NCBI GenBank assembly: GCA_003165595.1
Contig: PLWQ01000005.1
Span: forward strand, 124,069-163,538
Source: Fibrobacterota bacterium
GTDB taxonomy: Bacteria; Fibrobacterota; Chitinivibrionia; Chitinivibrionales; FEN-1185
Direction of reading: 5' to 3'
Length of the DNA: 39,470 bases
In this document: positions 1 to 39,470 of the stretch, piece after piece
How positions within the stretch are numbered: the stretch's first letter is position 1
Layout: every line of letters begins with the position of its first letter
The notes under the pieces: generated by a model
Told to the model about the DNA's origin: nothing
The model's input: only the letters and a program-made list of their open reading frames with translations
The model's database searches: none
Translations under genes and position numbers: made by a program

Positions 1-2
1 GG

Positions 3-47
3 GACCGCGATTACAACCGGATGGACAACCCAGTGGGCAGCCTGTAA
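3..47 (+). other. Possible 3' tail of a reading frame cut by the window edge
   Basis: The first bases can be read as an open frame (DRDYNRMDNPVGSL, stop TAA at 45-47) with no start inside the window. The frame matches the one running off the right end of the window, which finishes YYDWDR, and the two ends share the bases GGGACCGC. It may be the tail of an S74-like gene or a chance reading. A similar peptide (HDYDRMQH) can be read around 79-105 in another frame. Too short for a family call. Confidence 0.25.
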
Positions 48-341
48 TGCGCAAACTTTGGGATTGAAAGACCTCGCAGCACCACGACTACGACCGCATG
101 CAGCACTACAGGAGTAGACGCTCCTGCGAACCTGCGAGGAATCTTTCCATCCCTATGGAAAGAAAACGTCCCTATAATCGCTCGCTATGGGATTCAAAGG
201 TGATGTTTTATCCTACCGATATTATATGTATTTTAACGAGAAGAAGCGACAGAAAAGTGTTGCGCTCCCCCGGGCTTGCGGGCAGTTCCCGGTGCACGGC
301 CGAGAGCGCGATGCGTCTTCCACCCGCAACCAAAGGAAATC
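48..341. other. Intergenic leader region upstream of panB with two small hairpins
   Basis: No convincing gene is seen in these 294 bases. There are two perfect small inverted repeats: CAGGAG/CTCCTG at 109-126 (6-bp stem, 6-nt loop) and CTTTCCAT/ATGGAAAG at 143-162 (8-bp stem, 4-nt loop). Neither is followed by a T tract, so they are not obvious terminators. A TATAAT at 173-178 could be a -10 box for panB, but no good -35 lies 16-18 bases upstream. The panB ribosome-binding site (AAAGGA) is at 332-337. Confidence 0.4.
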
Positions 342-1178
342 ATGAGAAAGCAGGCACGAAGCTTTGCAGTAAAGAAAGATACACGCTCTCCAATCGCCAT
401 GCTCACAGCCTACGATTGTCCCACGGCCCGAATCATTGACGAATGCGGGGCCGACATCATTCTGGTTGGCGACAGCGTCGGTACCAATGTCCTCGGTTAC
501 GATGACACCACAAAGGTGACAATGGACGATATGATTCATCACACTGCCGCTGTGGCGCGAGGGGTAAGAAGGGCATTCGTCATCGGCGACATGCCGTATC
601 ACTCCTATAATACTCCCGCACGTGCGCTGGCAAACGCGCGCGCATTGCTGCGGTGCGGGGCGCGCGCGGTAAAACTGGAGGGCGGCGCAAAAATGGTGCC
701 TATTGTGCGGGCATTGCGCACAGGAGGAATTGACGTTTGCGGGCACCTGGGGTATCTGCCGCAGTCCGGGGGCAAACCGGGAATCGTGGGCAAGACCCTC
801 GCGGAAGCCAAGACGCTGGTCGCCGACGCGCTTGCCCTGCAGAAGGCGGGCGCCTTCATGATAGTGCTCGAACTGATCCCAAAGGAGCTGGCCCGCGCCG
901 TTACGCACCTGCTGTGGGTCCCCACCGTCGGCATCGGGGCAGGGCCGTATTGCGACGGCCAGGTGCAGGTGTTCCACGACGCAGCGGGACTGTCTCCCAG
1001 GGTATACCGGCACGCAAAAGCGTTCGGCCGGGGCAAGGAGATGTTCGCGACGGCCGTTTCGCAATATGTAAAGGAAGTGAAAGAGCGGACGTTCCCGACA
1101 GGGGAGAACGCGTCTGCCTTGACGGATGAAGTGGCGACGGAATTGGAGTCGTGGATTGTGAAGAATTGCAGATTGTAG
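342..1178 (+). CDS. panB: 3-methyl-2-oxobutanoate hydroxymethyltransferase (ketopantoate hydroxymethyltransferase)
   Basis: PanB transfers a hydroxymethyl group from 5,10-methylene-tetrahydrofolate to 2-oxoisovalerate, giving ketopantoate, the first committed step of pantothenate and CoA synthesis in the cytoplasm. The 278-residue product is close to the usual length (about 265) and has the family signatures in order: GDSVGTNVLGYDDT (metal-binding Asp), GDMPYHSY (second Asp), VKLEGG (Glu), CGHLGYLPQS (His) and LELIPKE (catalytic Glu). The ATG at 342 is preferred over the TTG at 276 because AAAGGA lies just upstream and homology starts there. The last codons (KNCRL) and the stop fall within a 7-bp tandem repeat, so the C terminus may be repeat-derived. 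The convergent neighbour glyA makes its one-carbon donor. No other pan gene is in the window. Confidence 0.95.
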   Translation: MRKQARSFAVKKDTRSPIAMLTAYDCPTARIIDECGADIILVGDSVGTNVLGYDDTTKVTMDDMIHHTAAVARGVRRAFVIGDMPYHSYNTPARALANARALLRCGARAVKLEGGAKMVPIVRALRTGGIDVCGHLGYLPQSGGKPGIVGKTLAEAKTLVADALALQKAGAFMIVLELIPKELARAVTHLLWVPTVGIGAGPYCDGQVQVFHDAAGLSPRVYRHAKAFGRGKEMFATAVSQYVKEVKERTFPTGENASALTDEVATELESWIVKNCRL

Positions 1179-1190
1179 ATTGATGATTGA
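1163..1190 (+). repeat. Heptad tandem repeat overlapping the panB stop codon
   Basis: Four 7-bp units run without a break: GAATTGC, AGATTGT, AGATTGA, TGATTGA. The panB stop TAG (1176-1178) lies inside the array. Three other arrays of this type follow genes at 4813-4840, 13261-13302 and 15416-15450, each in the same orientation relative to the gene it follows. Confidence 0.75.
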
Positions 1191-1494
1191 AAGAGAGCAA
1201 ACCGGTTTTCTGCTCCTTGGACGACAGCATTCTACAAAGGTCCTGCCAGGAGAAAGGAACTACTCGCTACACTCCGGTGCAAACCTTGCAAATTGAAACA
1301 ATAGACAGTAGAAAGCAGAACTCCGCGGGTGCCCCCGAGCCAAAGGTGACTCTTGCAGCCAAACTCTCTAGGGGTGCACCCAGGAGGGCATGCGCCCGCC
1401 CAACAGCAAGGGCGGAAAGCGCCGGAAGACCGCGCGCAGCGCGGGCTGAAGCGAGGGGGAAACTTCCCCCACCCAAAATTCCCCTTGTTGGCCA
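1191..1494. repeat. Convergent panB/glyA gap with REP-like hairpins
   Basis: No gene is seen between the convergent panB and glyA. The stretch contains CCGCCC-AACAGCAA-GGGCGG at 1396-1415. The same element, with loop AACAGGAA, recurs at 3550-3575, so it looks like a dispersed intergenic hairpin repeat. A GC-rich tract with CGCGCAGCGCGG follows. A second hairpin, GGGGGA-AACT-TCCCCC, is at 1455-1470, 25 bases beyond the glyA stop. It could help stop transcription from both sides, but neither strand shows a clear U tract. Confidence 0.5.
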
Positions 1495-3012
1495 TTACTT
1501 CCCAAAATGCTTTTGCAAGAACCCTAAATCAAGCTGCGGATAGACCGGATACCTCGACAAAAGCGCCCCGACTCGCTCCTTCGCCTGCTTCTTCACATTC
1601 GCATCGAGCGCATATTTCGCCTTGCTCGGCTTCCCGGCGTTCTCGCCCGCGGCACTTATTTCCGGCTTCGTCGCCGCAAGCACAGACTTGATAATCGACG
1701 CGATTTCGGCCATTTCTTTCTCGCCCATGCCCAGCGTTGTGACCGCGGGCGTACCGATGCGCAAGCCACTGGTGTACCATGGTCCGTTCGGGTCGAACGG
1801 CAGCGAATTGCGGTTGAGAGTGATCCCGCATTCGCGCGTTGCGCCCTCTGCCTGGCGCCCCGTGAGCCCAAACGAACGGACATCAATAAGCATAAGGTGA
1901 TTATCCGTTCCGCCGGTTGCAAGAGTCATGCCCTCGCGCATGCATGCGCGCGCCAGCGCGCCGGAATTCTCCACAATCTTCTTTGCGTATGCGCCAAACG
2001 ACGGCATATTCGCTTCGGTGAGCGCAATGGCCTTTGCGGCAATGATATGTTCGAGCGGTCCGCCGATGACAAGCGGACAGCCCTTGTCGACGTGTTCGGC
2101 GAATTCCTTCGTGCACAGCACCAGGCCACCTCGGGGGCCGCGAAGGGTTTTGTGCGTCGTGGTGGTTACCACGTGCGCATGCGCCACGGGATTGTTGTTG
2201 CCGGTAAACACGCGACCCGCGACAAGCCCGGCAAAATGCGCCATGTCGACCATGAGCACCGAACCCGCCTTGTCGGCAATGGCGCGAAGCCGTGCGAAAT
2301 CGATGGCGCGCGGATAGGCGCTGTACCCGGCAAGAAGAATAAGAGGCTTGATCTCCAGGGCCATCTTCTCAATTTCGCTATAATCAAGTAGTCCCGTCTC
2401 CTTGTTTACGCTGTAGGTGTAGGCGTCGAACATCTGGGCCGACACGTTTTGACGGTATCCGTGCGTAAGGTGCCCGCCCGAATAGTAATCCATGCCCATA
2501 AGTCTCTGGTTCCCGGCAACGTGGCGCAACGCGTCCCAGTCGGCCCGGGACATGTGCGCAGGATTGGTGTCGCTGAGCTTGTCCAGCGTCGGCGCTGTTA
2601 CTTTCGCATTGAGGATCGCCCAGTAGGCGATGAGATTGGCGTCCGCGCCGCTGTGAGGCTGCACATACGCGTGGTCGCAGCCAAAGAGTTTGCACGCCTG
2701 CTGCGCGGCGTATTCCTCAATGTCATCCACGTTGCCGCATCCCGCGTAGAACCGGTGGCGGGGAATGCCTTCGGCATATTTGTCGGTGAGCAGGTTCGCC
2801 ATGGCGCATTGCGTCGACAGTGAACAGTAGTTCTCGCTGGCGATCAGTTTGAGGTTGCTGCGCTGGTCGGCGAGCTCCTGGACAATGGAAGCAGCGATCT
2901 GCGGCGCGACTTTGGAGACTTCGGTGAGATTTGCGATGTAAGCAAGAAATCCGGAGTCAACGGCATCGGGCCTTGCAGACGAAAGGTACTCTGAAATTGC
3001 GGTCTGCGGCAT
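1495..3012 (-). CDS. glyA: Serine hydroxymethyltransferase (long form)
   Basis: GlyA is a cytoplasmic PLP enzyme that converts serine and tetrahydrofolate to glycine and 5,10-methylene-tetrahydrofolate, the main one-carbon source of the cell. The PLP-lysine motif is clear (VTTTTHKTLRGPRGG), as are the N-terminal LIASENYCS and YAEGIPRHRFYAGC signatures. At 505 residues it is longer than the roughly 420-residue E. coli type. It has an N-terminal extension and extra internal segments, as in the long SHMTs known from some spirochaetes and chlamydiae. The ATG at 3012 has GGAG seven bases upstream. A ZTP riboswitch fills the leader, so expression should rise when Z nucleotides signal low 10-formyl-THF. 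The convergent panB consumes its product. Confidence 0.96.
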   Translation of the reverse strand: MPQTAISEYLSSARPDAVDSGFLAYIANLTEVSKVAPQIAASIVQELADQRSNLKLIASENYCSLSTQCAMANLLTDKYAEGIPRHRFYAGCGNVDDIEEYAAQQACKLFGCDHAYVQPHSGADANLIAYWAILNAKVTAPTLDKLSDTNPAHMSRADWDALRHVAGNQRLMGMDYYSGGHLTHGYRQNVSAQMFDAYTYSVNKETGLLDYSEIEKMALEIKPLILLAGYSAYPRAIDFARLRAIADKAGSVLMVDMAHFAGLVAGRVFTGNNNPVAHAHVVTTTTHKTLRGPRGGLVLCTKEFAEHVDKGCPLVIGGPLEHIIAAKAIALTEANMPSFGAYAKKIVENSGALARACMREGMTLATGGTDNHLMLIDVRSFGLTGRQAEGATRECGITLNRNSLPFDPNGPWYTSGLRIGTPAVTTLGMGEKEMAEIASIIKSVLAATKPEISAAGENAGKPSKAKYALDANVKKQAKERVGALLSRYPVYPQLDLGFLQKHFGK

Positions 3013-3048
3013 AGGCGGTCTCCTTTTTTGATGCGGTACTGCCCCTTC

Positions 3049-3124
3049 TGCCCAGGCGCGCGACAGATCGGGATATTACTCCCCGATGGTAGGTTCCATC
3101 CAAAGCGCCAGTCGTAATGACCAA
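3049..3124 (-). ncRNA. ZTP (pfl motif) riboswitch upstream of glyA
   Basis: Read on the minus strand, the leader has all the hallmarks of the pfl/ZTP aptamer. P1 is ATTAC/GTAAT, enclosing the conserved ACGACTGGCG. P2 is GATGG/CCATC, followed directly by the conserved GGGGA. The 3' domain ends in GCGCCTGGGCA. The GGCG of CTGGCG can form the pseudoknot with CGCC of the 3' domain. The aptamer ends 36 bases before the glyA ATG and no U-rich terminator is visible, so control of translation is the likelier mode. One possible switch is CGCC of ACCGCC next to the start codon competing for the aptamer's GGCG. The class senses ZTP/ZMP and is known to control folate and one-carbon genes including glyA. 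Confidence 0.88.
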
Positions 3125-3549
3125 TAAAATAATTTAGGAACGGATTGCTTTTTATTAGATTAGATGAGAGGTAAAAAAAGATAAGAATAATTTGGGCGCC
3201 CCGCCGCGATGCGGCGGCGGCCCTCCTTGCGCGCTCGGCCGGTGGGCCTCGGTGCCGCCTGCCACAATGGCCCTTCGGGCCGTGGTCAGGCGGCACTGCG
3301 CTCTGGCGCACTCTCCAGTCCGGCCTGGCGCTTGGCAGGAGATACATGCAACACATGTCCCAACAGCCTTCGCACACGAATCAAGTTCCAAAAGGAAATG
3401 CCGGTGGTCTCGTTTTTCGCCGTCAGCAATTATGAAAAGTAAACTAATGAATGGAAGAATGTGGCGTGTCATTGCGAGCGAAGCGAAGCAATCTCCCGAA
3501 TATTCTCGGGTTCAAATGCCCCGAGGTGAACAACCGAACCCGGAGATTC
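3125..3549. repeat. Repeat-rich divergent region between glyA and the peptidase gene
   Basis: An AT-rich stretch at 3125-3195 probably holds the glyA promoter. A GC-rich block follows with CCGCCGC-GAT-GCGGCGG at 3201-3217 and a long nested hairpin at 3253-3295. The hairpin's arms are TGCCGCCTG/CAGGCGGCA, CCAC/GTGG and GGCCC/GGGCC around a TTC loop. At 3465-3495 lies the widely dispersed intergenic element CATTGCGAGCGAAGCGAAGC followed by AATCTC. Its spurious translation VIASEAKQSP is seen in many unrelated genomes. CCCGA-ATATTC-TCGGG follows at 3495-3510. An open frame crosses this region in phase with the peptidase gene but is repeat sequence, not protein. Confidence 0.6.
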
Positions 3550-3575
3550 AACCCGCCCAACAGGAAGGGCGGGTT
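3550..3575. repeat. REP-like hairpin directly before the peptidase start codon
   Basis: A perfect 9-bp inverted repeat, AACCCGCCC-AACAGGAA-GGGCGGGTT, ends one base before the ATG at 3576. The stem and loop match the element at 1396-1415 except for one loop base. The best ribosome-binding sequence for the downstream gene (AGGAAGGG) is inside the loop and right arm, so folding of the mRNA here could limit translation. Confidence 0.65.
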
Positions 3576-4778
3576 ATGAACCGACCCGAGCGCAGCGAGG
3601 GGAACGCCCAACTTCCTTTGCATCAATTATTCCTGCTGCTTTTACTCCTCACCGTATCTATCCCGGCCGACATTTTGCACTTCGAAGGTATCGTCCCGCC
3701 CGACGTGGACAAGGCAGTCATGAACGCCGAATACCACCGCATCTACCGCCTCGCTGCCCCGCGGCAGCGGCCTGATCCTTCGCCCCTTCGTGTGGTCTAC
3801 TATTCCGACAAAACAACGGAGAACTTTAACGGCGTCCTGCCCGAATGGGGCGGCGGTGGGACTATCGGCGGTGACCTTATCGTGATACCCACCACGTTTA
3901 AGCCGTTTCTCGACCAGAGCTTTGCGCAGGTCACGCGTCACGAGCTGGTGCATGCGGTGCTGGCTCGCGCGTATCCGGGCCTATACATCCCGCGCTGGTT
4001 CCATGAAGGCGTCGCCATGACGTTGTCCGGCGAGCTGTCGTTTCAGGAAGACGTGATTGTGTCCAAGGCCATCTTTACGGGTGCGCGCATGCCCTTTGCG
4101 TCAATAGACTCAGTCAATAATTTCGGACGCAACCGCGCCGATCTTGCTTACGCCAAAAGCCACCTTGCGGTGCTGTTTCTGGTAGACCGCTACGGCATCG
4201 AGTCGATCCCCGACATTCTCTCAACGGCAAAGAGAACCGGTACGTTCTGGGAGGGCATGCACACCGCCCTGGCGCTGTCGCCCACGGACTTCGACTATTT
4301 GGTAAACGGAGACATTTCTTCGCGCTACCGGTTCGCATTCATCTTCGCCGACTATTCGGCATTCTGGGTGGCTATCGCGTTCTTGTTTCTCGTTGCCGCG
4401 GGTGCTGCGCTCGTGCGAAAGCGGAAGAAACTCGATCAGATGGAACGGGAAGAAAAGTTGGAAGACGAACGATCGGCGCCGGCCGCGGAGGTTCTTGTGC
4501 CCGAAAAAGAACCACCCGAATTGCCGGGCAAGACAATGTTTCCTTCGGTCTCGTCCGAAACGATGCCGGATGACGGAACAAATCCGGACAATGAGGAAAA
4601 CCTGGACGGCGACGAGTATTACGATGAAGACGATAACGATTACATCCTGGCCGACGGCGTGGAATTGGAAGACGAGGAAGACGACGAAGAATTCTTTGAC
4701 GATGGCGGCGCGTCTGGAAACGCTGAAGCCGGGAATGAGGGCGGTCTAGACGATCCGGACAAGGAGAAAAAGGCGTAA
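3576..4778 (+). CDS. Membrane-anchored HExxH metallopeptidase (peptidase MA-like) with acidic tail
   Basis: The 400-residue product has an N-terminal hydrophobic signal (LFLLLLLLTVSIPA) and then a gluzincin-like domain. HELVH (about residues 122-126) and a downstream WFHEG supply two zinc histidines and the third ligand Glu144, the pattern of the peptidase MA family. A second hydrophobic segment at about 260-280 (SAFWVAIAFLFLVAAG) is followed by KRKK and a roughly 115-residue tail dominated by Asp and Glu. This suggests an extracytoplasmic protease domain with a short acidic cytoplasmic tail. Substrate is unknown. The ATG at 3576 is chosen because AGGAAGGG precedes it. A TTG at 3618 would leave only the signal sequence and remains possible. 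Residues MNRPERSEGN come from repeat-like DNA. Confidence 0.75.
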   Translation: MNRPERSEGNAQLPLHQLFLLLLLLTVSIPADILHFEGIVPPDVDKAVMNAEYHRIYRLAAPRQRPDPSPLRVVYYSDKTTENFNGVLPEWGGGGTIGGDLIVIPTTFKPFLDQSFAQVTRHELVHAVLARAYPGLYIPRWFHEGVAMTLSGELSFQEDVIVSKAIFTGARMPFASIDSVNNFGRNRADLAYAKSHLAVLFLVDRYGIESIPDILSTAKRTGTFWEGMHTALALSPTDFDYLVNGDISSRYRFAFIFADYSAFWVAIAFLFLVAAGAALVRKRKKLDQMEREEKLEDERSAPAAEVLVPEKEPPELPGKTMFPSVSSETMPDDGTNPDNEENLDGDEYYDEDDNDYILADGVELEDEEDDEEFFDDGGASGNAEAGNEGGLDDPDKEKKA

Positions 4779-4812
4779 TCCGCAAGTAGTCGGCTATTGC
4801 ACAGCACTGCCT

Positions 4813-4840
4813 TCAATCAACAATCCGCATTCCGCAATTC
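4813..4840 (-). repeat. Heptad tandem repeat behind the PAS protein stop codon
   Basis: On the minus strand, three bases after the stop at 4844, four 7-bp units follow: GAATTGC, GGAATGC, GGATTGT, TGATTGA. The sequence type and orientation are the same as in the array behind panB. The array lies between two convergent genes but is oriented with the minus-strand gene. Confidence 0.75.
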
Positions 4841-4843
4841 TTC

Positions 4844-5506
4844 CTATTTCGCCCTCTTCATTTCGTGCTTCGGCATCTGCTCCCACAAATCGGGATAGAG
4901 CATCTTGATACAGTCCGGGCACAGGGTGTGGGAGAAATCAACCTTGCTGCGGTGCGAAAAGTACTCCTCGACCGTGTTCCAATAGCCGCCGTCGTCGCGG
5001 ATTTTCTTGCAGGAAGCACAGATGGGCAAAAGGCCGCGCAGAGTTTCCACTTCGTCCAGCGCCTTGCGAAGGTCGGCGATGAGGTTGGTGCGGTCGCGTT
5101 CGGCAAGCACGCGGCCGGTAATATCCTGCGATGTGATGATGGCGCCCTCGGAAAAAGGAGCGATGGTGATGGTCAGGAATTTCCCTTTATAGGGGAGCTG
5201 GGGAAACGATTTAACATGGCCGCCGCGAATCGAGGACATCAGCTCTTCGTACATGTCGATGGCATGCTGGTCGGCATAGTCGCGATACATGACGTCGCCG
5301 ATTTTCGGAAGCCTGTCTCCCGAGGTGAGCTTCGCCCTGTTCGACTTAACCACCTTCCCCTGCCTGTCGACGACAATGGTGGTATTCGGGTTATACTGGA
5401 ACAGCGCGAAATTGAACTCCTCTTTCTTCCGGAGTTCCGAAAGTTCCGCCGTGAGACGCCGGACATCCTCACGCAACCGCGCACTTTCGCCGTTTGTATC
5501 GTTCAT
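4844..5506 (-). CDS. PAS domain protein with C-terminal four-cysteine motif
   Basis: The product (220 residues from the ATG at 5506) begins with a charged coiled-coil-like stretch. A PAS-like fold follows (FNFALFQYNPNTTIVVDRQG through the DITGR junction near residue 130), then a helix (RDRTNLIADLRKALDEVETL). The C-terminal module is CASCKKIRDDGGYWNTVEEY ... LCPDCIKMLYP. This LRGLLPICASCKKIRDD motif commonly ends sensor and response-regulator proteins and probably binds zinc through its four Cys. No kinase, GGDEF or DNA-binding domain is present, so it is likely a small cytoplasmic sensor or adaptor. An in-frame start at 5590 adds 28 residues that do not look like protein. It is the last gene of the leftward run. 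Confidence 0.75.
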   Translation of the reverse strand: MNDTNGESARLREDVRRLTAELSELRKKEEFNFALFQYNPNTTIVVDRQGKVVKSNRAKLTSGDRLPKIGDVMYRDYADQHAIDMYEELMSSIRGGHVKSFPQLPYKGKFLTITIAPFSEGAIITSQDITGRVLAERDRTNLIADLRKALDEVETLRGLLPICASCKKIRDDGGYWNTVEEYFSHRSKVDFSHTLCPDCIKMLYPDLWEQMPKHEMKRAK

Positions 5507-5671
5507 GGGAGCCCGGTCCGGTTCATGTTTACATACAGGGATTCGTGCCGTCCAAGACATTATACCATTTACGACGGGGGGTGCGTACAAGAATTTTGCC
5601 CTCCGGCGCGACCCTGGAGCCTGCCGGGCGCATAAACCCGGCGGTGCTCGGCGGAAACACGGGTCGTAAGG

Positions 5672-5941
5672 CTACAGGGAAAACATGCTTTCCAGATCGT
5701 GCTTCGAATAAACGCGGAAGGAGATGAGGGTCTCGGATTTTTGGATGCCGTCGATCTTGAGCATGGTTCCCGTGACGAGATCCGCAAGCGCGTCGTTGTC
5801 CTTTGTCCGGATCACGACGGCAAGATCGTACCTGCCGGCAACCGAGTAGACTTCGGAGACTCCCTTTACTTCAGAGAGACGCTGCGCTATGGCCTCAACC
5901 TTGTCGCGATCGACGTTGAGAAGAACGAATGCGGTTACCAT
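5672..5941 (-). CDS. Stand-alone Lrp/AsnC ligand-binding (RAM) domain protein
   Basis: This 89-residue protein is the C-terminal effector domain of Lrp/AsnC regulators without the helix-turn-helix. MVTAFVLLNVDRDKVEAIAQ, VKGVSEVYSVAGRYDLAVVI and IQKSETLISFRV follow the beta-alpha-beta-beta-alpha-beta pattern of the RAM domain. Free RAM proteins form dimers and octamers and may bind amino acids or modulate full-length Lrp proteins. Its length is typical for such single-domain members, so it is not a truncation. It lies 81 bases after gph and 165 bases before the PAS gene in the same orientation. Its ligand cannot be told from the sequence. Confidence 0.85.
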   Translation of the reverse strand: MVTAFVLLNVDRDKVEAIAQRLSEVKGVSEVYSVAGRYDLAVVIRTKDNDALADLVTGTMLKIDGIQKSETLISFRVYSKHDLESMFSL

Positions 5942-6022
5942 GGATGCCTCCTGGTTGGTGTGCTCGTTACGCCAGACGACGGATTCTTGCTTGACAACCG
6001 TATCTTCCTCGCGCAGCTTCCA

Positions 6023-6679
6023 TCAAAATTCCAACAATGCGAGCAGCTCGCGGGGATGTGCGATGAGGGCCTTTGCGCCGTTCTCCAACAGCTCTTCCCT
6101 TGTGCGAAACCCCCACAGCACGCCCACGGGAAACATCCCGGCGGCGACCGCGGTCTGCATGTCGATGCAGGAATCGCCCACGTAGGCGCAGCCGCCGGGG
6201 GCCGCGCCGATTGCGCGCGCCGCGGCAAGCGCCTGCGTCGCGTCGGGCTTTGCGGGTATCCCCGGTCGCTGGCCGAACACGGCCCCGAACGGGATGCCGC
6301 CAAAGAGCGTTCCCACCGAGCGCAGGGTGAGTTCGTGCGGCTTGTTCGACACGATTGCAATCGGGATTTTGCGCTTGACAAGTTCCTTCAGAAGTTCCGG
6401 AATGCCGTCGTATGGTTTTGTTTTGACAAGAAGCCCGCCACCGTATTCCCTGGAGATTGCTTCGAGGGATGCCCGCGCGTCGGCCTCGCCCTGGCGGTCG
6501 GGCGGAAGCACACGCCGCGCAAGAACGGCTATTCCTTCTCCAACGAACTTCCGGTAGTCTTCAACGGGGTGCGTGGGAAAGGAAAGCGACGACAGCGCCC
6601 GGTTCACCGCATCGGCGATGTCTTCTAATGTGTCAAGCAATGTCCCGTCGAGATCGAAAAGCACGGCGCTACGGTTCAT
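6023..6679 (-). CDS. gph: HAD-superfamily phosphatase, phosphoglycolate phosphatase-like
   Basis: The 218-residue cytoplasmic hydrolase carries the HAD motifs in order. Motif I is VLFDLDGTLLDT near the N terminus, with nucleophile and acid Asp. A helical cap follows with PVEDYRKFVGEG, typical of the Gph/PGP branch. Motif II is IAIVSNKP, motif III the lysine of AKPDATQALAA, and motif IV YVGDSCIDMQTA. The likely reaction is dephosphorylation of 2-phosphoglycolate, but closely related enzymes act on other small phosphate esters. The start is nine bases after the stop of the flippase-like gene, indicating one operon. Confidence 0.82.
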   Translation of the reverse strand: MNRSAVLFDLDGTLLDTLEDIADAVNRALSSLSFPTHPVEDYRKFVGEGIAVLARRVLPPDRQGEADARASLEAISREYGGGLLVKTKPYDGIPELLKELVKRKIPIAIVSNKPHELTLRSVGTLFGGIPFGAVFGQRPGIPAKPDATQALAAARAIGAAPGGCAYVGDSCIDMQTAVAAGMFPVGVLWGFRTREELLENGAKALIAHPRELLALLEF

Positions 6680-6688
6680 ACGGAGTTG

Positions 6689-7729
6689 TTATTCCTTTGC
6701 GGATAGTTTGAGCCGGGCGAGACGATTCTTTATTTCGAACAGGCGTTCGCCGCTCCGCACGAACGCGATGCTCCCGATCACTACTTGCGGGATAAGCACG
6801 AGGACAAAGAACACCACCGAGAATCCCGCTGCCTTCGTGGCGTCCACGCCGAACAGCATGAGGCCGAGCTTGCACAGGAACTGAAACGTGCCGACGTTCG
6901 ACGGCGTGTTGGGGATAATGAGCCCCACAAACACGAACAGGAGGATGGCCGCCGCGACGAGAAACGGCAGCGTGATCCCGTAGGCGATCATGACGATCCA
7001 GAACGCGGCTATGTGGAACGCAAAATCGAACGCCGAAACGCCCAGGGACGCCCAGAACAGCCGCGATCTCCCCACGACCCGCAGACCGATTCGTATTGTG
7101 TCAAGAAATGCCAGGAGCCGCCGAACCGGGCCAAAGCCCTTGCCGGAGCCCCGGGCCGCAAACACCGATTCGGATATACGGAAAAAGACGAAGAACACGA
7201 ACAGGGATACGGCCGCAAGAACGGCAACGCCCAGAATTCGCGCGGCGACAAGAACATTCGACGGCAGAGGCACTACCAGCGCCACCCCGCCGATGCCCAC
7301 GGCAAGCCAGATCCCGTCGATGAGGTATTCGGCAAACAAGGTTGACACAACGGAAGGGAACCGCGCTCCGGAATAGCGCGACGCGAGATACGCGCGCGCC
7401 ACCTCGCCCATGCGGAGCGGCAAGATAAGGTTGAGGAAAATGCCGGCATACAACGCTTTAAGGGTCCTGGCAAAGGAAATGGCGCCCAGCGGCCTCAGCA
7501 GGAACTTCCAGCGGATGCTCTGCGTAACGTACCTTCCAATGTCTACGGCCATTCCCAGGAACGCAAGCGGCCAGCAGATGCCCAGCAAGTCCCGCCGAAG
7601 CTCGTGCAGATGGACGTCGCGGAAGACCCAGTAGAGTGCCGCGGCTGCGATGCAATACAGCACCGCCGACCGAAACACATTGCTGTGTGCGAGACCCTGT
7701 TTGCCGGAAGAAGGGGCTGTTCCATTCAT
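6689..7729 (-). CDS. Flippase-like membrane protein (lysylphosphatidylglycerol synthase TM-region / UPF0104 family)
   Basis: This 346-residue integral membrane protein has about eight hydrophobic helices. Family landmarks are present: FVLRPLGA-like WKFLLRPLGAISFARTLKAL, FLNLILPLRMGEVARAYLAS early on, and VGLIIPNTPSNVGTFQFLC late in the protein. It corresponds to the membrane half of MprF only, since the C-terminal aminoacyl-transferase domain is absent. Such proteins are implicated in lipid or glycolipid movement across the inner membrane, but the substrate cannot be inferred. It starts 50 bases after the GAF gene and ends nine bases before gph. Confidence 0.82.
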   Translation of the reverse strand: MNGTAPSSGKQGLAHSNVFRSAVLYCIAAAALYWVFRDVHLHELRRDLLGICWPLAFLGMAVDIGRYVTQSIRWKFLLRPLGAISFARTLKALYAGIFLNLILPLRMGEVARAYLASRYSGARFPSVVSTLFAEYLIDGIWLAVGIGGVALVVPLPSNVLVAARILGVAVLAAVSLFVFFVFFRISESVFAARGSGKGFGPVRRLLAFLDTIRIGLRVVGRSRLFWASLGVSAFDFAFHIAAFWIVMIAYGITLPFLVAAAILLFVFVGLIIPNTPSNVGTFQFLCKLGLMLFGVDATKAAGFSVVFFVLVLIPQVVIGSIAFVRSGERLFEIKNRLARLKLSAKE

Positions 7730-7779
7730 CGTGCGGTAGAGCTCTGGTATGCGGAGGAACCGTTGTCGGGAAGAACCCG

Positions 7780-9594
7780 CTACGGCCGAGCCGCCGCGGT
7801 GGTGTCGGGTGCTATGAACCTGTCGAGCGCCTTGGCGGCCTGCAGGCAGAAGTTGAGGAAGATCTCCTTGTCTTTCTGCGTGAAGTTCTTTGAGGCGTAG
7901 AGATCGAGCGATTTCTTATCGTAAAGCGACAGGCTGCCGATTATCCTGCCGTTGCGTTCGAGATACATGCTGAGAACCGATCGGGAATCCATGCCCACCC
8001 AACCGTAGGACGACTTGCTCAGATCCTTTATGAGCAATGAGTTTCTGTTAAGCATTGCATCGCGGCTGATGATTCCGTCGAGCGCTTCGAGCTCCTTGAG
8101 ATGGGAGAACGTCTTGAGGGAAAACGAATCGAGCACTTCGAGTTCCTGCGTGGACGGATTGTACAGCCGCAGAATCGAGCTTTCGGCTTCGAGGATGATG
8201 CACGCGTGAGAGTTGATAAGGTTCGCCAGTTCGGTCTTGTTCCGCGCCGAGGCGAGATCGAACGACACCTCGGAAATGGCCGAAAACTTTATTGATTGCA
8301 CGCGAAACGATTCCACTTCCATGTTCTTGGCGAGATCGGCCGCGATCATGTCCCCGATCTTCTTGAGCACCGACGACTCTTCTTTCATATCGTCGGCGTC
8401 GGAAACGATGTGAAGGAACAGCAGGCCAACCATGTCGCCGCTCTCGCGAATCGGCTGCATCAGGTACCACTTCTTGCCGCCGCCTTTTTTGTCGGGAACG
8501 CACAGCGACACGGTTTCTCCGCTCTCCAGAACGAGCTTGGAAAAATAATCGTTGAGCTTGAGTTTCTTCCCTTTTATCAATCCAATGTTGAACGAGCTCG
8601 ATGCCTTGGCAAGAAACACGCCTTTGTCGGAAAAGTAATCGTAGTAGTTGCAGATTTCGGCCTTGAATGCGGTCACGAGCTTGAGGAGCAGCAGGTTGAC
8701 GCGTTCGTCGAACGGATATTTAAGGTTGAGGATATCGCGGGCGTTGTTGAGCAGAGAAAGCAGGAACGTTGAGCTTGCCGATCGCTCGTACTCCTTGGAC
8801 GTCTTGACGATGTCGGCAGTAAAGTCGCCAAGCTTCTTGACATAGGCGAGGTCGGCCTCCGAAAATATCCGCTGGTCGGTCTTGCTGTTGATACTAAGGA
8901 TGCCCACCACTTCGTCGCCAATCACCAGCGGCGTGCAGATCGACGATACCAGGTCTTTCCGTTCGAAATCGGCGGCATAGCGCTCGCTGTCGGCCGCGCC
9001 ACGGATGAGCAGGGGGATCCCGGTTTTTGCCACGGTACCGGCAATTCCCTTCCCCCCCACCTTTTGCGTCGTCGATTTGACGATGCCGGGCTCCAGGCCC
9101 TCTGCGATTTCGATCTTGAGTACTTTCTTCTGCGGATCGACAAGCATAATGGAACCGGAATCCGCGCCGCTCGACCGTATCGCCACGTTGAGCACCAGCT
9201 TGAGCAGTTCTTCCTTGTTCTTCGAAAGGTAGATTGCCTCGCGAATCTCGTGCAGGCTGTTGAGCAGCCGGTTTTTGTCTTCGGTGAGGCCGGGCTGGAA
9301 CAGGTCACGTGTTCCGGCCGAAAACAGAATGCGCGCCGACAGGCCGCTCAGGATGTCAACGTTCGGCAGGTTGAGCTTTCGAAGCGACCGATAGACGCCG
9401 ACGTCGTTGGTAGTGTTGATGATGATATCGATCTGGGGGTAGTGACGGAGGTCGCTCAGGTCTTCGGCTTCGTGGTTGAGTATCCTTATGACCCTCGCGC
9501 CTTCGGCATCGAGCAATTCCGATAAAACAGCTGCACTCTCGCGGTTGATTCCCACAATGGCTATAGTATGCGATTTTGATTTGACAAGCTGCAT
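7780..9594 (-). CDS. Multi-GAF signalling protein with N-terminal Rossmann-like domain
   Basis: The 604-residue soluble protein begins with a domain resembling a nucleotide-binding or receiver-like fold (HTIAIVGINRESAAVLSELL ... IDIIINTTND). A helix (KNRLLNSLHEIREAIYLSKN) leads into a clear GAF domain at about 120-280 (GADSGSIMLVDPQKKVLKIE, GEGIAG-like GGKGIAGTVAKTG, VGILSINSKTDQRIFSEADL). Two further GAF-like regions follow at about 290-430 and 440-590 (ESSILRLYNP, IIGSLSLYDKKSLD). No output domain such as a kinase, GGDEF, HD or HTH is visible, so it may act through protein contacts or through the N-terminal domain. It follows pepA by 91 bases on the same strand. Confidence 0.75.
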   Translation of the reverse strand: MQLVKSKSHTIAIVGINRESAAVLSELLDAEGARVIRILNHEAEDLSDLRHYPQIDIIINTTNDVGVYRSLRKLNLPNVDILSGLSARILFSAGTRDLFQPGLTEDKNRLLNSLHEIREAIYLSKNKEELLKLVLNVAIRSSGADSGSIMLVDPQKKVLKIEIAEGLEPGIVKSTTQKVGGKGIAGTVAKTGIPLLIRGAADSERYAADFERKDLVSSICTPLVIGDEVVGILSINSKTDQRIFSEADLAYVKKLGDFTADIVKTSKEYERSASSTFLLSLLNNARDILNLKYPFDERVNLLLLKLVTAFKAEICNYYDYFSDKGVFLAKASSSFNIGLIKGKKLKLNDYFSKLVLESGETVSLCVPDKKGGGKKWYLMQPIRESGDMVGLLFLHIVSDADDMKEESSVLKKIGDMIAADLAKNMEVESFRVQSIKFSAISEVSFDLASARNKTELANLINSHACIILEAESSILRLYNPSTQELEVLDSFSLKTFSHLKELEALDGIISRDAMLNRNSLLIKDLSKSSYGWVGMDSRSVLSMYLERNGRIIGSLSLYDKKSLDLYASKNFTQKDKEIFLNFCLQAAKALDRFIAPDTTAAARP

Positions 9595-9685
9595 AGTGCG
9601 TTACTCTGGTTCAATCTTGACAAAACCGTGTTCTCTCGGGGCCGCCGCAAGCCAACCCGGGCCCGGGCACGCATCACTTATGGTA

Positions 9686-11080
9686 CTATTCGACACCAAG
9701 AAATTTCAACAGCAGTCGCACACCGAATCCGGTGGCGAATTGCGGTACTTCGCCCCGGGCCGACTCCTCATTGAAGGCGGTCCCGGCAATATCGAGGTGG
9801 GCCCATTGCGTTGCACCCGCGAATTCCCCGATAAACGCGGCACCGGTAATCGAGCTCGCGTAGCCTTTCTTGAAGCTGCTTGTGTTGCGCAGGTCTGCGA
9901 TGTCGCTCTTCATCGACTCCGCATATTCCTGGTACAGCGGGAAGCGCCACAGCCGTTCGCCCGTGTCCTCGCCCGCGGCAAAAAGCCGGGTGGCAAGGTC
10001 CTCGTCGTTGGAAAACAGCCCGGCAACGGAGGTGCCCAGGCACGTGAGAATGCCGCCCGTGAGTGTAGCAAGGTCGATGATACGAGACGGGCTGCGTGTT
10101 TCTTTACAATACGAAATCGCATCGGCAAGCACAAGCCTGCCCTCGGCGTCGGTGCTCAGGATTTCCACGGTGGTGCCGTTGTAGGCTTTGTACACGTCTC
10201 CGGGGAAATAGGCGTGCTCGCCGATTGCGTTGTGCGCCAGCGCGCACACGCCGGTCACATTCACTTTGGGTCTTAGCGCAGCAAGCGCCTTCATCACCCC
10301 GAGTACGGCGGCGCTGCCGGCCATGTCGCACCGCATGGTCTCTATGTGCCCCGTTGGCTTGAGATTCTGGCCCCCCGAATCGAACGTGATCCCTTTTCCT
10401 ACAACGGCCGTGACATCTTTTGATCCGGGATTTCCGCGATAGTCGATGATGGCGAGCCGGGGCGGATATTCGGACCCCTGCCCGACCGCGGCAAGCAGAC
10501 CGAGCCCCTTTTTCCTTATTTCCTTTTCGGTAAGCACCTCAATTGCCATGTTCCCCGACCTGGCAATGGCCCGCGCCTGGGCCGCGAGGAATTCGGGATG
10601 CGTGATGTGTGCGTTTTCGTTGACCAGATCGCGGCTGAAATTGACGCATTCGCATATGGCAAGACAGCGCCCCGCGCTCCGCAGGGGAATATCTTCGCCG
10701 ACGAGTTCCAGCGACCGGACCACTGGTGCCTTGTCCTTCTTGTACTTTGTGAATTTGTACCCGCCGAGGATTGCGCCTTCCAGCGCCGGCATCCACGGGT
10801 TGCGACCTGCGCGCCCCGGCCGCGGAAGGGCCAGGGACAGGTCGGACCGTTTGAGTTCGAGCGCGGCACGGACGCCCGAGGCCACAGCGCTCCGGACCGT
10901 CGACCCGGTTACCGCTTCGGCGTCGCCCAAACCGCAATAGACGACAGCCTTTGCGCCTTCGTAGCGGACCGTCACGTCGTTTTTCTTGGCGTAAAAATCA
11001 AGGACGTTTAAGGCATTACCCTTTGTTAACAAAACGATATGAGTTGAAAAATGCGCTGTTTTGGAAGTGGTGAGTTTCAT
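9686..11080 (-). CDS. pepA: Leucyl aminopeptidase (M17 family)
   Basis: This cytoplasmic two-metal aminopeptidase removes N-terminal residues in peptide turnover. The catalytic region has all the M17 signatures: VGKGITFDSGGQNLKPTG (metal Lys and Asp), METMRCDMAGSAAV-like ETMRCDMAGSAAVLGVMKAL (Asp), and LSTDAEGRLVLADAISYC (Asp, Glu and the catalytic Arg). The 464-residue length fits the family. The frame stays open for 98 more codons upstream, but those codons do not resemble the family and begin inside non-coding DNA, so the ATG at 11080 is taken. It is the first gene of a leftward run that ends with the PAS gene. Confidence 0.93.
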   Translation of the reverse strand: MKLTTSKTAHFSTHIVLLTKGNALNVLDFYAKKNDVTVRYEGAKAVVYCGLGDAEAVTGSTVRSAVASGVRAALELKRSDLSLALPRPGRAGRNPWMPALEGAILGGYKFTKYKKDKAPVVRSLELVGEDIPLRSAGRCLAICECVNFSRDLVNENAHITHPEFLAAQARAIARSGNMAIEVLTEKEIRKKGLGLLAAVGQGSEYPPRLAIIDYRGNPGSKDVTAVVGKGITFDSGGQNLKPTGHIETMRCDMAGSAAVLGVMKALAALRPKVNVTGVCALAHNAIGEHAYFPGDVYKAYNGTTVEILSTDAEGRLVLADAISYCKETRSPSRIIDLATLTGGILTCLGTSVAGLFSNDEDLATRLFAAGEDTGERLWRFPLYQEYAESMKSDIADLRNTSSFKKGYASSITGAAFIGEFAGATQWAHLDIAGTAFNEESARGEVPQFATGFGVRLLLKFLGVE

Positions 11081-11379
11081 GCCATCGCTCTCGGTTGATG
11101 AAATGATCAAAGGTTGTATATGGACTAAAATAGTTCCAGATTGGCGTGCAAAGAAAAGACTTTCGGCGGCATTCCCTTGTGTTTTGCGGGGTCGCCTTGC
11201 GTCCCCACGCGTCGGGCTGTGATCGTGAACATCAGGGCCTGGGAGGCAAACCTGACGCATGAAGCGAAAGATCAGGGGTCTTTGCGCTATCCACGACGGC
11301 AGCATTCGTAAAATCAGTGCATTGCCATCATGCCGAAGCCGCAGTGGTTTCCGGAGGAAAACGCTTTTTGCCAATCAGA
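11081..11379. other. Intergenic region between divergent pepA and the secreted-protein gene
   Basis: No gene is supported here, although an upstream extension of pepA stays open across it. One interrupted inverted repeat stands out at 11246-11285 (GCAAA-CCTGA ... TCAGG-GGTC-TTTGC). On the minus strand the stretch GGGGACGCAAGGCGACCCC (about 11195-11215) is reminiscent of part of a c-di-GMP aptamer, but the rest of that motif is not there. The region would be the 5' leader of pepA if its promoter lies far upstream. Confidence 0.35.
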
Positions 11380-11409
11380 TTGACACAAAGGGGGTTTTCG
11401 TGATATATT
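11380..11409 (+). promoter_or_regulatory. Sigma-70-type promoter for the secreted multidomain protein
   Basis: A perfect -35 hexamer TTGACA is at 11380-11385. After an 18-bp spacer comes TATATT at 11404-11409, with an extended -10 (TGA before TATATT). Transcription would start near 11416, about 75 bases before the ATG at 11492. Confidence 0.6.
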
Positions 11410-11491
11410 ATGGAGTATAGACAATATAGTAGCAAAAATCGTTGCCGTTCGGACACGATGCCGAAATCCAAGCGCTTTGCGGAGGAATGCC

Positions 11492-13258
11492 ATGAAAACC
11501 ACCCAAGTATTCGGCGCCTATGCCGTCGCCGTCATTGTATTCGCGTTTGTGCATGCAAGTGCTCAGGCAATTAGTCCTACGTATCCGCAGCCTGTTATTA
11601 GTCCTGCCGAACCATCGCAGAATGACAGCGTAAAACTCTGGCTTATCCTGGGGCAAGCGGCGAGTACCTGCATTCCGACATATACGAGTTCATTCAAGGT
11701 TGCGCAGACCAGCAATTTCGTGTGCGTGCGCGCGCCATGTGCACAGAATTTCGTTATCTCTCTCACCTATGCGGAAAATCCCCCGCTTCCGCTGGGGCGT
11801 CCGTGCCTGGCCCTCGCAACCGACTACGGCCCGCAATTCGCATTCGGTAAGCTTGCCGTCGGCAACTACACCGTGGTGGACAGCACCACCAAGGGCACAA
11901 CCGTCGCAACGTTTGCGGTGACGGAGAAGATCGCTCCCTACTACAACATAGCGGGCACCGTGCTTCAGGATGCGGGCGTCATTGCCCCCTCCGTTTCGAT
12001 TCCAGGAGCAACCGTGTATCTAAAAACGGCGGGGCCTTTGCCGATGGTGTCCGGGCTTCCTTTGTACACCATCGTGGATTCTACGACAACCGATGCAAAC
12101 GGTGCATTTACCTTTTCGAGGCTTTCCCCGGCCGGCTACGATCTCGGCTTTGTTGCGGCGGGGTTTCAGGCGCGTGACCAATCGATCACTGTGCCGCCCG
12201 ACACAAGCGTAACCGTGGCCATGCTGCCGACGAATGCGAAATGCGCTATCACGGGATTCGTGACAAAGGACATGCAATGCGGTTCCGGCCTGCCTGTGCC
12301 CTGCCCGATTGCTCCTGTGGCCGGATGCAGCATTACCGTGAGCCTTCCGGTTCTGGTTATGCCGTTTGCAAAGCAATCGGCCGTTATCGCGGGTCCGCAA
12401 TACACCGCGGTTACAAACGGCTCAGGCCAGTACGTTATCGATAGTATTCCGGTGACCTATGCAGATAGATCAGTCATGGTCGCTGCGTCCAAGACCGGTT
12501 TTGTTCAGGGAAGCAGTGCTGCCACATTGCTCGCGAACAGTACGGTCACGGTCAATTTTGCATTGCTGCCATCGTATGTCAATACCGAAACGACGACGGT
12601 GGACGATGTTCAGTTCATCGTGGCCACGGAAAAGCCCTGGTACTATCGCGGCGCCGGCATTAAGGCGCGGTACACGGTCAACAACAACTCGATCGCCAAA
12701 GTGGTATTCGATTTTTCCTCGGGCTGTCAGTTCGACATGGTCGCCATGGCGCCGCCCAGGGACACGGTCACCTGGTACGGCAGGCTTCTGGCGTGCACCA
12801 TGATGGCAACGCAGATCACCCTTGCTCCGGGGGAATCGAAATCCATGGATTTCCCTGTCTTCACCGACGACGACACGGCAAGCTCCCTGGCAATTACCGC
12901 ACGATTGATAGGGTATGGCAAGAGCGCTTCGACCCTCATTGTTCCAATCAGCGGGGTCGTCGATCCCGTAGCGCCCGTGTCCAGGAGAACCTCTGAGTCG
13001 AAAAAGTCCGTCATTTCCTATTCGGCTGCGACAAAGACGCTTTCATTGAATATTGCCAAGAGCCAATATGTGTCGGTCTCGGCATATGTGGTGAGCGGCC
13101 AGAAGATTTCCCAGCTCTCCACCAAGAAATACCTGACTGCCGGCACGCACGCCATACGCCTTACCGATGCGTCTTTGTCAAACGGCATTATTATCTTCCG
13201 CGTGGAAGGAGAAGGGTTCTCGGCGGTCAAGAGGGTGAATTTGATTGAGGGAAGGTGA
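11492..13258 (+). CDS. Secreted multidomain protein with carboxypeptidase-regulatory-like, BsuPI-like and C-terminal sorting-like domains
   Basis: The 588-residue product has a signal peptide (AYAVAVIVFAFVHASAQA). A beta-rich N-terminal domain with several Cys follows at about 30-145. Two carboxypeptidase-regulatory-like folds come next, with the pattern TIVDSTTTDANGAFTFSRLS and then TAVTNGSGQYVIDSIPV. A segment at about 370-480 (WYYRGAGIKARYTVNNNS ... LAPGESKSMDFPVF) resembles the BsuPI proteinase-inhibitor fold. The last 80 residues (SLNIAKSQYVSVSAYVVSGQ ... GIIIFRVEGEGFSAVKRV) look like the C-terminal sorting or FlgD-like domains of secreted proteins in the FCB group. It is probably exported to the surface, binding partner unknown. 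GGAGG precedes the ATG at 11492. It has its own promoter and terminator, so it is monocistronic. Confidence 0.75.
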   Translation: MKTTQVFGAYAVAVIVFAFVHASAQAISPTYPQPVISPAEPSQNDSVKLWLILGQAASTCIPTYTSSFKVAQTSNFVCVRAPCAQNFVISLTYAENPPLPLGRPCLALATDYGPQFAFGKLAVGNYTVVDSTTKGTTVATFAVTEKIAPYYNIAGTVLQDAGVIAPSVSIPGATVYLKTAGPLPMVSGLPLYTIVDSTTTDANGAFTFSRLSPAGYDLGFVAAGFQARDQSITVPPDTSVTVAMLPTNAKCAITGFVTKDMQCGSGLPVPCPIAPVAGCSITVSLPVLVMPFAKQSAVIAGPQYTAVTNGSGQYVIDSIPVTYADRSVMVAASKTGFVQGSSAATLLANSTVTVNFALLPSYVNTETTTVDDVQFIVATEKPWYYRGAGIKARYTVNNNSIAKVVFDFSSGCQFDMVAMAPPRDTVTWYGRLLACTMMATQITLAPGESKSMDFPVFTDDDTASSLAITARLIGYGKSASTLIVPISGVVDPVAPVSRRTSESKKSVISYSAATKTLSLNIAKSQYVSVSAYVVSGQKISQLSTKKYLTAGTHAIRLTDASLSNGIIIFRVEGEGFSAVKRVNLIEGR

Positions 13259-13260
13259 AA

Positions 13261-13302
13261 GAATTGTAGACTGTTGATTGTTGATCACAGAATGAAGATT
13301 GA
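13261..13302 (+). repeat. Heptad tandem repeat behind the secreted-protein stop codon
   Basis: Two bases after the stop, six 7-bp units follow: GAATTGT, AGACTGT, TGATTGT, TGATCAC, AGAATGA, AGATTGA. It is the longest and most degenerate plus-strand array of the four in the window, and it lies just before the gene's terminator. Confidence 0.7.
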
Positions 13303-13307
13303 AGAAA

Positions 13308-13337
13308 AGAAGGGTGCGAAAGCGCCCTTCTTTGTTT
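13308..13337 (+). terminator. Intrinsic terminator of the secreted-protein gene
   Basis: AGAAGGGTGC-GAAA-GCGCCCTTCT forms a 10-bp stem (one G-T pair) closed by a GAAA tetraloop and is followed by TTGTTT. Confidence 0.8.
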
Positions 13338-13510
13338 AGGGTAAACGAACAAGGGTGAACGCATGTTCTTCATCCACGTCAAAACCCCTAAATGAATTTC
13401 CTATACCGAAACTGACCGTCTTTTCGCCTCGGCAGGCCAACTCGATCCCGTTGGTGGTACCTACAGCCACGACTTACATGAATGGGGAATAAAATACCCT
13501 TCCCTCTTTC
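13338..13510 (+). other. Gap before the toxin gene with an open but uninitiated frame
   Basis: The frame of the downstream toxin is open back to a stop near 13394 and reads TETDRLFASAGQLDPVGG and onward without any start codon. It looks protein-like but matches no family I recognise. It could be the remnant of a decayed gene or chance. Confidence 0.25.
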
Positions 13511-13513
13511 GTA

Positions 13514-13532
13514 ATAATTATATTATAATTAT
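13514..13532. promoter_or_regulatory. 19-bp AT palindrome at the brnT start, probable autoregulatory operator
   Basis: ATAATTATA-T-TATAATTAT is a perfect 9+1+9 palindrome whose last two bases are the A and T of the brnT start codon (13531). It includes a TATAAT at 13524-13529. BrnT/BrnA complexes are known to repress their own promoter. No purine-rich ribosome-binding site precedes the ATG, so either the mRNA is leaderless or nearly so, or initiation is weak. Confidence 0.55.
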
Positions 13533-13827
13533 GGACGACTTGGCCTTTCAATGGAATAAAAACAAGGAAAAAGCCAATTATAAGAAGCACGGCATCCATT
13601 TTTCAGAAGCGTCCACCGTGTTTTGCGACGAGAACTCAAGGGAGTATTTTGATCCGGACCATTCGGAAGAGGAAGACAGGTACTTGATGCCTGGGATGTC
13701 CGGGAATCTGCGTGTGCTCGTCGTTTCTTTTTGTTACCGGGAATCTGACCAAATCATTCGCATTATCTCATCCAGAAAAGCAGACAACGAGGAAACGCGA
13801 AATTATTTCGCGGGAGGAAGAAAATGA
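13531..13827 (+). CDS. brnT: BrnT-family ribonuclease toxin
   Basis: The 98-residue protein matches BrnT (DUF497), a RelE-fold RNase toxin that stops translation by cutting RNA. The N terminus FQWNKNKEKANYKKHGIHF corresponds to the usual F-W-D-x-x-K-x-x-x-N-x-x-K-H-G-V-x-F. The end IIRIISSRKADNEETRNYF matches the conserved I-R-I-I-S-A-R-x-A...E-x-x-x-Y core, which carries active-site Arg. Length is typical. The gene comes first and overlaps its antitoxin by four bases (ATGA), the standard order for this family. A palindrome covers the start. It lies between a monocistronic gene and a convergent envelope gene. Confidence 0.9.
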   Translation: MDDLAFQWNKNKEKANYKKHGIHFSEASTVFCDENSREYFDPDHSEEEDRYLMPGMSGNLRVLVVSFCYRESDQIIRIISSRKADNEETRNYFAGGRK

Positions 13828-14039
13828 GAGCCCACTATGATTTCAGCGGAATGAAAAGCCGGAAGAACCCCTATGCGAGGAAATTGAAAAGGCAAATCAC
13901 CATACGAATCGGCACCGGAACACTTGACTATTTTCGTGAAATGTCGAATGAGACCGGCGTTCCCTATCAGAATCTGATTGACTCCTATCTGGCGGATTGC
14001 GCTTTGTCACACCGGAAGCTTCGGACTAAATGGGAATAA
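13824..14039 (+). CDS. brnA: BrnA-family antitoxin
   Basis: The 71-residue partner resembles BrnA antitoxins: YDFSGMKSRKNPY, then a ribbon-helix-helix region LKRQITIRIGTGTLDYFREM and the tail TGVPYQNLIDSYLADCA. In the family the C-terminal ribbon-helix-helix binds DNA and the rest neutralises the toxin. It is coupled to brnT by an ATGA overlap and should bind the palindrome at 13514-13532 with the toxin as co-repressor. Confidence 0.88.
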   Translation: MRAHYDFSGMKSRKNPYARKLKRQITIRIGTGTLDYFREMSNETGVPYQNLIDSYLADCALSHRKLRTKWE

Positions 14040-14154
14040 GGCGACCCGTCATTTTGAATAAGGAAAGTATATCGAACGACTTTGGAAAAAGGGACGGCAC
14101 CTGCCGGAGTTCCGCCCCTTGCGTTCTACCTGATTCGCCAGATATCAGCCATTC

Positions 14155-15372
14155 CTACAACGGCTCCACGCCTATGATAATCAGCTTCCTGTTGATTACG
14201 ATCTGCGACAGCTTTGCCGTGTTCTTGAGTCCGTCGCGGAAGGCACGGTAGATCTTACTCGACTTGTTGAACTCCGCCTTCTTGGCCCACACGTTGTAGT
14301 CGAGCGTCTTGTCGGAAACGATATTCTCTTTTGACAATGCAAAGGTGGAGTCCATGAGATCGGAAATCTTGTCCTTGACGTCCTCGTTGATCGTGCCGCT
14401 CAGGCTCTTGAAAATAAGCTTGTACTGTATCCCTTTCTTCACGTCGTCCTGCCAGTAATTGACAAGCCGCTGCAGCACCTTGTCGATTGCGCTGTTGACC
14501 GCCTCTTCAACCAGCGGCTCGGCGGGGCCGGGGCGCGACGCGCTGTATCCGGTTTCGGTTCCCAGCAGCCTGCTCGTGGTTGTTTCGTAGGCCTTGATCT
14601 GGAGCGTCACCTTGTTCTGGCTGTATACCATGCCCGCGAATACGATGTAGATGTCCGATCCCAAGGCCAGGGCGAGCTGGTATCCCATGTCTTCTTCCGC
14701 GCCCTTGATGTCGCCGTGCAGCTTGGTCATCTGGCTGATCTGGTCGACCGATTGCGGCACAACCACGTCGTATTTGCGCGCGGTGAGATAGCTTTCGATG
14801 ACTGCCGCGGCGTGCTTGGCAAGCGGGTTTGCATCAAAAACCTGCAGCGGCGTCTGGTCTTTGGGCACTTCGGGGATCACCATGATGGTCGGCATGCCGA
14901 TGGCGGTAGACAGATCCTCATGCGATGAGATAAAGCCCTTGGCCGCGAGATCGTCGGTGAGCAGTTTCTTGTTCACGCGTACGGCCTTGGTGATCTTCAT
15001 CCCTTCTTTGCCATTGGGAAGCCGCGTCTTTACCGATGAGACAACGGCGTTTGCCTCCCACGAGATGTATTTGTTGATGTTCGTGTTGTCGAAGAAATCT
15101 TCGGCAATGCCGTCAAACTGGTTCTTCGCGGCCTGTGTCGACAGAAGTGGGTCGGTGCCGAGCGTGAGAACGAAATTGACCGCGCATTTGCGGAGGTCGA
15201 GGATCGCCTCCTTGTCGTTCTTTCCCAACCCGGTAGCCTGGATGGTGACTTCGGACGGCGAATAGGTTTCCACGAACGTGGCCTGATTGGAGAGCGGCAG
15301 GTTGGAGTCTTTGGCGACCGCACCCGCAAAAAACAGTGATGCGGCGATGCAACTGAGAACGATCTTGTTCAT
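14155..15372 (-). CDS. Secreted protein with FlgT/LPP20-like N-terminal region (DUF6175-like)
   Basis: The 405-residue product has a signal peptide (KIVLSCIAASLFFAGAVAKD). A region follows with the pattern of FlgT-N/LPP20 envelope proteins: EVTIQATGLGKNDKEAILDL, FVLTLGTDPLLS and INKYISWEA...KITKAVRVNKKLLTDDL. The middle part (MPTIMVIPEVPKDQTPLQVF ... MGYQLALALGSDIYIVFAG) resembles the CsgG/TolB-N-like fold of periplasmic lipoprotein partners. I do not recognise a catalytic site. The next gene on the same strand (15454-17220) also has FlgT-like features, so the two may form an envelope complex. AAAGGGCC precedes the ATG at 15372. The family name is tentative. Confidence 0.55.
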   Translation of the reverse strand: MNKIVLSCIAASLFFAGAVAKDSNLPLSNQATFVETYSPSEVTIQATGLGKNDKEAILDLRKCAVNFVLTLGTDPLLSTQAAKNQFDGIAEDFFDNTNINKYISWEANAVVSSVKTRLPNGKEGMKITKAVRVNKKLLTDDLAAKGFISSHEDLSTAIGMPTIMVIPEVPKDQTPLQVFDANPLAKHAAAVIESYLTARKYDVVVPQSVDQISQMTKLHGDIKGAEEDMGYQLALALGSDIYIVFAGMVYSQNKVTLQIKAYETTTSRLLGTETGYSASRPGPAEPLVEEAVNSAIDKVLQRLVNYWQDDVKKGIQYKLIFKSLSGTINEDVKDKISDLMDSTFALSKENIVSDKTLDYNVWAKKAEFNKSSKIYRAFRDGLKNTAKLSQIVINRKLIIIGVEPL

Positions 15373-15415
15373 GGCAAGGGCCCTTTCTGGAGAAGATTAA
15401 GAACTCAGATTGGTT

Positions 15416-15450
15416 TTAACTGTCAACTGTAAACCGTCAACTTTCAACTC
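15416..15450 (-). repeat. Heptad tandem repeat behind the barrel-protein stop codon
   Basis: On the minus strand, three bases after the stop at 15454, five 7-bp units follow: GAGTTGA, AAGTTGA, CGGTTTA, CAGTTGA, CAGTTAA. This variant has GTTGA in place of ATTGN but the same period, orientation and distance from the stop as the other three arrays. Confidence 0.7.
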
Positions 15451-15453
15451 GTT

Positions 15454-17220
15454 CTATTTTACTCCTCCCGCGACGCCGCGAAGCATGTCGAGCGGGTCAA
15501 AGGCTATAGACGGCAGCGACCAAACAAGGTAGAGCTTTGCCGTGACGCCGGTATGATTGACCTGGGTGCCAGGGGTCACAGTTGCAACATTCTGCCAGTT
15601 TCCGCCGCTTCCCGACTTGTACGAATAATCCCACTCGGCGCTCTTGCCGTACAACTGATAACCCGCGCCGACGCCGAGGTTGACACTGGGCGACAGTGCG
15701 AATTCCAACCCGCCGTTCGCGGCAAATCCGAGCGCGGCGTTGGTAAGCATATAGTATTGGTCGCTACCCGTTGCCTGATCTGTCGTTAGAATCAACGACT
15801 GATATCCAAACTCGGGCTGCAAAATGATCGCAAGGCGGCCGATGTAGAATTTCTTGACAAGGGACACCTCGGCGTTCCACGAGAGAAGGCCGCTGATCCT
15901 TGCCGGGCCATGCTCCACGCCGCCGACCGTGTCATCAGCCTTGGAACCCGATACCTCGCCCGTGCCGATGCCGCCCGACAGGCCGAAGAAGAGCTGGCCG
16001 ATCCCCATAAACTTGCCGATATCATAGAGAATGTCGAGGCCTGCGCCGTAACCGTTCTTGAGTGTGAGACCGCGGATGAGTGAGTCGGCTGAATCGGCCA
16101 CGGCCGTGTAGGCGAACATGCGGCCACCGATTTGCAAATCCAGCGGCAGCCTGGGATACTCGCTGAGAATGGCTCCCACGTACGGACTTCCCCCGATCAC
16201 CTCTGCCGACGACTTGTACCCGTGCTTCGAGTTGGAATCCGCAACCGACGTCACCATCACCCAGCCCGACTTCTTTGCGGTCTGGTTTCCCTGCTCGTCT
16301 TCCGTTATTTCCACCACCTGGTACTTATCGTCGACCTTGATGCCCTCGCGCCTGCCAAGATTGAAACCAACGCTCAAGAATCCTTTGTCGATCACCTGCC
16401 CCGACAGCCGGAAATCCGGGATCTGCTGTGTGGCGACCATCAGATTACGCGCGGCGTTCTTTACCGCCGACTCAAACGCGAATTCGCGGTAGCCAACCAT
16501 GCCCCCTTCGCCCGCGTAGTGCCTGTCCAGAATGGAAAAACCCGACGAATAGGTGACGTTCTTCACCACGGGGACGGCGCGCGCCTTCTCGCCTTTGGTA
16601 ACTATCCTGAACCAGACGATGCCCGCCGCAAACCCCACCGAATACGAACTGTCTTTGAGCTGCGAAGAATATCCGCGGATCAGCGGCAGATAAATGTACG
16701 CGGAATTCATCACTTTCTGAATGTCGTCCATGGTGATGCCCATGGTTTTTGCCTTGTCGGCGATAAAGGAATTGCGCTGCTGTTCGCTGGTGAGATTCGC
16801 CGCGCGCATCTCCTTGTTGAGATCGACAATTTCGAGCACGCGCGCAACCACGGTGCGCTCCATTACCGCCGCAAGGCTGTCGAGCATGGGGTCGGCTCCG
16901 CCGGCCGTTGCCACGGCTTCGTTGACATAAGGATACCGTGCCGCGTTTGCCTGTGCCGTAAAATCGCGCAGCAGGGAATCCGGAACGGGGTTGTAATCGA
17001 ACCGGGGCATGGAAATCGCCTGCTTTACTTTGTTGAGAATGAATTCGACCTGATGAGGGTGCAGTCCGCGCACGGATTCGTCCATGAGCCACAGCGCGTT
17101 TATGTACGTGACAGACTTGCGTTCGTACGCGCCGGCCTCCTTGGTGGAAACATTCTGGCCCGCGGCAACAGCGGGCAGCAGCCAGAGCGCCGCGACAACA
17201 GCAATCATCATCTTTTGCAT
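15454..17220 (-). CDS. Exported protein with FlgT-C-like domain and C-terminal beta-barrel-like region
   Basis: The 588-residue product starts with a signal peptide (MMIAVVAALWLLPAVAAGQN). A helical N-terminal part (about 30-150) is followed by a region ending in VGFNLGRREGIKVDDKYQVV ... SGWVMVTSVADSNSK. That pattern resembles the C-terminal domain of FlgT (a GxxxGIKVGDxxxV hairpin). From about residue 370 alternating beta strands with Gly and aromatics (GYGAGLDILYDIGKFMGIGQ, FAANGGLEFALSPSVNLGVG, TAKLYLVWSLPSIAF) look like an outer-membrane barrel. It may be an outer-membrane partner of the 14155-15372 protein 81 bases downstream. The ATG at 17220 is preferred to a start 25 codons upstream because AAGGG precedes it and the signal peptide begins there. 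Confidence 0.55.
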   Translation of the reverse strand: MQKMMIAVVAALWLLPAVAAGQNVSTKEAGAYERKSVTYINALWLMDESVRGLHPHQVEFILNKVKQAISMPRFDYNPVPDSLLRDFTAQANAARYPYVNEAVATAGGADPMLDSLAAVMERTVVARVLEIVDLNKEMRAANLTSEQQRNSFIADKAKTMGITMDDIQKVMNSAYIYLPLIRGYSSQLKDSSYSVGFAAGIVWFRIVTKGEKARAVPVVKNVTYSSGFSILDRHYAGEGGMVGYREFAFESAVKNAARNLMVATQQIPDFRLSGQVIDKGFLSVGFNLGRREGIKVDDKYQVVEITEDEQGNQTAKKSGWVMVTSVADSNSKHGYKSSAEVIGGSPYVGAILSEYPRLPLDLQIGGRMFAYTAVADSADSLIRGLTLKNGYGAGLDILYDIGKFMGIGQLFFGLSGGIGTGEVSGSKADDTVGGVEHGPARISGLLSWNAEVSLVKKFYIGRLAIILQPEFGYQSLILTTDQATGSDQYYMLTNAALGFAANGGLEFALSPSVNLGVGAGYQLYGKSAEWDYSYKSGSGGNWQNVATVTPGTQVNHTGVTAKLYLVWSLPSIAFDPLDMLRGVAGGVK

Positions 17221-17382
17221 GAAACACCCTTTCGTACAGATTTTCGCCCAGGCGCCGGGTTGCTTGGCTTGTGCGCCACAACGCAAACGAAGCACTCATC
17301 GGATAGATAATATCGTTTTTGCCCGTATACAGGCACCAGGTTTCTTGACGAGATCGAGGACCATGGCAGAGAGGCGGCTTGT

Positions 17383-19566
17383 CTACTTTGCGCCGGTGCC
17401 CGCAGCCTTTTTGACGGCAAGGGAATCGATTTCGGCGGGTGCGGCATGGTGAGCGGTATCAACGGCCGCGGGTGCGTTATGGTGAGTTGTGTCCACGGCG
17501 GCGGGAGCGGGATGGTGAGTTGTGTCCGCAGATGGAGGCGCGGAAGGCACAGGGACTACCTTCACCACGGACCGTTGGGCTGCCGAGGAATCCATCTTTG
17601 CTGCGCCCGGCTGCACCGGTGCCAACGGTTGGGCTCCCGGAGGCAATTGCGGCGGCGGGCCGCCCCGATACATACGCGAGTACGCGGCGGGAAGACCCGC
17701 AGGCACGGCGGCACGAGAGGAGGTGTCTTTGTCTGTTAGCACGCCCGTGTCGGACGCAACTTTGGAACTAGGCGCGTTCTGCGCAGTCTTGCCCGAGTTC
17801 GACGCCGCCCCGGCGCGGCCCCGGCGGCTTCGCATCGCCGCGATCGAATCGGCCACGGTCTTGAGCCGCGGCTTCGCTTCGTTTATACAGTATGAGCATT
17901 TTGGGAACGAGTCGCACAGTTCCTCGTACAACCCCTTCGCAGTTCTGTTTTTGTCAAGAACATTGTCGTAGATCCACGCTGCGGCATACAGGCTCTTGGG
18001 CCCGAATTCGGAATCGGGAAACATCCGGTACACGCCGACGTAGGCCTCGGCCGCGGAATCCGGCTTTTCGTCGTCCAGAAAGATCTTTTCCGCACCTTCG
18101 AACGCGGCCTTTGCCGAGTCCTGCCGCGTAAAAACGGTAATTTTCTCACCGCGCGACTCCTGCGCTTTCTGCGAATACGCATTTGACGGGAAGCGGGCAA
18201 GAAGCAGCCTGTAGAGACTGTCGGCGTGCACGCTGTCCTTGAGCGCAAACCGCGCGATCCAAGCGGCGGCGTACAGAGCCTTAGGCACCATGGCGCGGTA
18301 GTGCGTATCGCATGCCGTTGCGCAGTAGTGACGATACGCGGAATCCGGCTCGCCGAGCTCAAGCCAGAACAGCTCGCCGACCTTGAATTCGGGACTGCTT
18401 TGGGCTGCAAGTTTCGAGGTGTCGGCAGGCATTTTCCCTTCGCCGTACTTGAGGATGGTTTCAATTGCCTTGCTTCGCCTCGTGGCGGTGTCCTTCATGT
18501 CCGGATCCTTTACCGACGCCACCGCCTTGTCGAAGCATTCTTTTGCTTTCGCCAGATTCGCCTTGCGGCCCTGATACAGGCAGCCAAGTTCGAACCAGGC
18601 GACTCCCACGGCATCGCCGCCGTTTGCGCTTTCGGTGATCTGCTTGAAGATGGCAATGGCCTGATCGGTCTTGTTCGTTTTGTCGAGCAACTCCGCTTTC
18701 CTGAGCAGCAGGAAGGAAATGTGCGAATAATACAGTTTGTCAACAAGCATGGCATCGACAAGGTCGATCGCCCGCGAGTATTCCCCTTTGTCGGAAAGAC
18801 ACTGGATAAGCAGGTAATCGATGCGGTACAGTTGGTCGGGAAGGTCTTTTGCGCGGGGAGAACTCCTGAGGAATCCTATGGCCTTGTCGTACATCTTAAG
18901 ATCGCGGTACAACTGCGCGATCTTGATGGCAAGCTCCATCTTCTTGTCGTTTGTTTTGGCCGTCTTGTAGGCGGCTTCGAGCATGGCGACGGCCTGCGCC
19001 TTTCCCTGCCTGCGTATAACAATCTCGGCCATGAGCATGCTGATGTCCTGGTTCTTGTTAAGCTGGGAATACCGCTCCTGGGCAAGCGCGAAAGTCTTCT
19101 CGGCCTCTTCGAGATTCCCCTTCTTGAGGTAGGAACGCCCGATATACAGGAACGATTCCGGGACAAGCGCACTTGCCGGGAATTCACGCTGCAACTGCGC
19201 AAATGCGCGGATTGCTTTGTCGTATTCGCCAAGATAATAGTTCGATTTCCCCATCAGAAACAGGGTTTTGTCGTGCCATTCCTTCTTCTTGGGATACAGC
19301 TCGAACACCTTGAGACACTTGTCAATTGCTTTTTTGTATCCGGTCTCCACCTCGCCGGGAAGCGTGATTGTGGAGTCCGGATTGTTCTTGAGGAGTTTCT
19401 GATGCGCCTTGAACGCGGTATCGAAGGCTACTTCCGCGTTGTAAAACAGGTTGAAATAGAGGCAGCCGGAACAGAACACTACGAGGCACAGCGACGGTAT
19501 TACGGCGCGGAGCAAAAAAAAACGCCCGCGTGGATGCGTGACTGTGGAGTCTTCTTGTGGGCCCAT
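17383..19566 (-). CDS. Tetratricopeptide-repeat lipoprotein with His-rich C-terminal repeats
   Basis: The 727-residue product has a basic N terminus, a hydrophobic stretch and a lipobox-like end (SLCLVVFCSGC, then LYFNLFYNAEVAFDTAF), so it is probably a lipoprotein. The next 550 residues are TPR-like helical repeats (KCLKVFELYPKKKEWHDKTL, YDKAIRAFAQLQREFPAS, DSAAEAYVGVYRMFPDSEF). The later DSAYRHYCATACDTHYR and repeated 'KALYAAAWI' units recall the lipoproteins that collect envelope-assembly complexes. The last 110 residues are Pro/Ala/Ser-rich and end in three DTTHH-type 11-residue repeats. The ATG at 19566 is taken because it begins the signal sequence. The longer frame upstream overlaps the divergent gene. 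Function unknown, probably assembly or scaffolding in the periplasm. Confidence 0.7.
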   Translation of the reverse strand: MGPQEDSTVTHPRGRFFLLRAVIPSLCLVVFCSGCLYFNLFYNAEVAFDTAFKAHQKLLKNNPDSTITLPGEVETGYKKAIDKCLKVFELYPKKKEWHDKTLFLMGKSNYYLGEYDKAIRAFAQLQREFPASALVPESFLYIGRSYLKKGNLEEAEKTFALAQERYSQLNKNQDISMLMAEIVIRRQGKAQAVAMLEAAYKTAKTNDKKMELAIKIAQLYRDLKMYDKAIGFLRSSPRAKDLPDQLYRIDYLLIQCLSDKGEYSRAIDLVDAMLVDKLYYSHISFLLLRKAELLDKTNKTDQAIAIFKQITESANGGDAVGVAWFELGCLYQGRKANLAKAKECFDKAVASVKDPDMKDTATRRSKAIETILKYGEGKMPADTSKLAAQSSPEFKVGELFWLELGEPDSAYRHYCATACDTHYRAMVPKALYAAAWIARFALKDSVHADSLYRLLLARFPSNAYSQKAQESRGEKITVFTRQDSAKAAFEGAEKIFLDDEKPDSAAEAYVGVYRMFPDSEFGPKSLYAAAWIYDNVLDKNRTAKGLYEELCDSFPKCSYCINEAKPRLKTVADSIAAMRSRRGRAGAASNSGKTAQNAPSSKVASDTGVLTDKDTSSRAAVPAGLPAAYSRMYRGGPPPQLPPGAQPLAPVQPGAAKMDSSAAQRSVVKVVPVPSAPPSADTTHHPAPAAVDTTHHNAPAAVDTAHHAAPAEIDSLAVKKAAGTGAK
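17441..17539 (-). repeat. Three 33-bp tandem repeats encoding DTTHH-APAAV units
   Basis: Units at 17441-17473, 17474-17506 and 17507-17539 encode DTAHHAAPAEI, DTTHHNAPAAV and DTTHHPAPAAV at the C terminus of the TPR lipoprotein. Each places an adjacent pair of histidines every 11 residues in a Pro/Ala linker, which could bind metal or merely be flexible. Confidence 0.75.
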
Positions 19567-19766
19567 GGTGAAAAACGATCGTCGATGTAAACTATTGCTT
19601 CTGTGGAAATACAAAATACTACGCGCGTGAACCAAAAAGATTGCCCCAGGCGGGCATTTTTCGCGCCTGTGCAGTGAGAGCAATTTGTATTTTGGTACAG
19701 ACTTATCGCACCGCGGGCGATGGTATTTTGCGGCAGAAGAACCCCTGCCGCCACGGAGCATGCAGG
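19567..19766. promoter_or_regulatory. Divergent promoter region with three GTATTTTG motifs
   Basis: The 200 bases between the TPR lipoprotein (-) and the outer-membrane protein (+) contain GTATTTTG three times: inverted at 19612-19619 and direct at 19687-19694 and 19723-19730 (36 bp apart, also Gly/Cys-free AT islands in a GC-rich background). They may be operator sites or parts of -10 regions. A CAGGCG/CGCCTG hairpin is at 19647-19669. Confidence 0.3.
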
Positions 19767-21905
19767 ATGTTGTCACGAGATTTTCTTCCCCGGGCGCGAA
19801 CGGGCCCGCGTGTAAGTGAGTTTTCGCCGATCCTTTCCGCGTTCGTAGCGGCGTTGCTCGTTGCGCCGCTGCCGGCGGCTTCCCAAACGCCTGCCAAGTC
19901 TGCTCCGGCGATGGTAACCGGTAAAGCAGACGTTTCGCCGAGTGGCATTGGTGCGGATTCTCTTGCAAAAGGAAATCGCTCGGGCGACACCGCAGCCCTC
20001 AAGTCGCCCGCGCCCGTGCCGGGGCATACCGCACTGCCCTCGTCGCGGACCGCAAACCCCCAGCAAACGGCTGCGGATTCTCTGAGAAGGGTTGCCAAGC
20101 GCGACTCTTTCGCACGGGAAATCGCAGTGAGCAAGGCAAAGTATCTCCGGTTCCCGTCATCGCCGGATTCCATTTTCGGGGTTGGTTCGGTTGGGCCATG
20201 GTATTTCCTGCACTCCGATGCAATCGGCCTTTCCGAGGCGGCGAGAATCATGCCTGCGGTTGTCGCGGTGCCCTATTCTCTGTCAAGCGGCGTGAACCGG
20301 TTCATGGCGTACGGTTTCCCGCTCCTGCCCAATGCCGTGTACTTTGACGACAATGTGTTCTCCGAGTGCCCCACGGGCGTGTCCGGCACCGATAACGTCT
20401 TCTCAACCGGGATCTCCTCGGCATCCTGCGATCCTCCCAAAGGAATTGAAGTAAGCGAGGTGTTGTCCGGACTCGTTATCCCGCAAACGGACCTCCTGTG
20501 GGAAAACGGAGTTTTCGGCGAGAATGTGCTCGGCGTGCGGTTTGCCCGGCCTCTCACGCAAACCATCGACTTCGCGCTTTTCTCGAATTATCGCTATTTC
20601 GCTCCCTACACCTATGGAACCGCCGGCGACATGACCTCCCTGTTCGACTACTTCATGGCGGACACATCAATGCTCGAAAACGGCGGCAGGAATCCGCTGT
20701 CGAGCGAAACCAACATGTGCATTGCGCTCGCCTCCAGGAACCCGCGGTGGGGAAACCCGTGGCTCACGTATTCGTACGAAGACGCGAAGAACGATCTTGC
20801 CTATCAACAGATCGACACAAATACTCGTGCGGCCATGCTGCAGTGGGAAACGCTCTGGCGGTATGCGAATACCGTGCGTGCGCAGGTGCGCTCCCTGCCG
20901 CTGGGCAGGTTCATGCTCAATGCCGACGGCCGCGCGGTGTTCGAAGGCCATACCGTGGATGTCCCCAACGAAAACACGCTGATCGCGGCGGCGCAGAAGA
21001 CCGGCCGCAACACCGACGCCGGGCTTTCGGTGGAACCATTCCTTCCTTTCCCGTCCGACACGCTGCTGGTTACCTGCACCGCCCAGCGCCAGGAACGGCT
21101 GCTGTACAACCAGTCCAAGACCGCCGCCGAGGTTTGCGACGTGCGCGCCGGCTACCGCCATGGCTTTTCATTCCCTGTATTCAACGCATCTGTCAAGGCA
21201 ACGGTCGGCGACGGCGTTGTCGCGTCGGGAGAACGCGTCGACGGTCACTCGCTGTTGTATTCGGCCGATATTTCCGCGGCGGTCGGCAGGCAAACGCTGC
21301 ACCTTTACGCGATGCGCGACCATCTTCCCTACGTGCTGCCGTACGACACGCTCGGCGAGCCGCTGCAATCCTACTACGATGTCTACAACTCCTACGGGGC
21401 CGAGCTGTCTCTGGTTTACAAGAAGGTCGGCCTTTCCACGGGCGTGTGCGGCGTGTCCGGCATCGACACAACCGCTGCCGCGCGCTTCTGGCCGGACGGC
21501 GTTATGCCCTACCGGCAGCCGCATTTTTCGTTCATGGTGGCGCCGCTCCTGGGCAGGTGGCTGGGATTTGCGGTTTGTTCGCGACTCATCCTGGCCGATA
21601 CAAAGCCATTTATCAAGTCGCAAAGCGCATTCAGCTACGAGGCACAGCCGCTTGGCGTCAGCGAGCATATCACGGCGGATCTCATGTACGATTACTGGAG
21701 CGACCGTGACGGCCTGTCGTACGGCGGAATCAATCTGTGGAACAGGGAACTCAACAGCCTGTCTCTGCGGATCGCGGTGCACATTCAGGGATTCAACATA
21801 TTTTACAAAGTGGACAACATTCTGGACCGCAAGTACGCGTATGTGCCGGGATATTTCATGCCCGGCATCACCTTCAGGTGGGGCTTCGGATGGCTTATCC
21901 AGTAA
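19767..21905 (+). CDS. Outer-membrane beta-barrel protein, porin or receptor-like
   Basis: The 712-residue product has a signal peptide (FSPILSAFVAALLVAPLPAAS) and a disordered Ala/Pro/Ser-rich linker to about residue 100. A plug-like part (IMPAVVAVPYSLSSGVNRFM) and then about 500 residues of alternating strands follow, rich in Tyr, Phe and Gly. The protein ends in a strand with aromatic residues (PGITFRWGFGWLIQ), as barrel proteins do. It resembles putative porins or TonB-dependent-like proteins, but no TonB box is evident. GGAG and CAGG precede the ATG at 19767. It diverges from the TPR lipoprotein and converges on the subtilase, whose stop it overlaps by 11 bases. Confidence 0.6.
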   Translation: MLSRDFLPRARTGPRVSEFSPILSAFVAALLVAPLPAASQTPAKSAPAMVTGKADVSPSGIGADSLAKGNRSGDTAALKSPAPVPGHTALPSSRTANPQQTAADSLRRVAKRDSFAREIAVSKAKYLRFPSSPDSIFGVGSVGPWYFLHSDAIGLSEAARIMPAVVAVPYSLSSGVNRFMAYGFPLLPNAVYFDDNVFSECPTGVSGTDNVFSTGISSASCDPPKGIEVSEVLSGLVIPQTDLLWENGVFGENVLGVRFARPLTQTIDFALFSNYRYFAPYTYGTAGDMTSLFDYFMADTSMLENGGRNPLSSETNMCIALASRNPRWGNPWLTYSYEDAKNDLAYQQIDTNTRAAMLQWETLWRYANTVRAQVRSLPLGRFMLNADGRAVFEGHTVDVPNENTLIAAAQKTGRNTDAGLSVEPFLPFPSDTLLVTCTAQRQERLLYNQSKTAAEVCDVRAGYRHGFSFPVFNASVKATVGDGVVASGERVDGHSLLYSADISAAVGRQTLHLYAMRDHLPYVLPYDTLGEPLQSYYDVYNSYGAELSLVYKKVGLSTGVCGVSGIDTTAAARFWPDGVMPYRQPHFSFMVAPLLGRWLGFAVCSRLILADTKPFIKSQSAFSYEAQPLGVSEHITADLMYDYWSDRDGLSYGGINLWNRELNSLSLRIAVHIQGFNIFYKVDNILDRKYAYVPGYFMPGITFRWGFGWLIQ

Positions 21906-24207
21906 CCAGGAACTTCTTCTTGTAGGTCTTCCCGCCGTACGTGATGATAAAGTAGTACATTCCCGGCGTCGCGGTCGAACCCGCATCGGGCCACCGAAGC
22001 ACAAGCGGAGTCCGCTCATCGAGCACCTTCGAGTAGTGCCACACCAGGGTTCCGTCAATGGACCGTACCGCCGCCGTAAAGATCTGCGAATAGGCGCGCG
22101 GAGCGTCCTGCGCGGAAGTAAACTCAAAGGTGAGCTGCTGGTGCCGGGCGGCGCTGTTGATCACGTTGGGATAAACGACGAATTGTGAAGCCTGCCGCGG
22201 TCTCAGGCGCACTGTATCGTAATTGGTTGTACCCACATTCAGCATCACGTCAGTCTTGCCGGACCCGAAATACCCCGGCGCCTCTCCATACAGCTCCATC
22301 TGCGGGGACTGTGCCGCCGTGATGAGCGCGATTCCCGAGGAATCGGTTGCTTGCGAAAGAAACGCGGCATCGCTCCCATCCTTCCAGAATACCGTGCCTT
22401 TGATTGCCGCGGAATCGGTCGAGTCGCGCAGCGCAACGCGCAACACATACCGGCCAACCAGGACCACGTTGGTTCTTGCATGCCTGGAAGGTATCACCGC
22501 CCGCCCCTGCACGTAGAAGGAATTGCTCACCAGCAACGTCTCGGGGAATGGCCCGTGGACTGTAACTACTGCGTATCCGGCGCTGTCGCTCGCGCCCGCC
22601 ACGGCGCCCGACGAAGTGGTCACCATTGCGCCGGCGACAACACGGCCAAAAGAATCCGCCACCGTGATGTAGGTCTGTGAATCCGCGAGCACGGCGAGCA
22701 AGGCGTCGGGCACGCCGCGGCCATAGACATTGTCTGCGGCATTCTGACCCGGCACAAAAAAACACGATGCATACAACCTGCGTCGCACGTCCGCAGCCGA
22801 GTCCCCCGGATGCGCCTGGAGCGTGAGCGCGGTTACTCCCGCAGCCAGGGGCGCGGAGAACGACGTGCCGCTCCACTGGGAATATCCGGTAGTGCTCACC
22901 CCAAGGTCCGCGTATATCTGCGGCACAAAGGCGTCGACCCCGAGTGCCGCGCAGTCGGGCTTTATGCGGCCGTCGGAGGTGGGGCCCCGGCTCGAAAAAT
23001 TTGCAATGGTCAATGAGGCATCCACGGCGCCCACGGCAACGACGCCGTCGACGTCGGCAGGCGCGGAAATGGAACCCGGATCGGGACCGTCGTTTCCCAT
23101 GGAATTGACAACAACCACTCCGTATGCCACTGCCTGGGCCGCGGCCTTTGAAACGATGGTCGTTTTTCCGTTCATGTCCTGGAAAGTGTAGTCGGTGTCG
23201 GGCGGCGTGAATCCGTTGTTGTATCCGAGCGAACTGCTCACGATGTCGACGCCGAGGCTTTCGGCCCACACCATTGCGGCGGCCCAGTTGTCCTCTTCGT
23301 AGTGCTTTTCAACAGGAGAATCCTCGGTGCGGGCCAATATGAACTTTGCACCCCACGCGGTTCCCAGAAACCGTGGCGGATCGTACCCTGCAACGAGTGA
23401 CAGCGTCATGGAACCGTGCTCGTCGTTGTGGAAATACGGATTCGTGGGGTCGTTCACGACCGAGTCCGGATCGTACACGGTGTTGTCGTGATCGATGAAG
23501 TCGCTGTCCGCGAGCACGAGATTGTTGGCGTTGAGATAAGAAAAACACCGGTGGTTGAGGCGGAACCCCGAATCGAAAAATCCGATGATGAGTCCCTGTC
23601 CCGGCGGCGCGGAATTCCCTTTGCCCAGCCACCGGTGCGCGGGCGGCACCGCCAGCATGGAAAGTTCCGTGTAGGAGACTCCATATGAGGAATCCGACAC
23701 AGCGACAGCCTTCTTCCCGAGCCCGCCGTGCGACTGCACTCTACGATCGGCCGCATTTTGCCGCACTGGCAGCAGATCCCGCACGCAGGCAAGCCTTGCG
23801 CAAGCGTCAAGCCTTGACGATGGAACAACAAAGCTCGCGGCGTTCGCCCACTTGAAGATGTTGACGCACCGGCAGCCCAATCCCTCAACCTGCTTGATAT
23901 ACGCGGGCGAGACCGGCGCGTCGGTGATCCCGCTTTCGCGCGCTCCCGCCATGCGCCGGCGCTGCAGCGCACGCGGGGAAACCGCAGGAGAAGCAGCCGA
24001 TTGGCTCTTGTCTGCAAACAAAACCCATACTTTGCAAACGGTGTTTTTTACCGAAAGCGCAGCCAGGCTTTTGCGCAGGACCACGGCGGAGGAAGCAGTG
24101 GGCGCGCACGCGACTGCCGCGATCGCGCAGGCGATGGCCCACCCGGCCAACGGCTTTCTTCGGGCAGCAACGCGACACGCATGGACAAAAGGGGAATTTG
24201 CGTTCAT
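21895..24207 (-). CDS. Secreted subtilisin-like serine protease (S8) with C-terminal sorting-like domain
   Basis: The 770-residue product has a signal peptide (AGWAIACAIAAVACAPTASSA), a pro-region and an S8 domain. The triad is intact: Asp212 in GLIIGFFDSGF, His264 in NDEHGSMTLSLVAG and Ser449 in GTSFSAPLAAG. The oxyanion Asn lies in VVNSMGNDGPDPGS. Two beta-sandwich domains follow, one like a carboxypeptidase-regulatory fold (ITVADSFGRVVAGAMVTTSS). The end (FVVYPNVINSAARHQQLTFE ... GMYYFIITYGGKTYKKKFLV) is of the FlgD-like/T9SS sorting type, as in the secreted protein at 11492-13258. It probably acts outside the cell or on its surface. The start at 24207 fits the signal peptide. The last 11 bases overlap the end of the convergent barrel gene. 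Confidence 0.85.
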   Translation of the reverse strand: MNANSPFVHACRVAARRKPLAGWAIACAIAAVACAPTASSAVVLRKSLAALSVKNTVCKVWVLFADKSQSAASPAVSPRALQRRRMAGARESGITDAPVSPAYIKQVEGLGCRCVNIFKWANAASFVVPSSRLDACARLACVRDLLPVRQNAADRRVQSHGGLGKKAVAVSDSSYGVSYTELSMLAVPPAHRWLGKGNSAPPGQGLIIGFFDSGFRLNHRCFSYLNANNLVLADSDFIDHDNTVYDPDSVVNDPTNPYFHNDEHGSMTLSLVAGYDPPRFLGTAWGAKFILARTEDSPVEKHYEEDNWAAAMVWAESLGVDIVSSSLGYNNGFTPPDTDYTFQDMNGKTTIVSKAAAQAVAYGVVVVNSMGNDGPDPGSISAPADVDGVVAVGAVDASLTIANFSSRGPTSDGRIKPDCAALGVDAFVPQIYADLGVSTTGYSQWSGTSFSAPLAAGVTALTLQAHPGDSAADVRRRLYASCFFVPGQNAADNVYGRGVPDALLAVLADSQTYITVADSFGRVVAGAMVTTSSGAVAGASDSAGYAVVTVHGPFPETLLVSNSFYVQGRAVIPSRHARTNVVLVGRYVLRVALRDSTDSAAIKGTVFWKDGSDAAFLSQATDSSGIALITAAQSPQMELYGEAPGYFGSGKTDVMLNVGTTNYDTVRLRPRQASQFVVYPNVINSAARHQQLTFEFTSAQDAPRAYSQIFTAAVRSIDGTLVWHYSKVLDERTPLVLRWPDAGSTATPGMYYFIITYGGKTYKKKFLVTG

Positions 24208-24257
24208 GGCGGAACACGGTCCAGTCGGATGTGCACGGTTGGGGCGGCGTGTTCGTG

Positions 24258-26156
24258 CTACTTTGCGCGCACAATTTCTACTCTTCGGTTGAGCGCTCTG
24301 CCGGCCGCGGTCCTGTTGTCGGCAATGGGGTTGGCCGCCCCGTATCCCACGGCGCGCATGCGCCGGGAGTCGATCCCTTGATTTATGATATACTGCCGGA
24401 CCGCTTCCGCGCGCATCTGGGTAAGCTGCATAGCGGCAGCATATTTCCCGAGGCCGTCGGCATAGGAGCGCACTTCGATCTCAATGTCGGGAAACTCCTT
24501 CAAGGTCTTGACAATTGCGTCAAGCCATTGAAAGGATTCGAACGTAAGCTCCGCCGTGGCGCCTTGGAAGGTCACGCCGCGCAACACCTGCTGCCTGGGA
24601 AAATCGGGTTCCTTCTTGGGCGGCTTCGGCGGCGGTGTGGTGTCGGGGCAGCCGTTGTTCCACGCGGGGCCCGCCACGTTGGGACACTTGTCTTTGAGGT
24701 CGGGAACGCCGTCCTTGTCGTTGTCGAGGTCAGGACATCCGTCGGCGTCCTCGAAACCGTCAAGGTCTTCCGGCTCATTCGGGCACTTGTCGACCGAATC
24801 CGGAATGCCGTCGTGGTCGTTGTCGTAGTCGGGACATCCGTCGTTGTCCTGGAACCCGTCGAAATCCTCGGGTTCGTTGGGACACTGATCCTTTGCATCC
24901 GGGATGCCGTCGCCATCGTTGTCGAAATCGGGACAGCCGTCGTCGTCCTGGAATCCGTCAACGTCCTCGGGCTTTGTCGGACACTTGTCGACGCCCTTGC
25001 ACACATCCGCGTATTTGCTTTCCCGGTGTTTTTCGGACACCCACGGATCGCAGATGCCATCCTTGTCGCCGTCCGGTTCCGGGCAACCGTTGTTTGCGAC
25101 CGGCCCGGAATCATCGGGACAGCGGTCCACGTTGTCCGCCACGCCATCGTGGTCGCGATCTTGCATTGCAAGGAATCCGTTCCACCCGAATGTGAATTGG
25201 ACCCCGAAATCGGGTTGGACTCCCGTGGAATAGGTAAAGCCCTTTTGATGCCAATTGTACCTGTAGTCGTCCTGCTTCGACGAAAGGCTGAAATCTCCGG
25301 TAAGGTAGAAATAAAGGCCACTGGGCGTGGTGATGCGGACACCCGGCGTGGCCCACAGCGGGTCCTTGCGGATATCGTATCCCGACGACAGGTTGCTCCA
25401 CCGCGATTCCCCGGTTACTTCGGCAAAAAGGGTGATGAATTCGGCCGGTGTGTATTCCAGGGCAAGCGCGCCGAGAATCGTGTTCTGCTTGTTGACTTCC
25501 GTGAAAACACCGCCAAGATTCGCATGGATCTGCAGCGGAACGCGTTTGCCGAAATCGAACGTAAAAACCATCATCGGCTTTACGGTCACGTAATCCACCG
25601 TGTAAAGATACCGGGCAGGATTCAGGCCGGTATCGCTGGCAAAATGCAGATGCCGCGGAAAAAGCCCGTCACCCTTCATGCCGGTGGGAAGGGTGGCCGA
25701 AAGAAGAATTGCCTGGTAGAAAACCTTGTCGAATGAAACAGGGGGGAGCATCAGCTTGGTGGTTACTTCCAGGTCGCCCAGTCCTGCGTCCGACGGTCCG
25801 AAACCGCTCCAGTCGTAGTACAGTGGCAAAGCGACCGACAGGTCCCAGAAATCGAGCAGCCCGAGCGCAAGGAAGAAATCGGAGGAAATGATCTTTGCGG
25901 GGTCCTGAATAACATTTACAATTGACTTATCGTCCGGCTCGATGTTGCCAAGATCCCACGTGGGGCCTTTTACATAATCGGAGGATTGCTGGAATTCCAC
26001 TCCCAGCCCGACGTTCATCTTTGCCCGGCCCAGCGTCTTTGCCGACTGAGTGCGAACGACGCCGTTGAGGCCGTCCGTGTTCTCCGTTGCCCACGATCCT
26101 GCGGCAGCGCACAGCCACAGCACGCACCCCGAACGAATTATTCCCGCCAGGCCCAT
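24258..26156 (-). CDS. OmpA-family outer-membrane protein with thrombospondin type 3 repeats (paralogue 1)
   Basis: The 632-residue product has a signal peptide (GCVLWLCAAAGSWA) and an N-terminal barrel-like domain of about 300 residues (RAKMNVGLGVEFQQSSDY ... SVALPLYYDWSGFG). About 180 residues of Ca-binding TSP3 repeats follow (DNDGDGIPDAKDQCPNEPED and similar). The C-terminal OmpA domain retains the peptidoglycan-binding Asp (SYADGLGKYAA) and Arg (MRAEAVRQYI) and the closing GRALNRRVEIV. It should link the outer membrane to peptidoglycan, with a rigid calcium-dependent spacer. One TSP3 repeat holds a 25-residue insert shared with paralogue 2, 55 bases upstream. The two genes probably form an operon. 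Confidence 0.85.
   Translation of the reverse strand: MGLAGIIRSGCVLWLCAAAGSWATENTDGLNGVVRTQSAKTLGRAKMNVGLGVEFQQSSDYVKGPTWDLGNIEPDDKSIVNVIQDPAKIISSDFFLALGLLDFWDLSVALPLYYDWSGFGPSDAGLGDLEVTTKLMLPPVSFDKVFYQAILLSATLPTGMKGDGLFPRHLHFASDTGLNPARYLYTVDYVTVKPMMVFTFDFGKRVPLQIHANLGGVFTEVNKQNTILGALALEYTPAEFITLFAEVTGESRWSNLSSGYDIRKDPLWATPGVRITTPSGLYFYLTGDFSLSSKQDDYRYNWHQKGFTYSTGVQPDFGVQFTFGWNGFLAMQDRDHDGVADNVDRCPDDSGPVANNGCPEPDGDKDGICDPWVSEKHRESKYADVCKGVDKCPTKPEDVDGFQDDDGCPDFDNDGDGIPDAKDQCPNEPEDFDGFQDNDGCPDYDNDHDGIPDSVDKCPNEPEDLDGFEDADGCPDLDNDKDGVPDLKDKCPNVAGPAWNNGCPDTTPPPKPPKKEPDFPRQQVLRGVTFQGATAELTFESFQWLDAIVKTLKEFPDIEIEVRSYADGLGKYAAAMQLTQMRAEAVRQYIINQGIDSRRMRAVGYGAANPIADNRTAAGRALNRRVEIVRAK
24682..24990 (-). 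repeat. 99-bp tandem repeats encoding TSP3 units in paralogue 1
   Basis: Three consecutive 33-residue units of the form CPxxPEDxDGFxDxDGCPDxDNDxDGxPDxxDx are encoded with an exact 99-bp period. The phrase '...CACTTG/CACTG' ends at 24690, 24789, 24888 and 24987 on the plus strand. Confidence 0.8.
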
Positions 26157-26211
26157 CGCCTGTCTCCTTTGACAATCGTCGCCGCGGCAGCCGTCGCGAG
26201 GCCGCAGGGCT

Positions 26212-28182
26212 TCAGTCGCTGCGCCTCATTTCGATCCGCCGGTTAAACGCGCGTCCCTCCGGTGTGGAATTGTCGGTAATCGGATCCTCGCCGCCTCTGC
26301 CCACCGCAGTGATACGCGAAGGATCTATCCCGCGCAATATAAGATATGCACGCACGGTTTCGGCCCGGTGCAACGAAAGTTTCTTGTTGGACGCGGCATT
26401 GCCCCCATTATCGGTGAATCCGCAGATTTCTATCTTCACTTCCGGGAATGCCTTGAGCGATTCGTACACGTCGTCGAGTTTCTGGTACGACTCCGAGGCA
26501 AGGTCGGCCGAATTCGCCTTGAACTCGACGCCTTTGAGAATGAGCCGGCCGCGCTTGATTTCCTTTACTTTTGGAGATTCGGCAGCCTGTTTGGGGCACC
26601 CCGCGTTGTCGGCGGGCCCGGGTTCGTTGGGACACTTGTCGAGGCTGTCAGGCACGCCGTCGAGATCGTTGTCGTAGTCGGGACATCCGTCGGCGTCCTC
26701 AAAACCGTCCATGTCTTCGGGAAGGTTGGGGCACTTGTCGATCCCCCTGCACACCTTTTCGTATTGACTCTCACGGTGAGAATCGGCCACCCACGGATCA
26801 CACACACCGTCCATGTCGTTGTCGGGGTCTGGACATCCGTCTTTGTCCTGGAACCCGTCGTAGTCTTCGGGATCGTCCGGGCAAGCGTCCAACGTGTCCG
26901 CGATGCCGTCTTTGTCGTTGTCGTAGTCTGGGCATCCGTCAAGGTCTTCAAATCCGTCCTTGTCTTCGGGCACTTGCGGGCATTTGTCAATTGAGTCCGG
27001 AATGCCGTCGTTGTCGCTGTCGCCGCCTTTTTGTACTTTGTGCCCCGGTTCGGCCTTAAAAAGAAAGCCGCACCAGCCCACCGACGCGCTCACTTTCCAG
27101 TCCGGCTGCAGGCGGGCAACGGTAAAGGCATTCTGCGCTTCATACATTATGGGGGCGTGCGAAGACAGGCCCCAGTCGGCGCCCAAAGACAGGAACCCAC
27201 CCTCGGGCAGGTGAATAGTGAGCCCGGGTGAAACCCTGAGCGGATCATTGTCTATTTTGAAGCCGCCCGTCAGGCTGCCCAGACGCGGCTCGGCGCTCGC
27301 CTCGGCGTACAGCGAAATCCACGAGGCCGGCCGGTACTCTGCCGCGGCGTCGAACAGAAGCACCTCGTCGAATCCCCGCGCCGGAATCACGCGGGCGCCG
27401 ACATTGAGATGCAGCTGCAACGGGATAACATTGCCGTGTTCCCAGCAGTTGAAGGTGAGGAGAATCTTTCCCTCTATTTCCGGGACGCCCGAAGAATAGC
27501 AACTCGAAATTGCCTGGGCCGAGTCGTTGCTCGGCGTAAACAGGGTTGAATCCTTGAGCAAGTAGTAGGTGTGCCGCGGAAAATACCCATGCGTTCTGTC
27601 GCCGGTGGGCACACTGACGCCAGCCAGGTACGCCATATCGAGAACGCGCTCACCCTTGCGGGGAGGCAATTGCAATTTCAGTTTCATTTCAAGATCGCCG
27701 ATGCCTCCCTGAAGTCCCCCATATCCGGGGGTGGGATCAAAACGGGATACATTGTCAATGTATAAAGGAAGCGCTGCCGAAAAATCGAGGAATTGAAGGA
27801 TACCGAATCCAAGCGCCGGCATGAGGTCGTATTGGTAGGCCTGAGGAACAAGATTTCTGCCGTAAGAAGGGTTCGGCTCAGCATTGACATTAACACATTG
27901 GATCTGTGTGGGATCGAGACTGACATCGCCGAACGCCGAGAAGGCCAGCCTGCCCATGCCAAGCGTCTTCGCGCTCTCGGTGTACTTGAGTCCCGCCTGT
28001 CCATACGGGGTTAGTACCGGATCACTCGCCGATTGGGCTGCACCGGTGGAAAACAAACACATGATGAGTGCTGTCGCTGCAGAGGCCGCCAAACTTTTAT
28101 TGAGGCCTGCGAAGGACGGTGCTTGCGGATTGAAACTGCAGTGATGGTTGTATAATCTATCTCGGAACAAGAACAAAAACAT
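26212..28182 (-). CDS. OmpA-family outer-membrane protein with thrombospondin type 3 repeats (paralogue 2)
   Basis: About 656 residues. The N terminus is unusually long before the hydrophobic signal core (SLAASAATALIMCLFSTGAAQS). A roughly 300-residue barrel-like domain follows, similar in layout to paralogue 1 (AKTLGMGRLAFSAFGDVSL, FLDFSAALPLYIDNV, GDRTHGYFPRHTYYL). Then come TSP3 calcium-binding repeats (CPQVPEDKDGFEDLDGCPDY and others) and an OmpA domain with Asp (GFTDNGGNAASN) and Arg (LHRAETVRAYL) intact and GRAFNRRIEMRR at the end. The ATG at 28182 is chosen over a TTG at 28188 because a G-rich site lies nine bases upstream. A promoter-like pair is at 28270-28298. It is transcribed before paralogue 1. 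Confidence 0.85.
   Translation of the reverse strand: MFLFLFRDRLYNHHCSFNPQAPSFAGLNKSLAASAATALIMCLFSTGAAQSASDPVLTPYGQAGLKYTESAKTLGMGRLAFSAFGDVSLDPTQIQCVNVNAEPNPSYGRNLVPQAYQYDLMPALGFGILQFLDFSAALPLYIDNVSRFDPTPGYGGLQGGIGDLEMKLKLQLPPRKGERVLDMAYLAGVSVPTGDRTHGYFPRHTYYLLKDSTLFTPSNDSAQAISSCYSSGVPEIEGKILLTFNCWEHGNVIPLQLHLNVGARVIPARGFDEVLLFDAAAEYRPASWISLYAEASAEPRLGSLTGGFKIDNDPLRVSPGLTIHLPEGGFLSLGADWGLSSHAPIMYEAQNAFTVARLQPDWKVSASVGWCGFLFKAEPGHKVQKGGDSDNDGIPDSIDKCPQVPEDKDGFEDLDGCPDYDNDKDGIADTLDACPDDPEDYDGFQDKDGCPDPDNDMDGVCDPWVADSHRESQYEKVCRGIDKCPNLPEDMDGFEDADGCPDYDNDLDGVPDSLDKCPNEPGPADNAGCPKQAAESPKVKEIKRGRLILKGVEFKANSADLASESYQKLDDVYESLKAFPEVKIEICGFTDNGGNAASNKKLSLHRAETVRAYLILRGIDPSRITAVGRGGEDPITDNSTPEGRAFNRRIEMRRSD
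26597..27033 (-). repeat. TSP3 repeat region of paralogue 2
   Basis: Successive units CPQVPEDKDG, CPDDPEDYDG, CPNLPEDMDG and CPNEPGPADN mark four repeats. The second is expanded by the motif CDPWVADSHRES ... VCRGIDKCP. Confidence 0.75.
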
Positions 28183-28636
28183 TACCAATGTCCCCCCACT
28201 CCAATTTAGCCGTCAGGATTGCCAGGATGCGTGATATCGCCGCAATTCCGACCTTTGTAAAACGCTTAAAAATTACTCTGTATGCCAACGAAAATCAACG
28301 TTTCTGAACAGCTTTATTACCCAAAGATTACATCACTTGCCCGTTGGAGCGCATGTTGAGGCCGTGCATTGGCCGCCTCACTCATCAATCTTGTCCCTTC
28401 CCATCACGTCCCTTCACCCGCGCACCCGGTAGAGGCAATCCTCCGACAAACCTGGAACGAGCGCCGTTCTCCGGAAATTGCCAAAACGTTCCGTCTAATA
28501 ATAATAGTACACTCCCCGTTCCGGCGACGGTAGAAAATTCATTTCGGACAGAAAAATAGTTGGTGAAAATACGTGCCCGCCGAGATACAATTAGCAAAAG
28601 TGACCCGCAAAACCCTCATGTCGTGAAAGCAAGGCT
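28183..28636. other. Divergent intergenic region between OmpA paralogue 2 and the HDOD gene
   Basis: No gene or recognised RNA was found in these 454 bases. A stem TGAGGC/GCCTCA is at 28357-28380. The rest is of mixed composition, with an AT-rich stretch before the HDOD gene and a promoter-like pair for the OmpA genes (listed separately). A structured RNA cannot be excluded by eye, but SRP, RNase P, 6S and tmRNA core motifs were not seen. Confidence 0.35.
28270..28298 (-). promoter_or_regulatory. Putative promoter for the OmpA/TSP3 pair
   Basis: On the minus strand TTGATT (28293-28298) and TAATTT (28270-28275) are separated by 17 bp, about 80 bases before the start codon. Both boxes are imperfect. 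Confidence 0.4.
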
Positions 28637-29509
28637 ATGGTCGCGAAAAAGGAACTGCAGAGCAAAATCGAACAAATTACAAACCTTCCGACGCTCCCGG
28701 CTATCGTCACCCGCGTTATGCACATTGTCAATGATCCATCGAGCTCCGCAAGCGATGTCGCCTTTGTGGTGGGACAGGACCTCGCGCTGTCGGCCAAAAT
28801 CCTGCGGCTTGCCAACTCCGCGTTCTACGGCGTGCCACGCACCATAACCAGCATCAACAACGCGGTGGTTATCCTGGGGCTCAAGGTCATCAACACAATC
28901 GTGCTGAGCCTCACTGTTTTCGACCTGTTCCCGCACGAAAAGAAGTCGTCGCTCTTCAACCGGACCGCGTTCTGGCGTCACAGCACAAGTTGCGCGCTCA
29001 TATGCCGGTTTCTCGCAGAAAAAATGAAGAAGTTCGTGCCGTTCGACGCCGAGGAGGCGTTTTGCGCGGGCCTGTTGCACGATATCGGGAAAGTAGTGAT
29101 GGAACAATACCTGCACGAAGATTTCCACAAGGCGCTCAAACACGCCAAGCAGCACAGGGTGCCGCTGTTTGAAGCCGAACAGGAGACGCTCGGTTACGCG
29201 CACACCGATGTCGCCCAGTGGCTCACGTCCGGGTGGCAGCTTCCCGTGGAGCTTCAGTTACCGCTTGTCTACCATCACGACCCGCAGCATGCCACGGATT
29301 GCGCCGACATCGTTGCCCTGTGCCACTACGCCGATTTTCTCTGCTACGAGCTCAAGCTCACCATCGACGAGGATTATTCCGCGCCGCCGCTCAACCAGGC
29401 AAGCGCCGACCTGCTGGAACTGTCGCCCCAGGATATCGACGACCTTGCCGGACGATTGTCAATGGAACTCGAACGGGTGAACGTGTTCTGCGATATCGCG
29501 GAGGGATAA
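28637..29509 (+). CDS. HDOD domain signalling protein
   Basis: The 290-residue cytoplasmic protein is a single HDOD domain. ITNLPTLPAIVTRVMHIVND, the helix pair around LALSAKILRLANSAFYG and INNAVVILGLKVINTIVLSL are the classic opening. Later the LLHDIGKVVMEQY (about 148-160) retains an HD dipeptide, and YHHDPQHA follows. HDOD proteins are regulatory relatives of HD-GYP phosphodiesterases, but lack GYP and are usually not enzymes. They take part in signalling for motility, stress or development. It stands alone, converging on the carboxyltransferase fusion gene with a strong palindrome between. Confidence 0.9.
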   Translation: MVAKKELQSKIEQITNLPTLPAIVTRVMHIVNDPSSSASDVAFVVGQDLALSAKILRLANSAFYGVPRTITSINNAVVILGLKVINTIVLSLTVFDLFPHEKKSSLFNRTAFWRHSTSCALICRFLAEKMKKFVPFDAEEAFCAGLLHDIGKVVMEQYLHEDFHKALKHAKQHRVPLFEAEQETLGYAHTDVAQWLTSGWQLPVELQLPLVYHHDPQHATDCADIVALCHYADFLCYELKLTIDEDYSAPPLNQASADLLELSPQDIDDLAGRLSMELERVNVFCDIAEG

Positions 29510-29541
29510 CCACCTCGCCCCATCACCCCGGCCTTCGGCCA

Positions 29542-29582
29542 CCCCTCTTCCCCTCTCCTTGGCAAGGAGAGGGGAAGAGGGG
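29542..29582. terminator. Perfect 41-bp palindrome between convergent genes
   Basis: Two 20-base arms (CCCCTCTTCCCCTCTCCTTG and its exact complement) flank a single G, preceded by GGCCTTCGGCC at 29530-29540. It is polypurine/polypyrimidine and resembles dispersed 'CCCTCTCC...GGAGAGGG' intergenic repeats of other genomes. Sited between HDOD (+) and the fusion gene (-), it can stop transcription from both sides, although no U tract follows. Confidence 0.65.
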
Positions 29583-29602
29583 CCGCGGGAGTTGAGGTGA
29601 GG

Positions 29603-31599
29603 TTACTTGATTTCCTCAATCGCAATGAGCGGCTGGTCCTTTTCGACCATGGCGCCGTCTTCGACGAGGAATTGCAGAATTTTGCATTTGACGGGCGTGA
29701 CGATTTCGTTGAAGAGCTTCATGGCTTCGACAATGCACACTTTTCCACCGGCCTCAACCATGTCGCCCACGCCCACGAACTTGGGCTTGCCCGGCCCGGA
29801 CGTGGAGTAGAACGTTCCCACCAGCGGCGCCTTGATCGACATGCCGGCCGGCACCGGGGTGGCAAGCGGAACTTGTTTCTCTTCCCTAACGGCTGCCGGC
29901 TTGATTTCTGCGGGTTTGTCCCGATTCCTGCTTGCGGCCGCAGCCGCAGGTTCGACCGGTGCCGGCTTGGAAACAACGGGGCTTCTATTGACGTCGGATT
30001 TGAGCGATAGGGAGAAATCGCCTTTCTTTACAGTCAACTCGTCCAGGTGCAGGCCGCCTGCCTTGTCCAGAAGCTCGCTCAGGCCGCGGTAATCTTCCTG
30101 GTGCAGGATCTGGTCGAGCGTCGGGACATCCTGTTTCTTCTCCGCTGCAGCCGGCTTCTTTTCCGTCGAGCTCCGCAGTTTCCGGATCTCGATGTCGGCC
30201 GGCGACTCCGGACGTTTATCCGGTGGTAAATCGCGCCACTTGAAATACTCGAGGCTCGGCTCGGGCAAAATGCAATAGGAAATGATGTCTTCCTCATTCT
30301 TGATATATCTGGGATCGATGCCTTCGGTGGCCTTCGGCAGCATGGGAGGAATCGTGTCGCCCGGCCGTGCGGTTATCGGCTTTTCGTCGCCCAATATCTT
30401 TTTGACAAGCTCGGCGTTCATCTTCCCGGGCGCGCGTCCGTACAGCCCGCGAAAATAGTCCTTCACCTCGTTGGGGACGATCTTGTAGCGCTCGCCGGCA
30501 AGAATGTTCATCGTCGCCTGCGTCCCCACGATCTGGCTCGTGGGCGTCACCAGCGGCGGCCAGCCGAGGTCCTCGCGCACGCGCGTGACTTCGGCAAGGG
30601 CGTCTTCTAATTTGTCAAGAGCATTTTGCTTTGACAGCTGCGAGCGGAAGTTGGAGATCATGCCGCCCGGGATCTGATGTATCAGAATCTGGGGATCGAT
30701 ACAGAACATCTGCGAAGTATCGGTGTTGCGCTGCGGATACAGGTCTGCAAAATACCGGTGAACCTTGAGCATGGCATCCCGGTCGAGGTCCGCATGATAA
30801 TCGGTTTCCGCGAATATCGCCGCCATGGTCTCCACGGGCGGCTGGCTGCTGGTGCCCGCCATCGCCGCGATGGCGCAATCGATGGCGCCCGCGCCGGCCC
30901 GCACGCCTTCGACGTAGCTGGAAATCGCCATGCCCGAGCTGGCATGGCAATGCAACTGAATGGGTATGTCGAGCTCCTTGACAAGGGCGCTCACCAGCCG
31001 CTCGGCCATGATCGGCGAAAGGATGCCTGCCATATCTTTAATGCAAATGGAATCGACCCCGAGCTGCTTCTGCTCGCGCGCATACTCCACGAATTTCTTG
31101 ATGGTGTGCACCGGACTGATGGTGTAACAAAGCGTACCCTGCGCATGACCGCCGTGCTTCTTGACGGCGCGCACCGCCGCCTCGATGTTTCGCGTATCGT
31201 TGAGTGCATCGAACACCCGGAATATGTCCATGCCGTTCTCACAGGCCAGCGCCACGAAACGGTCGACCACGTCGTCGGCGTAATTACGGTACCCCACCAG
31301 GTTCTGTCCGCGCAAGAGCATCTGCAGCGGCGTCTTTTTGGCCTTGGACTTGATAAGCCGCAATCGCTCCCACGGATTCTCCCGAAGAAAGCGAAGGCAC
31401 ACGTCGAACGTGGCCCCGCCCCAGCATTCGAGGGAATAATATCCGACGCTGTCGATAACGTCGATGATTTTTTCGATGTCCACGGTGCGCATGCGCGTCG
31501 CCCACAGGGACTGATGCGCGTCCCGCAAGGTGGTATCCGTAATGCGAAGCGGTATCCTGTGGAGTTTGTTCTCGACGGTCTGTTTTTTCGCGGTGGCCA
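29603..31599 (-). CDS. Pyruvate/oxaloacetate carboxyltransferase fused to an AccB-type biotin carboxyl carrier
   Basis: The first base of the ATG is at 31600. The 665-residue protein opens with a carboxyltransferase domain of the OadA/PycB type: ITDTTLRDAHQSLWATRMRT (Asp22, Asp27), SICIKDMAGILSP (the modified Lys) and LHCHASSGMAISSY (metal His-x-His). From about residue 500 it becomes AccB. EDYRGLSELLDKAGGLHLDE and LTVKKGDFSLSLKSD match the N-terminal helix region of the acetyl-CoA carboxylase carrier. After a Pro/Ala linker comes APLVGTFYSTSGPGKPKFV, with the AccB-specific thumb, and then CIVEAMKLFNEI, biotinyl Lys628. Ordinary OadA/PycB carriers lack the thumb. It follows accD-accA by 68 bases and pckG lies upstream. 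No separate accB or accC is present. It may serve both acetyl-CoA carboxylase and pyruvate/oxaloacetate conversion. Confidence 0.88.
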
Positions 31600-31668
31600 T
31601 GGTGTATTCCCGTTGGTTTGCGTTGGTCCCGGCGGGTGCGTGCCGGTACTTTTACCTGTCAAATAACA

Positions 31669-32619
31669 CTAGTCTGAAAACAATCCCATTGCGGAGTATT
31701 TTTCGAACCGCAGTTTGAGGAGCTTCGACGTAGAAAAGGCGGAAAGCCTCTTGAGGTGTTTGAGGAGCACCCGCTTTATTTCCTGGGAGGTTTGTTCGTA
31801 GTTGCGGTGCGCGCCGCCAAGAGGTTCCGGAATAATTTCGTCGATGACCTTAAGCGCCAGCAGCGACTGCGCCGTAGGCTTGAGCGCCTCGGCCGCCTGC
31901 GGAGAAAAGGACGCGTCCCGCCACAAAATCGACGCGCACCCCTCCGGCGAAATCACCGAATACACTGAATGCGACATCATGAGCACGGAATCGCCCACGC
32001 CGATGGCGAGTGCACCGCCGCTGCCGCCCTCGCCGGTGATAAGCGCGATTATGGGAACTTCCAGCCGCGCCATTTCCGTGAGGTTCGTGGCAATGGCCTC
32101 GGGCTGCCCCCGTTCTTCGCCTTCGATTCCCGGATATGCTCCTTGCGTGTCGATAAAACACAGGACGGGCAGGTTGTACTTCTCGGCCAGCCTCATCAGG
32201 CGCAGCGCCTTGCGGTATCCCTCGGGTTTTGCCTGTCCAAAATTGCGCTTTATGTTTTCGTCAACATTCTTGCCCTTGTTGTGGCCGATAAGCATTACCC
32301 GTCGTTTCCCGATTGTCGCGAACCCGCCGATGAGCGCCTGGTCGTCGCCGAAGGACCGGTCGCCGTGGAGCTCGACAAAATCGGAAAAAACAAGGGAGAT
32401 ATAGTCGAGAAGGACGGGGCGCTTCGGGTGCCTCGCTATCTGCACCGTCTGCCAGGCCGTGAGGTTGCCGTACAACTCCTGCTTCTGCAGCGCGCATTTT
32501 TTTTCGAGCTCGGCTATCTCGTCGTTATAATGATTCTGATCCGGAGAGATCGACTTGAGCTTTTCGATCATTTTCTCCATCTCGGCAATCGACTTTTCAA
32601 AATCAAAATAGTCATTCAT
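31669..32619 (-). CDS. accA: Acetyl-CoA carboxylase carboxyltransferase subunit alpha
   Basis: AccA and AccD form the heterotetramer that moves the carboxyl group from biotin to acetyl-CoA, giving malonyl-CoA for fatty-acid synthesis. The 316-residue length matches E. coli AccA (319). The N-terminal helical region (FDFEKSIAEMEKMIEKLKSI) and the core motifs ARHPKRPVLLDYI, FVELHGDRSFGDDQALIGG, FIDTQGAYPGIEGEERGQ, ITGEGGSGGALAIGVGD and SPEGCASILWRDASFSPQAA are all present. The ATG at 32619 is taken because AccA homology begins at MNDYFDFEKS. Longer upstream reading overlaps accD. It starts 25 bases after the accD stop. Confidence 0.95.
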   Translation of the reverse strand: MNDYFDFEKSIAEMEKMIEKLKSISPDQNHYNDEIAELEKKCALQKQELYGNLTAWQTVQIARHPKRPVLLDYISLVFSDFVELHGDRSFGDDQALIGGFATIGKRRVMLIGHNKGKNVDENIKRNFGQAKPEGYRKALRLMRLAEKYNLPVLCFIDTQGAYPGIEGEERGQPEAIATNLTEMARLEVPIIALITGEGGSGGALAIGVGDSVLMMSHSVYSVISPEGCASILWRDASFSPQAAEALKPTAQSLLALKVIDEIIPEPLGGAHRNYEQTSQEIKRVLLKHLKRLSAFSTSKLLKLRFEKYSAMGLFSD

Positions 32620-32644
32620 AGCGGATAGCCCTGATCGGGATCGG

Positions 32645-33481
32645 TTAACGATTGTAATACTGCAGCACGTTCTTGAGGGTATCTTTGAGCTTCTTGCGCT
32701 CGACGATAAGATCGATAAACCCATGCTCCAGGAAGTATTCCGAGGTCTGAAAATTATCCGGAAGCTTTTGTCTGATGGTCTGCTCTATCACGCGCCTGCC
32801 GGCAAATCCTATGAGTGCTCCGGGCTCGGCAATGTTGACGTCGCCGACCATGGCGTAACTTGCAATCACGCCGCCGGTGGTCGGATCGGTGAGCACGGAA
32901 ACGTAGGGAATTTTCTTTTCGCGGAGCCGCGCAATTCCTGCGCAAGTTTTTGCCATCTGCATCAGCGACAGGGTGCCTTCCTGCATGCGCGCCCCGCCCG
33001 AAGCTGAGAAGATTATGTAGGGTATCTTGTGCTCATAGGCATAATTGGCAGCAAGCAGAATCTTTTCTCCCGTTGCGCTGCCAAGGCTGCCGCCGAAAAA
33101 TCGGAAATCCATCACCGCGATGGATACGGGAATATCGTGAATCTTCCCGATGCCGCATACCACGGATTCGTTGAGTCCGGTTTTGTCCTGGGTTTGCTTG
33201 ACTATGTCTTTGTAACTGCCCCTTGTCCACACAAACGAGAGCGGGTCCGACGGACTGATGCGGCCGAACATCTCCTTGAACGTATCGATATCAAGTATTT
33301 GGCCGATGCGTTCGTAGGCCGTGAGTCTTCCGTGGAAGCCGCACTTGGGGCACACACTGAGGGAATTGAACCAGTCTTCCTTGAAAACATGCGCGTTACA
33401 AGACCCGCACTTTACCCAAATGTCGTCCTTTACGGGCTTGCGCTTCTCTTCGGAGGTCTTTGACTTGATGAACCAGGGCAC
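32645..33481 (-). CDS. accD: Acetyl-CoA carboxylase carboxyltransferase subunit beta
   Basis: The 278-residue partner of AccA carries the N-terminal zinc ribbon (Cys25, Cys28, Cys44, Cys47 in VKCGSCNAHVF and LSVCPKCGFHG). The carboxyltransferase core follows: GRISPSDPLSFVWTRG, VVCGIGKIHDIPVSIAVMDF, GGSLGSATGEKI, IIFSASGGARMQEGTLSLMQ, SVLTDPTTGGVIASYAMVGD and IGFAGRRVIEQTIRQKLPD. The ribbon of E. coli AccD can bind its own mRNA, and that could apply here. It heads the accD-accA-fusion operon, with a promoter and inverted repeat immediately upstream in the gap after pckG. Confidence 0.96.
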   Translation of the reverse strand: MPWFIKSKTSEEKRKPVKDDIWVKCGSCNAHVFKEDWFNSLSVCPKCGFHGRLTAYERIGQILDIDTFKEMFGRISPSDPLSFVWTRGSYKDIVKQTQDKTGLNESVVCGIGKIHDIPVSIAVMDFRFFGGSLGSATGEKILLAANYAYEHKIPYIIFSASGGARMQEGTLSLMQMAKTCAGIARLREKKIPYVSVLTDPTTGGVIASYAMVGDVNIAEPGALIGFAGRRVIEQTIRQKLPDNFQTSEYFLEHGFIDLIVERKKLKDTLKNVLQYYNR

Positions 33482-33542
33482 GCCTTATGTCCTTTGTGGT
33501 ATCGCGCGATTTGTCTTAGTGTTAAAAGTCCGGAGGGGCGAA

Positions 33543-33586
33543 CTTGGCCTGGACCATAAATATATAACAAACCCAGGCCAAGTCAA
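33543..33586 (-). promoter_or_regulatory. acc operon promoter embedded in a 10-bp inverted repeat
   Basis: On the minus strand TTGACT (33581-33586) and TATATT (33559-33564) are 16 bp apart. A perfect inverted repeat CTTGGCCTGG (33573-33582) / CCAGGCCAAG (33543-33552) has one arm overlapping the -35 end and spacer and the other beginning near the start of transcription. This is the layout expected of an operator for a repressor of fatty-acid synthesis genes, or of a hairpin at the mRNA 5' end. Confidence 0.6.
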
Positions 33587-33600
33587 CAACTGCAGCCCGG

Positions 33601-35409
33601 CTATCCGAGCCGCTTCTCCAGCGCCGACAGCTCGTCGGATAGCGCAGCCGGCAGCTTGCTGCCGAGTTTCTTGTAATGATCCTTTATACCCACCACCTCT
33701 TTCTTCCATTCCGCGACATCCACCTTGAACAGCTCTTTCATGTCGGAGGCAGTCACCTGCAAGCCATTGGTATCAATGCCGTCCTGAGAAGGCAAATATC
33801 CGATGGGAGACTCAACGCCGTTTGCCGAGCCTTCGGTACGCTCAAAAATCCATTTGAGCACGCGGCTGTTCTCTCCATATCCGGGCCACAACCACTTGCC
33901 GTCGTCACTCTTGCGGAACCAGTTGACATAGAAAATCTTGGGCAATTTTTCGGCCGAGGTCTTTGTGCCGATGCTTATCCAGTGAGCCAGATAATCTCCC
34001 ATGTTGTACCCGCAGAACGGCAACATGGCAAAGGGATCGCGGCGCACAACGCCAACCGCGCCTATATTGGCGGTCGTCGTTTCCGAACCGACGATTGAGC
34101 CGAGAAAGACGCCGTGATTCCACGAAAATGCCTGATGCACCAGCGGTATCGTTGTCGGCCTGCGGCCTCCGACAAGAATGGCGCTTATCGGCACGCCCAG
34201 GGGATTTTCCCACGCCGGGTCGACCACCGGACACTGGGTCGCGGGAGCGGTAAACCGCGCGTTGGGGTGCGCACCGACCCTGCGGGCGCTCATATCCCAT
34301 TCCTGGCCGGTCCAGTCGATGTTTTTCCCTTGAGGCGGATCAAACCCTATTCCTTCCCACCATACGTCATTGTCCTGGGTGAGAACAACATTGGTGTACA
34401 ACGTGTTCTTCTGGATCGATAGCATGGCGTTGGCGTTTGAATCCATGGACGTTCCCGGAACCACGCCGAAAAAACCCGATTCGGGATTGATGGCGTAGAG
34501 CCTGCCGTCCGGACCGAACTTCATCCATGCGATGTCGTCCCCGACGGTTTCGACTTTCCATCCGGGAATAGTGGGAATCATCATGGCAAGATTCGTTTTC
34601 CCGCAGGCGCTGGGGAAAGCGGCCGCGAAGTACTTCTTCTTGCCCTGCGGATTGGTGATTCCCAGGATAAGCATGTGCTCGGCAAGCCATCCCTCATCGC
34701 GCGCCTGAACCGACGCGATGCGCAAGGCAAAACATTTCTTTCCCAGCAGCGCGTTACCGCCATACCCCGACCCGTAGGACCAGATGGTACGTTCTTCGGG
34801 AAAATGGCTTATGTACTTATTGGCGATGTCGGGTGCGCACGGCCATGTTGAATCCTTTTGTCCTTTTGCAAGCGGCGCGCCCACCGAATGAAGGCACGGC
34901 ACGAATTCGCCGGTGCTCCCAAGCGCGTCGAGAACTCTGGTGCCGATGCGGGTCATGATGCGCATGTTGACAACCACGTACGGCGAATCCGTAATCTCAA
35001 CACCGATCTTCGATATGGACGACCCAATGGGCCCCATTGAGAATGGTATCACGTACATGGTACGACCCTTCATGCAGCCGGTATAGAGCGCGGTCATCTT
35101 CTTCTTGAGCTCGGCCGGATCCATCCAGTTGTTCGTCGGGCCGGCATCGTCTTTGGTACGCGATGCGATGTAGGTTCTGTCTTCCACGCGCGCGACATCC
35201 GACGGATGGCTGCGGAAAAGGAAACAACCGGGTTTCTTGCCCGGATTGAGCCGTGTTGCCATACCCGAGTCCACCATGTGGTTGCAAAGGCCGTCATATT
35301 CCTCCTGGCTGCCGTCGCACCAGTGAATCTCGTCAGGTTGACACATGGCAGCGGCTTCTGTTACCCACTGTCCAAGCTTCTTATGCGAAATTGACGTGTT
35401 CGATGTCAT
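33601..35409 (-). CDS. pckG: Phosphoenolpyruvate carboxykinase (GTP)
   Basis: The 602-residue cytoplasmic enzyme interconverts oxaloacetate plus GTP with PEP, CO2 and GDP. Family motifs are clear: [13 protein letters not shown] near the N terminus, [20 protein letters not shown], the kinase loop [15 protein letters not shown] (with the active-site Cys), [20 protein letters not shown], and [20 protein letters not shown] near the end. Length is typical for the GTP class. In anaerobic fermenters this enzyme often runs towards oxaloacetate for succinate formation. Here it lies just upstream of accDA and an oxaloacetate/pyruvate carboxyltransferase, which would use or remake oxaloacetate. A 54-base spacer separates it from an intrinsic terminator in its leader, so attenuation is likely. 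Confidence 0.96.
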
Positions 35410-35463
35410 GGATTCCTTCCCCTTGTTAAGAGACGGTCACTCAAACTGGTAAAAAGACGGCGC

Positions 35464-35504
35464 AAAAAAAGACCAGAGAATTGCCCTTCGGCATTTCTTT
35501 GGTC
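35464..35504 (-). terminator. Intrinsic terminator in the pckG leader
   Basis: On the minus strand the hairpin 35504-35471 (GACCA ... TGGTC outer pairs, TGCC-GAAG-GGCA at the tip) is followed by seven T (35470-35464), then 54 bases to the pckG ATG. Confidence 0.8.
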
Positions 35505-35644
35505 ATCACCCCCGAACAGCCTCTTTTGCAAGAGTCAACCGGGCTTGAAACCAAGCCGCATGTGAAACAGCCAAGCGCCGCGTGGGGTATCCGCAATGCC
35601 TGCAACGAGATTCGCCGCCTGCATCACCGGCTACCGAACGGCAC
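35464..35644 (-). ncRNA. Candidate structured leader or small RNA upstream of pckG
   Basis: A transcript from the promoter at 35651-35680 to the terminator would be about 180 nt. It contains the perfect hairpins GGCTTG-GTTT-CAAGCC (35542-35557) and CTCTT-GCAA-AAGAG (35521-35534), two copies of TGCAGGC, and GGCATT near 35600. GGCATT could pair with AATGCC of the terminator's 5' arm as an anti-terminator. It matches no riboswitch class I know. It may be a metabolite-sensing or protein-binding leader of pckG, or an independent small RNA of 6S-like size. Confidence 0.5.
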
Positions 35645-35650
35645 TTCAAA

Positions 35651-35680
35651 ATTATAACAGCCCCCCAAAAGTGGCAAGAA
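35651..35680 (-). promoter_or_regulatory. Extended -10 promoter upstream of the pckG leader
   Basis: On the minus strand TATAAT (35651-35656) is preceded by TGT, an extended -10. Possible -35 elements are TTCTTG (35675-35680, 18-bp spacer) or TTGCCA (35672-35677, 15 bp). Transcription would start near 35644. Confidence 0.65.
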
Positions 35681-35877
35681 GAAATTGGGCTGCAGGTGCG
35701 GACGGGTGAAAAATATCACAAATGCGCGGACCGGGTAAAGAACCAGGGCTGTAGGCCGTAGCTTTGATAAGGGGGTAAAAGGGCATAGGTTACAATGGAT
35801 GGTGCGAAGTACCACTACCAAACCCTTACGAAACGAGAGGCAGCACAAAATGCAGTGGGCACGCCCGCAAGGCGAGG
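35681..35877. other. Gap between the DUF2294 gene and the pckG promoter
   Basis: No gene, strong hairpin or repeat was found in these bases downstream of the DUF2294 stop. Confidence 0.3.
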
Positions 35878-36258
35878 TCAATCGTCCAGCGCCTTCTTGT
35901 CGAGGGTAAATATTATGAACCGCTCCCCGCTCATGGTGCTGATGTCGGTGTGCAGACTCTTCACTTTGCGCTTGAGAATATCCTTGATGATTTCTTCGAG
36001 CAGCGGCCTGCCGTTTTCAAGAAGCTCAATGCGCACCTGTTTGATAAGATCACGGGCCTTGGAGTTGCGCTCCGATTTCACAAGCCGGTATTCCGCCTTG
36101 GTGAGCACGCCCTTGAGACGGACAATAACCATGTCGTCCATAATATAAGTGCGCGTCTCCAGCGGACCGCGGCCCATGAATTCCTTCTCGAACCGCGTGA
36201 CGGCCTCGCTGATTTCGGCCTCAACCTGGCCTTTGGTCTTTTCCATTTTTCCGAGCAT
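35878..36258 (-). CDS. DUF2294 family protein
   Basis: The 126-residue cytoplasmic protein fits DUF2294: a leading helix (KGQVEAEISEAVTRFEKEFMGRGP), strands TRTYIMDDMVIVRLKGVLT with AEYRLV, a helical middle and a final strand (MSGERFIIFTLDK). The RGP motif after the first helix is characteristic. The biochemical role of the family is not established. The ATG at 36258 has GAGG six bases upstream, better than the in-frame ATG at 36246. A near-perfect inverted repeat (36277-36309) lies directly upstream. Confidence 0.75.
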   Translation of the reverse strand: MLGKMEKTKGQVEAEISEAVTRFEKEFMGRGPLETRTYIMDDMVIVRLKGVLTKAEYRLVKSERNSKARDLIKQVRIELLENGRPLLEEIIKDILKRKVKSLHTDISTMSGERFIIFTLDKKALDD

Positions 36259-36276
36259 ATCGCCTCACGCAAAGGA

Positions 36277-36309
36277 GCCAAACATGCAGATAAATACTAC
36301 ATGCTTGGC
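36277..36309. promoter_or_regulatory. Inverted repeat upstream of the DUF2294 gene
   Basis: GCCAA-A-CATG ... CATG-C-TTGGC pairs nine of ten positions around a 13-base centre. Position just ahead of the DUF2294 start suggests an operator or leader hairpin. Confidence 0.4.
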
Positions 36310-36522
36310 CATTTCGGAAAAGAAAAATCGGACTGGCCCGTAATCCAAGATAAGCGCTTAACAAGAGCAGAAGAATGCGATCGACCTTTTTTTGCGGTAA
36401 TTACTAACAAATTAGTGTAAAATGATATGTGTGGATTCTATTTTCTCAGATTGCGGCCCGCACGTCATTACGACGAGAGACCGGCGGAGGCATGATTTTT
36501 TTTCAAAAAGCGGCGGAACCGT

Positions 36523-37671
36523 GTGAACCTAATACAGCCTTTTCTCCCGAATTACAATAACTACGCGGGAATTCCCGGCATCCTGATAGCCTCCGCCGCA
36601 GTGCTGTCCTTTGCCGTGATGCTCCTGGTTGTAGGCATTCTCTGCCTGTTTCCGTGCCAGGCATGGGTCTGGGCCGTTGTGATATCGCTTGCGACCGCAG
36701 GTCTTCTCGGTGCGCTGTTTTACGGCTTTTTCAGCTACGTCAGGGAATTCGCGAAAAAACTGGAAAAAAACCAACTCACCATACGGAGAATTCAGGCGAA
36801 GGCGAATTATCTTCAGAGCATACTCGACGACTCCACCGACATCATCCTTACTACCGACATGGACGCCTTCATACTCAAGTTCAACAAGGGTTCCGAAATG
36901 CATTTCGGGTACACGCAGGAGGAGATCGTCGGCGTGCCGCTCAAACAATTGTTTGTCAACGAAGCCGACGAGCGCAAGATCCTCAATACCGTGCTCTTGT
37001 CCGGAAAATCGGTCAACGAAGAAATTCCAATGAAGACCAAGCCGGGAGAAATCATCCTTCTCAACCTGAGCATCTCCGAGATGAAGAACGATTTCGCCCA
37101 GATCATCGGGCTCGTAGTAACTGCCAAGGACATTACCGAGAAGAAAAAACTCGAAAATGAGCTTGTCAAGAAGAACGAGCTCTTGTCCAAGCTGGCCATC
37201 ACCGACAGCCTCACCGAACTGTTCAACGTGAGGCACTTCTACGACCAGATCGTACGCGAACTCTCGCGCCTCAAGCGCAATCCGCAGCGGAAGCTGTCGC
37301 TCATGCTCATCGACATTGATCATTTCAAGGAGCTCAACGATACCGAAGGCCACCAGGTGGGCGACCAGGTGCTCAAGTCGTTGGGCCAGGTGATCAAGGT
37401 GTGCATCCGTAAAGATGTCGATGCGGGGTTCCGCTATGGCGGCGACGAATTTGCCGTGATCCTGCCCGATACCGACAAGAACCAGGGCAAAGTCGCGGCC
37501 GAACGTATTTCCAAACAGTTCGGCGCCTTCAAGTTCGGACGGGTAAGCCTTTCGATCGGCATCGCGGAGGCGGTGGCGGGTGAAGACGAAAAAAGCATCG
37601 TGAAACGGACCGACGAGGCGCTCTACCGCTCCAAGCGCGAAGGCAGGGCGAGGATTTCTTTGGGGGAGTAG
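36523..37671 (+). CDS. Membrane-bound PAS-GGDEF diguanylate cyclase
   Basis: The 382-residue protein has two hydrophobic helices (IPGILIASAAVLSFAVMLLV; VWAVVISLATAGLLGALFYG), a coiled linker, a PAS domain at about 100-215 (LQSILDDSTDIILTTDMDAF ... VTAKDITEKKKLENE) and a GGDEF domain. The catalytic motif is intact (RYGGDEFAVI, residues 306-310), as is the substrate-binding LSLMLIDIDHFKELND, so it should make c-di-GMP. At the inhibitory site the usual RxxD reads KDVD, so product inhibition may be weak. The GTG at 36523 follows GGCGGAA. The small ACTAA/TTAGT repeat at 36403-36416 is upstream. No partner gene is adjacent, though HDOD and GAF signalling proteins occur elsewhere in the window. Confidence 0.9.
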   Translation: MNLIQPFLPNYNNYAGIPGILIASAAVLSFAVMLLVVGILCLFPCQAWVWAVVISLATAGLLGALFYGFFSYVREFAKKLEKNQLTIRRIQAKANYLQSILDDSTDIILTTDMDAFILKFNKGSEMHFGYTQEEIVGVPLKQLFVNEADERKILNTVLLSGKSVNEEIPMKTKPGEIILLNLSISEMKNDFAQIIGLVVTAKDITEKKKLENELVKKNELLSKLAITDSLTELFNVRHFYDQIVRELSRLKRNPQRKLSLMLIDIDHFKELNDTEGHQVGDQVLKSLGQVIKVCIRKDVDAGFRYGGDEFAVILPDTDKNQGKVAAERISKQFGAFKFGRVSLSIGIAEAVAGEDEKSIVKRTDEALYRSKREGRARISLGE

Positions 37672-37904
37672 ACAAAACTGCCGGAGTCTCGTTTCCGTCC
37701 CCTTGAACCATTTTTCTGGTTTCAAAAGCGGTTACCCGCTACGCAATCTAATCCAGAATGATTCTACAAGAAAGCCATAGCCGGGAAAGTTTGTTACCGG
37801 CGACGTGAAATATCTAGATTTTGAGGGACCGAAGAACGAACCTCGCGGGTTGCCGCCTGAGCAAATGTCGGCCGTGCCTTCAAGTTCACATGCGGAAAAG
37901 AGGA
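37672..37904. other. Gap before the AT-rich end segment
   Basis: No gene is supported. A weak GAACCA/TGGTTT hairpin lies at about 37703-37721. From about 37800 on, base composition shifts towards A+T. Reading frames open here run into the next gene but have no clear ribosome-binding site. Confidence 0.3.
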
Positions 37905-38417
37905 ATGCCCTATGGTGCTCAAGATCGTGAAGTACTTCGTGGAAACCTCAATGCTTACCCTGTCAGCACTCTTGTCGCACCTAAAAAATTCCAATATCTC
38001 GAGAAGAGAATATCTCTGCTTTGCTGCGCCCTCGCCGGAGTTGTGCTTTGCCTCAGCGTTGCAGATGACATCAACTCAACACTCCAGACAAGAGCGCAAA
38101 CCCAAGAATTTGACAAAAGAATTGCCGCAGCAGAGAAGGCCGCAACACCTATCTCAATAAATGTAAGACTTCGCAATCTTCTTCAAGAGATCGACGGCAA
38201 AATCATTCCATCGATCAAAGCAGGGCAGACCAAATTTGAGGGCGGAATTGCTGCGTCACAGTTCATCCGACTCCAAACTATAGCAAAAGAACATGATGCG
38301 GATAAGCTGATCCTTATTGACCCTTCAAGTGTTCGTGTGGGAATTGGAATGGGAGGGGAAGGGGTAACATATAATGTCGCGTTCACAGTTGATCCTAAAG
38401 TTCTTCAAGATCAATAA
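37905..38417 (+). CDS. Small membrane-anchored protein of unknown function
   Basis: From the ATG at 37905 the product is 170 residues. It has one transmembrane segment (ISLLCCALAGVVLCLSVADD), then a mostly helical and charged exterior part (TRAQTQEFDKRIAAAEKAAT, LRNLLQEIDGKIIPSIKAG) and a strand-rich end (DADKLILIDPSSVRVGIGMG, TYNVAFTVDPKVL). I do not recognise a family. The start is uncertain: GGA eight bases before 37905 is the best site, with 37890 and earlier starts possible. Base composition is more AT-rich than the metabolic genes to the left, as in the next two genes. Confidence 0.5.
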   Translation: MPYGAQDREVLRGNLNAYPVSTLVAPKKFQYLEKRISLLCCALAGVVLCLSVADDINSTLQTRAQTQEFDKRIAAAEKAATPISINVRLRNLLQEIDGKIIPSIKAGQTKFEGGIAASQFIRLQTIAKEHDADKLILIDPSSVRVGIGMGGEGVTYNVAFTVDPKVLQDQ

Positions 38418-38513
38418 CAGTAGCCGATCTCACAAAACCCCAAATATTGCCCTGCGTAAAGCGAAAGCAGCATTCCTGTCTAATTTGACCTATTGACAAA
38501 CAGGATCAAAACT

Positions 38514-39311
38514 ATGAAATTGTTACCGGCATATTTCTATTTTTCGGCTTTGATTCTGATTTCCTCATGCAATTCTCAACCTGTATCGTCAACCTATGCT
38601 TGGGCAATCGTCAAAATCAGTTACGATCCCGCGACAAAGAAAGCAGAAGGTGGCAGTTGTGGAACGGCATTTTTTATCAACGAAACGACCTTTGTTACCG
38701 CCCACCACGGCAACGAAGTAAACTCGGCAATGTTGAAACCAAATGCAGGATACCCAAATGTTCGAGTTTTTCTTGCGAATACCCAGGGGGATATAATTGA
38801 CGACTTTTTGATAGTGAAGCGTGCGCCTGAATTCGATTTAGCCCTCGGGCGAATTGGAAAGGCCAACCCGGCCGTTCGGGTGTGCGAATTGCAAACGGCA
38901 ATTTCAGCAGGTGAAAAAGTTTACAACATCGGATTTCCTACGGACCAAGACATTCCTGACTATTCGTTTCTTATTGAAGGGCAAAAACTCATCATACAGC
39001 GAATCCGAATGAATGCTGCTATCCAGGAAGGTTGTATTCAAGCAATAAGAAGTGTGACTATCAACTCCAACGATGTCAACCTCCAAGATAAAATGGTCGC
39101 AGTATTGGATCATTCGTCCCGAATCGGATTTTCTGGCGGTCCGCTGGTTTCTAAATCATCAGGAAAGGTCATAGGATTTATGTCTTTTGTAGTTCCAAAG
39201 GAGTTTGATCCTCAAGCACCGGCGGCGGCAATAAGAATGTCAGATATTGAGCCATTTCTAGCCAAGGAAGGCGCAGCGAAAATTGAAAGAGATGGTGCTC
39301 CACAAAAATGA
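38514..39311 (+). CDS. Trypsin-like serine protease lipoprotein
   Basis: The 265-residue product has a lipoprotein signal (FSALILISSC, Cys19) and a trypsin-fold domain. The catalytic residues can be placed: His in GTAFFINETTFVTAHH, Asp in APEFDLALGRI and Ser in IGFSGGPLVSKSSG. It resembles the small Trypsin_2 proteases of the DegP/HtrA fold but has no PDZ domain. AGGA nine bases upstream supports the ATG at 38514 over a TTG seven codons earlier. It stands in the AT-rich end segment, downstream of a small membrane protein. Confidence 0.72.
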   Translation: MKLLPAYFYFSALILISSCNSQPVSSTYAWAIVKISYDPATKKAEGGSCGTAFFINETTFVTAHHGNEVNSAMLKPNAGYPNVRVFLANTQGDIIDDFLIVKRAPEFDLALGRIGKANPAVRVCELQTAISAGEKVYNIGFPTDQDIPDYSFLIEGQKLIIQRIRMNAAIQEGCIQAIRSVTINSNDVNLQDKMVAVLDHSSRIGFSGGPLVSKSSGKVIGFMSFVVPKEFDPQAPAAAIRMSDIEPFLAKEGAAKIERDGAPQK

Positions 39312-39329
39312 TGCCTTATTGGTGAGAAA

Positions 39330-39470
39330 ATGAATGACATTTTGGTTGGTTTGCATTGCCACTCAGAAATCTTTCCTTCCGACCGCCGCTACAAGACCTC
39401 CATCACCCCCATCGACTCTTCCCTCTCCAAAGTCGAAAAACTCCAAGGCGTGTATTACGATTGGGACCGC
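39330..39470 (+). CDS. Start of an S74-like (endosialidase chaperone) frame, cut by the window end
   Basis: After the protease stop the same frame reopens at ATG 39330 and stays open for 47 codons to the window edge. From SDRRYKTSITPIDSSLSKVE through LQGVYYDWDR it resembles the start of the peptidase S74 intramolecular chaperone domain (SDxRLKxxIxPL...LxGVxYxW). The Ser-Asp dyad at which such domains cleave themselves is present. The usual fibre or stalk part is missing: only 16 unrelated residues precede it. It is therefore either a gene fragment left by recombination or a chimeric junction. Confidence 0.5.
   Translation, partial: MNDILVGLHCHSEIFPSDRRYKTSITPIDSSLSKVEKLQGVYYDWDR

Follow-up and report, generated by a model that had tools for sequence, protein, structure and literature searches.

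Gene organization at the pckG locus

A gene cluster containing pckG, accD, accA and a pycB/oadA-like gene is located on the minus strand of the window, the whole stretch of 39,470 nucleotides of Fibrobacterota DNA that was analysed. The genes pckG (33601..35409), accD (32645..33481), accA (31669..32724) and pycB/oadA-like (29603..31600) follow the leader described below in this order. They encode a GTP-type phosphoenolpyruvate carboxykinase (PEPCK) (PF00821, PF17297), the acetyl-CoA carboxylase carboxyltransferase subunits beta (Zn ribbon and Carboxyl_trans domains) and alpha (PF03255), and a biotin carboxylase subunit (PF02436, HMGL-like, Biotin_lipoyl), respectively. A pycB/oadA gene is found downstream by Pfam in the window and in genome G003, and by eye in G006 and G012. 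The nearest named pckG locus belongs to a Fibrobacteres MAG (77% identity). For Chitinispirillum alkaliphilum, PEPCK is reported as not identified (PMC4814513).

An mpsC-like gene (35878..36258, minus strand; PF10057) lies upstream of the leader on the same strand; it is regarded as a neighbour and is not thought to be under the control of the leader. An mpsC-like gene also precedes the RNA in G021, G011, G003 and G006 (Pfam) and in G001 and G015 (by eye). In G021, G011, G003, G006 and G015 this arrangement occurs at accD-type loci that lack pckG.

Promoter, leader RNA and terminator

The leader lies between a promoter and pckG. The promoter (35651..35677, minus strand) consists of a -35 element, TTGCCA (35677-35672), and an extended -10 element, TGTTATAAT (35659-35651), within which TATAAT occupies 35656-35651. 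The spacing is 15 nt from the hexamer TTGCCA and 16 nt if the -35 element is read as CTTGCC. The leader RNA (35464..35646, minus strand) is about 180 nt long, with a predicted start near 35645 and a 3' end in a run of T, and contains three hairpins. P1 is a long hairpin (35572..35646, minus strand) interrupted by a G.A mismatch (GGTA-G-CCG / CGG-A-TACC) and by an internal loop of 2x2 type (AG/AG), and P2 (35506..35548, minus strand) has the form TCA-AG-CCCGG...CGGG-GG-TGA. P3 (35464..35504, minus strand) is an intrinsic terminator whose stem bears two internal mismatches; its stem-loop, GACCAAAGAAATGCC-GAAG-GGCAATTCTCTGGTC (35504-35471, GAAG forming the loop), is followed by seven T residues (35470-35464). 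A 54-nt spacer (35410..35463, minus strand) with the ribosome-binding site GGGGAAGG separates the T run from the pckG ATG at 35409, and no promoter better than shuffles was found in it.

This layout on the minus strand confirms the first-pass annotation, which had placed a promoter, about 180 nt of structured RNA and an intrinsic terminator 54 nt before pckG. The order of promoter, leader RNA and intrinsic terminator ahead of the gene is that expected of an attenuation leader. The 189-nt leader fold has an energy of -80.5 kcal/mol (z -3.67), and none of 200 dinucleotide shuffles was equally stable. The terminator hairpin alone gave a z of -4.51 (0/200 shuffles as stable) and P1 a z of -3.40 (1/200). 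A simple consensus scan of the window reported neither promoter nor terminator at the leader, in our opinion because of the two 1x1 mismatches in the terminator stem and the short promoter spacing.

Distribution of the leader in the phylum

The genomes searched comprised 40 members of the window's order and 127 other members of the phylum, 167 in total. The covariance models R1, R2 and R3 were built from two, eight and sixteen leaders, respectively; their E-values come from a shortened calibration, and stricter filters were applied in the searches across the 167 genomes. The window leader, itself one of the 16 members of R3, is matched by this model with 83.8 bits (35463-35634).

A close pckG (at least 70% identity in the main piece) is present in 12 of the 40 order genomes, the gene of G002 being split over two contigs. 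By inspection, a promoter-RNA-terminator leader precedes it in all 12; a lack of hairpin conservation in relatives, which the first-pass annotation had named as refuting its reading, is not seen. The leader of G030 is reduced (only 15-17 bits) and was excluded from the site tally, and that of G035 has a degenerate, decayed terminator. The distance from the T run to the start of the PEPCK match is 33-101 nt across the leaders of close pckG genes.

Covariance models and targeted scans together identified 20 sites in 18 of the 40 order genomes: 11 before close pckG (without G030), three before distant PEPCK genes, five before accD and one before fabD. At E <= 0.05, R3 gave 20 matches over the order besides one antisense copy. 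In nineteen of them, PEPCK, accD or fabD follows immediately on the same strand, 16 of these matches being the model's own members; the twentieth site of the tally, before accD in G015, was added by a targeted scan. The remaining R3 match, in G014 (26 bits, E 0.042), is taken as chance, and no open reading frame of at least 80 amino acids follows it within the locus examined.

Over the 167 phylum genomes, R3 matched 18 genomes at E <= 0.1, all in the window's order, and found no match at this threshold among the 127 genomes outside it. The only match of R1 outside the order in the same set, in G132 (E 0.48), is taken as chance. Of 18 pckG loci in another family of the phylum, 16 showed no leader before the gene, and L117 and L120 comprised only 15 upstream bases; nor was it seen before pckG in G041, also outside the order. 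Named pckG loci from many phyla, 80 in all, gave a single, weak match in place, in L032 (15.4 bits), whose upstream sequence is identical to that of G030 over the compared part. The loci L041 and L048 of this set contained three chance-level matches, all elsewhere than at the leader position of pckG.

Genes located behind the leader

The leader is not specific to pckG: at other sites it is followed by distant PEPCK genes, by accD or by a fabD operon. The distant PEPCK genes behind the leader, found in three genomes (G007, G009 and G015), encode proteins 31-32% identical to that of the window, and the leader precedes accD without an intervening pckG in five (G003, G006, G011, G015 and G021). 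Several of these sites were found by models that did not contain them. R1, searched over the 167 genomes, identified the RNA in G021, where it is flanked by mpsC and accD and pckG is missing from the interval, and in G015 before a distant PEPCK gene (31% identical; Pfam PEPCK_GTP). R2, searched over the order, identified it before fabD in G009 (E 0.0025), where the genes run fabD-fabG-acpP-fabF-rnc, acpP having been assigned by eye; fabD, fabG, acpP and fabF form the fabD operon. R3 found the accD sites of G006 and G011 and the already known pckG site of G035; in G011 the RNA lies between mpsC and accD and had an E-value of 0.117 with R2 and 0.0037 with R3.

Targeted scans of accD, PEPCK and fabD loci placed the RNA ahead of accD in three genomes, namely G003, G006 and G015 (in the last, RNA 2772-2584 and accD 2322-1489 of locus L188), ahead of a distant PEPCK gene paired with accD in G007, and ahead of the distant PEPCK gene of G009. 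The first scores of these five sites were just 22-28 bits. Two genomes contain two copies before different genes, namely G009 (PEPCK and fabD) and G015 (PEPCK and accD). At the PEPCK site of G015, the long open reading frame upstream of the RNA is divergent, so that the promoter of the PEPCK gene can only be that of the leader or lie within the 67-nt spacer. On contig 97 of G007 (L256 2829-5902), the distant PEPCK gene stands before accD where pckG would otherwise be, as though a replacement of the enzyme had left the leader and the operon in place.

The RNA precedes three of the eight distant PEPCK genes of the order, the other five having been scanned without an upstream match, and one of the 26 fabD loci scanned; these 26 were scanned in full out of a set of 30 (L195-L198, L196-L220). 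Many of the accD loci scanned are without the leader. A match of 15-19 bits before accD in G012 was excluded from the tally. An A+T-rich R3 match of 21 bits on contig 24 of G021 (L149 3998-4099) lies after, not before, a distant PEPCK gene and is probably due to chance.

Because it recurs in relatives before PEPCK, acetyl-CoA carboxylase and, once, fatty-acid-synthesis genes, the leader looks like an undescribed RNA control element and not a quirk of a single genome.

Secondary structure and covariation

In an alignment fitted to R3, 16 leaders share the three hairpins, with 90.0% of 723 cells paired. Changes on both sides were found in 45 of the 50 pairs, compared with 26.9 (sd 2.8) in shuffled alignments and 17-25 when the columns were slid by 1-3, and the covariation score was 0.569 against 0.220. 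An earlier alignment of 10 leaders with R1 had 92.9% of cells paired and changes on both sides in 32 of 50 pairs; both alignments were fitted to the structure of the model. Covariation, proposed in the first-pass annotation as the test of the relatives' leaders, is thus present in the model-fitted alignment. The alignments A4 and A8 were left out of the counts since they contained antisense rows or chance matches. Antisense matches of the models fall on the terminator palindrome.

Without a model, MAFFT and RNAalifold recovered P1 (with the same mismatch) and P3 from six leaders, where 10 of the 34 pairs show changes in both partners, and P3 only from 11 leaders; P2 was recovered in neither set. 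The P3 stem is kept in relatives in the model alignment and in both MAFFT sets. At the lower internal position of this stem, 12 of 16 leaders have a true mismatch, two have G.U and two have a gap or extra base. In P1, G stands opposite A in 11 of the 16 aligned leaders; the model misaligns P1 of the window leader, in which the mismatch is visible in a separate fold. The letters of the 2x2 internal loop of P1 vary across the leaders. P2 follows the pattern TCA-AG-...-RG-TGA, with TCA/TGA in 11 of 16 leaders, and its stem covaries. The hairpins had been described as perfect, which does not hold, as they bear recurrent mismatches.

Promoter recurrence and spacers

Immediately ahead of P1, 10 of 19 leaders have a TTG hexamer followed at 16-18 nt by TATCTT or TATAAT, nine of these promoters having been picked by scoring and that of G026 by eye. 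Two more leaders, that of the window and one of G009, have a spacing of 15 nt. Taken singly, only two of the 19 upstream regions are better than their own shuffles (p 0.01 each), and the promoter assignment is therefore based on repeated occurrence at the same position. The 18 terminator-to-gene spacers long enough to be scored contain no promoter that exceeds shuffles (lowest p 0.10). These spacers measure at most 150 nt in 18 of 19 leaders by the picked start sites; in G011, a later accD start than the picked one is likely.

Comparison with known RNA families and control systems

In Rfam 15 at the gathering score, the sole match in the window is a ZMP/ZTP riboswitch (RF01750, 57.6 bits) at 3043-3125 on the minus strand, and there is none at the leader. 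The next gene after this riboswitch encodes a serine hydroxymethyltransferase (1495-3012; PF00464). A search of the 501-nt leader region up to an E-value of 10 gave one match, Transposase-1, on the opposite strand with 14 bits (gathering score 42.8). 6S RNA is widespread, and the length and hairpins of the leader are broadly 6S-like. However, the 6S model RF00013 had no match at E <= 0.001 in the window's own genome (G000); the same model matches in five of 14 control genomes, and G000 may have a divergent 6S RNA. A known Rfam family, 6S included, was rejected on these results, and it is highly improbable that the leader is an unrecognised member of a known family such as 6S RNA, T-box or a known riboswitch. 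The searches with the 6S and other Rfam models that had been suggested thus yield no known family at the leader, in agreement with the initial remark that no known aptamer motif was recognised.

In the literature, no RNA leader of PEPCK or acetyl-CoA carboxylase was described among the matches listed; apart from the lack of an Rfam match, an earlier description may exist in a list published in 2017, which reportedly contains 224 candidate RNAs. Searches for structured RNAs of Fibrobacteres and for a natural malonyl-CoA riboswitch gave no such leader among the matches listed. The terms carboxykinase, acetyl-CoA carboxylase, fabD and fatty acid do not occur in the main text of PMC2864571. The view of the leader as an undescribed regulatory leader for PEPCK holds as far as it is structured, covarying and without an Rfam match, but is too narrow in its target, as the same RNA also precedes accD and fabD.

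Riboswitches and other attenuating leader RNAs, among them the ZTP, tetrahydrofolate and T-box leaders, resemble this one in having their own promoter, a structured conserved RNA and an intrinsic terminator shortly before a metabolic gene, and in serving several genes of a pathway area. Unlike them, the candidate leader has no detected anti-terminator and no Rfam match, and among the genomes searched it was found in one order of Fibrobacterota only. FapR is a DNA-binding protein repressor that senses malonyl-CoA. Control through the leader would similarly tie the level of a fatty-acid precursor to fabD-type operons, whereas the conserved element here is an RNA. In E. coli, the AccD zinc finger is reported in a review (PMC3896788) to bind accA and accD mRNA in competition with acetyl-CoA. 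The likeness is control of carboxyltransferase genes at the RNA level; the E. coli system acts on translation of the accA and accD mRNAs, whereas the window leader is a separate RNA with a terminator and also precedes PEPCK and fabD.

Search for a switching structure

An anti-terminator formed by GGCATT of the leader and AATGCC of the terminator arm had been proposed. Both sequences are present in the window, but the pairing is found in the window's leader only (one of 16), and this anti-terminator was rejected. G026 and G002 have a different complementary 6-mer, so that any such pair occurs in three of 16 leaders. Pairing of the terminator arms with the upstream RNA in 19 leaders was no better than in shuffles (lowest p 0.07 for the 5' arm and 0.11 for the 3' arm; for G035, an arm other than that of the terminator was used), and another upstream partner of either arm was likewise rejected. 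The mutually exclusive anti-terminator expected of an attenuation leader was thus not found in the 19 leaders. Masking of the ribosome-binding site was rejected too, no pairing in 16 leaders being better than in shuffles (lowest p 0.06). A leader peptide starting inside P3 after a GGAAGTGAGG-like stretch was dropped because its start codon is, by eye, not kept; this position reads ACG, TCG or TTA in some leaders.

Proposed mechanism and alternative explanations

The leader probably acts in cis by transcription attenuation and represents a new structured-RNA family. What is observed is the order of promoter, RNA, terminator and gene, a fold that covaries, and a small set of functionally related genes with which the RNA is associated. 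Read-through as the regulated step, P1-P2 as the sensor and the identity of the signal are inferred. In this mechanism, RNA polymerase would start at the promoter, make P1 and P2 and meet the terminator P3 shortly before the gene. Some transcripts would stop at P3 as an RNA of about 180 nt, and the remaining ones would read through into PEPCK, accD-accA or the fabD operon. Most likely, a signal acting on P1-P2 would set the fraction that reads through; candidates are RNA-binding proteins and metabolites around the acetyl-CoA / malonyl-CoA / oxaloacetate node. Attenuation by read-through is favoured because the only promoter signal found lies upstream of the terminator and no spacer promoter exceeds shuffles. 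The gene set argues for a small regulon in which PEPCK, acetyl-CoA carboxylase and fatty-acid genes are under read-through control. The products of these genes (PEPCK, acetyl-CoA carboxylase, PycB/OadA and FabD-FabG-ACP-FabF) meet at the acetyl-CoA / malonyl-CoA / oxaloacetate node, which hints at a trigger drawn from there without showing it.

The RNA could instead be a free-standing, trans-acting small RNA, with the genes read from other promoters or through constitutive leakage of the terminator, as the first-pass annotation had also considered. Its own promoter and strong terminator would suit such an RNA, as would a terminator sequence that is, by eye, conserved beyond the needs of a bare terminator, and the failure to find an anti-terminator. 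The site in G021, where the RNA is kept next to mpsC although pckG is missing, also fits such an RNA, but it stands before accD. The RNA precedes close and distant PEPCK, accD and fabD in differing neighbourhoods, and two genomes each have two copies before different genes of the set, which speaks for a cis-acting leader and against a free small RNA. Spacers of at most 150 nt in nearly all leaders, without a promoter better than shuffles, also count against it. Given this gene association, a free-standing RNA is unlikely.

Within attenuation, two kinds of sensor can be considered. A metabolite riboswitch, in which P1-P2 would be the putative aptamer for a ligand of the acetyl-CoA / malonyl-CoA / C3-C4 carboxylation node and P3 the expression platform, is put forward tentatively as possible. 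A conserved structured domain does precede several genes of one pathway (PEPCK, accD and fabD), as expected of a riboswitch, with two copies in two genomes, and internal loops recur (G.A in P1; 2x2 loops in P1 and P2); however, a long invariant unpaired core was not seen by eye, and no mutually exclusive structure was found. A protein-binding autoregulatory leader, in which AccA-AccD or another RNA-binding protein on P1-P2 would alter termination, is held slightly less likely. In the window and at the accD sites, accD is the first or second gene after the leader, and an RNA-binding protein is a serious alternative in view of the binding of accA and accD mRNA reported for E. coli AccD (PMC3896788). 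The control described there for E. coli AccD is translational, however, and leaders also precede a lone PEPCK gene (G015 and G009) and the fabD operon, neither of which encodes AccD.

Significance

As a cis-acting attenuation leader, the RNA is a candidate for a new leader-RNA family and an orphan riboswitch. A more far-reaching proposal, which we hold to be improbable, is that it is the first natural riboswitch for carbon entry into fatty acids and C4 acids. It would then sense a CoA thioester, either acetyl-CoA or malonyl-CoA, or else a related signal, and would set the expression of PEPCK, acetyl-CoA carboxylase and FabD together. The leader is a defined RNA of about 180 nt that can be used directly in ligand or protein binding tests. 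If it ties PEPCK, acetyl-CoA carboxylase and fab genes together, one RNA signal may divide carbon between C4 acids and lipids.
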